From contig JAJCYY010000031.1 in the NCBI GenBank assembly GCA_029262735.1, positions 1 through 64,000 on the forward strand: a stretch of DNA of 64,000 bases. The letters run 5' to 3'. The position numbers were made by a program, and so were the translations under genes. How positions within the stretch are numbered: the first letter of the stretch is position 1; the number at the start of each line of letters is the position of its first letter. The DNA is from Chloroflexota bacterium. GTDB lineage: Bacteria; Chloroflexota; Dehalococcoidia; Lucifugimonadales; Lucifugimonadaceae. Shown here one piece after another: positions 1-64,000 of the stretch. Under the pieces are notes generated by a model. It worked only from the letters and a program-made list of their open reading frames with translations. It was not told the DNA's origin and searched no databases.

Positions 1-1583
1 GGAGGCGTATCGAAGATCTTGCCGGGGTTCATCGTGCCGTTGGGGTCGAACGTCTGCTTCACGTCACGGAAGTTCTGGACAAGGCTCTTGCCGAACATCT
101 TCTCGGCCCAGACACCGCGCACGATGCCGTCTCCGTGCTCTGCGGACATCGCACCGCCGAACTCCAGCACAAGGTCAGAAATCTCGTCTGCGATGCGCTC
201 CATCTGCACGGCGCCCTCGGCAGTCTTCAGGTTGACGACAGGCCGGATGTGCAAGCAGCCGACCGAGGCGTGCCCGTAGTAGCCCGCTTCTGTGCCGTTG
301 CTGCGAACAATCTCATCGAACCGCTTCACATACTCGGGCAGTTTCTCGGGAGAGACCGCGGTGTCCTCGACGAACGGTAGAGGTTTGGCGTCGCCTTCGA
401 TGTTCATCATCAAGCCAAGTCCGGCCCTGCGCATGTCCCAGACCTTCGCCATCTCTGCAGGCGCGGTCAGCCGAGTGATGGCATAGCCGAGTTCAAGCCG
501 ACGCATCTTCTGTACGAGTTTGTCCAGCTTCGACTCCACCTCTTCCGGCGTCTGACCGTTCATCTCGACCACGAGAATGTCCGACGGCTCACCCTGCAAG
601 AATTGGAGGTTTCGTGAGAAGCCGACAGATTTGCGGGCTTCTCGAATGATCATTTCACCGATGTGCTCAACCGCAGCAGGTTCCTCTTCAAGAGTTGCGA
701 CGGTCGCTTCCATCGATTCGACAATGTCCTTGAAGTGAATAACGGCGATGCCCCGATGGGGCGGAATTGGCTCAAGGTTCAGCTTGGCGGATGTGACGGC
801 CAGTAGTGTGCCCTCAGAGCCGACAGCGACTTTGGCGAGGTTCAGGTGCGAGTTGTCCTGCACGAGATCGAGGTTGTAGCCGCCGACTCGGCGCAGGATC
901 TTCGGAAAGCGCTTCTCTACTTCTGCTGCAGAGGCCGATGCGATGTTCGGGATTTGCCTGTATATCTCGGCCTCGAGGCCAGAGCCGCCCTGCTTCTGCG
1001 CAAGTATTTCGGCTGTGATCTGGCCGAGGTGGGCCGGTGTACCGTCGCTTAGAACGACGTCCATCTCCTTGACCTGATCGACCGTCTTGCCGTAGATGAT
1101 CGAGTGCGAGCCACAGGAGTTGTTGCCCATCGCTCCGCCCACGTTGGCCCGGCTCGAAGTGGACGGATCAGGTGTGAAAAACAGTCCGTTCGGTCGCAGC
1201 TGGCGGTTCAGGTCGTCAATCGTCACGCCCGGCTGCGTTCTCACCCACCGCTCTTCCTGGTTCACCTCAAGCACGTTGTGCATGTACTTGGAGAAATCCA
1301 TGACAATGGCGTGGTTGACCGTCTGGCCGGAGAGGCTCGTGCCGCCGCCTCTGGGCAGCACCTTCACGCCGTTCTTCGACGCGATCTCCAGCACGGCCGC
1401 GACATCGTCAGCGTTACGCGGAATGACGACACCGACCGGGTCCATGCTGTAGATCGACCCATCGGTCGAGTACATCGCTCGCGAGTACGAATCGAACCGC
1501 ACCTCGCCGCCAACAGCGCTTTTCAGCTCCTGTTCAAGATCGGAGGTTGCTGACGAAACTGGACTGGGTGAGGTGGTTGTCAT
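1..1583 (-). CDS. FAD-binding oxidoreductase, GlcD/D-lactate dehydrogenase type (3' end cut by window)
   Basis: Reading leftward from the ATG at 1583 gives 527 codons with no stop. The first half is a PCMH-type FAD-binding domain, with PRGGGTSLSGQ at about residues 78-88 and NVGGAMGNNSCGSHS near residue 150. The end has AEHGDG followed by FDPNGTMNPGKIF, the C-terminal signature of the GlcD/D-lactate dehydrogenase family. Family members oxidise 2-hydroxyacids (glycolate, D-lactate) with FAD and pass electrons to the respiratory chain. Since the last visible residues are the usual end of the oxidase domain, the protein may finish a few codons outside the window or continue into an Fe-S (GlpC-like) domain. 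The substrate cannot be told from sequence. Confidence 0.93.
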   Translation of the reverse strand, partial: MTTTSPSPVSSATSDLEQELKSAVGGEVRFDSYSRAMYSTDGSIYSMDPVGVVIPRNADDVAAVLEIASKNGVKVLPRGGGTSLSGQTVNHAIVMDFSKYMHNVLEVNQEERWVRTQPGVTIDDLNRQLRPNGLFFTPDPSTSSRANVGGAMGNNSCGSHSIIYGKTVDQVKEMDVVLSDGTPAHLGQITAEILAQKQGGSGLEAEIYRQIPNIASASAAEVEKRFPKILRRVGGYNLDLVQDNSHLNLAKVAVGSEGTLLAVTSAKLNLEPIPPHRGIAVIHFKDIVESMEATVATLEEEPAAVEHIGEMIIREARKSVGFSRNLQFLQGEPSDILVVEMNGQTPEEVESKLDKLVQKMRRLELGYAITRLTAPAEMAKVWDMRRAGLGLMMNIEGDAKPLPFVEDTAVSPEKLPEYVKRFDEIVRSNGTEAGYYGHASVGCLHIRPVVNLKTAEGAVQMERIADEISDLVLEFGGAMSAEHGDGIVRGVWAEKMFGKSLVQNFRDVKQTFDPNGTMNPGKIFDTP

Positions 1584-1602
1584 GGTCTGGTGCTGACGCC
1601 TT

Positions 1603-2580
1603 CTACTCCGAAGATTCTGGCTGAGGAAATATCGCAGAAAGTCCAATGCTGCCAAAAAGCACTGTGAGGATGATACCGAGAGATATGAAGATCAGGCCCT
1701 GTTCTCCAAGATGTGCCGATTCTTCAACGTTGTGCAGCCACTCCTCGGTCGCCGGAATCGTCTCGACGATCATCTTCACCCCAACGAAGCCGAGGATGAT
1801 AGCCAGCCCGTACTGCAGGAACCGGAACAGCCTCACCATGCCTTCGAGCAGGAAGAACAGCGGTCTCATCCCGAGCACCGCCATTGCGTTCGAGGACCAG
1901 ACTATGAAGGCGTTCTCGGTGATGCCGAAGACGGTCGGTATCGAATCGATTGCGAAGACGACGTCCGTTGTGCCGAGCACTATCACCACCAGCAGGAACG
2001 GCGTTGCGGCGCGTGCTCCATTCGGCAGGCGAGTGAAGAAGTTCGTGTGGTTGAACTCTTCCGAAACCGGCATCACCCGCTTGAACAACCGCACCGCGAT
2101 GTTCCGGCCGGGGTCAACCTCCTGGTCGCCTGCAAAGGCCAGCTTGTACGCCGTATAGATCAGGAAAGCGCCGAGCGCGATCAAGATCTGCTCGAACGCC
2201 TCGATCGCCGCCACACCGACCCCAATGAACAATGCTCTCGCCAGCAATGCTCCGACTATTCCAAACAGCAGGGCTCGCGCCTGGTATTCACGCGGCAGCT
2301 TGAAGTAGCCGAAGATGACCAGGAAAACGAACAGGTTGTCGATGCTCAGCGCACGCTCGGCAACGTAGGCGGTCGTGTACTCGACACCCTGCGTGCTGTC
2401 CCCAGCGATGAAGATCCAACTGCCAACGACTGCGGCTACGAGCGTCCAGAAGGCCGTCAGCCATCCGGCCTCTTTAAGACCGACGATGTGCTCTCTGCGG
2501 GAGAGGATGAAAAGGTCGAGAACGAGAAGCCCGACAAGGACCAGGTTGAAGCCTATCCAGACGCCAATTCCATCTAGCAA
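1603..2580 (-). CDS. TerC family integral membrane protein
   Basis: A 325-residue protein with about eight hydrophobic segments. The family's acidic membrane motifs are visible: ERALSIDNLFVF at about residues 75-86 and TTDVVFAIDSIPTVFGIT in the middle. TerC/Alx proteins are membrane proteins linked to metal (manganese) efflux or metal supply to secreted enzymes. The gene lies 19 bp downstream of the GlcD-like ATG in the opposite sense of reading order, on the same strand, but no functional link is obvious. Family assignment is firm; the transported ion is not established here. Confidence 0.93.
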   Translation of the reverse strand: MLDGIGVWIGFNLVLVGLLVLDLFILSRREHIVGLKEAGWLTAFWTLVAAVVGSWIFIAGDSTQGVEYTTAYVAERALSIDNLFVFLVIFGYFKLPREYQARALLFGIVGALLARALFIGVGVAAIEAFEQILIALGAFLIYTAYKLAFAGDQEVDPGRNIAVRLFKRVMPVSEEFNHTNFFTRLPNGARAATPFLLVVIVLGTTDVVFAIDSIPTVFGITENAFIVWSSNAMAVLGMRPLFFLLEGMVRLFRFLQYGLAIILGFVGVKMIVETIPATEEWLHNVEESAHLGEQGLIFISLGIILTVLFGSIGLSAIFPQPESSE

Positions 2581-2727
2581 CGCGGATCCGAATGTGAGAG
2601 TAGTGAGTTGGGTAGGAGAGTGGTCAAGCTACTGAAAATACGATCAAGCTCAACCACCCAATTGTATCCGACGAAGTTCCGACCGATCACAGGCTCGGCC
2701 GGCGAACGGGCGGCAAAAGAGCATTTT

Positions 2728-3642
2728 CTACTGGCTCTTGTCTATCCGGTACGACTGTTCGCCGCGCGGCGTTGAGACCGCAACCTCGGAGCCTACATCC
2801 TGGCCCAGTATTGCGGCGCCGACAGGTGATGCGATGGAGATCTTGCCGCTGAGCGGGTTTGACTCATTCGGCTCTACCAGCTGGTATAGAAACTTCTTCG
2901 CCGATTTGAGCTCGGTTATCTCCACCTTGGAGCCGATGTGGACAGTCTGGTGGTCCATGCGCCGTCCGTCGATCACAACCGCAAGCCTGAGAGTGCCTTC
3001 GATATCGCGAATCTTGGCCATCACCATGCCCTGGTTCTCGCGAGCAGCTTCGAGAGGCGCGTTCTCCCGGACGTCTCCGTCAGCAGCAGCCTTCTGAATA
3101 TCAACGGTCAATGCCTGCCGCTGCTCATGTAGCTGGGCAAGCTGCTTGGTCATCTGGTCGAAACCGGCCTTGGTCAGCCTTACCTGCTGCTGAGCGACCC
3201 GCGTCGCTCGAGCCCGCGTCGCAGTCGTCCTGCTCTTTCGCACCCGCAGATGCTGCGCAAGGTTTGTGTCAACCGAACCGCTCTTCTTCAGGAACGTCAG
3301 GAAAGCCTTGACCGTGGCAAGCCGCTCCTGGGCGTCAACCGATGTTGACCGGGCGGTCTGTAACTCGCTGTACTCACCAATTTCCGAAGCCGATATTGAG
3401 TCGATCAGCCTCTCGCCACTCAACCACCGCACGAACTTGGCTATTTCTGGCTGAGCGGCCTGCTTGGCGTCTTCCGGCATCTGCTGGACATATACCTGGA
3501 AAGCCTCGCTCAGTGAAAGTGCGCCATCCTCCGCTTCCTCAGCCTCGTCGACAATGCTTGCGTCGCCGGATTGGTCGGCATCGGTAGCTTCGCCGGTTTT
3601 ATCTGATTCAGCGGAAGCGAGGTCGCCGGATTGAGTTGCCAC
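2728..3642 (-). CDS. greA: GreA-type transcription elongation factor with an integrase-like N-terminal domain
   Basis: The C-terminal half (roughly the last 160 residues) is GreA: a coiled coil starting VRLTKAGFDQM, the acidic tip GDVRENAPLEAARE that matches the usual GDLSENAEYDAAKE (the conserved D and E are kept), and a C-terminal FKBP-like part. It should rescue backtracked RNA polymerase by stimulating transcript cleavage. The N-terminal 140 residues are extra: an acidic linker, then a helical segment (EIAKFVRWLSGE ... ERLATVKAFLTFLKKSG) resembling the SAM-like core-binding domain of tyrosine recombinases. I chose the GTG at 3642 because AGGAGG ends 9 nt before it; an ATG at 3651 abuts the same site, and the frame stays open to 3708. 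Confidence 0.88.
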   Translation of the reverse strand: MATQSGDLASAESDKTGEATDADQSGDASIVDEAEEAEDGALSLSEAFQVYVQQMPEDAKQAAQPEIAKFVRWLSGERLIDSISASEIGEYSELQTARSTSVDAQERLATVKAFLTFLKKSGSVDTNLAQHLRVRKSRTTATRARATRVAQQQVRLTKAGFDQMTKQLAQLHEQRQALTVDIQKAAADGDVRENAPLEAARENQGMVMAKIRDIEGTLRLAVVIDGRRMDHQTVHIGSKVEITELKSAKKFLYQLVEPNESNPLSGKISIASPVGAAILGQDVGSEVAVSTPRGEQSYRIDKSQ

Positions 3643-3722
3643 GTATTGCATCCTCCTGGATTGGTGAGACGATGGCCGCTTACCGCCCAAAAAGGCGACC
3701 GCAGACACAGGCTCCTTCTCTT

Positions 3723-3751
3723 AATAATAGGAATTCAGCGATTAACTCGCA
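3723..3751 (-). promoter_or_regulatory. Putative promoter of the greA-like gene
   Basis: On the minus strand TTGCGA (-35), a 17-nt spacer and TATTAT (-10) precede the GreA-like gene. The -10 lies in a 12-bp sequence, CTATTATTAAGA, that is repeated exactly 40 bp upstream (3759-3770 and 3719-3730). The second copy has no good -35, so it may be a duplicated regulator site or a second weak start. Confidence 0.4.
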
Positions 3752-3921
3752 AATCTCATCTTAATAATAGAGGTCTCTTGCTGTTGAACCAGAGTGTAGA
3801 AACTCTGATCCGCTGGTATCCTTAGCTGGTTGTGGACCGTCAATGGCCCAAAAACTGCATGTGGTGGGCATTGGTGAGTGAGCAGGACGCGCGGTTCGGC
3901 TCTCTCAACAGTCCTCTGAAA

Positions 3922-3951
3922 TTGACACAATTTTCCGATCCTGAATAGAAT
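3922..3951 (+). promoter_or_regulatory. Promoter of the rpmH operon
   Basis: A perfect -35 box TTGACA at 3922-3927 is followed after 18 nt by TAGAAT at 3946-3951. Transcription would start near 3958, about 20 nt before the rpmH ATG, giving a very short leader. It is the only strong sigma-70-type promoter seen before the rpmH-rnpA-yidD cluster. Confidence 0.65.
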
Positions 3952-3978
3952 CCCTGAACTCGAAAGGCCGCCGGTCCA

Positions 3979-4116
3979 ATGCCAAAACGCACGTATCAGC
4001 CCAAGAAACGCCGCCGAGCGCGCGTTCATGGGTTTCGCTCAAGGATGAGCACAAGAGCGGGGCGTGCCGTACTGGCAAGGCGCCGTAGTCGCGGTCGCAA
4101 GCGCCTCACAGTCTGA
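3979..4116 (+). CDS. rpmH: Large ribosomal subunit protein bL34
   Basis: A 45-residue, very basic protein starting [19 protein letters not shown] and continuing [20 protein letters not shown], the conserved bL34 sequence almost end to end. It is a structural protein of the 50S subunit. The gene sits immediately before rnpA, the standard bacterial order, and begins 27 nt after the predicted -10 box. An upstream AAAGG is rather far (12 nt) from the ATG, so initiation may depend mainly on the short leader. Confidence 0.97.
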
Positions 4117-4153
4117 TCGAGACTGACCACTGTGCATGCCGGACAGGAGTTCG

Positions 4154-4594
4154 ATGGGGCTTTCGGCTGAAAACCGGCTTCGAAGGCCCTCTGAATTCCA
4201 GCACGTTCTCAGCAGCACTCAGAGATCGAGGCGAAATAGATCCGACCGGGACGACCCACGGAACGTTCTACAGGACAACAGGGACGAGATAGGCGGAGGC
4301 AGGGCTGGAGATCGGCTGCTCCTGGTCGCCGCATTGCCGAATGGGAGAACCGAATCCAGGATTGGTCTCTCAGTCAGCAAGAGAGTTGGCGGGTCTGTAG
4401 TCCGCAACAGGGTCAAGAGGCGGTTGCGAGAGATCTTCAGGGAGTTTGCGCTTGCTGGCCAAATGGGTCAGGCTGAGGTCGAGACGGGATGGGACGTTGT
4501 AGTAACGGCACGCCCGGAAGCGGCCGAGGCAACGTATGCAGAGCTGCGGGTATCCGCACAGAGATTGGTATCGAAAATTAGAGCTCGGCGGTGA
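4154..4594 (+). CDS. rnpA: Ribonuclease P protein component
   Basis: Encodes the small basic protein that helps the RNase P RNA mature tRNA 5' ends. The family signature SVSKRVGGSVVRNRVKRRLREIF (RNR box) is intact, preceded by RIGL and followed by WDVVVTARPEA. An insertion of about 30 residues rich in R, D and N separates the N-terminal RLRRPSEFQ from the central strand, making the protein about 147 residues rather than the usual 110-120. I chose the ATG at 4154, which follows AGGAG by 4 nt; an in-frame ATG at 4136 lacks a ribosome-binding site. It lies 38 bp after rpmH. Confidence 0.94.
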   Translation: MGLSAENRLRRPSEFQHVLSSTQRSRRNRSDRDDPRNVLQDNRDEIGGGRAGDRLLLVAALPNGRTESRIGLSVSKRVGGSVVRNRVKRRLREIFREFALAGQMGQAEVETGWDVVVTARPEAAEATYAELRVSAQRLVSKIRARR

Positions 4595-4650
4595 CACAGT
4601 ATCCCCCGTCACCGCACTGCCGACGACGAGGGACGGCAGGAAACGTTCAT

Positions 4651-4929
4651 ATGAAACCGATAGCGCTGAGACTGATCAAGGCCTACAAAGTGGCCGTGTC
4701 CCCTTACATGCCAGGCCAGTGCCGCTATTCACCGAGTTGTTCGGAGTATGCAGCAGACGCCGTCGAGGCGTACGGAGTTGCGCGCGGCGTCGCCATGACC
4801 GCGAAACGCCTTGTCCGGTGCAGGCCAGGCGTCGAGGGCGGCTATGATCCGGCTGTACCGGACGCAGAGTTCGAGACTCGCACGGCCCACGCAACCAGCG
4901 CAAACCCGGCAACGCCGTTAAGCGAGTAA
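4651..4929 (+). CDS. yidD: Membrane protein insertion efficiency factor YidD
   Basis: About 92 residues beginning MKPIALRLIKAYKVAVSPY, then CRYSPSCSEYAADAVEAYGV and RCRPGVEGGYDPAV: the whole YidD/DUF37 core, including the conserved cysteine pair. YidD is a small amphipathic membrane-associated protein that assists YidC in inserting inner-membrane proteins. The ATG at 4651 follows GGCAGGAAA and gives the family's usual length; a GTG at 4591 overlapping the rnpA stop would add 20 unrelated residues. Order rpmH-rnpA-yidD supports the call. Confidence 0.95.
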   Translation: MKPIALRLIKAYKVAVSPYMPGQCRYSPSCSEYAADAVEAYGVARGVAMTAKRLVRCRPGVEGGYDPAVPDAEFETRTAHATSANPATPLSE

Positions 4930-5021
4930 CCATGTTCGTCCTGCAACACGGCAATCTGTCGCAGGTCCCACAGCAAGTAGTTGAATAGTTCCAGATCGAG
5001 CCAGAAATCCGCTTCCCTAAG

Positions 5022-6314
5022 TTGAAAACAGAACAGCGTCAGACCTCACAGCCCGGTCGTCGGGCGCGTGTGACACGCCTCTCGCTGGCACTGATCGCCG
5101 TGCTGTTCGCGCTCGCCGCCTGCGTCAATGACCTCAATCCTGACGGTGGCTGGTCTGGCGTCGCGCAGGAAGGCGATTTCCTGTACATCGGCTCCAAAGA
5201 CGGCAGGGTCGTCCGTATAGACAGCTCAACCGGCGCACTGGACCGGTCATGGGTCTACCCGGCAGAAGGCGATGACGACCTCGGCGAGATCTACGGGACG
5301 CCGCAGATCAAAGACGGCGTCGTCTACGGATCGGCTTTCCGATGTCGCGGTAACGACTGCGACGGCGAGGTCTACGCGGTCGATATCGAGTCAGGTCGCT
5401 CTGCGTGGGCGACCGGGACCGTTGAGTACGAGACACGGCTCGTTGGCAGTGTAGGCGCCGGTGAGACGACGCTGGCCGTTGGCACATCTGCGCTGGCCGG
5501 TGAAGGCGATACCGGCGGATTCCTCGTTGGCATCGACCCGACCGCCGACGCCGGCCGCGAGCTGGCCGAGCAGATCAGCGTGCGAGAGAAGTGGCGGATT
5601 CCACTTGATGGTCCCGTGTGGGGTGGCATCACCGTGGCCGACGACATCGCGTACTTCGGCACGTTGCAAGCCACGCTATTTGCCGTCGATCTGTCAGACA
5701 ACGCTTCGTACACGGCCAATCCGTCAGACCGCATCGTGTGGCGATTTGAAGCGAGCGGAGCTATCGCCGGGACTCCGCATGTCACAGAAACCGATCTCTA
5801 TTTCGGTAGCTTCGGCGGCGATGTCGTGGCGCTGAACCTGGCGTACAGGCGTCAAAATCCGGACTCCAACGTGCTCAACAGCTCGATCGAGTGGTCCTTC
5901 GATACGGGCGAGTGGGTCTGGGCAGAACCGATCCTTTCAGACGGCATCATCTACGTCGCCAATCTGCCCGGAGAGGTGTACGCGCTAAACGCCGAAACCG
6001 GTCTGCCGCGCTGGCAGCAACCGGCAGAGGTAGGCAAGGAGATAGTGGGACGGCCGGTCGTCTTCGAGAGTAACCGCGGCCCTGCACTGGCGGTTGCATC
6101 GGGCGAGGAAGACATAGGGATAGTCGTGCTGGCGGACGGCCAGGACGGTGGAGATTTCAACACCGACGGCAAGGGCATGAAGTCCGGTCCTGTGGTGGCT
6201 GACAACGTGATCTTCGTCCACACAGATTCCGGCCAACTCCGGCTCTACCAGGCCCAGAACCTGAGCCTGCTCAACTGCATTGAGGCCAAAGGGGAGGGCA
6301 AGAGATGCGGCTAG
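5022..6314 (+). CDS. Lipoprotein with PQQ-like (BamB-type) beta-propeller
   Basis: A 430-residue product with a basic N-terminus, a hydrophobic segment and lipobox LFALAAC (Cys at about residue 34), so it should be a lipid-anchored exported protein. The rest shows repeated beta-propeller blades: GDFLYIGSKDGRVVRIDSSTG, GVVYGSAFR, DIAYFGTLQATLFAVD, DLYFGSFGGDVVALN, IIYVANLPGEVYALNAETG. These resemble PQQ-repeat/BamB proteins that act as assembly scaffolds. It lies between yidD and yidC, 92 bp after the former and 58 bp before the latter, which suggests a role in membrane-protein handling (inference). The start is uncertain: TTG at 5022 or GTG at 5070; neither has a clear ribosome-binding site. 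Confidence 0.85.
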   Translation: MKTEQRQTSQPGRRARVTRLSLALIAVLFALAACVNDLNPDGGWSGVAQEGDFLYIGSKDGRVVRIDSSTGALDRSWVYPAEGDDDLGEIYGTPQIKDGVVYGSAFRCRGNDCDGEVYAVDIESGRSAWATGTVEYETRLVGSVGAGETTLAVGTSALAGEGDTGGFLVGIDPTADAGRELAEQISVREKWRIPLDGPVWGGITVADDIAYFGTLQATLFAVDLSDNASYTANPSDRIVWRFEASGAIAGTPHVTETDLYFGSFGGDVVALNLAYRRQNPDSNVLNSSIEWSFDTGEWVWAEPILSDGIIYVANLPGEVYALNAETGLPRWQQPAEVGKEIVGRPVVFESNRGPALAVASGEEDIGIVVLADGQDGGDFNTDGKGMKSGPVVADNVIFVHTDSGQLRLYQAQNLSLLNCIEAKGEGKRCG

Positions 6315-6372
6315 CCATCAAATTCCCCGCCGCGGCTGTTGCAGCGTCTGTCGTCACCGGGGGTAGCGCCTG

Positions 6373-7350
6373 ATGGAGTTCCTCGGCGTCCTCTGGAACG
6401 AGCTGCTGATGCGGCCGATGATCAACAGCCTCGCGCTGTTGTCAGACATCCTGTTCAGCAACTTCGGCCTCAGCATCATCGTCTTCACCGTGTTCATCCG
6501 CCTCGTGTTGATACCGCTCACGATCCGCCAGACACGCAGCATGAAGAAGATGCAAGAACTGCAGCCCAGGCTGAAGGTTCTGCAGGACAAGTACAAGAAC
6601 AAGGGCGCGGCAGAAAAGCGGGCGCTGTCCTCCGAGACGATGAAGCTCTACCGCGAGGCTGGAGTGAACCCCGTCGGCTGTCTCGGGCCGATGATAATTC
6701 AGATGCCAATCTGGTTCGGACTCTACAGGGCGATCCTCCGCACAATGCCTCCGACGCCCGAAGGTCTCGCCAACCTCTCCGCCGCGTTCTATTCATGGAA
6801 CCCCGCATCAGGCGCCGTGCCGATCAACAGCAAGTTCCTCGGCATCGACCTTGTGGACTTCGTTCAAGGCGCGCCAACGCCCTGGAACTTCGCCCTGCCG
6901 GTCCTCGTCGGCGCAACCATGTGGCTGCAGCAGAAGATGACCATGGGCACCCAGACAGCCACCTCTGCTCAACAGGCCCAGACCAACCAGATAATGCTCT
7001 GGATGCTGCCGATCATGTTCGGCTTCTTCACATTCCAGTTCCCAGCCGGCCTGGCGCTTTACATTTTGTTCTCAAACCTTGTTGGAATAGTCATCCAGTA
7101 CTACGTTGCCGGCAAGCAACCTGTTGTCCTGTTCGGCCGAGCCTTCCTGGGCAACGCCGAATCGAGGGCAAAGATACTGAGTGAGCCATCCGGCTCCGCC
7201 GCCGCCGCAGCAGCGCTGGAAGAAGATGAAGACGAAGAGCACGGAGAGGGAGATGAAGATGGACAACCCACGGATGTTCACCGGCAAAACCGTAGACGAG
7301 GCGACAGAAGACGCTCTCGCAGCTCTAAACGTCGACCTCGAAGACGTTGA
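6373..7350 (+). CDS. yidC: Membrane protein insertase YidC/Oxa1
   Basis: A 325-residue insertase that places proteins in the cytoplasmic membrane, alone or with Sec. It has the short, Gram-positive-type layout without a large periplasmic domain. Visible marks are the first core helix with the conserved groove arginine (FTVFIRLVLIPLTIRQ), the coiled hairpin (SMKKMQELQPRLKVLQDKYK), the motif GCLGPMIIQMPIWFGLYRAI, and later helices ending LPIMFGFFTFQFPAGLALYILFSNLVGIVIQYY. The tail is acidic, then strongly basic (RRRGDRRRSRSSKRRPRRR), as in ribosome-binding Oxa1/YidC tails. The last 92 nt overlap the start of jag in another frame. Confidence 0.95.
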   Translation: MEFLGVLWNELLMRPMINSLALLSDILFSNFGLSIIVFTVFIRLVLIPLTIRQTRSMKKMQELQPRLKVLQDKYKNKGAAEKRALSSETMKLYREAGVNPVGCLGPMIIQMPIWFGLYRAILRTMPPTPEGLANLSAAFYSWNPASGAVPINSKFLGIDLVDFVQGAPTPWNFALPVLVGATMWLQQKMTMGTQTATSAQQAQTNQIMLWMLPIMFGFFTFQFPAGLALYILFSNLVGIVIQYYVAGKQPVVLFGRAFLGNAESRAKILSEPSGSAAAAAALEEDEDEEHGEGDEDGQPTDVHRQNRRRGDRRRSRSSKRRPRRR

Positions 7351-8296
7351 GATAACGGTCATTAGCCCGGGAAGATCGGGCATCCTCGGCTTTGGCGGTG
7401 AACCCGCGAGAATCGAGATATACCTGCTCGGCCAGCCCGCAACAGCAGCAGAGGCCGAGGAAGAGCCCTATGAGTCCGGAGAGAGCGATACCGCACCGGC
7501 GGAGTCGGCTGCGGAATCTTCAGGACCCACCGGCACGGCGAGTACTGAGACAGACGACCGGTCCCGATCACGCGAGAGACAGCCACGCGGGCGACAGGGT
7601 GAACGATCCGGCAGCAGGCCGACCCGCACCGGTGAACGCCGTTCCCGCGGTGGCAGAGGCCGCGGCAGGAGCGGGAGCAGAGCCACTGCTGACGCGCCAA
7701 AGCCTGAGCGCGACGAAGCCCCGGTCCCAGACGGTCGCCCGGAGGATCATGAAGAGCCGAGAGATCGTCAACCGGACCGCGGTCCTGGCTACGACGAAGA
7801 GCCTAGGCGTGAGCAGGAGCGCCCACCCGCCGAGCGTGACGCCGAAGCTGAGCAGCTCGTGGCAGAGGTGCTCGACTACTTCCTGGCGACAATGGGCGTT
7901 GTCGCCGAGACCTATGTGCGTGACGACACCGAGGACGGCTCACTGGTCTTCGAGATCGAGGGTGAAGACGCCGGTCTCCTGATCGGCAGGCGCGGCGAAA
8001 CGCTGCAGGCGCTCCAGTTCCTGGTCCGCATGGTGGTAAGCCGTCAGCTCGGCCGCAAGGCGTTTGTCATGGTCGACGTCGAAGACTACCGGCAGCGCAG
8101 GGCGGACATGCTCCGGCGACTGGCCCGCAGGACCGCCGGTAGAGTCGCCAGCAGTGGCCGTTCTTCGGCGCTGGATCCAATGACGCCTGGAGAGAGGCGC
8201 ATCGTCCACATGTCACTCGCCACGCATCCAAGAGTCAAGACGGAAAGCGAGGGCGAAGGCAGCCAGCGCAGAGTTGTGATCCTGCCGCGGCGGTAG
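7259..8296 (+). CDS. jag: Jag/KhpB RNA-binding protein (Jag_N-KH-R3H)
   Basis: About 345 residues. The N-terminus is a Jag_N domain (FTGKTVDEATEDALAALNV ... VISPGRSGILGFGG). A long disordered middle rich in R, S, E and P follows. The C-terminal 150 residues hold a KH domain (GEDAGLLIGRRGETLQALQFLV) and an R3H domain (RRLARRTAG ... LDPMTPGERRIVHMSLATHP). KhpB-type proteins bind RNA and affect cell division and elongation. The ATG at 7259 has GAGGGAG 6 nt upstream; earlier in-frame starts to 7181 are inside yidC and give non-family sequence. It is the usual neighbour of yidC and is probably translated with it. Confidence 0.93.
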   Translation: MDNPRMFTGKTVDEATEDALAALNVDLEDVEITVISPGRSGILGFGGEPARIEIYLLGQPATAAEAEEEPYESGESDTAPAESAAESSGPTGTASTETDDRSRSRERQPRGRQGERSGSRPTRTGERRSRGGRGRGRSGSRATADAPKPERDEAPVPDGRPEDHEEPRDRQPDRGPGYDEEPRREQERPPAERDAEAEQLVAEVLDYFLATMGVVAETYVRDDTEDGSLVFEIEGEDAGLLIGRRGETLQALQFLVRMVVSRQLGRKAFVMVDVEDYRQRRADMLRRLARRTAGRVASSGRSSALDPMTPGERRIVHMSLATHPRVKTESEGEGSQRRVVILPRR

Positions 8297-8342
8297 GTGG
8301 GTCGGGTCGATGGGATTGGGAAGTATTGCGTAACATCACATC

Positions 8343-9239
8343 GTGACCGCACCATCCCAGGAAAAACTGCCGCCTGTCCGCTACCTCGGCATCGGCCACC
8401 AATCGCAGGACATCCACATCACTGCGAACGGTGAACGCTCCGACGCTGAGCACGGCGGCGCATCGCTCTACACGGCGCTCACCGCCTGGCTCTTGACCGG
8501 AGAGCGCGTAGCCGTCGTGTCAGCAACCGGCCCCGACGCCATTACTGGCGATAACCAGGGCCCAGGCTCGACCGGTCTTGAGACATATGCTGCCCCTGAC
8601 GGTGAACAGACCCGTTTTGTAGATTGGCGAGAAGACGACACGCGACGCCAGCGACTGATCAGCCGCGCACCTGCCATCGACGGCTCACTCGGAATGCTGG
8701 GCCAGCGTGGCAGAAACGCCTCCACCATCTTCGTTGGTCCACTGCTCAACGAACTACCGCTCAACTGCCGAAGCTGGTTCTGGGCGGATTTCGCCTGCCT
8801 CATCCCGCAAGGATGGTTCCGAGTCGTCGGAGCTGACGGTGTGATTACGCTGGCGGCGCCCGACGTCGCTCGGATCATCGGACCGTGGGACCTTGTCGTG
8901 CTGTCGCACGAAGAGGCGGATGCCGTCACTGACCTCGACCCGTGGAAGCAGCTCACCCGAATGCTCGCAGTAACCCGCGGCAGCCGGGGGGCGACCGTCT
9001 ACTCGGAGGGTCAGGAACACGAGATAGCTGCGATCAAACCTCCTGCGGTTGTCGACACTACTGGGGCGGGCGATGTCTGGAGTGCGGCGTTCACGATTCG
9101 CTACAACGAGACGCGAAGCATCCCGGAATCGGGATGCTTCGCCGCCGCTGCCGCAGCGATCTGCGTCAGCCGGACCGGTCTGCGCGGCGTCCCTGAGTCG
9201 AGACAGGAAGTAGATGAACTGCTGGCAACAACTCGCTAG
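8343..9239 (+). CDS. PfkB/ribokinase-family sugar or nucleoside kinase
   Basis: A 298-residue protein starting at GTG 8343. The PfkB second signature DTTGAGDVWSAAF lies at about residues 237-249, with the catalytic Asp in GAGD, and AVTRGSRGATVY is the strand before it. The N-terminus is shorter and less typical than in ribokinase: LGIGHQSQDIHITANG followed by HGGASLYTALTAWLL. Family members phosphorylate sugars, nucleosides or similar alcohols with ATP in the cytoplasm. The substrate cannot be predicted. It follows jag by 46 bp on the same strand but is not part of the conserved cluster. Confidence 0.85.
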   Translation: MTAPSQEKLPPVRYLGIGHQSQDIHITANGERSDAEHGGASLYTALTAWLLTGERVAVVSATGPDAITGDNQGPGSTGLETYAAPDGEQTRFVDWREDDTRRQRLISRAPAIDGSLGMLGQRGRNASTIFVGPLLNELPLNCRSWFWADFACLIPQGWFRVVGADGVITLAAPDVARIIGPWDLVVLSHEEADAVTDLDPWKQLTRMLAVTRGSRGATVYSEGQEHEIAAIKPPAVVDTTGAGDVWSAAFTIRYNETRSIPESGCFAAAAAAICVSRTGLRGVPESRQEVDELLATTR

Positions 9240-9240
9240 C

Positions 9241-9482
9241 TGTACATCTTGCTCAGGGAGAGGGTGAAAGCTTCTGCCAGCCTGATCTGCCGAACGGTGT
9301 CATCCCGACCGCAGCGGAGGGATCTTACCGGGCATGAGTCTTAGCTGGTTCATTCGAGCATTCACCGTTCCCACCCGCTGTGAATGTGTCAACGCCGGGA
9401 GATTCTGAATCAAGTTCAGAATGACAAAGAAACCCCTCCCTCACCTCAATCCTCACAGGCTGGGAGAGGAGAAAAACAACTC
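9241..9482. repeat. Intergenic palindromic modules (gap after PfkB kinase)
   Basis: This gap has no gene. It carries a module GTCATCCCGACCGCAGCGG at 9300-9318 followed by AGGGATCTTAC, and the module ATTCTGAATCAAGTTCAGAA at 9402-9421, a near-perfect palindrome ending in TGACA. A pyrimidine/purine module (CTCCCTCACC ... GGGAGAGGAG) follows to about 9475. The same modules recur elsewhere in the window. Confidence 0.75.
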
Positions 9483-9485
9483 CCG

Positions 9486-9977
9486 CTAATCCAGCCCGAG
9501 TGCCTTCAGCGCATCGCCCTTGTTCAGCACCGACCCGGTCTGTCGCCACACCTCCTGCCCGAGGTCGTTGAACACGATGAAAGTGGGCGTCGAAAAGGCG
9601 TTAAACTCCCGCATCAGCGGCAAGGCCAGTCCGTCCTGCACATTCAACCGCAGCACCTGCGCCCTCTCGCCAACATCGGACTCCAGGCTTCTAACGTTCG
9701 GCTCGCTCGCCAGGCACAGCGTGCACGTGTTCGAGAAGAACTCGACGAAGACCGGTTGCCCCGATGCCAGCACCTGGTTTGCCTCATCGGTCGATGCCAC
9801 CGTGCTGCCGCCGGGCCGCAACAGCGAAAAGCCGATCAGCGCAAGCACCAGCACCGTCGAATAGAGTGGAATGCGCACGCGCCACCGCTTGATCGGCAGC
9901 AGCAGGAACATCGACAGCAGGAGCACCGGGAAGGCGATGACCAACGAGTATGAGTTCAGCAGTTCGGTAAACGACAT
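9486..9977 (-). CDS. Membrane-anchored thioredoxin-like protein
   Basis: About 163 residues from the ATG at 9977 (GAAG upstream). Two hydrophobic helices (SLVIAFPVLLLSMFLLL and IPLYSTVLVLALIGFSLL) are followed by a thioredoxin fold: QPVFVEFFSNTCTLCLASEPNVRSLE, with the redox pair in CTLC and the strand-turn FSTPTFIVFNDLGQEVW, including the conserved cis-proline. It should sit in the membrane with the thioredoxin domain outside or at the membrane face, acting in thiol exchange. CTLC is not the WCGPC of true thioredoxins, so substrate and direction are open. No partner gene is adjacent. Confidence 0.82.
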   Translation of the reverse strand: MSFTELLNSYSLVIAFPVLLLSMFLLLPIKRWRVRIPLYSTVLVLALIGFSLLRPGGSTVASTDEANQVLASGQPVFVEFFSNTCTLCLASEPNVRSLESDVGERAQVLRLNVQDGLALPLMREFNAFSTPTFIVFNDLGQEVWRQTGSVLNKGDALKALGLD

Positions 9978-10106
9978 TTTTTTCTTCAGTTCGGCGCGCC
10001 CGGCACGCTGCAACTATGTCTGCGCTCTGGCTGTGATGTGCAAGACGCTCGCCACAACTGATACGTCGCACGCAACCCGTGCGATTCTGTGTAGTCTCAG
10101 AGTGAG

Positions 10107-10553
10107 ATGTACAAACTGCTCAAACCGTTTCTGGCAATCAGCAACGCATTTGTGAAATGGGTGCTGCGGAGCCGCCTTCACTGGCTGCTCAGCCGAAAAG
10201 TCGTCCTGCTCGAAGTGACCGGTCGAAAAAGCGGTCGCACTTACCTTGTCCCGGTTAACTAAAGGCCGTTTGAGGACGGCATCTCGATCATGACCTATCG
10301 ACGCAGGCAGTGGTGGCGAAACATCCGGCCCGGAGCCGAGCTGCCTGTCTACCTGGAAGGGAAGCGGACCATCACGACCCCGGAGGTCATCACAGAAGAC
10401 CTCGAAGCCATCGGCGCAGGACTTGTCGATCGCGGATGGGTGCGGAAGTCCGTGGCACCAGCTAGGGCCGGGGACAGCGTACTGATCAGGCTGCACCTTC
10501 CCGAATCAGCAGTTGCACCAATAGTTGTTAGTGGCGAAAACGAAAAGAGCTGA
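10107..10553 (+). pseudogene. Deazaflavin (F420)-dependent nitroreductase-like gene with in-frame TAA
   Basis: From ATG 10107 the frame reads 51 residues ending GRKSGRTYLVPVN, then TAA at 10260-10262, then continues in the same frame with RPFEDGISIMTYRRRQWWRNI and on to 10553. The two parts together match the DDN-like nitroreductase family, whose members use F420 or related cofactors; GRKSG and WWRN are family hallmarks. The stop stands where relatives usually have an aromatic residue after VPVN, so a single base change (TAC or TAT to TAA) explains it. Either the gene is freshly broken or the base is a sequencing error. A downstream ATG (10290) would make only an 87-residue remnant. Confidence 0.75.
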
Positions 10554-10559
10554 AACCCT

Positions 10560-11654
10560 TTGAACGAGACGAAAGCCCGGAAATTCCTCGAGCGCATCGG
10601 CGAGATATACAGCGGCGCCGCTCTCACCCTCATGATCGATGTCGGCTTCCGCGCCGGCCTCTGGGAGGCGGCGGCACAGGGCCCCGCAACCAGTGAACAA
10701 CTGGCAGCCCTCGCTGGTCTTGAAGAGCGCTACGTACGCGAATGGCTGGGAGCGGTGACGACCGGGGAGATCATGGAGTACGAGCCGGAAAACCGGACCT
10801 ACTCACTGGCTCCGGAACACGCCATCAGCCTCACTGGCGAAGGCGGCTCCAACCGTGCGCCAAACGCAGGGCTACTCACCTATCTCGGCAAACACGTCAA
10901 CTCTGTCGTCAATGCGTTTCGCGATGGCGGAGGGGTGCCGTACTCCCAGTACAGGCCGGAGTTCACCGGACTCATGGACCAGCGCTTCCGACGTGAGTAC
11001 GACGAGCGGCTGCTCGATGGCTACATCAGGGTCGTCCCGGGTCTCGATGAACGGCTTGTCTCAGGCATCAGCGTCTGTGACATTGGCTGCGGCACGGGTC
11101 ACAACATGAACCTGATGGCTGCTGCCTATCCTGCGTCCACGTTCGTCGGGTTCGACATCGCAGCTGACGCCATCGATCTTGCCCGAGCAGAAGCGGCCGA
11201 AATGGGACTCGGCAACGTCGGTTTCGAAGTGCAGGACGCCACGAATCTACCCGGTGGCCTCTCATTCGACCTCATGACCACCTTCGACGCCGTGCACGAC
11301 CAGGCAAACCCGCAGGGAGCGCTCAACGAGATCAGCCGCTGCCTCGCTCCCGGTGGGGTCTACCTGATGATCGATATCAAGGCGTCGAGCGACATTAAAA
11401 ACAACATAGGGAATCCGCTCGCCCCCTACCTGTACACCGTTAGCACGATGCACTGCATGACGGTTTCACTGGCCGCAAACGGCGCCGGACTTGGCACGGT
11501 GTGGGGACGCGAGCTGGCGCTGGAGATGCTGACGACCGCCGGGATGAGCGAAGTGGAAGTCCTCGACTCCTCAAATCCGACAAACAGCATTTATGTTTGC
11601 AGAAAGGCAGGGGGTAGGAAGACCTCTCCCTCCCTTCGAAAGGGAGACAGTTAG
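10560..11654 (+). CDS. Class I SAM-dependent methyltransferase with N-terminal winged helix
   Basis: 364 residues from TTG 10560, 6 bp after the broken nitroreductase. Residues 1-100 form a winged-helix/dimerisation region (GLWEAAAQGPATSEQLAALAG, LEERYVREWLGAVTTGEI). The Rossmann methyltransferase core follows: motif I VCDIGCGTGHN at about 171-181, VGFDIAADAIDLAR, then FDAVHDQANPQGALNEISRCLAPGGVYLMID. This arrangement is that of Rv2258c-like or O-methyltransferase-like enzymes; the substrate is unknown. The last 14 codons (GGRKTSPSLRKGDS) and the stop come from a dispersed intergenic repeat, so the natural C-terminus has probably been replaced. Confidence 0.88.
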   Translation: MNETKARKFLERIGEIYSGAALTLMIDVGFRAGLWEAAAQGPATSEQLAALAGLEERYVREWLGAVTTGEIMEYEPENRTYSLAPEHAISLTGEGGSNRAPNAGLLTYLGKHVNSVVNAFRDGGGVPYSQYRPEFTGLMDQRFRREYDERLLDGYIRVVPGLDERLVSGISVCDIGCGTGHNMNLMAAAYPASTFVGFDIAADAIDLARAEAAEMGLGNVGFEVQDATNLPGGLSFDLMTTFDAVHDQANPQGALNEISRCLAPGGVYLMIDIKASSDIKNNIGNPLAPYLYTVSTMHCMTVSLAANGAGLGTVWGRELALEMLTTAGMSEVEVLDSSNPTNSIYVCRKAGGRKTSPSLRKGDS

Positions 11655-11668
11655 AGGGTGGGTTGCTT
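11620..11668. repeat. Pyrimidine/purine palindromic repeat running into the methyltransferase gene
   Basis: CTCTCCCTCCCTTCGAAAGG followed by GAGACAGTTAGAGGGTGGGTTG. A close copy is at 35871-35908 and related forms at 32948-33000 and 46301-46338. This copy supplies the end of the methyltransferase reading frame. Confidence 0.7.
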
Positions 11669-11812
11669 TGTTCTCTGTCCCAGGCACAGATCTTATTTTT
11701 CAACCACCGATACTCGCAGCACCCACGAGTGCCTGAGATGTGTTTCGACTACCTGGAAAAGCCCGACTATACTGCGCCACTGAATAAATGAACTTCCAAC
11801 AAGGAACAGGCA

Positions 11813-12826
11813 ATGACTCTCGGCGTGGCAATACTCGGAACTGGCCGGCTGGGCGGACGCTACATAGACACCGTCAACACATCCGAAGATGCAGAGGTCC
11901 GCGTCGTCGCAGAACCTCGTGAGGAGCAGGTCTCGGACCTCAAAGTCCAGCATCCAAACATCGACTTTGTCGCCGGTTATCAAGAGACCCTCGGCCGTGA
12001 CGACATCGACGTCGTCGTCGGCACACTTCCGCACTGGCTGCACCACCAGGCCGCCATCGACTCTCTCAACGCCGGAAAGCACGTCTATCTTGAGAAGCCA
12101 ATGGCTCTCAGCACGGTTGAAGCGGACGAAATGATCGCCGCTGCCAAAGCCAACAAGCGCATGTTGATGACCGCCCACACACAGCGCTACTTCGGCGAGA
12201 ACATCAAGATGAAGGAGATCATCGACTCCGGGGACCTTGGAAAGGTCGTGATGGTCAATGCCATGTGGGTAAAGCCGTTGGTCCCGGACTCCCGCCCGCC
12301 CTGGATGCTGGAGAAGGACAGGGGCGGCGGCATGGGTCAGATGGACGGGACGCATCTCATTGACCGCCTGATGTGGCTGCTTGGCGACGATATCTACTCC
12401 GTCAGCGGGACCACCAGCAACTTCACTCACCCTCACCTCAGTGCCGACGACTCCGGCCACCACTTCCTGCGCTGGAAGTCCGGTCCAACGGCATCGATCA
12501 CTCGCATGGGATGGGCCCACGGCATCACGGAGTACGGCGCCGACTACTACTTCACGAACGGCCAGGCGAAGCATCGTCGTGCCTACAGCGGCATTGGCCA
12601 GACCGGCGTCTGGGTCGAACGAAATAACGATTGGGATGAAGTGCCGTTCGAACCGGTTGACTCGATGGAGGTCCAGTTCAAGGACTTTGCGCGGGCGCTG
12701 GTCCGAGGTGACGCCGACGCGCCGACCCCGATGACTTACGGGAGAAAGGTCCTCAAGGTCCTTGAGGCGACCGAGGAATCGCACCGGACAGGCAAAGAGA
12801 TCATCATCGACAACCTGATGGACTGA
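11813..12826 (+). CDS. Gfo/Idh/MocA family oxidoreductase
   Basis: 337 residues from ATG 11813, with AAGGAACAGGCA upstream. The N-terminal Rossmann domain shows VAILGTGRLGGRYIDTV; EKPMALS at about residues 94-100 is the conserved family motif carrying the catalytic lysine. The C-terminal half (GGGMGQMDGTHLIDRLMWLLGD ...) is the substrate-binding domain. Members oxidise or reduce sugars and cyclitols with NAD(P). A strong promoter-like stretch was not found. A 381-codon open frame on the opposite strand is an artefact of codon bias. Confidence 0.92.
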   Translation: MTLGVAILGTGRLGGRYIDTVNTSEDAEVRVVAEPREEQVSDLKVQHPNIDFVAGYQETLGRDDIDVVVGTLPHWLHHQAAIDSLNAGKHVYLEKPMALSTVEADEMIAAAKANKRMLMTAHTQRYFGENIKMKEIIDSGDLGKVVMVNAMWVKPLVPDSRPPWMLEKDRGGGMGQMDGTHLIDRLMWLLGDDIYSVSGTTSNFTHPHLSADDSGHHFLRWKSGPTASITRMGWAHGITEYGADYYFTNGQAKHRRAYSGIGQTGVWVERNNDWDEVPFEPVDSMEVQFKDFARALVRGDADAPTPMTYGRKVLKVLEATEESHRTGKEIIIDNLMD

Positions 12827-12840
12827 GGCGGCATTCATTC

Positions 12841-13035
12841 TGGTAAGGGCGCGCCCGCAAGCGGGCGCCGCTTGCTGCGCCCGGTGCGCGAAGCGGACGG
12901 TTTGTCATCCCGACCTTCGCGGAGGGATCTTACCGAGCATGATCCTGAGGCTGTTCAAAGGAGCCTGAGCCAAACTACCCTACCGTCCATGTGAGAACAC
13001 CTGAAAGACTCTGAATCAAGTTCAGAATGACACCC
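12841..13035. repeat. Composite of palindromic intergenic modules
   Basis: GGGCGCGCCCGCAAGCGGGC (12847-12866) with a flanking CGCTTGCTGCGCCCGG, then TGTCATCCCGACCTTCGCGG (12903-12922) and ACTCTGAATCAAGTTCAGAA (13008-13027). All three modules occur elsewhere here. Nothing coding is seen between 12827 and 13065. Confidence 0.75.
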
Positions 13036-13065
13036 TAGACCCGCAATCGGGACGAAAGAAGCGCG

Positions 13066-13572
13066 CTACTTCTTCAAGTGTTGCAACAGTCCCTTCGGGT
13101 CCGCCCACTCGTCCGGGACCCTGAGCGCGAGCACCGAGCCGTCGCACGTCATCTCGTTCTCGTACGAGTACAACTTGACCGATAGCGCTGTCTTCTTCCC
13201 GCCGGAGTCAGTGATCTTCGACCGCACCGTGATCGGCCCGGCGACCGGCGTGGGAAGCCGGTAGTTCACCTGTAGCGATGCCGTCGCGTACCAGATCTTC
13301 TGGCCCTCACCGACCTCTCGCCCTTCGCGTCGATATGCGTCCGCGATAGCAGTGCAGACACTGTGGCAGTCGATGACCGATGCGATGATCCCGCCGTTCA
13401 TCACATCGGGCGGCATCGCTGCGTGGTGCGGCTGCGGCTCGAACACGCAGACAGACTCGTCGCCTTCCCAGAAACTCTTGATGCGCAGCCCGCGCTCGTT
13501 CCACGCCCCGCAACCGAAGCAATGGTTCCCGTGTAGACCGTCCTGGAAATATGTATGGTCCGCTGACACCAA
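13066..13572 (-). CDS. PaaI-like hotdog-fold thioesterase
   Basis: 168 residues. The hotdog core is visible: HHAAMPPDVMNGGIIASVIDCHSVCTAIA, with the central helix beginning NGGIIASVIDCH, then TASLQVNYRLPTPVAGPITVRSKI. A start FQDGLHGNHCFGCGAWNERGLRI carries the HCFGCG motif often found at the N-terminus of this subgroup. Such proteins hydrolyse acyl-CoA thioesters as dimers or tetramers. TTG at 13572 or GTG at 13569 is the start; CGGAG lies 8-11 nt upstream. There is no operon partner, as repeats flank it on both sides. Confidence 0.85.
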   Translation of the reverse strand: MVSADHTYFQDGLHGNHCFGCGAWNERGLRIKSFWEGDESVCVFEPQPHHAAMPPDVMNGGIIASVIDCHSVCTAIADAYRREGREVGEGQKIWYATASLQVNYRLPTPVAGPITVRSKITDSGGKKTALSVKLYSYENEMTCDGSVLALRVPDEWADPKGLLQHLKK

Positions 13573-13599
13573 AGTGCTGACTCCGATTTTTTTAGCTGC

Positions 13600-13830
13600 G
13601 CTCTGTCACTTTCGCCCCAGTCTGACCTCCGGGACAGAAAGCGTACAGCCGTGTTTCCTGAGCGAAGTGAAACGAAGTCGAAGGATCTCTCGCGCTGACA
13701 CCCTTAATGTCAAGATCACTCGTCTCCCACAAGGCCAGTCGCATCAAGACGACCAGACTCCCTTGCAAACCACCGTGCCAAGATCACCCATCACCAACTA
13801 GAGACCCTTCGACTACGCTCAGGGAACACT
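13600..13830. repeat. Gap with degenerate palindromic modules
   Basis: The stretch 13573-13896 holds no gene. It contains CCTGAGCGAAGTGAAACGAA (13659-13678) followed by GTCGAAGGATCTC and, in the opposite orientation, CCCTTCGACTACGCTCAGGG (13805-13824). The remainder shows no recognisable element. Confidence 0.55.
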
Positions 13831-13896
13831 TGGGTCGCCACTCACCATGCCGCCCAAACAAACACCTGCGCACGACAAGCTAACATCGAATCCGCC

Positions 13897-15156
13897 ATGA
13901 GTGAGACCGCTGCCACTACGAACATCACCTTCGATACGGAACCCGAAGAAGCGCGCGCACGTCGGCGCACACTGCTCATCGTCTCGCTGGCATCGCTCTT
14001 CGGGCTATCGGTCTGGTTCTCGACAAACGCCATATCGGGCGCACTCGAAGCCGAAAAAGGCCTGACCGAACAGGATGTAGCGTGGCTGACCATCGCCGTC
14101 CAGCTCGGCTTCGTCTTCGGCACCGTCGCCATCGCCCTCACCAACCTCGCCGACCTGCTCAACGCCCGCACACTCTTTCTCGTCTCGGCAATCGGCGCGG
14201 GCGTGCTCAACCTCCTCGTAATCCCATTCGACAACCTTCCCTTGCTCATACTCGTCCGCTTCGGCACAGGCGCATTTCTCGCCGGAGTCTATCCGCCCGC
14301 CATGAAGGTGCTTTCTGGCTGGTTCGTGAAGCGCCGCGGCTTCGCGCTAGGCATGATGATCGGCGCCCTGACGCTCGGCTCCGGCTCACCGCACCTCCTC
14401 AGGTCGATATTCATCGACAACTGGGAAGCCGTCATCCTGGGCAGCTCATTCCTGGCATTCGCCGGTGGTGTAGCAATGAGAGCGCTCGTCCGCGACGGGC
14501 CATACGAAGTCCCTGCAGCAAAATTCCGGCCCGCATACATGCTGAACGTATTCACCGAGCGCGGCCTGCGGCTGTCCCTGATCGGCTATCTCGGCCACAT
14601 GTGGGAGCTGTACGCAATGTGGGCGTGGATTGGCACGTTCATGGTGGTCGTCATCGGCACACGTCCGCTGATCGGCGACTCCCTGGACCTCGCCAGCACT
14701 CTGACATTCCTGGTCTTTTTAGTCGGCGCAGTTGCAAGCCCGTTGGCCGGGATTCTCGCCGAGCGTATCGGCAGGACCGGAGTCACCAGCCTCGTGATGG
14801 TGCTTTCGGGATCAATGGCGCTGTTCATCGGGTTTCTGCCAGTGAGTTTGGCGCCGCTCATCGTGATCGTTGCGATGATCTGGGGAGCGACCGTCGTCTC
14901 CGACTCCGCCCAGTTCTCGACAGCCGTGACCGAACTCGCATCCCCCGAATACAGGGGCACAATGCTCACGTTCCAGACCGGTCTCGGCTTCCTGCTGACC
15001 GCCGGTTCGATCTGGCTGGTGCCGGTGCTGGAGGACGCGAACGGATGGGGAGTTGCGTTCGCCGTGCTCGCAATTGGCCCGGTGGTCGGCACGATCGCCA
15101 TGTTGCGCCTGCGAAGCCTGCCCGAGGCCCGGCGCCTCGCCGGGGGACGAGGCTAG
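13897..15156 (+). CDS. Major facilitator superfamily transporter
   Basis: 419 residues with about twelve hydrophobic segments and a cytoplasmic N-terminus. The first transmembrane helix follows RRRTLLIVSLASLFGLSVWFSTNAISG. VRFGTGAFLAGVYPPAMKVLSGWFVKRRGFALG lies in the position of the MFS motif between helices 4 and 5. AGILAERIGRTGVTSLVMVLSG marks the second-half motif A. It resembles MFS members annotated as nitrate/nitrite or sugar exporters, but substrate is not predictable. Its stop lies 6 bp from the convergent phosphotransferase gene. Confidence 0.9.
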   Translation: MSETAATTNITFDTEPEEARARRRTLLIVSLASLFGLSVWFSTNAISGALEAEKGLTEQDVAWLTIAVQLGFVFGTVAIALTNLADLLNARTLFLVSAIGAGVLNLLVIPFDNLPLLILVRFGTGAFLAGVYPPAMKVLSGWFVKRRGFALGMMIGALTLGSGSPHLLRSIFIDNWEAVILGSSFLAFAGGVAMRALVRDGPYEVPAAKFRPAYMLNVFTERGLRLSLIGYLGHMWELYAMWAWIGTFMVVVIGTRPLIGDSLDLASTLTFLVFLVGAVASPLAGILAERIGRTGVTSLVMVLSGSMALFIGFLPVSLAPLIVIVAMIWGATVVSDSAQFSTAVTELASPEYRGTMLTFQTGLGFLLTAGSIWLVPVLEDANGWGVAFAVLAIGPVVGTIAMLRLRSLPEARRLAGGRG

Positions 15157-15162
15157 AGCATC

Positions 15163-16131
15163 TCACTGCAATAGCTCCAGGATCAAATCGGCGTGAGCCG
15201 CACGAAGCTTTTCCACCGTCATCACGCTGCCCGAGCCGATCTGCTGGAACGACGGTAGCCACCTTGCAACGTCCGGCATCGGTCTCCTTAGCTCCCGCAA
15301 CGCCCAGAACCTGAACGAATCTAGCTGGCGACCGGTCTCGCCTCTGTAAACCTCGAGAAAATTGCGCTCCGCATCACGCCACGACTCGAACCTGTAGTTG
15401 ACCACAGCCGCTGCGACATCCATCACCGGGTCACCGATCCCAATCTCCTCGAAATCGACAACCGCCACAAGCTTCTGGCCCTGCCACAGCGTGTTCCCGG
15501 GCCAGTAGTCGCCGTGCACGAAATCTCCTTCTTTTCCGTCCTCGGGGACGATCTTCCTCGATTCTGCTCGCTGCTCGGCCCATAGCCGCGCCCCAAGATG
15601 ATGCCCCGCCACGTTCTCCGGAGCATCGACATCCGCAAGAAGCGATCTCTCCAGTGCGTTGTAGTCCCTGAGCTTCCGACGCAATCCGCTGTCCAGCGAA
15701 ACATCGTGAAGACGCACCAGCATCTGCGCCATCTGCGTCGTGTAGTCGATCGGGTCTTCGGGCGACAACAGCGGCGCACCGTCAATGAACTCAATCAGCG
15801 TCGCGGGCTCGGCAAATACGCCGTCATCGTCCAGCCACAGCGGCTCGGGAACAGGAACGCTCTCACTTCTCAAAAGCTGCAGCACTTCCAGTTCTGTGTG
15901 CGCTGCATCGATATTGTCGTCGCGCGACCAGCTGCCTCGTCGCCTGAGCACCACCTTGAACTCGCCTTTTGATCCGGTGGCGCCCCGCTCTGTCACCAGC
16001 AGCACGTCCATCGTGCAGCCGAGGCCGCCGAGAATCCGATGTCCGAACCGCACAGATCCACCGGGCGCAATCGCATCGGCTACAGCTGCTAACTGATCTT
16101 CAGTTGGTTCTGGCGCGTACTGCATCGGCAC
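15163..16131 (-). CDS. Phosphotransferase family protein (APH/choline-kinase fold)
   Basis: 322 residues with an aminoglycoside-phosphotransferase fold. The catalytic loop is HGDYWPGNTLW (about residues 208-218) with the base Asp, followed by the metal-binding DFEEIGIGDPVMDVA. The N-terminal lobe starts with RILGGLGCTMDVLLV and has VVLRRRG supplying the ATP lysine/arginine region. Such enzymes phosphorylate small hydroxylated molecules, in soil and marine bacteria often acyl-CoA-linked or unknown substrates. It is monocistronic and ends next to the convergent MFS gene. Confidence 0.86.
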   Translation of the reverse strand: MPMQYAPEPTEDQLAAVADAIAPGGSVRFGHRILGGLGCTMDVLLVTERGATGSKGEFKVVLRRRGSWSRDDNIDAAHTELEVLQLLRSESVPVPEPLWLDDDGVFAEPATLIEFIDGAPLLSPEDPIDYTTQMAQMLVRLHDVSLDSGLRRKLRDYNALERSLLADVDAPENVAGHHLGARLWAEQRAESRKIVPEDGKEGDFVHGDYWPGNTLWQGQKLVAVVDFEEIGIGDPVMDVAAAVVNYRFESWRDAERNFLEVYRGETGRQLDSFRFWALRELRRPMPDVARWLPSFQQIGSGSVMTVEKLRAAHADLILELLQ

Positions 16132-16171
16132 AGGATATCGTCAGCGATCATCCAGGTGCGCTCTTGCCGCC

Positions 16172-16206
16172 CAAAATAAAACGGGCCCGCCAGATGGCGG
16201 ACCCGC
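16172..16206 (-). terminator. Rho-independent terminator for the small gene at 16265-16513
   Basis: Read on the minus strand, GGGTCCGCCA and TGGCGGGCCC form a 10-bp stem (one G-U pair; the innermost pairs likely open into the loop), immediately followed by GTTTTATTTT. It lies about 60 nt beyond the stop of the small gene. Confidence 0.8.
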
Positions 16207-16264
16207 TTGGAGGTTCCCCTGACCGAGTTGGACCGTAGTCCCAACTCGAGGCCAAATTAGACGG

Positions 16265-16513
16265 TCAGGCGGCCCGGTTGTATCCACCACCGTCGTGGTG
16301 CGGCAGGAACTGCAGAACGCGGGCACGCTTGCGGCCCCGCTCTGTGATCTTGCCGTCGGAAAGCATGTGCCAGAAACGGTCCTGACCGTCGACGCCCTCA
16401 GGGCAGACGGTCGCCTTCTCACCCGGCTTCAGCACCACGCCAAGCTTGCCGCGTGCTGGAACGATCTCTGAATGATTCGAAGTGTTCTGTACGTTTATGA
16501 ATGTCATTTTCAT
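16265..16513 (-). CDS. Small protein of unknown function
   Basis: 82 residues, not recognised. It starts MKMTFINVQNTSNHSEIVPA and has a basic stretch ERGRKRARVLQF and a Gly/His-rich end (PHHDGGGYNRAA). No signal peptide or membrane helix is seen. The ATG at 16507 (third codon) has GGGGG 8 nt upstream and may be the true start. It has its own terminator at 16172-16206 and a long leader region upstream, so it is likely expressed as a single gene. The presence of a terminator is the main reason to believe it is real. Confidence 0.6.
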   Translation of the reverse strand: MKMTFINVQNTSNHSEIVPARGKLGVVLKPGEKATVCPEGVDGQDRFWHMLSDGKITERGRKRARVLQFLPHHDGGGYNRAA

Positions 16514-16686
16514 GCCCCCGGACGCTGTAGCTCGGTCTGGCCGATCTGGCGCTTGACCGCTCGTTTCGACAACCTGCGCCGGTCGTTTGCTGCTATGCCA
16601 ACAAGCTATCGCTCGATTCGGGGACGCGATTCAAGGCTAGCTACACAAAGCGGATGTGGGGTAACCGACACTGCTTTGAGCCGACC

Positions 16687-16796
16687 GGCTCATGTGGGTG
16701 AGCCTTCAGGGTCGCACCGCAGTTTGCACGCACCTGCCGAGGGTGGCTCAGGCCCACGAGCCACGGCACAACAACGGGCGTGTTTTCGACCACGCC
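16687..16796. ncRNA. Possible structured RNA: three consecutive hairpins
   Basis: The 16514-16906 gap has no convincing gene. Three perfect stems follow one another: GGCTCA/TGAGCC (16687-16704), GTGGCTC/GAGCCAC (16743-16764) and GGCGTG/CACGCC (16777-16796), with loops of 6, 8 and 8 nt. The loop of the first (TGTGGG) and that of the second (AGGCCCAC) can pair over five bases (GTGGG with CCCAC), as in a kissing interaction. Strand is undetermined. It could equally be a transcriptional attenuator. Confidence 0.35.
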
Positions 16797-16906
16797 GCTG
16801 GCGGCCTGCACGGGCAATAGCGAGAAGATGTGAGGCGGGAAGGTAAGAACGAATTGGCAGGCGAGCCGTCATTTGGGTAACACATCGCGTATCACCTGTG
16901 AAAAAG

Positions 16907-17308
16907 CTATGGTAGTGGGAATTCGAGGGTAAGACGCCCGTTCCGTCTGATTCGGTATACAAATGGACGAGGGGTACCGTTGGTGGCGTGGATCACGCGT
17001 TCGTACGAGGACATAAAAACTTTGAACATCTCCCATTTCGTTGCATTAGTACCTCGACCATCGCCACTCCACAGGTAAAAAACTGCTGCGTTGGACGATG
17101 TAAACGCTTCGGCCTGTGCCTGATTACCGGTATGAAGAGCGTAGTCTTTGGTGATAATGACCCAACCGTCCCTAGAGACTTCCGGAATCCATAGGTCATC
17201 CTCATTCGGAAGAGTCGTGTTCCATCGCCTGATTCCCTCTGGTGGCCTCACGTTGTTGAGTGCACGCGGTATGCCGTTGCCGATGCTTCGGTCGAAAAAC
17301 AGGATCAT
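16907..17308 (-). CDS. PIN-like (DUF5615-type) nuclease-toxin candidate
   Basis: 133 residues starting MILFFDRSIGNGIPRALNN, with WVIITKDYAL at about residues 49-58. This is the pattern of the DUF5615/PIN-like family: an early Asp in the first strand and a second Asp after the ITKD strand. PIN-like proteins of this kind are predicted RNases and toxin partners. Its ATG overlaps the stop of the upstream gene by 4 nt (17305-17308), so the two are translationally coupled. The segment is clearly poorer in GC than its surroundings, a sign of transfer. Activity is inferred, not shown. Confidence 0.72.
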   Translation of the reverse strand: MILFFDRSIGNGIPRALNNVRPPEGIRRWNTTLPNEDDLWIPEVSRDGWVIITKDYALHTGNQAQAEAFTSSNAAVFYLWSGDGRGTNATKWEMFKVFMSSYERVIHATNGTPRPFVYRIRRNGRLTLEFPLP

Positions 17309-18000
17309 GCTGCAACCAGTTCTACCCCGGTGAACTCGATGCCCTGCTCAACTTCTCTAAGTTCAAGTTCAAAATCATCAGCGATCTCAACAGGTGTCTC
17401 TCCAGCTAAATAGCGATCTCTCAGAGCTTCAACTGGTACACCACGGATGTTAGGGCGGCCAAAGGAAATTCTGGGATCTATCAAAACGCGCGGGGACTCA
17501 TCTTTTTGAGGGCGCCAAATCAGCGCGAGTTCGTGTTCGTAAGTGAACTGAGAAAATCGTTCTACGACTAAATTTGTCCAAGCGACTTGACCGTATTCAC
17601 TTGCGACAACGATTTGGCTTGTGTTTCGATCGTGCCGCTCTTTCTCCAAATCGAGAAACACATGGTGTCCATCGGTTTTGAATTTGAGATGCGCGAACGG
17701 GAAACGTTTGTCCCATTCTCTTTCAGCGTACTCGCGTGCTTTGCGGATACGTTGTAGCGAGACTCCGGCTTTTCTGAAGGTTGACACAAACGCGATCTCG
17801 ATCATCTCCATGTAAGACAGCAGATGGTCGTGTTCTCTAGCCGGGGTCGCTGGCCCATATCGTGAGGTCATCTGCTCCCATCGCGCTATCGTCCGGGAAG
17901 ATCTGAGTCCAGCATAGTGAGCTACATCTTTGGGTCGGTACGCAGCAAGCCAAAGGCGCCGCATCCAGCGTGCGTTGGCTTCAGAGCTCTCTGCAACCAT
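17305..18000 (-). CDS. DUF433-domain antitoxin-like protein with N-terminal DNA-binding-like region
   Basis: About 231 residues. The C-terminal 60 residues are a DUF433 domain (PRISFGRPNIRGVPVEALRDRYLAGETPVEIADDFELELREVEQGIEF), a helix-turn-helix of VapB-type antitoxins. The N-terminal part (WLAAYRPKDVAHYAGLRSSRTIARWEQM) looks like a MerR-style helix-turn-helix, and a helical, charged middle follows. It would bind DNA and neutralise the downstream PIN-like protein. I prefer the ATG at 18000, seven nt after AAGGA; the ATG at 18006 is too close to that site. GC is low compared with uvrA next to it. Confidence 0.75.
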   Translation of the reverse strand: MVAESSEANARWMRRLWLAAYRPKDVAHYAGLRSSRTIARWEQMTSRYGPATPAREHDHLLSYMEMIEIAFVSTFRKAGVSLQRIRKAREYAEREWDKRFPFAHLKFKTDGHHVFLDLEKERHDRNTSQIVVASEYGQVAWTNLVVERFSQFTYEHELALIWRPQKDESPRVLIDPRISFGRPNIRGVPVEALRDRYLAGETPVEIADDFELELREVEQGIEFTGVELVAA

Positions 18001-18185
18001 TCTCATATCCTTATGAGCCTCAGAGTGAGTGCCGTACCAAGAACACTATCTCTGACGGCAACAAGTGGAAAACTGTCGACGATCGATAAGTTCTGAAGGT
18101 CAGCGGACTAGAAATCACCTTATCTTCTCACCATGATTTCATCAAAAAACGATGGCGAGCAGAATACGATTGATTTCGTGCTCCC

Positions 18186-21100
18186 CTACCGCGCCGCGGC
18201 CGTCCGGCTGCGCCTGCGCCATCGCCCCTTGCGGCTACTACCGTTTCGACGTCCGTTCACCAGCTCCGCAGGACGCTCCGGCAGAACAGCCTCGTCCACG
18301 ACCTTCTTCTTTGGAGCCTTCTTCGCCTTCTTGCCAGAGCTGCCAGAGTTGACAACTCCCGGTGCAGTCTTATCCGGCTTGATGCCCGAAACCTCGCTCA
18401 AATACTGCCCTGTAGATGAAGACTTCACAGTTGCCAGGAACTCCGGCGTCCCCTGTGCCACAAGCTCACCGCCGCGGTCACCCGCGTACGGCCCCAGGTC
18501 GATCAGCCAGTCTGCGTTCTTGATCAGATCAAGGTGATGCTCGATTAGCACCACCGTATTCCCAGCATCAACCAGCCTATGCAAAACCATCATCAACTTG
18601 TTCGCATCATCGAACGAAAGTCCCGTCGTCGGCTCATCCAGGATGTAAAAAGTCTGGCCCGTCGAACGTTTCGACAGCTCAGACGCCAGTTTAATCCGCT
18701 GCGCCTCACCGCCGGAAAGCGTCGTCGCAGGCTGACCCAGCTTGATGTAACCGAGTCCCACATCCCGCAGCGTCGTTAACTTGTTTGCAACCGTCGGGAT
18801 GTTCTCGAACAGTGTGGCGGCCTCAGAGACCGTCATGTCCAGCACATCGGCTATCGACTGTCCCTTGAACTTGATCTCGAGAGCCTCTCGGTTGTAGCGA
18901 GCGCCACGGCAAATCTCGCACGGCACCGTCACATCCGGCAGGAACTGCATCTCTATCTGCACATAACCTGCGCCCGAACACGCCTCACAGCGGCCACCCT
19001 TCACATTGAACGAGAAGCGGCCCGGCTTGTAGCCGCGTGCACGCGCCTCCGGCATTGTGGCGAAAAGCTCCCTGATAGGTCCGAACACACCGGTGTAAGT
19101 CGCAGGGTTCGACCGCGGCGTCCGGCCGATCGGCGACTGGTCGATGTCGATCACCTTGTCGATATGCTCAAGCCCATCGACGCCGTCGTGCGCGCCCGGC
19201 CTGTCCTTCGCACGGTAAAAGTGCTGCGCCAGCCGCTTCGACAGGATCTCGTTCACAAGCGTGCTCTTGCCGGATCCGGAAACGCCGGTTACGCAGACGA
19301 GCGCACCGAGCGGAATCGATACCGAAATATCCTTCAGGTTGTTCGCTCGTGCGCCAAGCACCGTCACCGACTTCCCGTTCCCAGTCCTGCGCTCCTCCGG
19401 CACCGCGATGCTCCTGCGGCCGCTCAGGTACGCGCCAGTGATCGACTCCTCGCTGCTTTCGATCACCTCTATCGGCCCTTCGGCGATCACATGCCCGCCA
19501 TGCTCGCCTGCGCCCGGACCGAGATCGATGATGTGGTCGGACGCACGCATCACCGACTCATCGTGCTCGACGATCAGCACCGTGTTGCCGACATCTCGCA
19601 GCCGCTTCAGCGTCTCGATCAGCCGGTCGTTGTCCGCTGGGTGCAGGCCGACCGACGGCTCGTCACACACGTACAGAACGCCCATCAGCCCCGAGCCGAT
19701 CTGAGTCGCCAGCCTGATCCGCTGTCCTTCACCACCGGAAAGGGTTCCGGCTGACCGATCAAGAGTTAGATAGTCGAGCCCAACCCGCTCAAGAAAACCG
19801 AGACGCGCCTCGATCTCCTTCATGATCTGCTGAGCAATCGCAGACTCGCGCTCGTTCAGCGGCTCCTTTGCAGGTTCTGGCTCTTTGCGGTCCGCAGACT
19901 TCGGCCAGATGCTTGTGCGACACGCCTCTGTCCACTGCAGCGCCCTCTCAACAGACTGCCGCGTCACCTCCATGATGCTCATACCGAGCACCGTCACCGC
20001 AAGCACCTCGGGCTTCAGACGGTCTCCGCCGCAGGTAGCGCATGGCCGTTGCGACATGTAGCGGCCGATGCCCTCTCGCACCGAGTCGGATTCGGTCTCC
20101 GAGTGCCGGCGTTCCATCGAGGGGATCACGCCGTCGAAGGCAGTAGACCACCTGTAGACACGGCCCTTCTGCGTGGTGTGCGCAACCGGTACCTTCTTGC
20201 CACCGCTGCCGTAAAGGATCACCTTCAGGTGCTCTGCGTCCATCTCTCGCACTGGAGTGTCCATCGAGAAACCGAAGTGCTCGGCGACCGACTCCAGCAT
20301 CGACGAATACCACGGCGAGTTCGCTCCGGCCGACACCCACGGCACAATCGCTCCTCCAGCAAGGCTGAGCGACTTGTCCTGAATCACCAGGTCGGGATCG
20401 ACCTCCAGCCGGAAGCCCAGCCCAGTGCACGTTGGGCACGCACCGTACGGCGTGTTGAAGGAGAAGTTGCGAGGTTCAAGTTCGGCTATCGAGATATCGC
20501 AGTGCACACAGGCAAATCTCTCCGAATAGACGATGTCCCGGTCTTTGGGAGCCTTCTTTTTGCCGACTTGATGCTCGCCCTGTCCAAGCACCGTCACCAG
20601 CATCGTCCCGACGCCAAGTCGCAGTGCCGTCTCGACCGATTCGGTCAGCCGACCGGTCTCCGTCTCAGGTCGAACGATCAGGCGATCAACCACGATCTGG
20701 ATATCGTGCCACTTGTTCTTGCTCAGCTTGATCTCATCGGAAAGATCGAGGACCTCGCCATCGATCCGCACCCGCACAAAGCCGTCACGCCGAGCCGACT
20801 CCAGGATCGCCGTGTGCTCGCCCTTCATGTGCGTCACCATTGGCGCAAGTACCAGGATCCGGCTGCCCTCATCCAGTCGCAGAACGGAATCGGTTATCTG
20901 CTGCACGGTCTGGCGCTGCACCGGACGACCGCAGTTGTGACAGTGTGGACGGCCAGCACGAGAAAACAACAGGCGCAGGTAGTCGTAGATCTCCGTCACC
21001 GTTCCGACCGTCGATCGCGGGTTGCGCGAAACGCCCTTCTGGTCGATAGAAATCGAAGGGCTCAGGCCGTCGATGTGGTCAACGTCCGGCTTCTCCATCC

Positions 21101-21305
21101 GGCCCAGGAACTGGCGTGCATACGCAGACAGCGACTCGACATAGCGGCGCTGACCCTCGGCATAGATCGTGTCGAACGCCAGGCTGCTCTTGCCCGAACC
21201 AGAGACGCCGGTGATGACCACGAGCTGATCGCGCGGTATCTCGATGTCAACGTTCTTCAGGTTGTGCTCGCGGGCGCCGACGATCTTGATGGATGATTCG
21301 GACAT
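18186..21305 (-). CDS. uvrA: Excinuclease ABC subunit A
   Basis: 1039 residues. Damage-recognition ATPase of nucleotide excision repair, working as a dimer with UvrB. First Walker A GVSGSGKSSLAFDT at about 33-46, zinc sites CHNCGRPV and GACPTCTGLGF, first ABC signature LSGGEGQRIRLATQI, second Walker A GVSGSGKSTLVNE, second zinc finger CEACSGAGY ... CEICRGARY, second signature LSGGEAQRIKLASEL and Walker B FYILDEPTTGL are all intact. A basic, low-complexity tail of about 60 residues (GKKAKKAPKKK ... RRRSRTAAAR) extends past the usual end. AAGGCGAAC precedes the ATG. It is a single gene. Confidence 0.98.
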   Translation of the reverse strand: MSESSIKIVGAREHNLKNVDIEIPRDQLVVITGVSGSGKSSLAFDTIYAEGQRRYVESLSAYARQFLGRMEKPDVDHIDGLSPSISIDQKGVSRNPRSTVGTVTEIYDYLRLLFSRAGRPHCHNCGRPVQRQTVQQITDSVLRLDEGSRILVLAPMVTHMKGEHTAILESARRDGFVRVRIDGEVLDLSDEIKLSKNKWHDIQIVVDRLIVRPETETGRLTESVETALRLGVGTMLVTVLGQGEHQVGKKKAPKDRDIVYSERFACVHCDISIAELEPRNFSFNTPYGACPTCTGLGFRLEVDPDLVIQDKSLSLAGGAIVPWVSAGANSPWYSSMLESVAEHFGFSMDTPVREMDAEHLKVILYGSGGKKVPVAHTTQKGRVYRWSTAFDGVIPSMERRHSETESDSVREGIGRYMSQRPCATCGGDRLKPEVLAVTVLGMSIMEVTRQSVERALQWTEACRTSIWPKSADRKEPEPAKEPLNERESAIAQQIMKEIEARLGFLERVGLDYLTLDRSAGTLSGGEGQRIRLATQIGSGLMGVLYVCDEPSVGLHPADNDRLIETLKRLRDVGNTVLIVEHDESVMRASDHIIDLGPGAGEHGGHVIAEGPIEVIESSEESITGAYLSGRRSIAVPEERRTGNGKSVTVLGARANNLKDISVSIPLGALVCVTGVSGSGKSTLVNEILSKRLAQHFYRAKDRPGAHDGVDGLEHIDKVIDIDQSPIGRTPRSNPATYTGVFGPIRELFATMPEARARGYKPGRFSFNVKGGRCEACSGAGYVQIEMQFLPDVTVPCEICRGARYNREALEIKFKGQSIADVLDMTVSEAATLFENIPTVANKLTTLRDVGLGYIKLGQPATTLSGGEAQRIKLASELSKRSTGQTFYILDEPTTGLSFDDANKLMMVLHRLVDAGNTVVLIEHHLDLIKNADWLIDLGPYAGDRGGELVAQGTPEFLATVKSSSTGQYLSEVSGIKPDKTAPGVVNSGSSGKKAKKAPKKKVVDEAVLPERPAELVNGRRNGSSRKGRWRRRSRTAAAR

Positions 21306-21527
21306 GTTCGCCTTATTGAAAGTGTGGGGCTATGAGCGGTTCGTGAAAACGGCGCAGGCGTTGCGGCCTCTGCCATGCTGAGCTTGTCAAAGGGTGCCGT
21401 CTGATTCTAGCAATCGACGCAAATCTCGAACGCCGAAACGGCACAGTTCCCGCGCCAATCTGCACAGTCACCGCTGCTAGTATCATCCTCAACCCAGCAT
21501 CAACGCACCGAAAGACGGTCCACAACC
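21306..21527. repeat. uvrA-AKR intergenic gap with one dispersed module
   Basis: The divergent gap holds CATGCTGAGCTTGTCAAAGG (21376-21395), a module seen as CATCCTGAGCCTGTCGAAGG at 46370-46389 and in reverse at 33027-33046. Promoters for uvrA and the aldo/keto reductase must lie here, but I could not identify them confidently. Confidence 0.45.
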
Positions 21528-22517
21528 TTGAATTACAGACCCTTCGGCGAGACCAGCCTAGAAGTTTCCGAAGTCATTTTCGGTGCGGGTGCAGTTGGTG
21601 GAATGCTCATCAATGCTGACGACGAAACACGCCGTGGCGCAATCCGCATGACCCTTGACGGCGGTATCAACTGGATAGACACCGCGGCGTCATACGGCAG
21701 CGGGAAATCCGAGGAAGCGCTGGGCTGGCTCCTGGATGAACTTCCGGCCGCCAACCGCCCGTATGTTTCGACCAAGACCGCGTTCGATCTAGATGCCGGC
21801 GACTTCGCAGGGCAGGCCGAAGCTGCAATCAATGCCAGCCTTCTGCGACTGAACACCGACAGTGTTGAGCTGTACCAGGTGCACAACCGGCTTGCTGCCG
21901 ATCCTTCGAACATTCCCGGAGCGCTCACACCGGACGACATGCTCCGCAAAGACGGAGTTGCCGACGCCATGCGATCGCTCGTCGACCGCGGCCTGACCCG
22001 GCACATCGGCTTTACGTGCACCGGTGAGGCTGAGGCCATGCACGAGGTCATTCGCAGTGGCCGTTTCGAGTCGGCGCAGATCTACTACAACCTGCTTAAC
22101 CCGAGCGCAGGCCGCGAGATGCAGCCGAACTGGTCCGCATACGACCAACAGAACATAATCGGCGCAGCCGAGAACAACGGCGTCGCCGTGATGGTGATCC
22201 GGGCTTTTGCGGCGGGGATCATCGCAACGGACACCCGCACCGGACGGGAAGGCGGCGTTGTCCTCAACGGTGACGTGGCGTCAGACGAAGCACGCATGGC
22301 CGCGGTCTTGCCACTTCTTTCAGCAGAACCTGGAGAGCGTTCGCAAGTAGCCGTCCGCTACGCGCTTCGTAACACCGGAGTCTCGGGCGTGGTCGTCGGT
22401 CTGGCCGAACTCGAACACCTGCGCCTGGCGCTCGGAGCAGCAGAGATGGGGCCGCTGCCGGACGACCTGCTGCAAAAGCTCGACGCCCTGGCGGACACCA
22501 ACTTTGGGCTGGGCTGA
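21528..22517 (+). CDS. Aldo/keto reductase
   Basis: 329 residues from TTG 21528. The AKR barrel motifs are present: GINWIDTAASYGSGKSEEALGWLL with the catalytic Asp and Tyr at about residues 48-53, VSTKTAFDL with the catalytic Lys, and LYQVHNRL with the active-site His. NAD(P)H-dependent reduction of aldehydes or sugar lactones/ketones is expected. It lies 267 bp before the selenoprotein gene, with a repeat cluster between them; no operon is evident. Confidence 0.92.
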   Translation: MNYRPFGETSLEVSEVIFGAGAVGGMLINADDETRRGAIRMTLDGGINWIDTAASYGSGKSEEALGWLLDELPAANRPYVSTKTAFDLDAGDFAGQAEAAINASLLRLNTDSVELYQVHNRLAADPSNIPGALTPDDMLRKDGVADAMRSLVDRGLTRHIGFTCTGEAEAMHEVIRSGRFESAQIYYNLLNPSAGREMQPNWSAYDQQNIIGAAENNGVAVMVIRAFAAGIIATDTRTGREGGVVLNGDVASDEARMAAVLPLLSAEPGERSQVAVRYALRNTGVSGVVVGLAELEHLRLALGAAEMGPLPDDLLQKLDALADTNFGLG

Positions 22518-22530
22518 GTCGCTCGCCTTC

Positions 22531-22640
22531 TGGTAGGGGCGCGCCCGCAAGCGGGCATCCGGCTGCGCCCGGTGACGGCAAAGCCGTCACTTTCTGTCAT
22601 TCCGGTTTCAGGGAGATGCTGAATTGAGTTCAGCATGACA
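22531..22640. repeat. Composite of palindromic modules
   Basis: GGGGCGCGCCCGCAAGCGGG (22536-22555) with flanking GGCTGCGCCCGGTGACGGCA, then a variant of the TCAGAAT palindrome, GCTGAATTGAGTTCAGCATG (22618-22637). The compensated changes (GCTGAA/TTCAGC in place of TCTGAA/TTCAGA) keep the stem, so structure seems to be what is conserved. Confidence 0.7.
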
Positions 22641-22784
22641 ACCTCGACCCGAATCCCTCCGCTACGGTGCGATGAAAATTGCGCTGCTCCCCTGAAACTC
22701 CCATCCGCTCATCGCGTGATACGGTTCCACACAACCGATCACTTCGCTGATCCCCGAAAAGCTTCTGACCAGGAGTGGACAAAA

Positions 22785-23042
22785 ATGGCAGATTCCCAGA
22801 TAGACGCCGAGATCACCTACTGCGTGCCGTGAGGCTACCACGGCGTGGCCCTCTGGATAGGGGGCGAGATTTATGTAGCGGGCGGCAACAAGATCAAGCT
22901 GGCGCTCACACCGGGTGAGGCAGGCATCTTCGAGGTCAAGCTGGATGGCAAGGTGGTCTTCGACAAGGGCTCCGTCAACCGCTTCCCAGACCTGAACGAC
23001 GCCAAGGAGATCAAGGCCACCATCATCAATCAGCTGGCCTGA
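22785..23042 (+). CDS. SelW/Rdx-family selenoprotein (in-frame UGA read as selenocysteine)
   Basis: From ATG 22785 (AGGAG 9 nt upstream) the frame reads to Cys13-Val-Pro and then TGA at 22830-22832, continuing in the same frame for 69 codons to TGA at 23040. Reading the first TGA as selenocysteine gives an 85-residue protein with the redox motif C13-V-P-U16, then GYHGVALWIGGEIY, LTPGEAGIFEVKLDGKVVFDK and NRFPDLNDAKEIKATI, which is the complete SelW-like Rdx fold; cysteine-containing relatives have CxxC at the same place. The function is thiol/selenol redox chemistry in the cytoplasm, substrate unknown. It requires SelA, SelB, SelD and tRNA-Sec, which are outside this window. Automatic annotation would split it in two. 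Confidence 0.88.
22848..22866 (+). promoter_or_regulatory. SECIS-like hairpin downstream of the recoded UGA
   Basis: GCCCT and AGGGGGC (one bulged G) can form a stem around the loop CTGGAT beginning about 15 nt after the UGA, in the distance range of bacterial SECIS elements, with the required guanines in the loop. The stem is only five base pairs, so it is plausible but not proven. Confidence 0.45.
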
Positions 23043-23183
23043 TTCGGTCTGATTAAAGGTCTGCGGCTAATCCCTCTCTCCGGGAGGGAAGAGCTTCAGG
23101 GTGGCCGTTAATTTTGTCGATAATGCCGTCCTGCAGTCTGAGTTCCACACTCTGTACCTTCCTCCCTACCGGCATCACCGGCC

Positions 23184-24251
23184 ATGAAAACAACAAACAA
23201 AATCCCATTCGCTGCCGGAGTCGTCGGCAGCCTTCCTCGCCCGCGTGCCGTCCAGGACATCCTTCCTGACCAGCCCGGTGCTGAATCGCTGGAAGCGGCT
23301 CGCTCGGAACGCATGGACCGCGCCGCTGCATACGCCGTCACACTGCAAGAAGTGGCGGGCCTGGACCTCGTGACAGACGGCGAGTGGCGGCGGCACTCCT
23401 ACACCAACATCATTGCGGATATCGCAGACGGTTTCACTGAGGACCTGAGGCCCGGCAGATGGGGCATCACCGTGACCGAGCCGATGCAGGTTCGCAGCAC
23501 AGGGCTTGCTGCCGAAGAGGCGCGTCGTCTGCTTGAGACCACGGACCGCATGACCAAAGTGTGCCTGCCTTCGCCGTATCTGCTGGGCGAACGCCTCTGG
23601 GACAAAGAGTGGTCATCAAGGGCCTACCCAACCAGGGAATCGTTCATCGACGCTCTTGTCCCAATCCTCCACGAAGAGCTGGTCCAGCTGAGTGGGACCG
23701 GCGTCACCGTGGCCCAGATTGACGAGCCTCATCTCTGCGTGCTCGTCGACCCGGATGTGCGCTCGACCTTCGACGATCCGAACTATGAGATGGACCTTGC
23801 CGCCGCCAAGATCAACGAGGTGATCGAGGGCGTCGATGGCGTGCAGATCGCGCTGCACGTTTGCCGCCGCAACTGGGGACGCCAGGGATGGGGCGCGAAG
23901 GGCGGATACGAGCCGATCCTCGACACGATGAAGCGCATCTCGGTCGACCAGTACGTGATCGAGTTCGCCATCCCGGACGCAGGCGACGTTGCCGCACTGA
24001 AGGAGTTGCCGGAAGACGCGCTAATCGGTCTCGGTTCGGTTGAATGCCGCCTGGAACATATTGACACGCCATCGGAGATCGTCGCCCGGGTCGAGGAAGC
24101 CATGAAGCACGTGGCCCCGGAGCGGCTGAGCCTCAACCCCGACTGTGGATTTGCGCCCGGCAAAGCGTCCGATATTCCACTCGAGGAGGCGTATCTCAAG
24201 CTTCGCAACGAGGCAGAGGCGGCTCGACTACTAAGGGAAAAGTATTCGTAA
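23184..24251 (+). CDS. Cobalamin-independent methionine synthase (MetE C-terminal-like) protein
   Basis: 355 residues with a single MetE/UROD-like barrel. Zinc-site elements are visible: HVCRRNWG (His, Cys) at about residue 226 and NPDCGFAPGKA (Cys) at about 318. VGSLPRPRAV at the start and VTDGEWRRHSY are conserved in this family of short MetE homologues. It lacks the N-terminal half of true MetE, like archaeal MetE-type or methylcobamide:homocysteine methyltransferases; the methyl donor may differ from polyglutamyl-methyl-THF. It begins 142 bp after the selenoprotein, with no overlap. Confidence 0.85.
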   Translation: MKTTNKIPFAAGVVGSLPRPRAVQDILPDQPGAESLEAARSERMDRAAAYAVTLQEVAGLDLVTDGEWRRHSYTNIIADIADGFTEDLRPGRWGITVTEPMQVRSTGLAAEEARRLLETTDRMTKVCLPSPYLLGERLWDKEWSSRAYPTRESFIDALVPILHEELVQLSGTGVTVAQIDEPHLCVLVDPDVRSTFDDPNYEMDLAAAKINEVIEGVDGVQIALHVCRRNWGRQGWGAKGGYEPILDTMKRISVDQYVIEFAIPDAGDVAALKELPEDALIGLGSVECRLEHIDTPSEIVARVEEAMKHVAPERLSLNPDCGFAPGKASDIPLEEAYLKLRNEAEAARLLREKYS

Positions 24252-24490
24252 GTCCCGAGTCCTCCTATTCGCCAGACTGCTGAAAACGGACCGCAGCAAC
24301 GGCAAATCGACGGCAGGAATGCTGTATCCCGATGTGCGACGGAAGAACTTTTCTTGAAAGACTCGCTCGTGTCACTCTTCCGTCCATCCGTTAACGGACC
24401 GAGCCATTGCGCCAATGATGTATGCTCTGGGCCATCCGCCAGACGCAATGTGGTTCGTACCAGACGGATCGTCCACGAAAGGCTATTTCC

Positions 24491-25783
24491 ATGTCAGAGA
24501 ACACGCCGGATATCTGTTTCATTATTCCGCCGCAGATAGTTGATTCGATCTCTGAAAACGGTAATGAGGCGCAGAAAGCCAGGATCGTCGAGACAGCGGA
24601 AGTCTCAAACCAGATTCGCGTTGAGCGCGCCGCTGTTGTCGCCACTGCCACTCCGCCGCCCGCGACCGGTTCGGCAAAAAACCGCAAGGTGCACGACGCG
24701 CAAAACGGCTTTCTGCTCCCCGGACAGCTCGCCCGCACTGAAGGCAGCGCGGCGTCCGGTGATGCCGCTATTGATGAGGCTTACGACGGCACCGGATCAA
24801 CATACGACCTGTTCCTGGACGAGTATTCGCGGAACTCGATGGACGACAACGGAATGGACCTGGTGTCATCGGTCCACTTCAGACAGGGATATGACAACGC
24901 GTTCTGGAATGGTCAGCAGATGGCCTACGGTGACGGCGACGAAGACCTGCCGGTAGCGGACAGGATCTTCAATCGCTTCACCATTCTCGACATCACCGGA
25001 CACGAGATGACTCATGGCGTGGTCCAGCACACCGCCGATCTTGTGTACCAGGACCAGCCCGGCGCACTGAACGAATCGTTCGCCGACGTGTTCGGTTCGC
25101 TTGTCAAGCAGAAGGTGCGAAACCAGGCGGCTGCCCAGGCGGATTGGATCATCGGCGAGGGCCTGTTCACATCAAACGTGAACGGTGTCGGAATCAGGTC
25201 GCTCAAGGCACCCGGCACCGCTTACGACGACCCGGTGATCGGCAAGGATCCGCAACCGGCACACATGAGCAATTACAACCCCACTACTTCGGACAACGGG
25301 GGCGTTCACATCAACTCGGGTATCCCGAACCACGCCTTCTACCTGGCTGCAATAGCGCTCGGCGGCAATGCCTACGACAAGGCGGGGCGTATCTGGTACA
25401 AGACCCTGACTGAGAAGCTGAGCAACCAGTCGCAGTTCCAGGCCGCGGCGCAGGGCACCGTCGATTCCGCGGGTGAGCTATACGGCGTCGGTGGCAGCGA
25501 GCAACAGGCTATCTGTGCCGCATGGGGGCAGGTCGGAATCCAGGTGACCTGCCCGGAACCGCAGCCCACTCCTGATCCTGAGCCAACGCCTGATCCCGAG
25601 CCAACTCCTGACCCGGAGCCGACTCCAGATCCAGAGCCGACGCCCGATCCAGAACCAGAGCCAACTCCTGATCCGGAGCCGACACCTGATCCCGAGCCAA
25701 CGCCTGACCCGGAACCAACACCCGAGCCAGAACCCGAAACCAACATGTGTCGGAGGATCTTAAACACGCTCATGGGTCGTTAG
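24491..25783 (+). CDS. Protealysin-like M4 metallopeptidase with C-terminal Pro/Thr-rich tail
   Basis: 430 residues from ATG 24491 (AAAGG 8 nt upstream). The N-terminus [14 protein letters not shown] is the short propeptide typical of protealysin-type thermolysin relatives, with no signal peptide. The zinc site is HEMTH (171-175) with Glu at about 195 in [18 protein letters not shown] at about 275-284 holds the catalytic His. The last 50 residues are PTPDPE repeats and a Cys. Such intracellular or secreted-without-signal proteases are often controlled by a small inhibitor from the next gene, which is present here. The repeated tail probably arose by slippage. Confidence 0.88.
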
Positions 25784-25811
25784 GACCTTCATCGCGGGGC
25801 TGACGAAAACT

Positions 25812-26114
25812 ATGCGAATAAGTTTCGAGCGTACCGGTGGGTTCACCGGCATCGGCGTATCAAGCGTGATCGATACCGATCAGCTTGATGCCGATGCGGC
25901 CCGCGATCTGAAGGAACTTGTTGAGCGGTCCGGGTTTTTCGCACTGCGGGAAGAGAACCTGGCGGGCGGCGCCGGAGCTGATCAGTTCCAGTACACGCTG
26001 AGCATCGAAGACGAGGGCCGCAGCCACACGCTGCGGATCGGCGACGAATCCGCTGCTTCTGAGCTAGCTAGTTTGCTGCGTCGCCTGACCGTGCTCTCGC
26101 GCTCCCGCGACTAG
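25812..26114 (+). CDS. Emfourin-like inhibitor of the adjacent M4 protease
   Basis: 100 residues, starting MRISFERTGGFTGIGVSSVIDT and ending in charged helices. Length, the FTGIGVSS-type strand near the N-terminus and the position directly after a protealysin-like gene (29 bp) fit the emfourin (M4in) family, which blocks M4 proteases in a slow, tight-binding way. The pair would keep protease activity in check inside the cell. The assignment leans on the gene order as much as on sequence. Confidence 0.68.
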   Translation: MRISFERTGGFTGIGVSSVIDTDQLDADAARDLKELVERSGFFALREENLAGGAGADQFQYTLSIEDEGRSHTLRIGDESAASELASLLRRLTVLSRSRD

Positions 26115-26303
26115 CTGACGCGCTCGGACGCCAATCCCGCAGTGCATCTGCCAACAGCGGCGATTGCTGCCTCTGAAATATCGAGATTGCCTCCTCACGC
26201 GGGCTCTCCGCCTCACGATTCCCTTTCGCATTTCGAGATCATTGCTCGTAGCCCGGCATCATCATTGAACTAGTCAACCTGCGAACGTCCGCAGAGTCAT
26301 CGA

Positions 26304-26804
26304 GTGAAAATGATGATAAAAACCCGCCTGCTCAATCGAAAAATCCTCAAGCGCATACTGGTCATCTCCCCGGTCGTTCTCGTGGCCCTCTTTGCCGCCA
26401 TCCAACTCGTCCCATATGGCCGCGATCACGACAACCCGCCCGTTCTCGCTGACGCACCGTGGGACAGTCCTCGAACCCGTGAGCTTGCCGTCAGAGCGTG
26501 CTTTGACTGTCACAGCAACGAGACCCACTGGCCGTGGTACTCGAACATAGCGCCCATCTCATGGATCACCCAGGACAACGTCGAAGAAGGTCGCGATGAG
26601 CTCAACTTCTCAGAGTGGGGCCGCCGGCAGGAGACAGACGAGATCGTGGAGTCGGTAGAGGAAGGCGAAATGCCGCCGTTTGAATACACGCTGCGCTTCT
26701 GGAGCAGCATCAGCGGCAGTGAGAAAAACGAGTTGATCGCAGGGCTAAGACGCACATTCGGCGACGGTGATTCGGGAGAACGCGAGCGAGACGAGGACGA
26801 CTAG
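26304..26804 (+). CDS. Haem-binding domain protein (membrane-anchored, CxxCH)
   Basis: 166 residues. One hydrophobic helix (ILVISPVVLVALFAAIQLVPYGRDH) anchors a domain with CFDCHSNETHWPWYSNIAPISW, the haem-attachment CxxCH followed by the conserved WPWYS..AP.SW signature of the PF14376-type haem_bd domain. An acidic tail ends the protein. It is likely exported and carries one c-type haem; partners are unknown. GTG 26304 starts the frame; ATG at 26310 or 26313 is possible. Confidence 0.83.
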   Translation: MKMMIKTRLLNRKILKRILVISPVVLVALFAAIQLVPYGRDHDNPPVLADAPWDSPRTRELAVRACFDCHSNETHWPWYSNIAPISWITQDNVEEGRDELNFSEWGRRQETDEIVESVEEGEMPPFEYTLRFWSSISGSEKNELIAGLRRTFGDGDSGERERDEDD

Positions 26805-26974
26805 GCGATCTGTCTTCACAAGTCCGATACGCAGCCTGCGGGAATCTTCACAAGCAGGTCTGATACGTTTTTACACATCGATCCACAGAACCACTTTTCA
26901 AAGTCCGTCATGACACTTATTCTGCCGAGCAATCGGTGAATCCCGCCAGAAGTCGACAGCCAAACGGGGACATG

Positions 26975-27916
26975 ATGACCGACAAGATCCTGATACCGCT
27001 GGATGGCACTGAGATCGCCGAACAGGTTGTGCCTTTCGTTGGCGAAGTCGCGAAGGCGGGGGGATTCGACGTCACTCTCCTCACCATCGTCGACCCCTCA
27101 GACCTTGACCTCTCTGAAATCACTGACGAAGGCGCCAGCTTCGGGCCGGAGGGCGACCGGGACATAACCGGCAGATTGCAGACAGACGCAGCAGGATCAC
27201 CCGTCGGCCTCTCCAAAGAGCATGAGGAAGCCTCCGTCGAGGCAAGCAGATCGGCCCGTGAGTACCTCGCGGCCGTCGAACGGAAGCTCAGGGACGCGGG
27301 AGTGAACGCGCATGCGCGTCTCGGGGCAGGCAATCCCGACATCGAGATATTCAGAGAAGCAGCCACGATCGGTGCGACGCTCATCGCCATGTCCGCTCGC
27401 TCTGAGCACTTCTGGGAGCATGGTGTCCTGGGTAGCACGACCAACCGGGTGCTTCACGCGTCGTCGTTGCCCGTCATCGTCTTCAAGCCGATGGCAGGCC
27501 TTGCCCACTCGGTGACGGTGAACCCGGAGACGGTCGTGATAGCCGTAGACGGCTCAGAAGAGTCCGAGCGGTCCATAGCTCCGGCGGCTAAGCTGGCGAA
27601 GGCGATCGGCGCAGAGATCGCACTTGTCCATGTGCTCAAGCGTGACCGCGGCAGGCGTCGCGAACATGCCGAGGCTTACCTGGAGCAACTGAGCCAGCAG
27701 TTGCAGGAAATGATCGACGGCAACGTCGAAACGGGCGTCGTCTCCGGCAAGATCGACGACGAGATCATCCTGTTCGCCGACGAGTTCGATCGGCCGATGA
27801 TCGCTATGGCCGAGCACGGCGGAGTTAGCGTGGGACGCTGGATACGCGGCTCGACGACGGACAAGGTGATCAGGAACTCCGGCTACCCGGTGCTAGTGAT
27901 CCCGCACAGCAAATGA
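26975..27916 (+). CDS. Universal stress protein, two Usp domains
   Basis: About 313 residues from ATG 26975 (GGGGAC upstream; ATG at 26972 and GTG at 26936 are alternatives). Two alpha/beta Usp domains in tandem: KILIPLDGTEIAEQVVPFV (domain 1) and TVVIAVDGSEESERSIAP (domain 2). ATP-site loops are present as GVLGSTTNRVLHASSLPVIVF and GRWIRGSTTDKVIRNSGYPVLVI. Usp proteins bind ATP or AMP and help cells survive stress; the exact function is unknown. This is one of three Usp genes in the window. Confidence 0.93.
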   Translation: MTDKILIPLDGTEIAEQVVPFVGEVAKAGGFDVTLLTIVDPSDLDLSEITDEGASFGPEGDRDITGRLQTDAAGSPVGLSKEHEEASVEASRSAREYLAAVERKLRDAGVNAHARLGAGNPDIEIFREAATIGATLIAMSARSEHFWEHGVLGSTTNRVLHASSLPVIVFKPMAGLAHSVTVNPETVVIAVDGSEESERSIAPAAKLAKAIGAEIALVHVLKRDRGRRREHAEAYLEQLSQQLQEMIDGNVETGVVSGKIDDEIILFADEFDRPMIAMAEHGGVSVGRWIRGSTTDKVIRNSGYPVLVIPHSK

Positions 27917-27924
27917 CTGGCAGC

Positions 27925-28113
27925 ACACCGTGTTCCCTGAGCGACGGGTACCCGCCTGCCGGGTGCCCGTAAACGGGCGCGGGTCTCTATGGAGTCAGGT
28001 GAGCCTGTCATGGTGGTCCGCAATAGAGTCCAGCCGCCTTGACATATCGGTAGTGGGGGAGCCAAAGAAACCTGACAGGGCGATCATCTGCGGGCGAGAT
28101 CCTTCAACTCCGC
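27925..28113. repeat. Gap with dispersed modules between Usp and MarR
   Basis: GGGTGCCCGTAAACGGGCGC (27959-27978), a variant of the GC palindrome with TAAA as loop, and TTCCCTGAGCGACGGG upstream of it. A degenerate CGAGATCCTTCAACTCCGCT lies at 28093-28112. No gene was seen. Confidence 0.5.
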
Positions 28114-28566
28114 TCAAGAAACATCCTCGCCGAGCAGCCTTGCCAGGAAATCCCGAATCACCGGCATCTCCTCTGCGCCCAGATGCCTGATGAATTGATC
28201 GTGTACCTGACTGAACTGGGTAGGAGTCACCTCATCCAGCTTCTTTTTGCCCTCATCCGTTAGTACCACGTACGAAACGCGGCGGTCCTTGCGAGACGCT
28301 CTCCTGGTGACAAGTCCGACCTTCGCCATACGGTCCACCAGCCGCGTAATGCCACCGCCACCGCTCACCAGCATTCGCTCGCTCAGCCGCGTGTGGGTCA
28401 GCCGCTGGCCCTCAGCAAGAGAAAGTTGCACCAGCACGTCAATCCACGTCAGTGAAATACCGTGGGCGCGCTGCAATCCACCGTCCATTTCTCTCATCAG
28501 GGCGGCATGCGCCCTGAGATACATCTTCCAGATCTTCACCTCTTCGGTGTTCATCGGATCGCTCAT
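28114..28566 (-). CDS. MarR family transcriptional regulator
   Basis: 150 residues, winged helix-turn-helix with recognition region LTHTRLSERMLVSGGGGITRLVDRMAKVGLVTRRASRKDRRVSYVVLTDEGKKKL, including the MarR wing DRR. Such dimers repress neighbouring genes and respond to small phenolic ligands or oxidants. It is divergent from the NmrA-like gene at 28720, with a candidate operator in the shared intergenic space, so it probably regulates both itself and that gene. Confidence 0.9.
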   Translation of the reverse strand: MSDPMNTEEVKIWKMYLRAHAALMREMDGGLQRAHGISLTWIDVLVQLSLAEGQRLTHTRLSERMLVSGGGGITRLVDRMAKVGLVTRRASRKDRRVSYVVLTDEGKKKLDEVTPTQFSQVHDQFIRHLGAEEMPVIRDFLARLLGEDVS

Positions 28567-28578
28567 GACACGATTTTA

Positions 28579-28594
28579 ACATATCCCTTTATGT
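28579..28594. promoter_or_regulatory. Putative MarR operator
   Basis: ACATATCCCTTTATGT: an inverted repeat ACATA-N6-TATGT. It lies between a possible -35 (TTGATA, read leftward) and -10 (TAAAAT) for the marR-like gene, so binding would block that promoter. A related half-site GACATATAAAG occurs at 28605-28615. Confidence 0.5.
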
Positions 28595-28602
28595 ATCAAT
28601 AG

Positions 28603-28630
28603 TTGACATATAAAGTATTGTTGGTCTAGA
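28603..28630 (+). promoter_or_regulatory. Putative promoter of the NmrA-like gene
   Basis: TTGACA (28603-28608) and, after 16 nt, TCTAGA (28625-28630). The -35 box is perfect but the -10 is poor, as expected of a regulated promoter. It adjoins the putative MarR operator. Confidence 0.4.
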
Positions 28631-28719
28631 GTTCAAGCTGAGCCGTTCCCGATCTTACATGTGCGATCTGGCAACACATCGCGAACGGCCTTCTTGAAAG
28701 CGACTACAGGGAGAATGAC

Positions 28720-29616
28720 ATGAGCGAATCGACCACTGGAAAACGCTATCTGATAGTCGGCGCAACCGGGAACGTTGGAACCCCGGTCACCGCTGCGCTC
28801 CTTGATCAAGGCGAAAAGGTCCGCTGCCTCGTACGCAGCGAACAAAAAGCGAACGCGTTCCGTGAATCGGGAGCGGAAGTAGTGATCGGCGATCTCGACA
28901 GGAAAGAGTCGCTCGCTCCTGCGTTCGAAGGTATCGACACCGTCTTCCTGGTGATCTCCACGAACAGGAACATGGAGCAACACGGCAAGGACGCTATCGA
29001 GGTGGCCGTGAACGCCGGTGTTGAACGGCTGGTCAGGTACACAGCCATTAAGACCGATTATGACGACCATATGCCGACTGCCGCGATGCAGGCTGCAATC
29101 GATGCTGAATTGAAAACCACTGGACTTCGGTATACGCATGTGCGACCGAGCAACTACATGCAGGGGCACCTGGTCTTCGCTCCAACAATCCAGTCCGATT
29201 CGACGATCTACGCTCCCTGGGGGGCCGGAAAAGTTGGGATGGCGGACGTACGCGATATCGCAGAGGCCACAGTTGAGGTCCTGACGAGTGAAGGGCATGA
29301 TGGCAAGAGCTACAGCATCACCGGTCCCGAAGCGATAAGCCTGCACGAAGTCGCAGCCGCTATCTCGGAAGCAATCGGCAAGAAAGTCACGTACACAGAC
29401 GTACCCCCTGAAGCGGCGCGTGATTCGTTGCTCTCGATGGGCCTGGATGCATGGGTGGTCGACCAGTACATGATCTACTTCGATGCATTCAGAAACGGCT
29501 ACGGTGAGATAGTCACTGATGACTTCACGAAGTTGACCGGCCGTCCCTCACGAACGATCAACGACTTCGCACGAGACTATGCCAGCGCCTTCAGCCCAGA
29601 GCCCGTCGAAGCGTGA
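28720..29616 (+). CDS. NmrA-like SDR-fold NAD(P)H-binding protein
   Basis: 298 residues. Rossmann fold with YLIVGATGNVGTPVTAALLDQG at the start, DLDRKESLAPAFEGIDTVFLV, and the C-terminal domain of the NmrA/HSCARG class. The family binds NAD(P)H as a redox sensor or reduces quinones; no classical YxxxK pair is seen, so an enzymatic role is not assured. ACAGGGAGAATGAC provides the ribosome-binding site. It is controlled most likely by the divergent MarR gene. Confidence 0.88.
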   Translation: MSESTTGKRYLIVGATGNVGTPVTAALLDQGEKVRCLVRSEQKANAFRESGAEVVIGDLDRKESLAPAFEGIDTVFLVISTNRNMEQHGKDAIEVAVNAGVERLVRYTAIKTDYDDHMPTAAMQAAIDAELKTTGLRYTHVRPSNYMQGHLVFAPTIQSDSTIYAPWGAGKVGMADVRDIAEATVEVLTSEGHDGKSYSITGPEAISLHEVAAAISEAIGKKVTYTDVPPEAARDSLLSMGLDAWVVDQYMIYFDAFRNGYGEIVTDDFTKLTGRPSRTINDFARDYASAFSPEPVEA

Positions 29617-29619
29617 TGC

Positions 29620-29824
29620 CGTCCTGATAGAGGCGCGCCCGCAAGCGGGCACCCGGCTGCGCCCGGGGGGCTCGCAGAGCCCACTTGCCAGTCATTCTGA
29701 ACTTGATTCAGAATCTCTCTGGCGTTCTCACATCGTCCAGTATGATCCCTCGCCCGTAAACGGGCACCCGCGGATGCGGATACCCCGCGGTTGGGATGAC
29801 AAACGAGGGCGCCCTTCGACAGCC
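29620..29824. repeat. Composite of palindromic modules
   Basis: GCGCGCCCGCAAGCGGGCAC (29633-29652), the palindrome TCATTCTGAACTTGATTCAG (29692-29711) and a variant CTCGCCCGTAAACGGGCACC (29749-29768). The modules are in alternating orientation compared with those at 9300 and 12840. No gene. Confidence 0.7.
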
Positions 29825-30814
29825 TCACCGCCGCCTGTCCAGAACCTCCTCGTTGAGCACATTGATCGGCATGCCATGCATCCATGCCGCAACATTCTCG
29901 ACCGAATCAGCAAAGAAGCGTCGGAGAGCATCGCCTGTGGCGTAACCGAGATGTGGCGCGAGCAGAACGTTGTCCAGCGACAGCAACGGATGATCCGCCG
30001 GGAGAGGCTCGATGTCGTAAACGTCGAGCGCAGCTCCTGCGATCCGGCCCTCTCGCAAAGCGTCGATCAACGCCTGCTCACTGACGATCGGCCCGCGTGA
30101 TGTGTTCACCAGGAACGCCGAATCCTTCATCAGGCCCAACTCTCGCTCCGTGACCCAGCCTCGGCTCAGGTCCGTCAGCGGCACATGAATCGAAAGCACA
30201 TCCGAGAGCGAGAACAGCTCGTCCCACGAAACGAACTCAGCGCCGTTCGCCTTCGCTCGCTCGGCATCCAACGTCGGCCCCCACGCGATCACATCCATGT
30301 CGAACACGTTGCCGTAACGAGCAATCATCGTGCCGAGCCTTCCCATGCCGAGCACGCCCAGCGTTTTGCCTCCGAGGCCCTCTGCCAGCCGGGTCTGCCA
30401 GCGCCCCTGCCGCATCTGCCTGTCCTCCCAGGCGATGTGCCGGGTGCCGGCGAGGATCAGACCCCACGCCAACTCCGCGGTCGAGTTGCCTCTCGAAGAC
30501 CCGCCCTTCGTGATGCACACGACGATCCCGAGCTCGGTTGCCGCGTCCATGTCAATATTCGCCTGCCTGCCTCCGGTCCCGGCGATCAGCTTCAAGTTAG
30601 GAAGCCGCTCAAGCACCCCACGAGGAAAGCGCGTCCGCTCACGCGTAGTCACCAGCACGCTGTACGGCTCAAGCCGCTGCACCAGCGCATCCTCGTCTAG
30701 CAGAGTGTCGTGAAAGAAGTCGATCTCAGCGCCACCCAGCGAAACCCAGTCAGCAGCGCTGTTGGCAAAGTGAAGGTAGTCGTCTAGGACCGCGATCTTT
30801 ACGTTGCTGCCCAT
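29825..30814 (-). CDS. D-isomer-specific 2-hydroxyacid dehydrogenase
   Basis: 329 residues. NAD-binding motif LGGKTLGVLGMGRLGTMIARYG at about 147-168; substrate/catalytic residues in the usual places: SRGP after LVNT (Arg), DVYDIEPLPADHPLL (Glu) and APHLGY (His). Members include phosphoglycerate, glyoxylate and formate dehydrogenases; this one has the length and layout of the general D-2-hydroxyacid group and the substrate is open. It is 32 bp from the next gene on the same strand, so possibly an operon with it. Confidence 0.93.
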   Translation of the reverse strand: MGSNVKIAVLDDYLHFANSAADWVSLGGAEIDFFHDTLLDEDALVQRLEPYSVLVTTRERTRFPRGVLERLPNLKLIAGTGGRQANIDMDAATELGIVVCITKGGSSRGNSTAELAWGLILAGTRHIAWEDRQMRQGRWQTRLAEGLGGKTLGVLGMGRLGTMIARYGNVFDMDVIAWGPTLDAERAKANGAEFVSWDELFSLSDVLSIHVPLTDLSRGWVTERELGLMKDSAFLVNTSRGPIVSEQALIDALREGRIAGAALDVYDIEPLPADHPLLSLDNVLLAPHLGYATGDALRRFFADSVENVAAWMHGMPINVLNEEVLDRRR

Positions 30815-30846
30815 GATTCATCTCCCATTTCATCGTTTGAAGCACT

Positions 30847-31893
30847 TCATACCGCCAACCTCCCGGCTGCCCTCAGAACAGTCAACGCATCGACCGTGAC
30901 CCATTCGTTCATCTTCCGTTTGCTCGTACCGCCCCAATCAACGGAATCATTGCCGGGTTTGAGATCAGTTGAACACTTGTAGTACTTGCTAAGCGCTGGC
31001 CAGCCGCCGTCGGGCAGCCGCATCTCGACTAGCAGATCGAGAGCTGGTCCGCAGTTAGCATCGTCGATAAATCCTGTCTCCGCCATGGCCTTCAGTCCGC
31101 CGAGGAAATCGTAATGCCAGTAGAGCGGGTAGTGGAGCTTCACGAACTCGGGGTGCATCACGCCGCCGTCGGAGCGCCGTTTATACAGATATCGGTCGAG
31201 GAATATCCGGGCAGCGCGTGACGCCGCCTTTCTGGCCGTCTCATCACCGGCCTTCTCCCCGTAGATGGACAGCGCCCTTGTCGGGTACAACGTCTCCATA
31301 AAAGACGAGGAATCGGCGTCCGGCTTTTTATCGCAGTTCCAACCGCCGTCCGGCCATTGCCATCGCAGCAGACGCTCGGCCAACTGCTCAGTCCGCTGGT
31401 CGGCCAGACCGAGGCGCAGTATCGACCACAGCGCGTTGCCATGCTGGGACGCATGCTGCCGGTGCCGGCCACGCATAACAGGCGATCCTTGCCTGCTGTA
31501 CGCCTTTGATTTCGACTTTGCCTCATATTCGTCGAAGTACTGTTCGTCCAGCCAGCAGTCCAGCAGCTGATCGCGAATCGGATTCAGGTCCGGATCTCCC
31601 GGTGGATACCCGATATCGGCAAGATGCGACAGCACCCAGTGTGCCCCTTGCCATTTCGCGTAGACATCGCCGACGGGTTCGAGACGCCCGGTGTCGTCTC
31701 GACGAGCCAGCAACGATCGAACGCGTTCCGAACTGTGTATCTCGTCCAGCAATGCCCGATTCGAAGGTGAATCGCCGTCTTCCCCGAGAATCCCGGTCCG
31801 CGTCTTCCAGCGAATAGACGGCTCCGGCGATTCCATCAGCTTCTCGATCACCGATTCGGTATCTGTCACGATCGCAGCGGTCGGCGTGCTCAC
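30847..31893 (-). CDS. Alpha/alpha-toroid protein with prenyltransferase-like repeats, unknown function
   Basis: 348 residues, helix-rich, with two QW-like repeats of the terpene cyclase/prenyltransferase toroid: LLRWQWPDGGWNCDKKPDADS at the middle and LVEMRLPDGGWPALSKYYKC near the end, preceded by HYPLYWHYDFLGGLKAM. A histidine- and tryptophan-rich centre is seen. No DxDD catalytic motif of class II cyclases is visible, so cyclase activity is doubtful. Its start overlaps the stop of the UxuA-like gene by 4 nt (ATGA), which means the two are translated together and probably share a pathway in sugar or uronate use (inference). Confidence 0.6.
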   Translation of the reverse strand: MSTPTAAIVTDTESVIEKLMESPEPSIRWKTRTGILGEDGDSPSNRALLDEIHSSERVRSLLARRDDTGRLEPVGDVYAKWQGAHWVLSHLADIGYPPGDPDLNPIRDQLLDCWLDEQYFDEYEAKSKSKAYSRQGSPVMRGRHRQHASQHGNALWSILRLGLADQRTEQLAERLLRWQWPDGGWNCDKKPDADSSSFMETLYPTRALSIYGEKAGDETARKAASRAARIFLDRYLYKRRSDGGVMHPEFVKLHYPLYWHYDFLGGLKAMAETGFIDDANCGPALDLLVEMRLPDGGWPALSKYYKCSTDLKPGNDSVDWGGTSKRKMNEWVTVDALTVLRAAGRLAV

Positions 31894-32906
31894 TCCCCCG
31901 GCATCTCCTTGAAGATCCAGCCCTCTTTGCGCGGCTCGTTGAGCATCTGCAGCACAGCCGTGATGTAGCCGTAGCAGTAGGCGAACGCTGTGCCTGACGG
32001 GTCACGAGAATCGATCGTCGGCACGTGATCCGGCATCAGCATGTACTTGTATCCGACCTCCTGGTAGGTCTTCGCCGCCTTCACCATGTCCACCGCTCCC
32101 TCATCGGGAAACGACTCCATGAAGCTCAGCTTGCCGCCCCGGATGTTGCGGAAGTGCACGTTAAAAATCTTCTCTCGAGACCCAAACCAGCGGATCACGT
32201 CATAGATCTCCTCGCCCGGGTCGTCCAGCATCTCGCTCACCGTTCCCTGGCAGAAATTCAGGCCGTGATACGGGCTCTCGTGCATCTGCACGAACTTCTT
32301 CATCCCATCCACAGTCCCAAGCACCCGAGTCACGCCGAGGTAGCCCGGAGGCGTATACGGGTCGTGCGGGTGACAGGCCAGCCGGACCTTCGCCTCCTCG
32401 GCCACAGGCACAACACGCTCCAGGAAATAGTCGATGCGCTCCCAGTTCTCGTCCGGGTCGACCACACCCCACATTCCCGGTGCCTCGTCCTGGTCCATCT
32501 TCGACCAGCGAAATGTCGAGTTTGACGAGCCGCCACGTCCGGCTTCACGCTCCGAGCGCGGGATGCCGATGATGTTCATGTTGTACTTGACGGCCGGAAT
32601 CCCGGCTTCGCCAACGTTGCGGATCAGGTTCTGTACCGCCTCGATCTCACGGTCACGCTCCGGGCTCTTGCCGAGCATGATGTTTGGGCTCTGGCAGCGG
32701 TCGAGTCGCGTGGAACTGAGCGGAAGCTGCACCATGTCGAGTGTGATGCCGTAAGACTCCAGCTTCTCCCGGTGCTGTTTCAGGTCGTCCAGTGTCCAGT
32801 CGAGCGTATCGCCGGGGGGGTCCGAGCAGACGTTGTTGACGCCGAGCTGCGACCACATTGCAAAGTCCTGGTCGTCCCGAGCGCCAACCTGAGTCCCTAC
32901 GTACAT
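31890..32906 (-). CDS. UxuA-like mannonate dehydratase/TIM-barrel enzyme
   Basis: 338 residues, TIM barrel. Regions similar to mannonate dehydratase: NPIRN-type VKYNMNIIG (about 103-111), LACHPHDPY (His, Asp ligands), NFCQGTVSEM, NVHFRNIRG and MPDHVPT. These carry the metal-binding His, Cys and Asp of UxuA. The enzyme dehydrates D-mannonate to 2-keto-3-deoxygluconate in hexuronate breakdown; a homologue acting on another sugar acid is also possible. It is coupled to the toroid protein downstream. Confidence 0.82.
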   Translation of the reverse strand: MYVGTQVGARDDQDFAMWSQLGVNNVCSDPPGDTLDWTLDDLKQHREKLESYGITLDMVQLPLSSTRLDRCQSPNIMLGKSPERDREIEAVQNLIRNVGEAGIPAVKYNMNIIGIPRSEREAGRGGSSNSTFRWSKMDQDEAPGMWGVVDPDENWERIDYFLERVVPVAEEAKVRLACHPHDPYTPPGYLGVTRVLGTVDGMKKFVQMHESPYHGLNFCQGTVSEMLDDPGEEIYDVIRWFGSREKIFNVHFRNIRGGKLSFMESFPDEGAVDMVKAAKTYQEVGYKYMLMPDHVPTIDSRDPSGTAFAYCYGYITAVLQMLNEPRKEGWIFKEMPGE

Positions 32907-32939
32907 ATTTGTCTCCGTTCAGATGCGGTTAGTGATCTA

Positions 32940-33105
32940 GTCCTAGCCCTCTCTCCCCTCGTCGGGTGCCCGCTTGCGGGCGCGAGTTAGAGAGAGGGGG
33001 TGTCGGCCTTTGGCCGACGATTTGCCGCCCTTCGACAAGCTCAGGATGGCAAAAGCTTCACCCTCTCCCTTTATCCCTCTCCCATCGAGGGAGAGGGGGA
33101 TTGCG
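32940..33105. repeat. Nested dispersed repeats
   Basis: CTCTCTCCCCTC at 32949 and GAGTTAGAGAGAGGGG at 32984 flank GGGTGCCCGCTTGCGGGCGC (32964-32983): one module sits inside another. CCCTTCGACAAGCTCAGGAT follows at 33028-33047, then another CCCTCTCCC/GGGAGAGGGG pair near 33060-33099. No gene. Confidence 0.7.
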
Positions 33106-33111
33106 TCTCAG

Positions 33112-34017
33112 TCAGCTGCTGAACTTTTCCGCATAGTCCTGTGCGAACCGCTCAAACGTCCTCGGCCTGCGTCCGGTGATCTTCTCCACCTCGTCCGTTT
33201 GCACGTCCAGCACGCCGTTTCGCACGTCCTGGTAGACGCGTGCAATCTCTTCGGCCTGCTCCTGCGACATATTGTCCTTATCGATCAGGCGGCGCAAGTA
33301 TTTTTCGTCCTTGATGGAAAGAAAGGCGATCGGGTTAGATCGTGTCCCGGAAACCGCCGCCGAGATCGCCTGTGCCACACGACTGAACGAGACCGGCTCC
33401 GGGCCGGTCAACTCGACCGTACGGCGTAAGGGCTCTCCTTCGACCAGGAGCTTTACTGCTGCCGCTGCGATGTCACGTGCGTCGATCATGCCGATACGGC
33501 CTTCGCCCGACGGCAGAGAAATGGCGCCTGTATCACCGATCTCCTTCGTAAGAGAAAAAAGATTCTGCATGAAGTAGTGAGGACGCAGGAAGCTGAACTC
33601 CGTCGTCATACCCGCTATTCGCCGCTCGATCTCTGCGTGGTGCCGCGCCCACGTAAATGGAGCGTCCGCCGCCGCATCACAAGAAGACAGCTTGACGATG
33701 TGCGTTGCGCCCGCGTCCAGTGCAGCACGAGCCGCGCCAGCCTCCATCGCCACCTGGTCAGGTGCATCGCTGCTCGCCACATATGCCTGTCCGCAGCCCT
33801 CAGCCGCCGCCTCTATAGCGTCCGCATCCCGCAGATCGGCTTGAATGAACTCCACACCATCGGTCGACAAATCTTCTGCCTTGAACAGCTTCTTCGCGCG
33901 CGCCGCGTCTCGAGTCACCGCCCGCACCGAAACCCCGGCCTCAGAAAGTCCGGAAACAACGTGACGACCAACCTGCCCGGTAGCCGTCAACACCAGCACA
34001 AGCTTTGTAGCTGCCAT
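33112..34017 (-). CDS. NmrA-like NAD(P)-binding protein
   Basis: 301 residues from ATG 34017, which shares a base with the stop of the upstream gene (TGATG). Rossmann start LVLVLTATGQVGRHVVSGLSEAG, then FIQADLRDADAIEAAAEGC and FSFLRPHYFMQNL as in the NmrA/azoreductase-like class. NAD(P)H-binding regulators or quinone reductases are expected. It is a distant relative of the gene at 28720. It is translationally coupled to the YcaQ-type glycosylase upstream. Confidence 0.85.
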   Translation of the reverse strand: MAATKLVLVLTATGQVGRHVVSGLSEAGVSVRAVTRDAARAKKLFKAEDLSTDGVEFIQADLRDADAIEAAAEGCGQAYVASSDAPDQVAMEAGAARAALDAGATHIVKLSSCDAAADAPFTWARHHAEIERRIAGMTTEFSFLRPHYFMQNLFSLTKEIGDTGAISLPSGEGRIGMIDARDIAAAAVKLLVEGEPLRRTVELTGPEPVSFSRVAQAISAAVSGTRSNPIAFLSIKDEKYLRRLIDKDNMSQEQAEEIARVYQDVRNGVLDVQTDEVEKITGRRPRTFERFAQDYAEKFSS

Positions 34018-35216
34018 CAAACCCGCACGCCCTTCACAGCCTTCCGCAATTCGCTCACAAGATCACCTTTCCTGCCCACCACAACTCGTCCCAGCCCCAG
34101 CCAGCGAGCCATCGTCGCAAGCTCCTCCGCCAGTGCGGCAGAAACGGCAACAGAGTTACGGCCATCCTCAAGAAACGCCGACTGCACAAGCAGGCGTCCG
34201 TTCTGCCGGTCCGCCTTCAGGTCCACCCGCGCCACTAACTCCTCGTCCATCAGGAACGGGAACACGTAGTAGCCGAACTGCCGCTGCTTCTCCGGGACAT
34301 AGATCTCGATGCGGTAGCGCATGCCGAACATGCGCTCGGTGCGCTCCCTGAACCAGATCAGCGAATCGAACGGGCTCACCAGCGACCTCGCCTCGACCCG
34401 CTCCTTCGGGACATCGGTCCCCGGCAGCACATATCCAGGTGCCTCCCAGCCCTCAACACTCACCTCCTCAAGCTCTCCGCTCGCAGCCATGTCGGCCAGG
34501 ATGGGTCGAGCCTTCGGCATCTTGATCCGGAAGTAGTCGGCAAGGTCTGCAGCCGTGCCGATACCGTGGCATTTCGCTGAGATCAACAGCAACTGCCGAT
34601 TAGCCTCTTCTTCGGTCAAGACAGGCGATTCAAGGTATTCCCCCGGAACGAACCGCTCCGGCAGGTCGTAGTAGCGAGTGAAGTTACGACGGGAGTGCAC
34701 GCCCACCGAACCCTTATCGAAGTGCCACTCCAGCGCCATCTTGCCCTTGCTCAGCCCCCACCACGGTCCTGTGCGGCCGCCGGACTCATCGAGATCAGAA
34801 ACCGAGATCAGCCCCTGCTCGCGAACCTGTTCGAACACCTGGTCAATGAACCCCGGATGCTCCTCCTCGATCTTCTGCAGCCACTTGGCGCGCCGCTGAC
34901 GCTCCATTCGGTGCCTCATCGCCGGGTACAGCTCGATCGGAACGAACGTCGCCGCATGCCCCCAGTACTCGAAAAGCTCCCGGTGCTTGTATGCCAGATC
35001 GTCGATCAGCCGGTTCTCGTACGGTCCTAATCGAGAGTAGAACGGCATGTAGTGAGCGCGCGAAAGCACATTCACAGTGTCGATCTGGATCAGGGCGACG
35101 TGATCCATGACGCGCCGCAGGTCGTCCAGCGCAGGTTGGGCACCGTTTCGAGGCGTCGCGAAACCCTGCGCCGCCAGCGCGATTCGCCTCGCTTCTATGT
35201 TCGAGATGTCTGCCAT
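34017..35216 (-). CDS. YcaQ/AlkX-type DNA glycosylase (winged helix protein)
   Basis: 399 residues. The catalytic QxD motif is seen as ALIQIDTVNVLSRAHY at about residues 40-55 (Q-I-D). HTH_42-type winged helix modules follow (ARRIALAAQGF at the start; LLISAKCHGIGTAADLADYFRI in the middle), ending with the domain FGYYVFPFLMDEELVARVDLKADRQ. Family members such as E. coli YcaQ unhook DNA interstrand cross-links. GGT-type start is clear: ATG 35216. Together with the NmrA gene it is the only pair here linked by TGATG. Confidence 0.88.
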   Translation of the reverse strand: MADISNIEARRIALAAQGFATPRNGAQPALDDLRRVMDHVALIQIDTVNVLSRAHYMPFYSRLGPYENRLIDDLAYKHRELFEYWGHAATFVPIELYPAMRHRMERQRRAKWLQKIEEEHPGFIDQVFEQVREQGLISVSDLDESGGRTGPWWGLSKGKMALEWHFDKGSVGVHSRRNFTRYYDLPERFVPGEYLESPVLTEEEANRQLLLISAKCHGIGTAADLADYFRIKMPKARPILADMAASGELEEVSVEGWEAPGYVLPGTDVPKERVEARSLVSPFDSLIWFRERTERMFGMRYRIEIYVPEKQRQFGYYVFPFLMDEELVARVDLKADRQNGRLLVQSAFLEDGRNSVAVSAALAEELATMARWLGLGRVVVGRKGDLVSELRKAVKGVRV

Positions 35217-35388
35217 AGAGCACGGATGGTAGCGCAGCCGTACTGCTCCCGCACGTCCGGAGATACTTTTGTGACGAGGCCCGATCAGCCTTCTTTCCAG
35301 CGCTCAGGAAATCCTCATGCGAAATCCCGTTTCATGGTCTCGAATCAACCTACATTCGTACTGACGATAAATACGAATGGAGGGCGCA

Positions 35389-35853
35389 ATGTTCGAGAAG
35401 ATCATGGTTCCGATGGACGGTTCGAGAGCGGGTGGAAAGGCGGTTAAGTACGCAGTAGAGCTTGCCGACAAGTTCGGCTCTGAGTTGATTCTGTTCCGAG
35501 TCGTTCCACCGACGACCGTGCCCGCCACGAGCATGGGCGTTCCCGGCTCCGTCTCGATGTACGAGATGGCAGTCGATGCTGCTGATGTTGAGACGCAGGT
35601 CGGTGTGAAGCGGGCTCGAAACCAGTTGAACACCCGGCGAAGGCAGCTCGAGGAAGAAGGAATCAACGCCCGGGCTGAAGTCCTGACCGGCGACGCCGCA
35701 ACCGTCATAAAGAGGTTCGCGAAAAGGGAAAAGGTGGACCTGATAGTGATGGCCACACGCGGGCGCCGAGGAATCACACGAGCGCTCCTCGGCAGCGTCG
35801 CAGACGACATAGTCCGCTCGAACATAGCGCCCGTCCTGCTACTGAGACGGTAA
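35389..35853 (+). CDS. Universal stress protein, single Usp domain
   Basis: About 154 residues from ATG 35389, with GGAGGGCGCA just upstream. One Usp domain: FEKIMVPMDGSRAGGKAVKYAVELA, an inserted segment carrying SMYEMAVDAADVETQVG, and the ATP loop GRRGITRALLGSVADDIVRSNIAPVLLLRR with the G-2x-G-9x-G(S/T) pattern. Likely ATP-binding dimer in stress survival. An AT-rich stretch (CGATAAATACGAATGG) before it may hold the promoter. Confidence 0.92.
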   Translation: MFEKIMVPMDGSRAGGKAVKYAVELADKFGSELILFRVVPPTTVPATSMGVPGSVSMYEMAVDAADVETQVGVKRARNQLNTRRRQLEEEGINARAEVLTGDAATVIKRFAKREKVDLIVMATRGRRGITRALLGSVADDIVRSNIAPVLLLRR

Positions 35854-36302
35854 CAGGCTTCTGGTTCTCCCTCCCTTCTCAAGGGAGGGAGTCAGAGGGT
35901 GGGTTGATATGGCGGCAAAGCCGCCATCGGGCGCAGCCGGGTGCCCGCTTGCGGGCGCGCTCCTACCAAACAAGTGATACGCCGCCACCTTCGTCCCGAA
36001 ACAGCGTGAGGGACCCGGTGCGGATGAGGCAACACACAAGAACCGCGCTCTGCACCAGCGAGAACCATTGCCGTGGCACGGTTCTTGCAGCGAACAAGCC
36101 TACTGACCGTGCATGCCACCCGTCATCCACATCCATTTCTCTGGCTCAAGACTAACGTGACCGCGCCGCCAGCCGCCATCCCCAACTCGCTCGCCACATC
36201 GAAGCAAACGCATCCTCCACTGACACCGCTCCCCGAAGTGCTACGATTCTGCCCAGCCACGACGCACGCCATTCGTCTCCGTCAGCCCAAAGGAATACGT
36301 AA
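35854..36302. repeat. 449-nt gap with repeats, a 58-bp dispersed repeat and a hairpin
   Basis: From left: CTCCCTCCCTTCTCAAGGGA and the tail GGAGTCAGAGGGTGGGTT (35871-35907), the GC palindrome GGGTGCCCGCTTGCGGGCGC (35939-35958), then a 58-bp block at 35989-36046 (TTCGTCCCGA ... GATGAGGCAA) that recurs at 56631-56688. A hairpin AGAACC ... GGTTCT with inner TGCC/GGCA lies at 36060-36085. The last 200 nt up to the Ldh gene show nothing I recognise. Confidence 0.6.
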
Positions 36303-37400
36303 ATGCTCGAAAGGTTCCACGTCTCCGAGGAAGAGGAAGTCCGTGTCCCCGAACCGAAAGTCCGAGCCGCCACCGATGCAATTTTTAGAAAAATGGGGTT
36401 AACGGACGAAGCAGCAGCCCTCTCCACAGACGTCCTCATGCACGCTGACATCCACGGCGTAGACACGCACGGCGTCTCCAACATGCTGCGGATGTACGTA
36501 TCGTCCTACAACGAAGGCACGCTCAACCCTCGTCCAAACATGAAAATCGAGCGTGAATCCACCGTCACCGCCACATGGGACGCAGACCGCGGCAACGGCC
36601 TGCACACCGCACCGATAGCCATGCAAGACGCCATAATTCGGGCCGAAAAGCACGGCGTCGGCGTAGCTGTGATGAAGAACTCGGGGCATCTTGGAGCGGC
36701 TGGCTATCACGCGCTAATGGCGACCGAACACGACATGATCGGTGTTTGCATGACAGGCGGCGGCGGCTTTGCCATGCTGCCCACCTTCGGCGCAGAGCCT
36801 CGCTTCGGCACCAACCCGATCGCATGGGCCGCACCTGCTCGTAACGAACCGCCGTTTCTGTTCGATGTCGCAACGACCCAGGTTGCCGCAAACAAGATCC
36901 GCATTCTGCAACGCATGGACAGGCCGGTCTTCGCCAACTGGCTGACCGACTCCGGTGGTGTGCCAATGGCCGAGCAGAAGGTGCCCGAGGCCGACATCCG
37001 TGGCGATGACCGGGAGTGGTACATGCTGCCGTTCGGCGGCACCCGTGAGAACGGCTCGCACAAGGGCTACGGCTTCGCCTGCGTCGTTGACATCATGTGC
37101 TGCACGCTCTCCGGCGTCGGCCCCGGCTTCATCTCGAACCAGTCGGGCCACTTCTTCATGGCGTACAAGGTCGACGCCTTCACGGACGTTGGCAAGTTCA
37201 AGGATGACATGGACGCATTCCTGTCAGGACTTGCTGCGACGAAACCTGCGCCGGGGCACGACCGTGTCTACTATCCGGGCCTGATAGAGGCTGAGACGAA
37301 GGCCGAGCGGCTCGAGAAGGGGATCCCGTTCCACCCCGAGGTGGTCGAGTGGTTCGAGTCGATCAGCGCCGAACTGAACCTGGGGCTTGAGCTGCGGTAG
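36303..37400 (+). CDS. Ldh family (malate/L-lactate/ureidoglycolate) dehydrogenase
   Basis: 365 residues with the DALR-free, non-Rossmann malate/L-sulfolactate fold. Key elements: VLMHADIHGVDTHGVSNM (about 45-62), GHLGAAGYHALMA with the catalytic His at about 127, FGTNPIAWAAP, and GSHKGYGFACVVDIMC with the conserved Lys. NAD(P)-dependent oxidation of 2-hydroxyacids is expected; alternatives are ureidoglycolate and 2,3-diketogulonate. It is a single gene. Confidence 0.92.
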   Translation: MLERFHVSEEEEVRVPEPKVRAATDAIFRKMGLTDEAAALSTDVLMHADIHGVDTHGVSNMLRMYVSSYNEGTLNPRPNMKIERESTVTATWDADRGNGLHTAPIAMQDAIIRAEKHGVGVAVMKNSGHLGAAGYHALMATEHDMIGVCMTGGGGFAMLPTFGAEPRFGTNPIAWAAPARNEPPFLFDVATTQVAANKIRILQRMDRPVFANWLTDSGGVPMAEQKVPEADIRGDDREWYMLPFGGTRENGSHKGYGFACVVDIMCCTLSGVGPGFISNQSGHFFMAYKVDAFTDVGKFKDDMDAFLSGLAATKPAPGHDRVYYPGLIEAETKAERLEKGIPFHPEVVEWFESISAELNLGLELR

Positions 37401-37464
37401 TCAGAACGCTGCCTGAGCGAATCCAGATCCGTAACGGACAGACCGACGCCTTTCGGAGGTGATC

Positions 37465-37521
37465 ATGACTCAAACTTTTTGTATATCCAATGACTCGCAC
37501 GAGAATGACGGATGCTGCTAA
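37465..37521 (+). CDS. Possible 18-residue Cys-containing peptide with an ideal ribosome-binding site
   Basis: ATG at 37465 is preceded by CGGAGGTGATC, a ten-base match to the anti-Shine-Dalgarno sequence with ideal spacing, stronger than any gene start nearby. It reads MTQTFCISNDSHENDGCC and stops. Three of 18 residues are cysteine. It lies 77 nt upstream of the SDR gene and could be a leader peptide that couples translation or senses cysteine/redox state, or a tiny peptide in its own right. Only the start signal supports it. Confidence 0.4.
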   Translation: MTQTFCISNDSHENDGCC

Positions 37522-37598
37522 CGTTTCGCTATTCCAGAACGATTATGTGAATTTACGAACCAAATTGCCCGGACATACAGCGAAAACGGAGCCGGTTC

Positions 37599-38627
37599 AT
37601 GAAAGTACTGATCACGGGCGGAACAGGATTTGTCGGGTCGCACACCGTAGCCGCCACCAGGGCCGCAGGTCACGATGTCAGGTTATTCGTCCGCTCCCCG
37701 GCAAGAATAGATCCCGCATTGAAGCCGCACGGGCTTTCCTCGGCTGACGTCGAGCATGCAGTTGGCGATGTGAACGATGTGGATTCGGTGCGTGCAGCAC
37801 TGGAAGGGTGCGAGGCTGTCGTTCACGCGGGCTCCGCATTTACCAACAACCTGCCATTCTGGAAATCGTCGTCGTTGATGCAGACCAACGTGGGCGGCAC
37901 GAGGAACGTCCTGCGTACCGCTCACGAACTGGGTCTCGACCCTATCGTTTACGTTTCATCTGTCTGGGCGATCATCCAATCGAAACCAACCGTACTCACC
38001 GATGACATGCCTGTATCTGATCCACCTGAGCCATATCCGCGCTCGAAAGTGGAAGCGGAGCTGATCGCTCGTGAGCTCCAGGATGCAGGAGCATCGGTCG
38101 TCATCACCTATCCCGGTGGAGTCTGGGGTCCACATGACCCGTACTGGGGCGAAACCAGCCAGTCTGTTGAGGCAGTGCTCAAGGGAAGGATTCCAGTCGT
38201 CCCGGGCGGTTCTGGAGTATTTTCAGACGTGCGAGAGGTCGCCGGGCTGCACGCAGCAGTGCTTGAGGCAGGCCTGGGACCGAGAAGGTACATCGTTCCT
38301 TCTCACAGCCCACTGTGGGCGGAAATCCTTGACTACATGCGAGAAGCAACGGGCCGGAAGCTGAGAGCGATGACGGTCCCCGATGCAGTCGCACTGTGGC
38401 CATCACGCCTGCTGTACTGGATGCAGTCGGTGACACCGGTTCGGTTGCCGGCGTCTTACTCCGGAGCCTGGTGGCTGACCCGTCGCAATACTGTTGGCAA
38501 GCTTCGCGCACAGGAAGAGCTGGGAATAACGCCAAGACCGTTCGACGAGACCGTCCGCGACACCCTGGCGTGGATGGCCGGAACTGGTCGGTTGAAGTCA
38601 AAATTGTTCGGGAACCTGGCGAACTGA
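37599..38627 (+). CDS. NAD-dependent epimerase/dehydratase (extended SDR)
   Basis: 342 residues. MKVLITGGTGFVGSHTVAATRAAGHDVRLFVRS is the nucleotide-binding start. The active-site pair YPRSK (Tyr, Lys) is at about residues 146-150 with the upstream Ser in VSSVWA. The C-terminal part is long and hydrophobic (LWPSRLLYWMQSVTPVRLP), as in SDRs close to dihydroflavonol/3-beta-HSD-like enzymes. The substrate is probably a sugar or steroid-like alcohol; not resolvable. GGAG precedes the ATG. Confidence 0.9.
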   Translation: MKVLITGGTGFVGSHTVAATRAAGHDVRLFVRSPARIDPALKPHGLSSADVEHAVGDVNDVDSVRAALEGCEAVVHAGSAFTNNLPFWKSSSLMQTNVGGTRNVLRTAHELGLDPIVYVSSVWAIIQSKPTVLTDDMPVSDPPEPYPRSKVEAELIARELQDAGASVVITYPGGVWGPHDPYWGETSQSVEAVLKGRIPVVPGGSGVFSDVREVAGLHAAVLEAGLGPRRYIVPSHSPLWAEILDYMREATGRKLRAMTVPDAVALWPSRLLYWMQSVTPVRLPASYSGAWWLTRRNTVGKLRAQEELGITPRPFDETVRDTLAWMAGTGRLKSKLFGNLAN

Positions 38628-38686
38628 GCGAATAGGCCGTGCGATGCACCCGCTGAGCGAGACACAGGCATCACTGGCTTCTCACG

Positions 38687-39529
38687 CTAGTCCAGCCCAA
38701 GCACCGTCTTCGCATTCTCCAGCAGAATCAATTCCCTCGCCTCGTCCCTGATCTCAAGCGCTGCGAACTCCTCCAGCCAGCGCTCTGGCGGCATGTACGG
38801 ATAGTCCGACCCGAACAGCACCTTCCGACGCAACCTTCCGCCCGCTTCGGCGATGAGCTGCTTTGGAATGTACTTCGGCGCCCAGCCTGAGAGGTCGATG
38901 TACACATTCGGCTTGTGCAGCGCCACCGCGATCTGCTCGTCAATCCACGGCCAAGCCGGGTGCGCCATGACGATCTTCAGGTCCGGGTGATCCGCAGCCA
39001 GGTTATCGACATGCGGAATCGGCCTCGCATAAGCCAGCTTGAACCCTCCGCCGCCCGGAGTTCCCGCGCCCGCGGCCGCGTAGCCCGTATGCATCAAGAC
39101 CGGGATACCAAGCCGCTCCGCAGTGTCGAAAAGGGGCTTGAACGCCGGATCATCCGGAAAAAACGCCATGTGAATCGGATGCAACTTCAGCCCGATCAGC
39201 CTCAGGTCGGTAACGGCACGCTCCAGCTCATCGACAGCCGCCGCGCCCTTGCGCGGGTCAACCGTCGCAAACCCGAAGAACCGCTCCGGGTAGCGCTTCA
39301 CGACGTCCGCAACGTAGTCGTTCGGGTCCGGCCTGTCGCCCGTCTCCGTCTCGGCGTCCACCGAGAAGATCACCGCCTTCACGTCCGCCGCCTCGTAGCG
39401 GTCAGCCATCTCCTGCACACTGTCCGGCTCGCCCTTCATACGAAACATCTTCCTCAGCCCCGGCTCAATCCCATACTCAGGAAGTTCCGGATGCCGAGGC
39501 ACATGCACATGAATATCAATAGCCTTCAT
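38687..39529 (-). CDS. Amidohydrolase family protein (amidohydro_2 TIM barrel)
   Basis: About 280 residues from ATG 39529 (GAGGAA upstream). IDIHVHVPRH is the metal-binding HxH; LIGLKLHPIHMAFFPDD, VLMHTGYAAAG (His) and VMAHPAWPW (His), then FGSDYPYMPPERW with the catalytic Asp complete the set for the ACMSD-like/amidohydro_2 group. Enzymes of this kind decarboxylate or hydrolyse lactones and related ring compounds. It is preceded by a clear promoter and by a leader block shared with the rhaM-like genes (39549-39605), which suggests co-regulation with them. Confidence 0.88.
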   Translation of the reverse strand: MKAIDIHVHVPRHPELPEYGIEPGLRKMFRMKGEPDSVQEMADRYEAADVKAVIFSVDAETETGDRPDPNDYVADVVKRYPERFFGFATVDPRKGAAAVDELERAVTDLRLIGLKLHPIHMAFFPDDPAFKPLFDTAERLGIPVLMHTGYAAAGAGTPGGGGFKLAYARPIPHVDNLAADHPDLKIVMAHPAWPWIDEQIAVALHKPNVYIDLSGWAPKYIPKQLIAEAGGRLRRKVLFGSDYPYMPPERWLEEFAALEIRDEARELILLENAKTVLGLD

Positions 39530-39548
39530 TGTTTTGTTGTTCCTCAAT

Positions 39549-39605
39549 GGGTGAGGGGTGGACAGCGCGGATGACTAACGGTCGCTATCTAACGTGAGGT
39601 TTTCG
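39549..39605 (-). promoter_or_regulatory. Conserved leader block, copy 1
   Basis: Reading leftward: CGAAAACCTCACGTTAGATAGC, then CCGCGCTG and CACCCATTGAGGAA before the amidohydrolase start. The block, in the same order and orientation relative to the gene, precedes both rhaM-like genes (60336-60394 and 60541-60602). The shared part spans the -10 box, the transcription start and most of the leader. Confidence 0.6.
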
Positions 39606-39615
39606 GGCGGGTCAA
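39587..39615 (-). promoter_or_regulatory. Promoter of the amidohydrolase gene
   Basis: On the minus strand TTGACC (39615-39610), 17 nt and TTAGAT (39592-39587). Initiation near 39580 would place the conserved block in the leader of the transcript. Confidence 0.6.
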
Positions 39616-39625
39616 CTACCAACCG

Positions 39626-40978
39626 CTACGTCTCAACTCGTTTCTTCATCGGCAGGATCAGCGCAAGCACTGCCCCCGCCGCTGCGATCGACCCCGCAAA
39701 CCACACAACACCCGTAAAACCGTTCGCACCGTAGATAAACCCGGCGGCAATCGGCGATACCGACCCGATCACAGCCCCTCCCGAGAACATAAGCGCCGTC
39801 CCCGAACCCTCCGACCCCTTATCGATCTGGTCCATCGCCGCCGCCTGGATGATCGGCATCACCGAGAAGAAAAACAGCCCTAAGAACCCGATCAGCACCG
39901 TCATCGGCGCACCCGTGTCGTACTCCAGGAAGAAAAAGATCAACACCGCCATCAGCGACATCGCAGTTGCAATGACCGGCTTCCGCCCGATGCGGTCCGA
40001 GATGATCCCCATCAGGGGCGTCGACGCAATTCCAGCCATCGTGATCAGCGCAATGTGCAGTCCCACCACGAACGGCGTGTACTCAAGCTCCTCCGTCATG
40101 TACAGCACCAGGAACGCCTGGAACGCCGTGTGCACAGCGCCCCGGAACGCCCCCAGCACCACCATGCCAAGCACGCCCGTGTTCGTGACCAGCTTCTTCA
40201 CCGACGCCGTGTACTCGGCCCGCGTCATGTTGCGTTCCGCCTCCTGCCCCGCCGTCTTCACTCGCAATATGACGGCGACGGCGGTCAGCGCGGCCGGGAT
40301 GAACAGCAGCGCCGAGACGAGCCGCCAGTGCATGCCGTCCCAGCTCAGGCTGAGGAAGCCGATGGTGAATCCGGAGAGCAACATGCCGATGATGATCGGG
40401 CTGAGCGTGTTGCCGACCTGCGCCCCGGTCAGGTGCGCCGACATCGCAACGCCTCGACGCTCCGGGTAGTTTGCGGCGAGTGTCCCGAAGGCGGGCGCGT
40501 GCCAGAGGCTGGTGCCGAAGCCGATGATGCTGACGGCCATGATGACGAGCCAGTACCAGGGCGAGATGCCGACGATCAGGTAGCCGGTGCCGACGAGCAG
40601 CATGCTGATGGTGAGCAGCCAGGCGACCCGGCGCCGGTAGACGTCGGACAGGATGCCCGCAGGGACGTTGGCAACTCCCGATGCCGCCGACTGCGAAGTA
40701 GCAATCCCACCAAATGCCACTTCGCTAAGCGACATAGCCTCACGAATGTGAGGCGAGATCAGGAGAAGCGCGCCCTGCCCAAAGTGCTTGATCCCATGAC
40801 CGGCGGACAGCCCAATCATCAGTCCCAGGGATTTGCGGGGGGCGGGAACATTAGTTGCGGTTTTTGATCCGGTGATACTCGAAGACTGAACTGTATTCAC
40901 GGAGTCTGCCGAAGCTGTTGCGACATTGGTTTGGGCACCGGAGGGCGAACGGCTGACTTGATGATGTTTGCCTGACAT
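39626..40978 (-). CDS. Major facilitator superfamily transporter
   Basis: About 450 residues from ATG 40978 (an extension to 41038 has no family sequence). A 45-residue Ser/Thr-rich N-terminus leads to twelve hydrophobic segments. LSDVYRRRVAWLLTISMLL is motif A in the first half and MGIISDRIGRKPVIATAMSL its repeat in the second. Drug- or sugar-type antiporter; substrate unknown. It lies downstream of the FRG-domain gene (63 bp), on the same strand, but has normal GC and is probably independent of the island. Confidence 0.9.
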   Translation of the reverse strand: MSGKHHQVSRSPSGAQTNVATASADSVNTVQSSSITGSKTATNVPAPRKSLGLMIGLSAGHGIKHFGQGALLLISPHIREAMSLSEVAFGGIATSQSAASGVANVPAGILSDVYRRRVAWLLTISMLLVGTGYLIVGISPWYWLVIMAVSIIGFGTSLWHAPAFGTLAANYPERRGVAMSAHLTGAQVGNTLSPIIIGMLLSGFTIGFLSLSWDGMHWRLVSALLFIPAALTAVAVILRVKTAGQEAERNMTRAEYTASVKKLVTNTGVLGMVVLGAFRGAVHTAFQAFLVLYMTEELEYTPFVVGLHIALITMAGIASTPLMGIISDRIGRKPVIATAMSLMAVLIFFFLEYDTGAPMTVLIGFLGLFFFSVMPIIQAAAMDQIDKGSEGSGTALMFSGGAVIGSVSPIAAGFIYGANGFTGVVWFAGSIAAAGAVLALILPMKKRVET

Positions 40979-41041
40979 CTCGCAAAGTGTACGCTCGCGA
41001 ATTGCAGCTCGTTTGGCACAAGCGGCATACCGTTCCAAGCC

Positions 41042-42010
41042 TTATAGATCATTTAGCAAGTAACCGTATCCGGAGGCTTCGGATTCTTCAAGGAACTCAA
41101 CCACATGTTCAAGACTAGGCATTAAGCTCGCACGGTGAATCTTTCGATGAAATAGACTCGAAATAAGTTCTTTTGCAAGAGATGCCGAAAAAGCGATTAT
41201 TCGATATGGAAGTACAAATTGGCTGTCTATTCCATTCGGCCCCCAATATCCTTTGCGATCGCGCCACCACTCTGTTTCTTCCGAGCATACGGTCTGGAGA
41301 CCTGGATATGAGATTCCGTTGGCCCTGCTGGACGTAAGTCGATCGAGTAGAAACAGACCTCTCTGAGCGCTCAAAAATTCGTTACCTGCATTGGGTACAC
41401 GAACTTCAACAATCGATGATCGGCTCTGGTTCCCAAGTACACGTATTTTACGCAAATATCGTAGATCAATGGCCCAGATCGCACACAACCGACTCGACCA
41501 GTCAGTTCCAGAGTGCAATCGGTCCTGTGATGCGAACCAGAGTGCAATAAATGGATCGTACGTGAAATCTAATAAACGAGTGGCAATTCCGTGATGTTGG
41601 GCAATCGCGAGCATGCCTAAGTGTTCGTCCGATGGCCAGTTATCCTTCCAATAGACGTCATCGTGCCGTGCGTTTTCCGACAATCGTCGCAGATGATTTA
41701 GATCTCCAGGCATCAATATTCCGGATTGATCGGCGAAGTGTGAAAAGGAGAGCAGCGACTGATACTCGAACCACGCTTGGCTTTCAGCAGTTTCAAGCGG
41801 ACCTATCGTCTTAAACTCGCCGAACCCCCAACCCTCCTCGTGTCTGAGCGATTTGGGCACGAGGCCCCATGAGAGGTCTGCCTGACCTCTGAATGCGATA
41901 TCGCCATATTTGGCACCCTTCCAAGAATCGTCTGTTAAATCCAACGCGCCAAACAGAGTCCTAGACGCGAGGTACCGTTGAACGTATGGTCTCCACTCTT
42001 GTTGGGTCAT
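41042..42010 (-). CDS. FRG-domain protein, putative effector of a retron
   Basis: 322 residues. The FRG signature is AFRGQADLSWGLVPKSLRH at about 39-57 (F40, R41, G42) and AQHHGIATRLLDFTYDPFIALWFAS at about 137-161. FRG domains are found in proteins of prokaryotic conflict systems; their activity is unknown. The ATG overlaps the stop of the reverse transcriptase by 4 nt, so both come from one message. GC is well below that of the flanks, fitting recent transfer. The likely job is abortive-type defence when the retron DNA/RNA complex is disturbed (inference). Confidence 0.85.
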   Translation of the reverse strand: MTQQEWRPYVQRYLASRTLFGALDLTDDSWKGAKYGDIAFRGQADLSWGLVPKSLRHEEGWGFGEFKTIGPLETAESQAWFEYQSLLSFSHFADQSGILMPGDLNHLRRLSENARHDDVYWKDNWPSDEHLGMLAIAQHHGIATRLLDFTYDPFIALWFASQDRLHSGTDWSSRLCAIWAIDLRYLRKIRVLGNQSRSSIVEVRVPNAGNEFLSAQRGLFLLDRLTSSRANGISYPGLQTVCSEETEWWRDRKGYWGPNGIDSQFVLPYRIIAFSASLAKELISSLFHRKIHRASLMPSLEHVVEFLEESEASGYGYLLNDL

Positions 42011-43056
42011 TCTCGCCCGCTAACCAATGCTTCATCAAGATGGCGAAATTTTTTCCAATAAGTCTGGAATAGAACGTCGTGTTCGCCACGAACATTTTTC
42101 AAAAACTCAAGTTTCCCTCGTATGTGGCGCCACATACTTGGTGGATCTCTATCTGTACGACGGTGTTTCAAAAAATCATTTTGAAACACATCTTCAGCGG
42201 CATCGTAGCCCATGACTTCCCATTTGTGCATAACTGAGCGCAAATTCCGCACGTACTTGCGGCGAACGTTTATTTTTCTATTGACCACTAGTCCAGTAAC
42301 CAACTGCCGATTGTTTTTATGCTGCAACCTTAGCTTATTTCGATTAAGGGTAAAACCATTGTTGTTCAGAATCAGCTCGATGTCTGAACTGATTGTCGGT
42401 GTTCCACCCAAACTACCATCCGAAGTCGCCGCGATGGCCGACGGAAAAACTTTGACTGAGCTGGAAAATGTCAAATCATCAGCGTATCTCGAATAAAAGC
42501 AACTGTTCGCAGCTGCAAGTCTAGCGAATGCTCCGTCCATTCGTAGGCTAATCATATTTGAAATTATCGGTGAAGTTGGTGCCCCCTGCGCTAGTCTGCC
42601 TTCGTGAGTACACATATGCGCCAGTGTCGAGGCAATTGAGGCATTCAAGTTAAACGGTGCACCATAAAATAGTCCATATACGCGTTGAAAAGTAATACTA
42701 CCGAAAAAATCTTCTAAATCTAAATTAAGAACCCATTCTTTACGAAGATGCATTCTGGCATTTTCAACTAGCGGATTTCTTTTTCCTAGTACAAATCCGA
42801 ATACGTACGGTGGAGCGCGGTAAACCTCAGATAATTTATTGGACAGAGAGCGCTGAGCAGATTTTAAAAACGGGTTAGGTTCGCTGATTGTACGCATCCC
42901 AGTTGTTTTTTTCGGAATGCTGAAATTGCGATACCGTTGCGTTGAGTTCGAGCGATATAAATGCCAGATTAGACGTTTGTAGGAAACACCCAAGAAATCC
43001 GCAAGGTCGTTCCTGTCTGTTAATCCTCTAAGTTGAGTCCATGTGTTCAACGTCAT
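42007..43056 (-). CDS. Retron-type reverse transcriptase
   Basis: 349 residues. RT motifs: NLDLEDFFGSI with catalytic Asp113, QGAPTSPIISNMIS at about 157-170, SRYADDLTFSS with YADD at 191-194, and NNNGFTLNRNKLRL. Two retron marks are intact: NARMH at 99-103 (the NAxxH box) and LVTGLVVN (VTG at 253-255). Both are absent from group II intron and DGR enzymes. It would make msDNA from an adjacent RNA; a fitting RNA region starts 5 nt upstream. There is no Shine-Dalgarno site before the ATG, since that place is occupied by the 3' arm of the inverted repeat. The gene is AT-rich compared with its flanks. Confidence 0.92.
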   Translation of the reverse strand: MTLNTWTQLRGLTDRNDLADFLGVSYKRLIWHLYRSNSTQRYRNFSIPKKTTGMRTISEPNPFLKSAQRSLSNKLSEVYRAPPYVFGFVLGKRNPLVENARMHLRKEWVLNLDLEDFFGSITFQRVYGLFYGAPFNLNASIASTLAHMCTHEGRLAQGAPTSPIISNMISLRMDGAFARLAAANSCFYSRYADDLTFSSSVKVFPSAIAATSDGSLGGTPTISSDIELILNNNGFTLNRNKLRLQHKNNRQLVTGLVVNRKINVRRKYVRNLRSVMHKWEVMGYDAAEDVFQNDFLKHRRTDRDPPSMWRHIRGKLEFLKNVRGEHDVLFQTYWKKFRHLDEALVSGRE

Positions 43057-43061
43057 CTGAA

Positions 43062-43222
43062 GTTGTAGCCCGCACGACTGTGTCTCTTATCACAAGAGGC
43101 ACAACGTGAATTAATACACGATATCCCAATATAGGCTACTGGCATGCCGTGCATTACGTAATACACCTTGTTTTCACTCGCTGCGAAAGCACAGCGATAT
43201 TTCACAGCGTGCGGGCCACAAC
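43062..43222 (-). ncRNA. Candidate retron msr-msd RNA
   Basis: On the minus strand GTTGTGGCCCGCACG (43222-43208) and CGTGCGGGCTACAAC (43076-43062) pair over 15 bp with a single G-U; CTGTG and CACAG extend this by five pairs across one bulged U. These are the positions of the a1/a2 arms in retrons, and the second arm ends 5 nt before the RT start. Inside are CGCTG/CAGCG (msr-like hairpin), TAATGCACG/CGTGTATTA (nine pairs, one G-U) as a possible msd stem, and a hairpin TGTG-CTCTT/AAGAG-CACA. The total of 161 nt is in the retron range. A typical branching-G context (AGC after a1) is not obvious. Confidence 0.75.
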
Positions 43223-43259
43223 GAATATTAAAAGTCGGAGGTGGTGATGGCAATCCCCC

Positions 43260-44645
43260 CTAAACCCCCAGCTCCTTCTCTACCTCGCCCAAACTCTCGT
43301 CTATTGCCGTTGCTAGCTCGTCCAGTTCGTCTGCTGTGATTACTAGCGGCGGGGCTATTGGGACTATGTAGGCCGGGACACGGATCCAGACGCCTCGGGC
43401 GATCAGCTTCTCCGTCAGGCGAGCATTCACCTTCAGCGAAGGATCGAAATGCTGCTTCGTCTTGCGGTCCGCAACGAACTCGATACCCTGGATCAGCCCT
43501 GCGCCACGCACATCGCCGACCATCGGGTGCTTCTCCTTCATCTCGGCCAACCGCTCCGCAAGCTGCTCGCCCCGCGCCCTTGCATTGTCCACCAGCCCTT
43601 CTCGCTCGACTATTGCAAGGTTCGCCAGCGCCGCCGCCGCTCCGCCCGGGTGCGCCGAGTACGTGTACATGTGACTCCACGTCTTGTCCGGCCCGCCCGA
43701 GAACACATCGGCGATCTCGGCCGTCGCAATGCTGCCTCCAACCGGGAAGTAGCCTGACGTTATTCCCTTCGCAAAGCTCATGATGTCCGGCGTCACGCCC
43801 ACGAAGTCGGCCCCGAACCACTCGCCAAGCCTGCCGAAGCCCGTGATCACCTCATCGAAGATCAGGACAACTCCGTACCTGTCACATATTTCGCGAACCA
43901 GCGGCCAGTAGTTCGATGGCGGTATCACCCCGCCAAGCGGCTGTGAGACCGGCTCGCCGATCACCGCTGACACGCTCTCCGGCCCCTCGAACAGGATCGC
44001 CTCTTCTATCGCCTTCGCAGAAAGCTCACCGCACTCCTCGGGCGAACTGGACCCGAACTCGCACCTGTAGGCGTGCGGCCCGGGCACGGTAACCACGTTG
44101 GCGGGCCTCGGCTGGTAGTCGGTGCGGGGGAAGCCGGGATGGCCGCCGAGCCACATGGTGCCGTAGGTGGAGCCGTGGTACGAGCCCTTGCGGGAGATGA
44201 CCTTGTAGCGGCCCTTGTCACCCCGGCGCATGTGGTACGCCTGCGCCATCTTCAGGCTCGATTCGTTGGCCTCGGAGCCGCCCTGGCAGAAGAAGGTGCG
44301 CGTGAGGTCGCCGGGTGTGATCTCGGCGAGCTTGGCGGCGAGCTGGATGGTGGCGGGTGTTGCGCCTGCGTAGACGTTCATGGAGATGCGGGAGAGCTGT
44401 TCGTAGACGGCTCGGGCGATCTCTTCTCGACCGTGACCGGCGTTGCGGAAGTACATACCGGAGATGCCGTCGATGTACTTTTTGCCGTCCATGGCGGTGA
44501 CGTAGACGCCTTCTGCGGAGTCCATGACGAGCGGACCGCCTTCTTCGGCGAGCTGCGCAGGGTTGGTCATGCCGACGAAGAGGTGCCGGTTGGCAGCGTC
44601 CTGGAGGGCTGAGTTGTCGGTTGATGGCGGGAGTGTTGTGGTCAT
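43260..44645 (-). CDS. Class III PLP-dependent aminotransferase
   Basis: 461 residues. LIFDEVITGFGRLGEWFGAD at about 233-252 contains the PLP-binding Asp; SFAKGITSGYFPVGG carries the Schiff-base Lys at about 261. The start MTNPAQLAEEGGPLVMDSAEGVYV is that of omega-amino-acid/beta-alanine:pyruvate aminotransferases and adenosylmethionine-type relatives. It transfers an amino group from an amine or omega-amino acid to pyruvate or a keto acid. Its 3' end adjoins the AT-rich retron island (38 nt to the msr region), so the island was inserted between it and the MFS gene. Confidence 0.92.
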   Translation of the reverse strand: MTTTLPPSTDNSALQDAANRHLFVGMTNPAQLAEEGGPLVMDSAEGVYVTAMDGKKYIDGISGMYFRNAGHGREEIARAVYEQLSRISMNVYAGATPATIQLAAKLAEITPGDLTRTFFCQGGSEANESSLKMAQAYHMRRGDKGRYKVISRKGSYHGSTYGTMWLGGHPGFPRTDYQPRPANVVTVPGPHAYRCEFGSSSPEECGELSAKAIEEAILFEGPESVSAVIGEPVSQPLGGVIPPSNYWPLVREICDRYGVVLIFDEVITGFGRLGEWFGADFVGVTPDIMSFAKGITSGYFPVGGSIATAEIADVFSGGPDKTWSHMYTYSAHPGGAAAALANLAIVEREGLVDNARARGEQLAERLAEMKEKHPMVGDVRGAGLIQGIEFVADRKTKQHFDPSLKVNARLTEKLIARGVWIRVPAYIVPIAPPLVITADELDELATAIDESLGEVEKELGV

Positions 44646-44833
44646 GTTTCGAGGCTCTTTTTATGGGTCGCAGTGGGTACGATTTCGCCATTCGGGCGCG
44701 CGGGCAGGTTTGCCGAAGTATACGTGTGAGAGGGGGCTGGCAACTCCCGGTCTCCTCTCCGAAGATAGAGCGCCGCTGATGCAGGAACATGAAGGGCGTT
44801 TTCGTGCGCTCCTTTCATCTCGCCAACCTATGG

Positions 44834-46267
44834 TCATCCCGAATACAGCAGCGACCGTGATAGATCGACGACCTCAAAAGGCAGGTCATATCCGCCAGCC
44901 GCCGCCTCACCGAACGCCGTAACGAGCAGCTTTCCGCCCTTGCCGACAGCTTCACCCTCCTGCATCACCGGCTTCCCTGCCACGAAGCTCATCACCGCCC
45001 GGCCAAGGTCGGGGTCGATCACCGTCAGATCGGCGTCCATTCCGACCGAGATGCGGCCCTTCTTTTCCAGGCCGATCATCCGCGCTGGGTTGAACGAAAT
45101 CTTCTCCGCCATCTCCAGAGGGGTTAGGCCGCCAAAACGCACCATGTTCATCGCCTGCTCAACATTCACATTGCGCGGCAGCACACCGGCGTCGCTCGCA
45201 ACGGCGTCCACGATGAATGAGCCGTCCTGCCGCTTCGCCGCCGTCAGCTGGAACGCCGTGTCTGCCCTGTTTACAGGAAAGCTCATGCCGACAAGCGAAT
45301 CCGCATCGTTGAACAACTGAACGCCTTCGTCACCAGTGGCAAGCGAAAGCCCCGATGGTGACTGGCGAACGACCGAGCCGTATCCATCTGCGATGGCCCT
45401 GCGCATGCCGTCACGTGTCGTCTCGTAGTCCTTGAGCCGCAGGCAGTTCCTCGCCACATCCATCCGCACATTGCCATCCTCGTCGCACTCCCCGCGCGTG
45501 AAATTCGGCCGTGCGAGGTGGACCTCGGATACGACGCGGCCTCGCAGCCCATCGAGGATCTCCAGCGCCTCAGTGATCTCATCCGCCGGAGAGAGAATGG
45601 AGCCTCGGCAGTAGGCGTTGATGTGCGCCACGTGGACCCGGCCGTTTTCGCCGAGCAGGGCAGGCAGCTCCCGCATCCCATCGAGCCTGCTGCCTGAACT
45701 CTTCGTGCCGACGTGGAACGCAACGTAAGCCTGCCGCTCATTGCACGCCGCGATGATGTCGGCAGTCACGTCCATCGAGAACGGGTAGTAGCCACCCCAC
45801 ATCTTGAGGCCGAGGAGGCCCGAAGTGAGCGCGGTGTCCAGAGTAGAGCGCACCACCGACGGCCAGGGGTCGTCGTCGGGCAGCGTGACGCCCGGCTTCA
45901 TCATGCCGAGCCCGCCCACGTTCGCGCCCGCGCCGTGCTCGCGCATCCCAGCAACCAGCCGCTCCATGCTTCCGCCAAGGTCGATAACGGTCGTCGCTCC
46001 GGCGAGGACGACGCTGCGCAGTCCGATTCCGGGGTTCGTTACACCATCAAGGTCACCACCGACATGCACATGCGTGTCGATCATCCCCGGCATCAGCCAC
46101 TTGCCAGATAGATCGACGGTCTCAGCAGACGCCGGGACATCGGCCCCGCTGCCAACAGCGAATATCGAGCCGCCCCGAACAGCCACATCGAGCACAGCAT
46201 CCGTCTTCGTATCAGGATCAAGCACCCGAGCAGAGGTGAGTACGAGGTTGGGTTGGTTTGTAGGCAT
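44834..46267 (-). CDS. Amidohydrolase (dihydroorotase/hydantoinase-like)
   Basis: 477 residues. Starts with the small beta-sandwich (LVLTSARVLDPDTKTDAVLDVAVRGG) and GKWLMPGMIDTHVHVGGDLDG, with the HxH at about residues 64-66. Further ligands lie at GLLGLKMWGGYY (Lys), HVAHINAYCRG (His) and the Asp of SDAGVLPRN. The end FNPARMIGLEKKGRISVGMDADLTVIDPDL is the standard amidohydrolase close. Cyclic amides, ureas or imides are the likely substrates. Nearby aminotransferase may share a nitrogen-compound pathway (weak inference). Confidence 0.88.
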   Translation of the reverse strand: MPTNQPNLVLTSARVLDPDTKTDAVLDVAVRGGSIFAVGSGADVPASAETVDLSGKWLMPGMIDTHVHVGGDLDGVTNPGIGLRSVVLAGATTVIDLGGSMERLVAGMREHGAGANVGGLGMMKPGVTLPDDDPWPSVVRSTLDTALTSGLLGLKMWGGYYPFSMDVTADIIAACNERQAYVAFHVGTKSSGSRLDGMRELPALLGENGRVHVAHINAYCRGSILSPADEITEALEILDGLRGRVVSEVHLARPNFTRGECDEDGNVRMDVARNCLRLKDYETTRDGMRRAIADGYGSVVRQSPSGLSLATGDEGVQLFNDADSLVGMSFPVNRADTAFQLTAAKRQDGSFIVDAVASDAGVLPRNVNVEQAMNMVRFGGLTPLEMAEKISFNPARMIGLEKKGRISVGMDADLTVIDPDLGRAVMSFVAGKPVMQEGEAVGKGGKLLVTAFGEAAAGGYDLPFEVVDLSRSLLYSG

Positions 46268-46297
46268 GTTCGCTATCTCAGTGGCGAGTTCGTTTTG

Positions 46298-46512
46298 TCC
46301 TCTCTCCCCGTGTGGGAGAGAGTTAGAGAGAGGGGTGTCGACCGAGACGGCCGACGTTCTGCGACTGCCATCCTGAGCCTGTCGAAGGGTGTTTCTGTCA
46401 TTCTGAACTTGATTCAGAATCTCTCGGTGACCTCAGACGATAGGTAAGATCCCTCCGCTGCGGTCGGGATGAGAAAATTACCCTCACCCTGTCCCTTTCC
46501 AATCCGGGCGAG
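46298..46512. repeat. Composite of dispersed modules
   Basis: Gap 46268-46539 contains CTCTCTCCCCGTGTGGGAGA (46302-46321), CATCCTGAGCCTGTCGAAGG (46370-46389), TCATTCTGAACTTGATTCAG (46398-46417) and GATCCCTCCGCTGCGGTCGG (46449-46468). No gene and no clear promoter was found, although transcription of the rightward gene at 46540 must start here. Confidence 0.7.
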
Positions 46513-46539
46513 GGGACTTACCCAACCGGTGCGACAACA

Positions 46540-47193
46540 GTGATCAGAGTAGATACTAATACGGTGAAAATCTCCTCGCATACAAGACGACTCGCAGCGC
46601 TGCTCATCGCTGCCGCACTCCTCGTCGTCGCAGCAATCGCGCCAACTCACGCCTTTGCCCAGTCCGACTCCGAGCAGGAAACGGCGGTCGCCGCAGAAGG
46701 GGTCATCTTCGATGATCTCGCCGGTCCGTACCGCGTACGGATCTCGCAAGTACCTGCACGCGCCATCGTCGGCACTCTGCGAATCATTGTCGAGCCAACA
46801 GATGCCACAACAGGTCTCCCGGTCGAAAACGCGCTTATCAGAATCTTCGGAACACCGCCCGAAACCGGCGACAGGCAGTTCAGTCCCGGCCTGAACGCAC
46901 CATCGGATCGAAAGCTCTATTTTGGCCAGCTGCAGCTTGAGGAAGCGGGCGTCTGGACACTTGACGTTGAGATCGACGCAGACCAGGGCCGGGCCATCGC
47001 CATTGGCCAGACGACCATCCATGAGCGGGCCCGAAGCGGGAGCGGCACGCTGATCGGCACAATCCTCTTCACCCTGATCTCGCTCGCCTTCGTCGGAGTC
47101 GGCGTGTGGCTCTGGTACACATCCCGGAAGGCCAGGCAGCGCCGTAACGCCATCAGGAAGACCGGCGGAAGGCCGCGGCGCAATTCGGGTTAA
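46540..47193 (+). CDS. Exported single-span membrane protein of unknown function
   Basis: 217 residues from GTG 46540 (GTG 46564 is an equally good start). N-terminal signal peptide: ALLIAAALLVVAAIAPTHAFAQ, with a cleavage-like AFA-Q. A soluble beta-rich domain of about 120 residues (GPYRVRISQVPARAIVGTLRIIVEPTDATTGLPVENALIRIF) is similar in feel to YtkA/FixH-like domains. A transmembrane helix (LIGTILFTLISLAFVGVGVWLWY) and a strongly basic tail (RKARQRRNAIRKTGGRPRR) end the protein. It should face outside with the tail in the cytoplasm. Confidence 0.75.
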   Translation: MIRVDTNTVKISSHTRRLAALLIAAALLVVAAIAPTHAFAQSDSEQETAVAAEGVIFDDLAGPYRVRISQVPARAIVGTLRIIVEPTDATTGLPVENALIRIFGTPPETGDRQFSPGLNAPSDRKLYFGQLQLEEAGVWTLDVEIDADQGRAIAIGQTTIHERARSGSGTLIGTILFTLISLAFVGVGVWLWYTSRKARQRRNAIRKTGGRPRRNSG

Positions 47194-47627
47194 GATCGAT
47201 CCCAGTGGCAGTAAATCAGCTCTGGATCATCAGGATCCAGGTGCCGGATGGTGCCGCTGGGCTTCCAACCAAGATTTTCCATGAGTCGTTGCATAGGATG
47301 GTTCGACTCGTTCGTCGACGTCCACAGCCTGTCTGTCTTGCAAATGTCCCGTGCTTTCTGCAACAACCCCGAGGCGACTCCGCGTCTTCGGAGTGCCTCA
47401 TCGACCCACAGGGTTGACACGAATCCCTCCTCAAAAAAGGTGTATTGCAGAGACACCCAGCCAACGATCTCTTGATCGCACACGGCCACCCAGAACTCGC
47501 CCGATTGAACCCACCGCTCGATCAGATCGGGACCGGGATAGTCCGACTCACGATTTGTTTGTTGCGCTAGCAGGTGGTCAAGGTCAGATTCGTTCGCCAA
47601 CCGATATGAGATTGTCGCCTTAGTCAT
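47190..47627 (-). CDS. GNAT-family N-acetyltransferase
   Basis: 145 residues. FWVAVCDQEIVGWVSLQYTFFEEGFVSTLWVDEALRRRGVASGLLQKARDI contains the GNAT motif A (RRRGVASGLL) and acetyl-CoA loop; the end (YTSTNESNHPMQRLMENLGWKPSG) has the usual motif B. It transfers an acetyl group to an unknown amine. It converges with the exported protein (4-nt overlap at the 3' ends). Confidence 0.85.
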   Translation of the reverse strand: MTKATISYRLANESDLDHLLAQQTNRESDYPGPDLIERWVQSGEFWVAVCDQEIVGWVSLQYTFFEEGFVSTLWVDEALRRRGVASGLLQKARDICKTDRLWTSTNESNHPMQRLMENLGWKPSGTIRHLDPDDPELIYCHWDRS

Positions 47628-47642
47628 GTGACTCCATGAAGG

Positions 47643-48971
47643 CTATCCACCCTCCTCAGGCGGCTGCACGCCCCTGAACGTCAGGTATACGGCGGCGTTG
47701 TAGGCCAGCTTCAGCCCTGCGCCCGTCAGCCACGGCGCAATCGTCACCGAACTTGCCCACAGAGCGCCCGTCACCGCCGTGCTCGGCAGCCTGCCGATTC
47801 CCCGTCCCAGGTTATTCGTCGCCGCCATCACGTCCCGCTCGTCCTCCGGGACTATCGACATCACGTACGACTGCCGTGTCGGCACATCCATCTCGTCGAA
47901 CAGACCCCGCAAGACCCACAGCGCGATCGCCACCGCGATGCCCGGTGCAAATGCGAAGCCCAGGAGAGCCAGGTTGCTCGCCACCTGCGTGAAGACCAGC
48001 GTGTTCAGCAATCCGAACCTCGACGCCACCTTCGGAGCGAGCCAGATCGAAACCAGGTTCGCCACCTGCGTCGCGATCAGCACAGCGCCAACCGTTCCCT
48101 CGTTCACCCCGAACTGCGTGAATAGCCAGATCGCAAAGAACGTATCGAAGATCAGGCCGCCCGAGAACGAGTCGACCCCGAACAGCGCTGAGATCCTGAG
48201 GATCCGTCTGCGCGCTTTTGCCTTGAGCGGGTTCACCCACGGACCCTGCTGACTGCTCCCCGCTGAGACGCCCTTCGACTCGGCAGCAGGGGAGAGCAGC
48301 GCGTAGATCACCACGGTCAGCAGGTTCAGGCCGATGTAGATCCCGAACACGACCCTGTGGGCATCGACGAGATCGAAGTCCCGCGCCTCGATCAGGAAGG
48401 TCGCTATGCCGACCAGTGCCGCGCCTGCGATGCGTCCTGCTGCCGAAGAGAGCGTGAGGTACGAGAATGCCTGCGTCCTGTGCGAAGCCCGCGAGACCTG
48501 CGCCAACCCGCTCTGTTCGAGCTGGATCATGGGGCCGACGTGCATGCCGCTGGCCGCGTAAGCGCCGAAGAACGAGCCAAGAGCGAGCAGCCAGATGTTG
48601 TCTGTCACGATCAGCAGGACGCCGGCCAGCGAGGTTACGACGGCAATCACCACGAACGAGGCGCGCCGGGAGAGCCTGGTACCGGCGAACATCAGCGCAA
48701 ACGAGAGCAACAGTCCACCGGCGAGGCTGATGCCGAGGAGCAGGCCAAGCTCCGATCGTGAGAAGCCAAGTCCCTCAACCAGGAAGATGCCTATGAGCAC
48801 GGCCATGATCGTACGCGCGGCGTCTCTCGTCCCGCGCCCGGCATACATCAGCCACGCGTCTCTTTGCGGCGTGCCCGCCTGCCCCGAATCAGGCGGGCCT
48901 GAATTGGGTGGGCCGGCACTGGGTCGGTCGGACTCTGGGATTGAATCGGTCTGCTGCATCACGAGCGCCAT
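47643..48971 (-). CDS. Major facilitator superfamily transporter
   Basis: About 443 residues from ATG 48971 (ATG 48959 is also possible). Twelve hydrophobic segments are seen. The first half ends at GMHVGPMIQLEQSGLAQVSRASHRTQAFSYLTLSSAAGRIAG and the second begins near FGVDSFSGGLIFDTFFAIWLFTQFGVNEG. FRGL-like VLRGLFDEMDVPTRQSYVMSIVP fits a sugar or drug-type exporter. The first 40 residues are disordered and encode a GC-rich inverted repeat (see 48873-48898), so a shorter start, for instance at MYAGRG, remains possible. Confidence 0.85.
   Translation of the reverse strand: MALVMQQTDSIPESDRPSAGPPNSGPPDSGQAGTPQRDAWLMYAGRGTRDAARTIMAVLIGIFLVEGLGFSRSELGLLLGISLAGGLLLSFALMFAGTRLSRRASFVVIAVVTSLAGVLLIVTDNIWLLALGSFFGAYAASGMHVGPMIQLEQSGLAQVSRASHRTQAFSYLTLSSAAGRIAGAALVGIATFLIEARDFDLVDAHRVVFGIYIGLNLLTVVIYALLSPAAESKGVSAGSSQQGPWVNPLKAKARRRILRISALFGVDSFSGGLIFDTFFAIWLFTQFGVNEGTVGAVLIATQVANLVSIWLAPKVASRFGLLNTLVFTQVASNLALLGFAFAPGIAVAIALWVLRGLFDEMDVPTRQSYVMSIVPEDERDVMAATNNLGRGIGRLPSTAVTGALWASSVTIAPWLTGAGLKLAYNAAVYLTFRGVQPPEEGG
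48873..48898. repeat. GC-rich inverted repeat in the 5' part of the MFS gene
   Basis: GCCCGCCTG and CAGGCGGGC, nine perfect pairs around CCCCGAAT. It encodes part of the Pro/Gly/Ser-rich stretch before the first membrane helix and is similar in style to the intergenic palindromes of this chromosome. Confidence 0.5.
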
Positions 48972-49156
48972 GTATACACCAGCCCCGCCTCCGGCGTTCG
49001 CTGCAGACTCCGCCAACGTCCGTGCCTGTCAATCTCACGAAAATTTCACCTCATAGCAGACAAACTTATGCGCAGTGCACGCGCTAAGCGAAACCATTTG
49101 ATGAGATCAGATGCTCGGCCACCCGCGGGCTTGAATCGTCGCAGAGGAGCGCCGCC

Positions 49157-49720
49157 ATGAACGCACTTGTTATCTACGAATCGATATTCGGAAACACGGA
49201 GGAGATCGCAGAGGCGATTGCGAAGGGATTGCTTGGCCGGTTCAACGTCGAGGTAGCCGAGATCAGCCACCCTCACATTGAACTGGAGAAGGCCGACCTG
49301 CTGGTTTTTGGCGGTCCGACCCATGTGCTGAGCATGAGCAAGGAATCCACCCGTACAGATGCCCGCCGGAAGGCCGAGGCCAGAGGCATCGATCCGGTCT
49401 CCCGTGAAGACGGTCTCCGGGAGTTGCTGGAACGTCTGCCGAAAGACCAGTCCGAAGGTCACCCGTGGCCGCTCGTGGCAACGTTCGACACGTCGATCAA
49501 GAAGCGATGGATTCCTCTGGGATCGGCGGCCAAGTCGGCAGCGAAACAGCTCAAGAAGAGCGGCTTCCAGACCGTCATCGACGCCGAGCAGTTCAGGGTC
49601 GCCGGCACAGAGGGCCCGCTACAAGCTGGCGAGCTTGAACGTGCCGAGGAGTGGGGCAAGCAGCTGGCTGCGAAAGCCGCAGACATGCTGCCGGTAACCT
49701 CTGCTGCACCGATGGCTTGA
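49157..49720 (+). CDS. Flavodoxin-family protein
   Basis: 187 residues. ALVIYESIFGNTEEIAEAIAKGL is the FMN phosphate loop at about 3-25; DLLVFGGPTHVLSMS (about 50-64) is the second flavin-contacting loop. The protein is longer than classical flavodoxin and has a helical insert (RTDARRKAEARGIDPVSREDGLRELLERL). Electron carrier or flavin-dependent reductase. An ideal GAGGAG precedes the ATG. It is followed by a strong terminator. Confidence 0.9.
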   Translation: MNALVIYESIFGNTEEIAEAIAKGLLGRFNVEVAEISHPHIELEKADLLVFGGPTHVLSMSKESTRTDARRKAEARGIDPVSREDGLRELLERLPKDQSEGHPWPLVATFDTSIKKRWIPLGSAAKSAAKQLKKSGFQTVIDAEQFRVAGTEGPLQAGELERAEEWGKQLAAKAADMLPVTSAAPMA

Positions 49721-49738
49721 AAGAGAGCCTGAACGCAA

Positions 49739-49777
49739 GAGAGCCACCGTTATCTGACGGTGGCTCTCTCGTTGTTT
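49739..49777 (+). terminator. Strong hairpin terminator after the flavodoxin gene
   Basis: GAGAGCCACCGT (49739-49750) and ACGGTGGCTCTC (49757-49768) form a perfect 12-bp stem around TATCTG, followed by TCGTTGTTT. Read on the other strand it has no T run, so it serves mainly the flavodoxin gene. Confidence 0.85.
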
Positions 49778-49826
49778 CGCTTTCGGCACAGGCTTGCGGC
49801 CAGTGTCTGCGTGAAGACTTGAACGA

Positions 49827-51398
49827 CTAGTCCGCCCCGGTTACGGGCAGGACTGCGTTGTCGTCGACTGAGTCTCCGTCAGAGTCATCGTCGACACCGT
49901 TGCGTCGATCTTCAGCCCGCTTGCGAGCCTCTTCGATCCGCTTCCTCGCCTGTTCACGTGCCTTTTCGAGCCGTTCCTGCGCATCGCCACGAGCATTCTC
50001 TATTCGGTCGTCTGCGTCGGAGCGAGCGGTCTCGATGCGGTCGTCAGCGTCAGCGCGGGCCTTTTCGATGCGGTTCCTGGCATCTTCCCTGGCCTTCTTG
50101 ATGCGCTCTTCAGCGTCACCGCGGGCCTTCTCAATGCGCTCCTCGGCGTCCTCACGAGCCTTCGCCAGGCGCTTCTCCAGCTCCTCACGCTGCTCGTCAG
50201 TCAGCTTGTCAGAGTTCGCAAGAGCCTCATCCAGCCGTCCCTGGACCCGGTCCCTGGCTTCGTCCACTCGCCCCTGCGTCTTTGCACGGGCCTCGTCGAC
50301 ACGGTTCTGCGCCTTGTCACGGGCCTCGTCAGTGCGGGCCTTTGCTTTATCACGAGCTTCGTCGATGCGGCTCTGCGCCTTGATCCTGGCCTCATCAATT
50401 CGGACCTGTGCGATCAGGCGGGCCTCGTCAATACGGGCCTGGGCCTTCGCACGAGCTTCGTCGATGCGGGCGTAGACCTCATCCCGAACATCGCTGTTCG
50501 CCAGTCGTTCTTTGGCTTTTGCGAGCCTGTCTGCCTGCTGTTCGTTGAACCGTGCACGGAGCTCCTGCAGCTTTGCCTCAAGCTCCCCGCGCTTCTCAGC
50601 CAGCTGCGCCAGGCGCTCTTCGATCTTCTCAGCAGCAGCGGTGGCGGCAACCCGGAGGGCCTTGCCGCGCTTGTCTGAGCGTGTGATCAGGAGAACCTCG
50701 TCGCCCGCCTCACCTTCGATCTCAACTTCCGTCTCGATCTCGACCTCGTCACCATTCTCGTCAAGGAACTTCAGCTTGTCCTTGATCGCATGCTTGATCT
50801 TCTCGAGGACGATCGCCCGCCTGTGCTCACGAGTCGCCTTCGAAGGAACGATCACCACCTTGGCAGCGGTCGCAGTACGGATGATCCCTGCCTCGGTGGA
50901 ATCGGTGGCGTTGTCGTCAGCCCTCTTCACAAGGAGAACACCGACCTTGTCGCCAACTTCAAGGGCGCTGAGCTCAACCTCGCCGTTCGGCGGCTGCTTG
51001 ATCGTGGTGCGTTCGACAACCAGGACCAGCACCTTGCCGTGCCGGGTCTCGATCACGAACCGGTCATCGCCAACCCGTGAAACCTTGCCGGTGACGCCGC
51101 GGCGAACCAGCTGGCCCGGAGGCACATCAGGGTCGGGCGTCGGCTCAACGGTTGGTACCGGCGTAGGCTCGGGTGTTGGCTCTGGCGTTGGCTCTGGCGT
51201 CGGCGTGGGAGTAGGCGTTGTGCCGCCCGTGCCGGTGCCACCGGTGCCGCCAGTGCCGTTAGTGCCGTTGGTGTCTCCGGTCTGTGCAGATGCCCAGCCA
51301 GAACTCGCCATCGTTACGGCGATAATGGCAACAAGGGTTGCGATAGAAGCGACCATGAAAGGTCGGATACGATTTCTCTTCACTTCATTGAGAACCAT
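49827..51398 (-). CDS. Secreted hendecad-repeat coiled-coil protein ending in LPVTGAD
   Basis: About 523 residues from ATG 51398 (GGAAGGGGAAC upstream). A signal-anchor-like segment (FMVASIATLVAIIAVTMASSGWASA) is followed by a Gly/Thr/Asn stretch and PTPEPTPEPT repeats, then a beta domain (RRGVTGKVSRVGDDRFVIETRHGKVLVLVV) of about 160 residues. The remaining 270 residues are a continuous charged helix with an 11-residue period, RIDEARAKAQA repeated with drift, then AREDAEERIEKARGDAEERIKKA. The end has LPVTGAD, an LPXTG-like sorting motif without a following membrane helix. Likely cell-surface or secreted structural protein. Confidence 0.8.
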   Translation of the reverse strand: MVLNEVKRNRIRPFMVASIATLVAIIAVTMASSGWASAQTGDTNGTNGTGGTGGTGTGGTTPTPTPTPEPTPEPTPEPTPVPTVEPTPDPDVPPGQLVRRGVTGKVSRVGDDRFVIETRHGKVLVLVVERTTIKQPPNGEVELSALEVGDKVGVLLVKRADDNATDSTEAGIIRTATAAKVVIVPSKATREHRRAIVLEKIKHAIKDKLKFLDENGDEVEIETEVEIEGEAGDEVLLITRSDKRGKALRVAATAAAEKIEERLAQLAEKRGELEAKLQELRARFNEQQADRLAKAKERLANSDVRDEVYARIDEARAKAQARIDEARLIAQVRIDEARIKAQSRIDEARDKAKARTDEARDKAQNRVDEARAKTQGRVDEARDRVQGRLDEALANSDKLTDEQREELEKRLAKAREDAEERIEKARGDAEERIKKAREDARNRIEKARADADDRIETARSDADDRIENARGDAQERLEKAREQARKRIEEARKRAEDRRNGVDDDSDGDSVDDNAVLPVTGAD

Positions 51399-51466
51399 TA
51401 GAGTTCCCCTTCCTCGTACGCTCTGAACTTCAGATTTAGGCGAGTGCAGATCTGTTCCGATAAGGA

Positions 51467-52036
51467 TCAAGCAGGCTCGTAGATGACAAGCAGAACTTCG
51501 TCGTACTGCTCACCAAGCCCATTGCTGGCAACCACCTCGATCACGTTCGGACCCTCTTCAAGGTCCACCATGAAAGCGAAGCGGCCCTGTTCATCCACAT
51601 CCAGGACGGTGTCGTTCACGCTCAGAAGCGCATCGACAGTTGTGCGGCCACTGAACTCGTATGAGCTCTGCGCCACGAACAGCTCATCTGTCTCAGGAGA
51701 GATCATCTCCAGGAAGAGAGCGCCAGTCGCCTGCTCAAATGCCACGTCAACGGTCGGCCCTGTAACTACGGCGTCCGGCTCATCAGGCGCAACCGCCCCA
51801 GAACTCCCCGAGTCGCCTGAGTTACTGGCGCCTGCGCCAGTAACTTGCTCCGTGCCGCTGCTCGCGCCGCTACCATTCGTAACCGCCGCGGGAGCGGAAG
51901 TTGCAACTGGGCCGGCAGGATCTGGCTGGTCACTCGTCTTGGGAGACGAGCAAGCCACGGCGGCGATCATCAGAATCGCAATCGTGAGCCCCAGCAACTT
52001 CTTCATGCCTATCGGGCTAATTGATCGAATCGTCAT
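51467..52036 (-). CDS. Lipoprotein with a bacterial Ig-like domain
   Basis: About 189 residues from ATG 52036 (GAGGG eight nt upstream; ATG 52006 is possible). Lipobox LMIAAVACSS at about 24-33, then a Ser/Gly/Ala/Thr-rich linker of about 60 residues, then a beta domain (FSGRTTVDALLSVNDTVLDVDEQGRFAFMVDLEEGPNVIEVVASNGLGEQ) as in glucodextranase-B/Ig-like surface domains. It lies 68 bp upstream of the hendecad protein on the same strand, and both probably serve the cell surface. Confidence 0.78.
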   Translation of the reverse strand: MTIRSISPIGMKKLLGLTIAILMIAAVACSSPKTSDQPDPAGPVATSAPAAVTNGSGASSGTEQVTGAGASNSGDSGSSGAVAPDEPDAVVTGPTVDVAFEQATGALFLEMISPETDELFVAQSSYEFSGRTTVDALLSVNDTVLDVDEQGRFAFMVDLEEGPNVIEVVASNGLGEQYDEVLLVIYEPA

Positions 52037-52614
52037 TTTCAGCACCCTCGCCACCCTTGGTCCCTTAACGATGTTCCAGGAGGAACGTTTGCTGCATGGG
52101 CGGCTTCGATAAATCCAATTTCAGTTACCGGGAATTACCATCACGTTACGGCTCCGGCGGCTGAGACCGTACAAAGGTCCTACTCCACTGAACCACCGAG
52201 TTCGACCGGATGCATCCGTGGAACAGCGGTTTGGGGTCGCCCGATAGTCCTACGAGAGGCTCAAGTTGAGTTGGGCTACAGAGTGGACACGGATGGAATG
52301 GGGGGAGGAGAAGCCGCGGGTGGCGAAGGCTTTTCGGCGGTGAGGCGACCGGCAGTGATCAAGCAGATTCTTCCTCCCTGACAGAGAGACCGCGGTAGTC
52401 ACTAGCCGATGAACGGCAGATCAACCGAATATCACTAACCGGGTTCGGGATTCGATCCCCCGGAGCGTCACCAATGTGATGCTCTCCTGCGCCGCGATCA
52501 AGATTGCCCGTGGCCAGAGGTAGTTGGCATGCTGCCGGGTCCAGCCGGAAGGCTGGTGAGCGTCTGGTGTTTCTATCGAGTTCCCGTTGAGAACTGAGGA
52601 TTTCCAATAGAGAG
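52037..52614. other. Gap of about 580 nt, no gene recognised
   Basis: No reading frame with family resemblance. At 52443-52473 a stretch resembles the 3' half of a tRNA (loop TTCGATC, stem arm CCCCG, seven bases GAGCGTC, then ACCA), but no matching 5' part was found in the correct distance. GCGTCAC/GTGATGC form a seven-pair stem around CAAT at 52465-52482. The remainder, up to 52614, shows nothing I can name. Promoters for the leftward surface-protein pair should lie near 52040-52100. Confidence 0.4.
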
Positions 52615-53961
52615 TTAACTGACCACTCGATCGAAGACATCATCCGCAAGTTGCTGTGTCGGAGCCACCACAACCGCTGCCACGAAACCGAGTGTCGGAT
52701 GTTCGGCCCGGCCGACTATGAATACCCCGTCCGGCCCATCGAAAACCGCCATCCAATTGTTTTCATGTTGCAGCCGGGTGAATTGCTCGGATTCTCCTAA
52801 CAGGTCGGCAAGCTCAAGGACGAACTCTTTTGAATCACTGGCCGGATCATCCCAGGCAATCAACATCGCCACGCCGTTCTCACCTCGTTCAGGATTCTCA
52901 AACTGAATGTAAGTGTCTCCGCCCCAGCCGACAGATCCGGGTAGCCTGCCCTGTGACTCCCACCCGTGTGCCTCCAACCAAACCTGAAGAGTGAATTCAC
53001 CCAGTGTGTCTTGGGCGACGACGTTCCAACCTTCCCCAAAAAGGTCGGTATCCAGCGTTACCTCAATTGGCAACTCGCCTTCCAGATATTTGTCAGGGTG
53101 AATAATCTGCTCGGTGGATATCGGAGGATTCCGAAACGCCGTGTTGATAATTCCATTGCCTCCTTCATCAGCCAACCGAACTGCAAATTTGACGCCAGCT
53201 ACGTACGGAAACACTAAACTCTGCTGCAATACGTAGGGCACTTCTAACGAAGTTTCATCAACTGAGTCAGAGGTCGCCCCTTGTATTAATAGTTCGCCGT
53301 ACACAAAGTTTTTGCGCCCGTAAATTACCTGAGTGCGAGTCGCGTCTCCTTCAATTAGCGCCGTGAGTGCAAGTGCCGCATCATCGTTAGCCGCCGTGGA
53401 TTCAATCAACCGTTTGATCCCGAATTTCGCGTCCTGCAAACGATGGACGTATTCATGGGCATAAGTGAGTTCTTCGGATGCGTCAAACGTTCCGTCTGGA
53501 TCACGAATGACGAATTCCTGGATCTCAAAATCGTACGCTCCGAGCAATTCGGTACCGAGAAGATCTTCGTAAACGGCAGTCAGATCAGTTCCCGGTGAAA
53601 TCAGGCCCAACATCGACAGAAGAGCTTCGCTTGTTTCGAGCGATTCGCGGAACTCCGGTTCTTCAATCTGACTTCCCACGTACTCCTTCATCTCTTGGTC
53701 GTTTAGAAAGCGAAACGGTACCTGTGGGGGCACTTCAACCCCACGAATTGAAGCCACTTCGTTATCTATCGCAGCCAGGAATGTCTTCAACTCGGCATCG
53801 ACTTCGTTTCCGGAACGGTCAGGGCTAGAAACCGGAGTCGGAGAGGGCGGAGGAGCTTCTGCACCGACAGAGCAGGCGACCGCCGAGAGGGTGATGAAGA
53901 GGAATATCGGAGTTAACAGTATTTTTAGCGTAACTCCTCGGTGAAATCGGACGAATGACAT
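52615..53961 (-). CDS. Putative zinc-metallopeptidase-like lipoprotein (HEYVH)
   Basis: About 448 residues from ATG 53961 (upstream frame to 54183 has no family sequence). Signal with lipobox TLSAVACS, then a Pro/Ser linker. The motif LTYAHEYVHRLQDAKFG contains HExxH at the centre, with LEGD-type LTALIEGDATRTQV about 30 residues on, in the place of a third ligand. The rest is beta-rich with a duplicated end (FTLQVWLEAHGWESQG; FVAAVVVAPTQQLADDVFDRVV). Membrane-anchored peptidase is plausible; the family is not one I recognise. GC is lower than that of its neighbours. Confidence 0.7.
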   Translation of the reverse strand: MSFVRFHRGVTLKILLTPIFLFITLSAVACSVGAEAPPPSPTPVSSPDRSGNEVDAELKTFLAAIDNEVASIRGVEVPPQVPFRFLNDQEMKEYVGSQIEEPEFRESLETSEALLSMLGLISPGTDLTAVYEDLLGTELLGAYDFEIQEFVIRDPDGTFDASEELTYAHEYVHRLQDAKFGIKRLIESTAANDDAALALTALIEGDATRTQVIYGRKNFVYGELLIQGATSDSVDETSLEVPYVLQQSLVFPYVAGVKFAVRLADEGGNGIINTAFRNPPISTEQIIHPDKYLEGELPIEVTLDTDLFGEGWNVVAQDTLGEFTLQVWLEAHGWESQGRLPGSVGWGGDTYIQFENPERGENGVAMLIAWDDPASDSKEFVLELADLLGESEQFTRLQHENNWMAVFDGPDGVFIVGRAEHPTLGFVAAVVVAPTQQLADDVFDRVVS

Positions 53962-54480
53962 CTTGCTATACGCTGACATCCACCGGTGCGATAAGTACAG
54001 AGAATTTGACATTAGACTGGTGGCCCTTGCTGAAGCCTGTCCCACCGGCCGATCCAACGGAGTTTTCGTCGGCATCGTCGAACTAAATGCCTTAAAAGCA
54101 ATATCGTTTATTGCCCTTAAATTTGCATTCGTGGAGGCCGCCAAGAAGGTCAGGCACTCGTACGACGACTCTCTCCCGAACATGGTTCCGCCGTTTCCAT
54201 CAACAGAGAGTCTCCGGAGCCGTCAGATTCGATTCGTTCCACGAGTAGATGGTCTGTTGAGAAATCAGTACTCAGTCGCCGGAGTAATTGACTCTTGGTC
54301 CGCCTGTCATGGGATGGAATTCCTCAGGGCCCGTGAGCGGGTACCTCGGATCGGGATGACACACGTCCTGCGCTCCAAATGACAAAATGCCCCTTCATTC
54401 CCGTTCGGCATTCCTCTAAAGCAACACCGGCGATAAACTGGCGTGACTGATTTCGCCTTCTGGTAGCACAGGCAACGGCC
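53962..54480. other. Gap of about 520 nt, no gene supported
   Basis: A rightward frame at 53963-54382 lacks any ribosome-binding site or family feature and lies antisense to the open frame before the lipoprotein. TGTCATGGGATGGAATTCCT (54307-54326) and GGATCGGGATGACACACG (54350-54367) are end pieces of the dispersed repeat family with GGGCCCGTGAGCGGG between them. The recO promoter was not identified. Confidence 0.4.
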
Positions 54481-55260
54481 ATGGTCTCGTCACGCCCTCG
54501 CACATACTCCGTTGAAGCGGTGGTTGTGCGCGCCAGCGACTTCGGCGAGGCAGACCGGCTGGTCACCCTCCTCACGCCGTTCAGCGGACTGGTGAGGGCG
54601 GTTGCCAGGGGCGCAAGGAAACCGAAATCGAGGCTAGGCGGAAACGTCGACCTGCTGCGCCACATCAAGGCATCCGTCAACGAAGGACGCTCTCTGCACA
54701 GCGTCTCGCAGGTACAGTCACTATCCAGTTTGCGCGGGCTGCACTCGGGGCTAGAGAAGATGTCCACGGGCCTGTACATGGCCGAGATTGCAGAACGATT
54801 CTCCGTCGAAGGCGCCTCCAACCCCGAGCTCTTCAACCAGTTCGTGCAGATGCTACTGATCCTGAACGCCGAGCCAATGCATCCACTGATGGCCCGGTGG
54901 TTCGAGACGCAGGTCCTTCGCATCAACGGGTTCCTGCCGACGATCAACCAGTGCGTTGATTGTGGGACAGAACTTGAGCCGCAGGGCCACGTGTTCTCAC
55001 CGGAGCGAGGAGGCATAGTGTGCCCGGATTGCAGAGCTTCGGAGAGCGACGTCCTCTTACCGGCTTCACTGAACACAGTGAAGTTATTGCGGCACCTGGC
55101 GCGTGCAGAGTGGCAGGAGGTGCGGCCAATTAACGCCAGCGAAGACGACCTGCGGCAGGTTGCCCGGATCCTGAAAGAGCACCTGCACTTCGTACTGGAC
55201 CGCAACGTGCGTTCAACAGCGTTCATGGACGAAGTAAACCGCTGGCGACCAGAAAACTAA
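54481..55260 (+). CDS. recO: DNA repair protein RecO
   Basis: 259 residues. N-terminal OB fold: RTYSVEAVVVRASDFGEADRLVTLLTPFSGLVRAVARGARKPKSRLGG. A helical domain follows (GLYMAEIAERFSVEGASNPELF), with the zinc site CVDCGTELEPQGHVFSPERGGIVCPDC at about 158-185. RecO loads RecA onto SSB-coated gaps with RecR, and recR is in this window (60965-61615). Start ATG 54481 has no strong ribosome-binding site (GGCAACGGCC). Single gene. Confidence 0.95.
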   Translation: MVSSRPRTYSVEAVVVRASDFGEADRLVTLLTPFSGLVRAVARGARKPKSRLGGNVDLLRHIKASVNEGRSLHSVSQVQSLSSLRGLHSGLEKMSTGLYMAEIAERFSVEGASNPELFNQFVQMLLILNAEPMHPLMARWFETQVLRINGFLPTINQCVDCGTELEPQGHVFSPERGGIVCPDCRASESDVLLPASLNTVKLLRHLARAEWQEVRPINASEDDLRQVARILKEHLHFVLDRNVRSTAFMDEVNRWRPEN

Positions 55261-55264
55261 ACCC

Positions 55265-55407
55265 CGTCTTCGGCTATACCAGCCAATCCCTGAGTAAACC
55301 ACCAGCGCCCGGCGAAGAAAACAAAAAACGCCTGACAAACTCGTCTTCGGCAATATCCAACCGATCCCTCGATCAACTACCAGCGCCCGGCGAAGAAAAC
55401 AAAAAAA
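55265..55407 (+). repeat. Two-copy 77-bp tandem repeat in the leader of the dehydratase gene
   Basis: CGTCTTCGGC ... ACCAGCGCCCGGCGAAGAAA followed by an A-rich run occurs at 55265-55328 and again at 55342-55407, offset by exactly 77 bp. The second copy runs straight into the ATG at 55408. The last 27 bases are almost identical while the middle has drifted. GAAGAAAAC in each copy may be the ribosome-binding or a protein-binding site. Confidence 0.7.
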
Positions 55408-56568
55408 ATGAAGATCTCCGACATCAAGACATTCGTAGTCGACGGCGCAGCTCGCCCCTGGACCTTCGTCAAAGTCGAAACAGACTCCGGAATAGTAGGC
55501 TGGGGCGATGCGACAGAGTGGGACGCCTTCCCCGGCGTAGTCGCAATGGTCGAACACATGAAGCCGCTGGTGGTAGGCAAAGACCCGATGAACGGCCTCC
55601 GCATCTGGCACGACCTCGCCAACTACAACGTCAGACAGCACGGCGGCCTTGCGTGGAAGGCGATGGCGGGGATCGACGCGGCGTTGTGGGACATCCGAGG
55701 CAAGCACCTAAACGCGCCCGTCTGGCAGCTACTGGGCGGCAGAGTGTGGGACCAGATCCGCGTCTACTGGTCGCACTGCGGCTCGTTCAGGGCACGCCAT
55801 AACGAAAAGCTGGGCACGCCTCCCGTCAACAACACAGACGACCTGCGGAAGCTAGGCGAAGAGGTGCTGGCGAGAGGCTTCACCGCTCTCAAGACCAACC
55901 TCATAAAGCTCGACGACCTGCCCGACCCCGGCGCAACGAGAAGCGCCCGCATGGGCAACTATGCGACCCCGAACGTACTCGCAAACGCCAGGGGCGTGAT
56001 CGGCGCATTCAGGGAATCGGTCGGGCCGGACATCGGCATCGCGCTCGATATTGCCCACAACTTCAGGCTCGGCGGCGCCATCGACATCGCACGTGAGCTC
56101 GAAGAGTTCAAACTGATGTGGCTTGAGACGGAGACGTGGGACCCCGGTGCGCTGAAGACGGTTCGTCAGTCGACGACTACTCGCATCTGTACTGGCGAGA
56201 GCCTGTTCGGAGTCGAGGATTACAAGCCGTTTCTCGAACTGTACGCGCAGGACGTCATCATGCCTGACATCGCATGGAACGGGATCACAATCTCGAAGCA
56301 GATCTGCGAGCTGGCGGCCGCCTACGACACGTTTGTCTCACCGCACAATCCCCACGGACCGATCTGCACCTTTCAGTCTTTGCACGTCTCTGCCACCGCT
56401 CCGAACCTGATGATCATGGAGATAGACGGCGACGACGCGCCGTGGCGAGACGACCTGCTGACGCACCCGTTCGAGATCAAGGACGGTCACGTGGCCGTGC
56501 CGTACAGGCCGGGACTCGGCACGGATGTCAAAGAAGACATACTGAAAAAGCATACGTATTCAGGCTGA
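55408..56568 (+). CDS. Enolase-superfamily (mandelate racemase/galactonate dehydratase-like) enzyme
   Basis: 386 residues. N-terminal capping domain MKISDIKTFVVDGAARPWTFVKVETDSGIVGWGDATEWDAFPG; barrel with GLAWKAMAGIDAALWDIRGK and VYWSHCGSFRA. TNLIK supplies the first catalytic Lys; the metal ligands lie in ALDIAHNF (Asp), LETETW (Glu) and CTGESLF (Glu); SPHNPHGP is the second acid/base region. This fits D-galactonate/glucarate-type dehydratases acting on sugar acids. The order of domains is complete. Regulation probably involves the tandem repeat in its leader. Confidence 0.9.
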   Translation: MKISDIKTFVVDGAARPWTFVKVETDSGIVGWGDATEWDAFPGVVAMVEHMKPLVVGKDPMNGLRIWHDLANYNVRQHGGLAWKAMAGIDAALWDIRGKHLNAPVWQLLGGRVWDQIRVYWSHCGSFRARHNEKLGTPPVNNTDDLRKLGEEVLARGFTALKTNLIKLDDLPDPGATRSARMGNYATPNVLANARGVIGAFRESVGPDIGIALDIAHNFRLGGAIDIARELEEFKLMWLETETWDPGALKTVRQSTTTRICTGESLFGVEDYKPFLELYAQDVIMPDIAWNGITISKQICELAAAYDTFVSPHNPHGPICTFQSLHVSATAPNLMIMEIDGDDAPWRDDLLTHPFEIKDGHVAVPYRPGLGTDVKEDILKKHTYSG

Positions 56569-57024
56569 TCGGTGGCTGGCAAACAGCGGACATCTTTGCC
56601 CGCCGCTACCGGTAAAAGTGGACATCTCGCCTTCGTCCCGAGCCAGAGCGAGGGACCCGGGGTGGATGAGGCAACGCACCAGAACCGCTCGCTGTATAAG
56701 CAAACACCACCGCTGCAGCACCGCTCATCATTAGGAATAACTGCCGCCTCCTCTCCCCAGGAAGAGGCTTGAGGTGAGGGTGAAGTTCTCGCGTTGTCAT
56801 TCTGAACTCGATTCAGAATCTCTCAGGTGATCTCACATCGACCCGTTAGATCCCTCCGCTGCGGTCGGGAAGACACAACATCGTCTCTCCTTCATCCTGC
56901 ACCTTCTCTCGCTGGGAGAAGGAAGACGCCTATGCCGCCTCTCAATCTCATCTTCACTTGCAGCAACGCTTTCAGCCAATAAACTAGCGCCGACTCGCAA
57001 CCCCACAAGCCACGGAACGCTGCC
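56569..57024. repeat. Gap with a second copy of the 58-bp repeat and other modules
   Basis: CTTCGTCCCGAGCCAGAGCG ... GAGGCAACGCACCAGAACCG at 56631-56688 is the partner of 35989-36046. Further on: CTCCTCTCCCCAGGAAGAGG (56750-56769), TCATTCTGAACTCGATTCAG (56798-56817) and GATCCCTCCGCTGCGGTCGG (56850-56869). No gene. Confidence 0.65.
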
Positions 57025-57930
57025 ATGACCATCCCGCCATTCGTCGATACGCATCACCACCTGTGGGACCTCGAGAACAACCGCTATCCCTGGTTGCAGG
57101 ACGGCGTCGACCACTTCGTCGGCGACTACACCCCGATCAGGCAGACGTTCCTGATCAGCGACTTCCTGGCCGGCGCAAAGGACATTCCACTCACGAAATC
57201 GGTGCATGTACAGGCCGAGTGGGACCACGACGGTGATCCCGTCGACGAAACAGCCTGGCTGCAGGGCGTGGCTGATGATCCTGCTTCCCGCGGTATGCCA
57301 AACGCCATCATCGGCTACGCGAACATGGCGGCCCCGAACATTGAAGAGATCCTCACGCGCCACGCCGAGCACGCGAACTGGCGCGGCATCCGGCACATGA
57401 TGAACTGGTCGGACGACCCGCGTTTCAGGTTCGCTGACCGCGGCGACTACATGCAGGACGCAAAGTGGCGCGCAGGCTACAGGCTTCTTGCAAAATTCAA
57501 CGCTTCGTTCGACATGCAGGTGTGGCCGTGGCAAATTGCCGAGGCGGCGGCATTGGCCAGGGACATTCCTGAAGTCCCGGTAGTGCTGAACCACACGGGG
57601 ATGCCGCGTGACTGGGACGAAGAGGGAGTTGCGGTCTGGCGAGATGGAATGGGAGCGATCGCTGGCGCGGAAAATGTATCGGTGAAGATATCGGCGCTAG
57701 GCATGATGAAGAAGGACTGGACCGCAGATGACATCCGGCCGTTCGTGCTCGACACGATCGAGACCGTCGGGGCCGACCGCTGTATGTTCGCCAGCAACTT
57801 CCCTGTCGACAGCCTGTTCTCCGACTACGCCACCGTCTGGCGCGCCTACGACGAGATCACGTCGGACTTCTCGGAATCCGACCGCGCGAAGCTGTTTCGA
57901 GAGAACGCAGAACGCTACTACCGCATCTAG
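57025..57930 (+). CDS. Amidohydrolase family protein (fuconolactonase-like, COG3618 type)
   Basis: 301 residues. FVDTHHHLWDLENNRYPWL at about 6-24 is the metal-binding start typical of L-fuconolactone/L-rhamnonolactone hydrolases. VQAEWDHDGDP, WRGIRHMM, VLNHTGMPRD (His) and MFASNFPVDSLF with the catalytic Asp position complete the set. It opens sugar lactones in the route by which fucose/rhamnose-type sugars are oxidised. The two rhaM-like genes 3 kb away support such a route. It is a single gene. Confidence 0.88.
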   Translation: MTIPPFVDTHHHLWDLENNRYPWLQDGVDHFVGDYTPIRQTFLISDFLAGAKDIPLTKSVHVQAEWDHDGDPVDETAWLQGVADDPASRGMPNAIIGYANMAAPNIEEILTRHAEHANWRGIRHMMNWSDDPRFRFADRGDYMQDAKWRAGYRLLAKFNASFDMQVWPWQIAEAAALARDIPEVPVVLNHTGMPRDWDEEGVAVWRDGMGAIAGAENVSVKISALGMMKKDWTADDIRPFVLDTIETVGADRCMFASNFPVDSLFSDYATVWRAYDEITSDFSESDRAKLFRENAERYYRI

Positions 57931-58043
57931 CGGATTGATCGAGTTCTGGTCTTGCCTGTCGCTGTCAATTAAGAGCTTAGTTGACCTCGAACTACTGCAC
58001 GGATAGTCTTCGCCGACCCTGATCAGTAGATTTGAAATAGCGA

Positions 58044-58454
58044 ATGACCATAAAGCGCGAAAAAGCCGTCGACGAGCAATTTTGCTCCTCATGCGGCGAA
58101 CTCATTAAATACGCAGCCGAATTTTGCGTGCATTGCGGAGTTAGGCAGAATCCGGTTGGAACGTACGGTGGCTCTTCACCGAGTTACTACGGAATAACGC
58201 CACCTGCGTACCAGCAAGCCGGTCAGATCCAGCCATATGTGAATGGCAGAGATAAATGGATTGCCGTCATCCTGACATTTTTTCTTGGTGGGATCGGCGT
58301 CCACAAGTTCTATCTAGGCAAGCCTGTACAGGGCATTTTCTGTCTGCTGTTTTTTTGGACCTTCATTCCATCGATTATTGCCATTGTTGAATTTCTCATT
58401 TATCTATTCACGCCCGAAGACCAGTTTCGCGCTCGGTACCGGTACCGGTCATAG
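58044..58454 (+). CDS. Zinc-ribbon TM2-domain membrane protein
   Basis: 136 residues. An N-terminal zinc ribbon CSSCGELIKYAAEFCVHCG (two CxxC knuckles, about 14-32) joins a Gly/Pro/Tyr linker and a TM2 domain: DKWIAVILTFFLGGIGVHKFYLGKPVQGIFCLLFFWTFIPSIIAIVEFLIYLFT. TM2 proteins have two helices with the DxF-like turn; function is unknown. AT-rich compared with its neighbours. Confidence 0.85.
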   Translation: MTIKREKAVDEQFCSSCGELIKYAAEFCVHCGVRQNPVGTYGGSSPSYYGITPPAYQQAGQIQPYVNGRDKWIAVILTFFLGGIGVHKFYLGKPVQGIFCLLFFWTFIPSIIAIVEFLIYLFTPEDQFRARYRYRS

Positions 58455-58722
58455 TCCGGGGAATGTGAGCAGCCTGAGGACGACAGTCGGGCTGACCGTC
58501 GGTGTTTCCTGAGGGAAGTGAAATTCCGGTAAGTTTTTGTATATGCGCCGTTTGCTGCACTGGCACTCGGCTGCATCTGCAGCCACACAGGGCTGAATCC
58601 CTTTGTCCCGAGTTAGAACGAGGTACGGCGGTGAGGTGCTCAACCCTGCAGGCTGCGCCCGCAGCAAGCGGCGCGCCCTTACCTGAATAGACTCGCCGCC
58701 CCTGCGCGCCATACCGTGACGC
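58455..58722. repeat. Gap with degenerate dispersed modules
   Basis: TTTCCTGAGGGAAGTGAAAT at 58504-58523, CTTTGTCCCGAGTTAGAACG at 58601-58620 and GGCTGCGCCCGCAGCAAGCG at 58652-58671 are diverged relatives of modules seen elsewhere. No gene. Confidence 0.45.
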
Positions 58723-59052
58723 CTAAACCGCGACCGCACTCGTGACCGGTACGGCGTGGACCAGCTTGATCGACTCCATGTCGCACATGCCGAACATCGG
58801 TGCGCACTCCTCCGACATCATCGACAGATCGTTCGCACACTGCGCCGCTGCCAGCGACTCCCAGTAGACGACATCGATGTACGTCTCTTCGCCCTCGTTG
58901 TACGCCAGGTTTCGAGACACGAATCCTGGCTGTCGCTTCGCCCAGCCCGATAGTGCCTCGTTGGCCTCCACGAACTGGTCCTCGGTCACTCCGGGCAGCA
59001 GCTTGAAGGTCACAACCTCAAGGATGTGATGATCGTTATTGGTGCCAGACAT
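58723..59052 (-). CDS. Antibiotic-biosynthesis-monooxygenase-like (dimeric alpha/beta-barrel) protein
   Basis: About 109 residues from ATG 59052 (AGGAG 8 nt upstream). ILEVVTFKLLPGVTEDQFVEANEALSGWAKRQPGFVSRNLAYNEGEETYIDVVYWESLAAA is a ferredoxin-like half-barrel of the ABM/NIPSNAP type. Members are small dimers that act as oxygenases, decarboxylases or stress-response proteins; this one has no distinctive active-site residue. It is divergent from a WYL regulator at 59196, which may control it. Confidence 0.78.
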   Translation of the reverse strand: MSGTNNDHHILEVVTFKLLPGVTEDQFVEANEALSGWAKRQPGFVSRNLAYNEGEETYIDVVYWESLAAAQCANDLSMMSEECAPMFGMCDMESIKLVHAVPVTSAVAV

Positions 59053-59195
59053 TGCCATTCTCCTGTCTCTATTCCGTTCACCGGCCTGTTCGCCGGGCAC
59101 ATAATGTCCACGGCTCGCAGACAAGTTATGAGCCAACCCTGACAGCCCTGTGTCACCTTTTAGCGAGAACCTGAAGATGTGCCCGGGAGACAAGC

Positions 59196-59924
59196 TTGCA
59201 GAGACTGCAACGCCTGTACGGAATAGTTGAATACATGAGAAGCCGTCGCACGCCGGTGACGGTTACCGAGATTGCCGGTCGCTTCGACGTCGGTGAACGA
59301 ACGATTCACCGTGACATTGCGGCGCTGCGAGACCAGCAGGTGCCGATCTATGGCGAGCCTGGCCGCGGCGGCGGTCTTCAGATTGGACAGGAGTATTCGA
59401 TGCCCCCGCTGGGATTAAGCATCAATGAGCTGTTCGGAATGTGGGTTGCGCAGCGGCTGAGCGCGGTGTCTGGAAACGTGCCGGCCGGGACCGGTGTTTC
59501 GAGCGCATTTGCAAAGGTGCTGGACTCGTTGCCAGACGCGAGGCGCAAGAGGTTCGAGCAGGTGCTGGAGCGCGTCGTGGTGGGGATTCCGCCGTCTGAT
59601 GATGCGCTAGAGGGCGCCGGACCGATAGAGCCTGATGTATATGGTGTCTGTGAAGAGGCGTTTCTGAACGGGAAGGCGTTGCGGATCAGCTACGAGGACC
59701 GGGCTGGCAGCAGGACCGAACGCACCGTTGCTCCCCACGGACTGCTCGTGCAGGCACCTCTGTGGTACCTGCTTACGTTCGATGACCTGCGAAAGGCGGC
59801 ACGCGTGTTCAGGCTGGACCGGATCAGGAAGGCAAGCGTCGACCCGGTTCTGCGATTCGAGCCGAGAGACCCGAGGGCGATGTTCACCGAGTTTGAGAAG
59901 TTCGGGATAGAGCTGAAGGAGTAG
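59196..59924 (+). CDS. WYL-domain transcriptional regulator (YafY-like)
   Basis: 242 residues from TTG 59196. Helix-turn-helix: QRLQRLYGIVEYMRSRRTPVTVTEIAGRFDVGERTIHRDIAALRDQQVPIYGEPGRGGGLQI (DeoR-type). The WYL domain (VYGVCEEAFLNGKALRISYEDRAGSRTERTVAPHGLLVQAPLWYLLTFDDLRKAARVFRLDRIRKASV) follows. WYL regulators respond to ligands or nucleic acids and control stress and defence genes. Divergent orientation to the ABM-like gene suggests that target. Confidence 0.9.
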   Translation: MQRLQRLYGIVEYMRSRRTPVTVTEIAGRFDVGERTIHRDIAALRDQQVPIYGEPGRGGGLQIGQEYSMPPLGLSINELFGMWVAQRLSAVSGNVPAGTGVSSAFAKVLDSLPDARRKRFEQVLERVVVGIPPSDDALEGAGPIEPDVYGVCEEAFLNGKALRISYEDRAGSRTERTVAPHGLLVQAPLWYLLTFDDLRKAARVFRLDRIRKASVDPVLRFEPRDPRAMFTEFEKFGIELKE

Positions 59925-59984
59925 AGCAGAAGCTCCTTCGTTCTAACTCAGGACGAAGGGAACTCGCCAGCCTGACTTCCCAAC

Positions 59985-60308
59985 TCAATCCAGGTGAAAG
60001 ACCTCTTCGAACTCGACCATGTTCTGGTCTGCGGTTGAGCCCTCGGGAATCTCGAAGTACGGCGCCATCATCTCCTGCCACTTCGCATTGATCTCTTCGC
60101 CCGCCATGCCTTCGAGTGCCTTCTCAAACGTCTCTGGCACCTCGACGTAGCCGAACATCAGGCCGTCGGGACGCATGAATAGCGTGTAGTTGCGCCAGCC
60201 GTGACGTGTCAGCGCATCGAGCATCTCAGGCCACACCTTGCGGTGCCACTCAGTGTACTCAGGAATCACTTCCTGCTTAACCTTCATCTGGAATCCGACC
60301 CGTTTCAT
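59985..60308 (-). CDS. L-rhamnose mutarotase-like protein (RhaM family), copy 1
   Basis: 107 residues from ATG 60308 (AAGGAG, 6 nt spacing). KVKQEVIPEYTEWHRKVWPEMLDALTRHGWRNYTLFMRPDGLMFGYVEVP shows the family's conserved EY..H..VWPE and GY signature; the end has MAPYFEIPEG. RhaM proteins interconvert anomers of 6-deoxy sugars. Divergent to the paralogue at 60614, with an inverted pair of leader blocks between. Confidence 0.88.
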   Translation of the reverse strand: MKRVGFQMKVKQEVIPEYTEWHRKVWPEMLDALTRHGWRNYTLFMRPDGLMFGYVEVPETFEKALEGMAGEEINAKWQEMMAPYFEIPEGSTADQNMVEFEEVFHLD

Positions 60309-60335
60309 GTTTTTCTCCTTTTTCTTTTTTTTCAC

Positions 60336-60394
60336 GTTGGGTGAGCGATGGTCAGCGCGGACGGCTGTGACTGCTATCTAACTTGAGGTTTTCG
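60336..60394 (-). promoter_or_regulatory. Conserved leader block, copy 2
   Basis: Reading leftward: CGAAAACCTCAAGTTAGATA, then CACAGCCGTCCGCGCTGACC and CTCACCCAACG before the first rhaM-like gene. TTAGAT is the -10-like box; a good -35 is not visible in this copy. CAGC-N7-GCTG is an inverted repeat within the block. Confidence 0.6.
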
Positions 60395-60540
60395 CCGCTA
60401 GACGGAAGCTTCCGGTCTCGACCAGGTCCCCTCCCCATACGACTCCTCCGGCTCAAATCACAATTTCTACCACCGAACTCATCGAGAACGTTTATGCTTT
60501 GCGGACATCGGAGTGCAGTTTAGGCGATTCGGCTGCTGCC

Positions 60541-60602
60541 CGAATAACCCCCACGTTAGATCGCAGACACAGCCGTCCGCACTGACCAGCCCCCACCCAA
60601 CG
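60541..60602 (+). promoter_or_regulatory. Conserved leader block, copy 3
   Basis: CGAATAACCCCCACGTTAGA, then CACAGCCGTCCGCACTGACC and CCCACCCAACGAGGAA, leading into the second rhaM-like gene. It is in inverted orientation to copy 2, 147 nt away, and differs from it at a few places only. Confidence 0.6.
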
Positions 60603-60613
60603 AGGAAAAAGAA

Positions 60614-60955
60614 ATGAAGAGCTTTGGACAGGTCCTGGACTTGAAAGACGACCCTGAGATCATCGCAAAGTACGAGGAGTACCACCGCAACGTCTGGCCC
60701 GAGGTGATCCAGGCGCTCAAGGGCATCGGCATTCAGCGCATGGAGATCTTCCGCGTCGCCAACCACCTCTTCATGTACTACACCGCGCCCGACGACTTCG
60801 AGCCAGCCCGTGATTTCCAGGCCTACGCCGACCAGGCGGCTAAGGCGAACGAGTGGAACGACCTGATGATGACCTACCAGCAGAAGGTTGCGGAGGCCGC
60901 GGCTGACGACTGGTGGACGCCGGGCAAGCTGGTATTCGACTCCGAGTGGTTCTAA
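60614..60955 (+). CDS. L-rhamnose mutarotase-like protein (RhaM family), copy 2
   Basis: 113 residues. MKSFGQVLDLKDDPEIIAKYEEYHRNVWPEVIQALKGIGIQRMEIFRVANHLFMYYTAPDD has the EY.H..VWPE box of the family, and the end WWTPGKLVFDSEWF replaces the usual tail. It is clearly a paralogue of copy 1 with a different substrate-facing end, perhaps fucose-type. GAGGAAAAAG precedes the ATG. The shared leader block suggests common control. Confidence 0.88.
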   Translation: MKSFGQVLDLKDDPEIIAKYEEYHRNVWPEVIQALKGIGIQRMEIFRVANHLFMYYTAPDDFEPARDFQAYADQAAKANEWNDLMMTYQQKVAEAAADDWWTPGKLVFDSEWF

Positions 60956-60964
60956 GCTCAGCGC

Positions 60965-61615
60965 CTATTCGCTAAGCCCAGTTCCGCCAGATCCGTTAGC
61001 CGAATGCACCTCAGCCCGCGACTCCAGCGCATGCGCCAGCGTCGAATCGTCTGCGTACTCGAGGTCCGCTCCGGACGGCAGACCGCGCGCCAGCGCAGTC
61101 ACCTTCACGCCAAGCGGCGTCAGCAACCTGTTGACGTACATCGCCGTCGCCTCGCCCTCGAGGTTCGGGTTCGTCGCCACGATCACCTCGGTCACTGCGC
61201 CGTCCTTCAGGCGCGCCAACAGCTCCTTCAGCTTCAGATCGTCCGGTCCGATGCCGTTCACAGGCGAGATGACGCCGTGCAGCACGTGGTACATGCCCTT
61301 GAATGCATGAGTGCGCTCGACGGCAACGACGTCCAGCGGCTCCTCGACAAGACAGATGCGGGTGCGGTCTCGTGATAGGTCGGAGCAGATGGCGCACTGC
61401 GGCGACTCGCTGATGTTGACGCAGGTGTCGCAGAAGACGATGCGGTCCTTGACGCCGATGATTGCGTTCGCCAGCTCTTCGGCCTCTTCTCGCGGCATGC
61501 GGATCAGGTGATAGGTCAGACGCTGAGCGCTCTTCGGCCCAACACCGGGCAACCGGTGAAACGCCTCGATCAGGCGAGCAACCGGCGCAGCCGCAGATGG
61601 TGCTAACTCAGACAT
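60965..61615 (-). CDS. recR: Recombination protein RecR
   Basis: 216 residues. Helix-hairpin-helix (RLPGVGPKSAQRLTYHLI), zinc site CDTCVNISESPQCAIC at about 62-77, Toprim domain (ICLVEEPLDVVAVERTHAFKGMYHVLHGVISPVNGIGPDDLKL) and the C-terminal ATNPNLEGEATAMYV. It clamps DNA with RecO in RecA loading; recO lies 5.7 kb away. Follows ybaB on the same strand after about 150 bp, the common order. Confidence 0.97.
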   Translation of the reverse strand: MSELAPSAAAPVARLIEAFHRLPGVGPKSAQRLTYHLIRMPREEAEELANAIIGVKDRIVFCDTCVNISESPQCAICSDLSRDRTRICLVEEPLDVVAVERTHAFKGMYHVLHGVISPVNGIGPDDLKLKELLARLKDGAVTEVIVATNPNLEGEATAMYVNRLLTPLGVKVTALARGLPSGADLEYADDSTLAHALESRAEVHSANGSGGTGLSE

Positions 61616-61764
61616 TTCTTTGTCTTTTTTCCACTTGGGAATTGGGCGGCATCACAATGGAGCGAAGATACAGGGTGAGAACGGGACTCGCGCCTCTCGG
61701 CTTCAGATACCAGCCGTCAAAACCAATTCATTCTCACAGAGCGAGCGGCAGCTCGTGAAAAAAA

Positions 61765-62073
61765 CTACGTCAGGCCCGGAATGTTCAGGCCGCCTGTTAT
61801 CGCCCCCATCTTCGTCGCCGCGTCCTTCTGCGCCGAATCCAGCGCATCGTTCACAGCCGCCGCAACAAGGTCCTGCAGCATGTCGATATCGTCAGGGTCC
61901 ATCACCTCCGGATCGATCGTGATCGACTCCACGTGATTCCCGCCCTGCACAACCGCCTTCACAACACCCCCGCCAGCGCTGCCCTCGCTAAGAGCCTCGC
62001 CGAGCTCCTCCTGCACCTGCGCAAGGCGTCGCTGCATGTCCTGCGCCTGCTTCAGCATCTTCCGATTCATCAT
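61765..62073 (-). CDS. ybaB: YbaB/EbfC family nucleoid-associated protein
   Basis: 102 residues: MLKQAQDMQRRLAQVQEELGEALSEGSAGGGVVKAVVQGGNHVESITIDPEVMDPDDIDMLQDLVAAAVNDAL. Helical ends with a central sheet; binds DNA as a dimer. Directly upstream of recR, its standard partner. AAGGAAACTGCAAA precedes the ATG. dnaX, often first in this cluster, is not next to it here. Confidence 0.95.
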   Translation of the reverse strand: MMNRKMLKQAQDMQRRLAQVQEELGEALSEGSAGGGVVKAVVQGGNHVESITIDPEVMDPDDIDMLQDLVAAAVNDALDSAQKDAATKMGAITGGLNIPGLT

Positions 62074-62477
62074 TTTGCAGTTTCCTTATCTTCTGCACTG
62101 GCCGACTGGCGCCATAGCAGGTATGTCAGCCCTGCGCCACGACCGTACTGGACTCCGAATTGCCTGATTCGCCAGTTTCAGCCGGCTCAGGCCCGACCAA
62201 AATCGAGTCAACCGGCCGGTTCAGTTTGAATATGAGCCAAGTTTAGAGGTTTTTCTCACCCGGCGCGCCCACTGTGATGGATCGGGGCTTGCCTGCAACG
62301 TCGGACCCGAGCCGCCGGGAGCGGAAAAACCTCACATCTAACTCACGGCAACAGTCACGCGCCTCATGACTTCAGCAACTACGAATACAGGAGCATCGGA
62401 CTTCACCGGCAAGAACCAGCGATGCTGACAGGAACGCCACCGGTATCAGGCTCTGGAACGAGAATGCGAGGCCCATC
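62074..62477. other. Gap of about 400 nt with a two-part inverted repeat
   Basis: Between divergent ybaB and usp. GAGGTTTTTC (62246-62255) and GAAAAACCTC (62324-62333) are perfectly complementary over ten bases; inside, CCCGGCG (62259-62265) pairs with CGCCGGG (62313-62319). The result is a long hairpin with a small internal bulge and a 47-nt head that can fold further (TCGGG/CCCGA). Function and strand are unknown. The rest shows no gene. Confidence 0.45.
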
Positions 62478-63290
62478 ATGATCGACCGCGTCGTCACCAC
62501 ACTCGACGGATCGCACCGAGCGGAACTCGCCGTGCCATATGCCGCGTACGTTGGGGCCATGCTGGGCGCCAAAATGGAGCTGCTGGCAGTCTCTGATAAA
62601 GCTGGCCAGAACGTAGTTGACCTCGACTCATCGGTGCAACGCTCGCTGGCAGAAGCCGAAGGCCTGATGAGCACCTGGATCCGCAATATCGAAACGAATG
62701 TGGCCAGCGGTGATCCTGCAGAGGCGATCGTTAACCATGCCGATGACAGCTCAACACTGGTAGCAATGGCAACGCACGGTCGCACCGGAGTGATGCGAAA
62801 AATCGCAGGCAGCGTTGCGGAGGGCGTGCTGCGAGAGACTCGGTCACCACTGCTCCTGGTCAAAGCACAGGACGACTCTGCCAACATCCGGCTGCCAGCC
62901 CGCATCTCGCACGTGATCGTTCCGATGGACGTGACCGGTGTGGCAGAAGGCGCTCTGCCACTCGCCAGGCTGCTGGCAGAAAAGATGAACGCCGGAGTCA
63001 CCTTGCTGCACGTAGGTGACAGCACTGAAGCGCCGGACTATATGAACGGGGCCGCAGATCACTTCGCCGGTCTCAAAGGTGAAGTTGAGAAAGAGTTCAG
63101 GACGGGCGATCCAGGCAAGGAAATCGTCGACTTTGCGAACAAGGTGCCTGCTCCGCTGATCGTCATGTGCAGCAAACAGGCAAACGTTAGCTCCGGCCCG
63201 ATCCGTGGCAGCGTTACCGACTACGTGATTCGGCACTCAGCCGTGCCTGTGGCCGTTGTTCCGTGGTCAACTGCCGGGGCGGCATCCTGA
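62478..63290 (+). CDS. Universal stress protein, two Usp domains
   Basis: 270 residues. RVVTTLDGSHRAELAVPYAAYVG and HVIVPMDVTGVAEGALPLARLLA start the two domains; ATP loops ATHGRTGVMRKIAGSVAEGVLRETRSPLLLV and GSVTDYVIRHSAVPVAVV follow. The second loop has lost part of the G-rich motif, so only the first domain may bind ATP. Third Usp of the window. Confidence 0.92.
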   Translation: MIDRVVTTLDGSHRAELAVPYAAYVGAMLGAKMELLAVSDKAGQNVVDLDSSVQRSLAEAEGLMSTWIRNIETNVASGDPAEAIVNHADDSSTLVAMATHGRTGVMRKIAGSVAEGVLRETRSPLLLVKAQDDSANIRLPARISHVIVPMDVTGVAEGALPLARLLAEKMNAGVTLLHVGDSTEAPDYMNGAADHFAGLKGEVEKEFRTGDPGKEIVDFANKVPAPLIVMCSKQANVSSGPIRGSVTDYVIRHSAVPVAVVPWSTAGAAS

Positions 63291-63300
63291 GCCGGTCCGC

Positions 63301-63798
63301 TCAGTCAAGTTGCACAGGCACAGTCCGATGGATCTCGACATCACGCATGCGCGGCAGGTCAAAATGCACGCTCAATTGATATAACCAATCCCGCTGCGTA
63401 GTTCGTCGAGTGGACGGACGCTTGATCTCGAACCGCAGATCGAATATCTCGTTTCGACGACGAATAACGCCGTCTGTGAACAGCCGCTCCCGACCGATGA
63501 TTGTCCGGTCAACGCGCTCTTCAGTGACCCGCCGGTCTGTCTTCGTAATTGATACTCTGCCCGTCTGGGACATGTGCTGCCCGGTGCCGCCAACCCCCGT
63601 CGCCCTGGCGACGCTGACGGTTGACGTGCTCGTGTATCTGTTTTCGATCACAAGGTCCACAACAGCGCGTCGCACGGTCGTCCCCGGGCGGGCCGAATGT
63701 ACGGTGACTCTTACTCGAAGCTCATCACCCGGCCGGTACGAATCACGTTCGAATTCGATACTCACCTTTGGCACGGATTTGAAATATCCGATCGGCAT
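63301..63798 (-). CDS. Arrestin-like beta-sandwich protein of unknown function
   Basis: 165 residues: PKVSIEFERDSYRPGDELRVRVTVHS is similar in pattern to the arrestin/Spo0M-type start, and the rest is beta-rich and basic (RRRNEIFDLRFEIKRPSTRRTTQRDWLYQLSVHFDLPRMRDVEIHRTVPVQL). No membrane segment or catalytic motif. GAGGAGCGAA before the ATG supports it strongly. It converges with the Usp gene. Confidence 0.68.
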   Translation of the reverse strand: MPIGYFKSVPKVSIEFERDSYRPGDELRVRVTVHSARPGTTVRRAVVDLVIENRYTSTSTVSVARATGVGGTGQHMSQTGRVSITKTDRRVTEERVDRTIIGRERLFTDGVIRRRNEIFDLRFEIKRPSTRRTTQRDWLYQLSVHFDLPRMRDVEIHRTVPVQLD

Positions 63799-64000
63799 TT
63801 CGCTCCTCGATTCAGGGTCCTTAAGCCGTCTCAGACCTTGCCAGACTGACGACGAGTTCGCGAGAGCTCACCTGCACTCTAACAGGGTCGGCTGGCATCT
63901 TCGGTCCACCGCAATGTCGTCATTGTTCACAACGATGACAGCGCGGCGAACACCGCCGTTTCTGCCAGCATTTCTGCGTAAAACCGTAACCCCAAGTCAA

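Follow-up and report, generated by a model that had tools for sequence, protein, structure and literature searches.

The retron-like RNA, the reverse transcriptase (RT) and the FRG-domain protein encoded side by side in a Chloroflexota bacterium probably form one defence operon, made up of a retron ncRNA, an unfused RT and an overlapping FRG effector gene, as our analysis of a 64 kb stretch of its DNA (the window) suggests. We put the probability of this reading at roughly 0.85. It draws on the paired a1 and a2 arms of the RNA, an msr hairpin of the kind seen in the clade of Eco2 and types XI and XII, the RT family, the retention of FRG with the RT across families of one order and the location in a hotspot. 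Most probably the system is a tripartite retron that works by abortive infection and uses a new kind of effector.

Retron types are set by RT clade and effector. We give about an even chance to the more specific proposal that an RT with a separate FRG protein makes up a previously unclassified retron type, spread across families of one order, in which the msDNA would gate an NAD+-consuming effector of the ART superfamily. No retron paired with FRG was found in the profile libraries or the open-access papers, a comparison that leaves out the 2020 retron classification. Judged from these sources, what is new here is the FRG partner, more so than the ncRNA itself.

Paired arms and hairpins upstream of the RT gene

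All features of the RNA lie on the minus strand. Arm a1 (GTTGTGGCCCGCACG, 43208-43222) is defined by its inverted repeat with 43062-43076, and the arms of relatives covary. The a2 side (43062-43082), defined by the repeat and the fold, comprises CACAG (43078-43082), a bulged T at 43077 and the a2 arm proper (CGTGCGGGCTACAAC, 43062-43076). Read on this strand, 43222-43208 pairs with 43076-43062 through 15 base pairs including one G-U (93% complementary), and in the minimum-free-energy fold CTGTG (43207-43203) and CACAG continue the stem past the bulge to 20 pairs. An earlier note on this DNA had described a 20-bp inverted repeat upstream of the RT, 161 nt end to end, with its second arm ending 5 nt before the gene; the repeat (as 15 + 5 pairs) and the geometry both hold, TTCAG being the five nucleotides between a2 and the RT ATG at 43056.

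The RNA folds at -80.6 kcal/mol, compared with -47.6 +/- 4.0 for 200 dinucleotide shuffles (z -8.17), none of which folds as well; folding, a check the note had proposed, returns a1 and a2 paired. The ungapped arm score of 38.5 (shuffle mean 22.6, sd 3.1) was reached by 1 of 400 shuffles over 350 nt and by none of 600 over 190 nt. The window was also tiled into 182 pieces of 350 nt, all of which score lower, with the tiling itself cutting the arm repeat. On these shuffle counts a chance repeat is rejected. Hairpins are present between the arms as the note had said, with 8 pairs in the msr and 10 pairs inside a longer msd hairpin and not with its one nine-pair stem. A search of Rfam at gathering thresholds gave no match.

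Similar arms were found upstream of the RT relatives. The best upstream inverted repeat lies where retron arms would (span 110-175, ending -66 to +5 of the RT start) in 80 of 99 relatives, compared with 60 of 300 control pieces taken inside RT genes, and so the arms whose absence from RT homologues the earlier note would have counted against itself are mostly in place. When a score above the control 95th percentile is also demanded, 63 of the 99 relatives remain and 2 of the 300 control pieces. Because 20 diverse ncRNAs could not be usefully aligned with MAFFT, covariation was assessed on an alignable subset of 35 Eco2-type relatives with the window excluded. Twelve of 13 arm pairs are changed on both sides in this subset, 96.7% of the arm cells are paired compared with 30-44% in slid controls, and the arm covariation score is 0.754 compared with 0.06-0.20 in the slid versions. 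The msr hairpin of these relatives also covaries.

We built a covariance model, R1, from 35 Eco2-type ncRNAs, again excluding the window. Against the whole 64 kb it gives a single match, at 43197-43165 (18.4 bits, E 0.0054, the E-values of this model being rough), and no second one up to E 10. The match consists of the hairpin UCGCUGUG-CUUU-CGCAGCGA with GUGAAAACAAGGU after it, and falls precisely between the two arms; it is limited to the msr core, and the arms and msd of the window lie outside it. R1 found no match in the six other RT-FRG loci described below. Since it matches the msr core only here and nothing there, the RNAs of the FRG type appear to have diverged from the Eco2 type, and the predicted window RNA is related to that type but diverged. 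The R1 match, the covariation and the arms upstream of RT relatives support the msr-msd reading of the earlier note, and with it the interpretation of the inverted repeat as the a1/a2 stem of a putative retron ncRNA built like that of Eco2 (Ec67).

An alternative hypothesis could be that the repeat is an intrinsic terminator or an attenuator of RT translation, in an RNA that is not itself reverse transcribed. In its favour, the aminotransferase gene upstream ends ~38 nt before a1, and a2 abuts the RT start, where it would cover the ribosome-binding region; by eye no obvious Shine-Dalgarno stands just before the RT ATG, and that region lies inside a2. Yet there is no T tract and the terminator scan reports none here, the msr hairpin and AGUGAAAACAAGGU fit R1, and in most relatives 15-60 nt separate the end of a2 from the RT start, so a translation block is not a shared trait. 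We give this hypothesis hardly any credence.

In the retron ncRNA that we prefer, the msr hairpin (43178-43197), seen in both the fold and the R1 match, is followed by a conserved msr stretch, GAGUGAAAACAAGGU (43165-43179), which lies inside the R1 match and whose first two bases close the hairpin; its part AGTGAAAACAAGGT is present in one relative (L076) and nearly the same in another (L040). The msd (template) region would occupy 43083-43171, from fold and register, its boundary to the msr being approximate, and folds into a long hairpin (43101-43171) and a small one (43084-43098). Eco2 has a single RNA stem-loop, one long msd hairpin and rG15 just after a1 (PMC12405507). The Eco2-type relatives read [GGCA]-G-ATTT-hairpin on the 5' side and TAAGAG-[TGCC] on the 3' side, with TAAGAGT conserved before a2; the window ncRNA reads [CTGT]-G-AAATA-hairpin and ATAAGAGA-C-[ACAG]. 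Eco2 itself has [a1]-G15-ATTT-hairpin, and the equivalent G in the window, followed by AAATA and the hairpin, is G43203, in the inner a1 extension (CTGTG, 43203-43207) that pairs with 43078-43082. From this register we infer that G43203 would naturally serve as the 2'-5' branch guanosine and A43083 as the first base of the template. Read by eye, each of the seven RT-FRG loci has a G at the candidate branch position. The branch-point context, which the earlier note took to differ from textbook retrons, is not clearly unusual. With Retron-Eco2/Ec67 (type I-C, an RT-TOPRIM fusion) the window has in common the order a1, single msr hairpin, msd and a2, the GUG-nnn-CGC hairpin core with the stretch after it, and a candidate branch G placed by register (rG15 in Eco2, PMC12405507), whereas its msd and arm sequences differ.

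An unfused RT in a clade of fused ones

The RT (349 aa, 42007-43056, minus strand) is identified as a retron RT by PADLOC, by its nearest solved chain and by its motifs, namely NARMH (NAxxH, X region), YADD and VTG (Y region). Residues N99, A100, H103, D193, D194, V253 and G255 are invariant over 17 RTs. The best PADLOC models are RT-TIR_XII (5e-119), RT-Protease_XI (6e-116) and RT-Toprim_I-C (2e-101), and the nearest solved chain belongs to Retron Ec67/Eco2 (9lm3, 4e-52). No other RVT_1 gene was found in the assembly. A DRT or a group II intron RT was rejected, the NCBIfam matches being far below cut-off.

No effector domain is fused to the window RT, as Pfam gives RVT_1 only, the protein ends at 349 aa and the PADLOC matches span the RT part only (e.g. 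profile positions 11-332 of 475). The TOPRIM, protease or TIR fusion that marks types I-C, XI and XII is absent from it. The RT falls inside a clade of 74 rows (support 99/92 in the larger tree), nearly all members of which are extended by a fusion at the C-terminus. In the scanned members we identified TIR, trypsin-like, Mrr-like and AAA domains, and others match the TOPRIM-fused Ec67 family. These RTs are mostly 470-620 aa long, and the window RT stops where their linkers begin. Its branch is long in both trees, neither of which gives it a clear sister. Herpetosiphon belongs to the Chloroflexota, the same phylum as the host.

Compared with Eco2/Ec67, to which it is homologous, the window RT is unfused and has no TOPRIM, with a separate FRG gene as the proposed effector. 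Types XII (RT-TIR) and XI (RT-protease) supply the best PADLOC RT models and share its clade, whereas the window RT has neither a fused TIR nor a fused protease, and FRG belongs to another domain family. Other defence systems contain TIR domains that consume NAD+.

Other arrangements were observed among the RT relatives. One clade RT (L008:994-1587) has an Mrr-like restriction endonuclease domain as its fusion partner (Pfam Mrr_cat 1e-7), a type of effector not seen in I-C, XI and XII, and a cyanobacterial one (L023:4931-6229) has an AAA_5 domain. At two further loci (L019, L020) the RT is unfused, and an unknown protein and an AAA ATPase come after it.

The FRG protein as proposed effector

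The start codon of the next gene overlaps the RT stop (ATGA). This gene encodes an FRG-domain protein of 322 aa (41042-42010, minus strand), which we propose as the effector from its Pfam FRG and PADLOC PDC-S15 matches and from RT adjacency in six other loci. The Pfam FRG (PF08867) match has an E-value of 4.2e-17 and 63.3 bits at a curated cut-off of 25, and the PDC-S15 match an E-value of 7.9e-24. These matches and the motifs FRG, QHHG and TRLLD are shared with FRG/PDC-S15 proteins at large, but the other members found stand without a retron RT while the window's subfamily is linked to one. To our knowledge, FRG domains are widespread, uncharacterised defence candidates. The structure model of the protein has a pLDDT of 82.6, and a fold search of it against the PDB gave no significant match (best E 0.38), with a few weak ADP-ribosyltransferase chains in the top 20. 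Published work assigns FRG to the ADP-ribosyltransferase superfamily and suggests that it is an NADase and an anti-viral effector (PMC9503650), and from this literature we infer that the protein may be an NAD+/ADP-ribose enzyme.

By analogy with characterised retrons, we speculate that the RT would prime at G43203, copy the msd into DNA and stay bound to the msDNA. The RT-msDNA complex would keep the FRG protein inactive until phage interference with the msDNA or the complex activates it, and active FRG would halt growth or kill the cell, blocking the spread of the phage. Its toxicity would probably act via NAD+, with FRG as an ADP-ribosyltransferase-like enzyme or an NADase. This NAD+ step is the weakest of the mechanism because the FRG model gave no significant structural match, and we regard its odds as evenly balanced. 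The effector would be supplied as a separate subunit, unlike in the fused relatives.

A separate effector is known from the Ec86 retron, for which NAD(P)+ hydrolysis is an established output (reviewed in PMC12948488). Retron-Eco1/Ec86 (type II) is thus like the window in combining RT, msDNA and a separate effector; its effector, however, is ribosyltransferase-like of another family, not FRG, and its msr layout and RT clade differ. If our proposal is true, FRG would be another NAD+-directed retron effector besides the Ec86 effector and TIR, and FRG proteins would have their first defined activation mechanism. An FRG partner conserved in seven loci would add an effector kind to retrons. Two questions become testable: the function of FRG domains, and the way in which a separate subunit can do the work of an effector that relatives carry on the RT itself. 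Genome editing uses RTs of lineages far from this one.

Linkage of RT and FRG within the order

The RT-FRG pair occupies an interval bounded by the aminotransferase gene (43260-44645) and an MFS gene (39626-41038), which is kept in same-genus genomes with other cargo. This cargo (L244, L245, L247, L248) includes a dCTP deaminase (PADLOC 7e-146), a DUF5131 and PDC-M41A pair and NTase/HepT genes, and a short SIR2-like fragment, a weak match, was seen at the same site in a congener. By its gene content the interval is a defence hotspot in the genus, RT-FRG being one of its cargoes. The assembly is a draft with 6% contamination; the flanks match same-genus genomes, and this synteny supports the locus being native despite the contamination.

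The locus could instead be a decayed retron, with a defunct ncRNA or RT, kept as a remnant in the hotspot. The long RT branch without a close sister, the broken RT frame in a related locus and the SIR2-like fragment would agree with decay, but neither window ORF is truncated, every family-invariant residue is present, and the fold is exceptionally stable around a conserved msr core. We consider decay very unlikely.

The hotspot also takes unrelated cargo, and the FRG gene could be an independent single-gene defence candidate that came to stand downstream of a genuine retron RNA and RT by chance. FRG/PDC-S15 genes are indeed mostly solitary, ~100 FRG loci from plasmids, Pseudomonadota and viral contigs having no adjacent retron RT. 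Against this, when 247 genomes of the host's order were searched, the FRG subfamily of the window turned up elsewhere too (E 1e-41 to 1e-50, one fragment 3e-17). Seven genes of this subfamily in the order, from at least five genera, have their upstream DNA present, and in every case a retron RT in the same orientation comes directly before FRG. The search supplies six further RT-FRG loci (L257-L262), with the RT immediately 5' of FRG in the same layout. The seven retron-linked FRG proteins form one clade, on one side of a branch with support 94/90, and the hypothesis that the FRG-linked RTs arose once survives the AU test (p-AU 0.467). The ATGA overlap in the window and the lack, in FRG-linked RTs, of the fused effector that most relatives carry also speak against independence, which we hold to be unlikely.

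Our preferred reading, a single defence operon, also draws on the RNAs of the other loci. Arms of ~12-17 pairs precede the RT in all six further RT-FRG loci, and the ncRNA folds are unusually stable in the five RT-FRG loci folded (z -3.5 to -6.9). In the arms of five RT-FRG loci of one family every cell pairs (100%); 4 of the 15 pairs are changed on both sides and none is broken.

We found no other RT-FRG pairs in plasmids, viral contigs or genomes of other groups including Pseudomonadota, which together supplied ~115 RT loci and ~100 FRG loci, nor any further ones in a class-wide sample of 207 genomes. Single-sequence RT or FRG queries had no match in the viral contigs, whereas alignment queries did. 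Within what was sampled, the RT-FRG pair looks confined to the host's order.

Some of the pairs vary in detail. The RT at L261:3289-4362 is split into two frames (88 + 241 aa), by decay or sequence error. In the same family as the window, the RT at L257:2716-3801 has YVDD instead of YADD and no VTG, and its overlap with FRG is ~70 nt. One genome (G1049) carries two RT-FRG retrons (L259 and L262) on different contigs.
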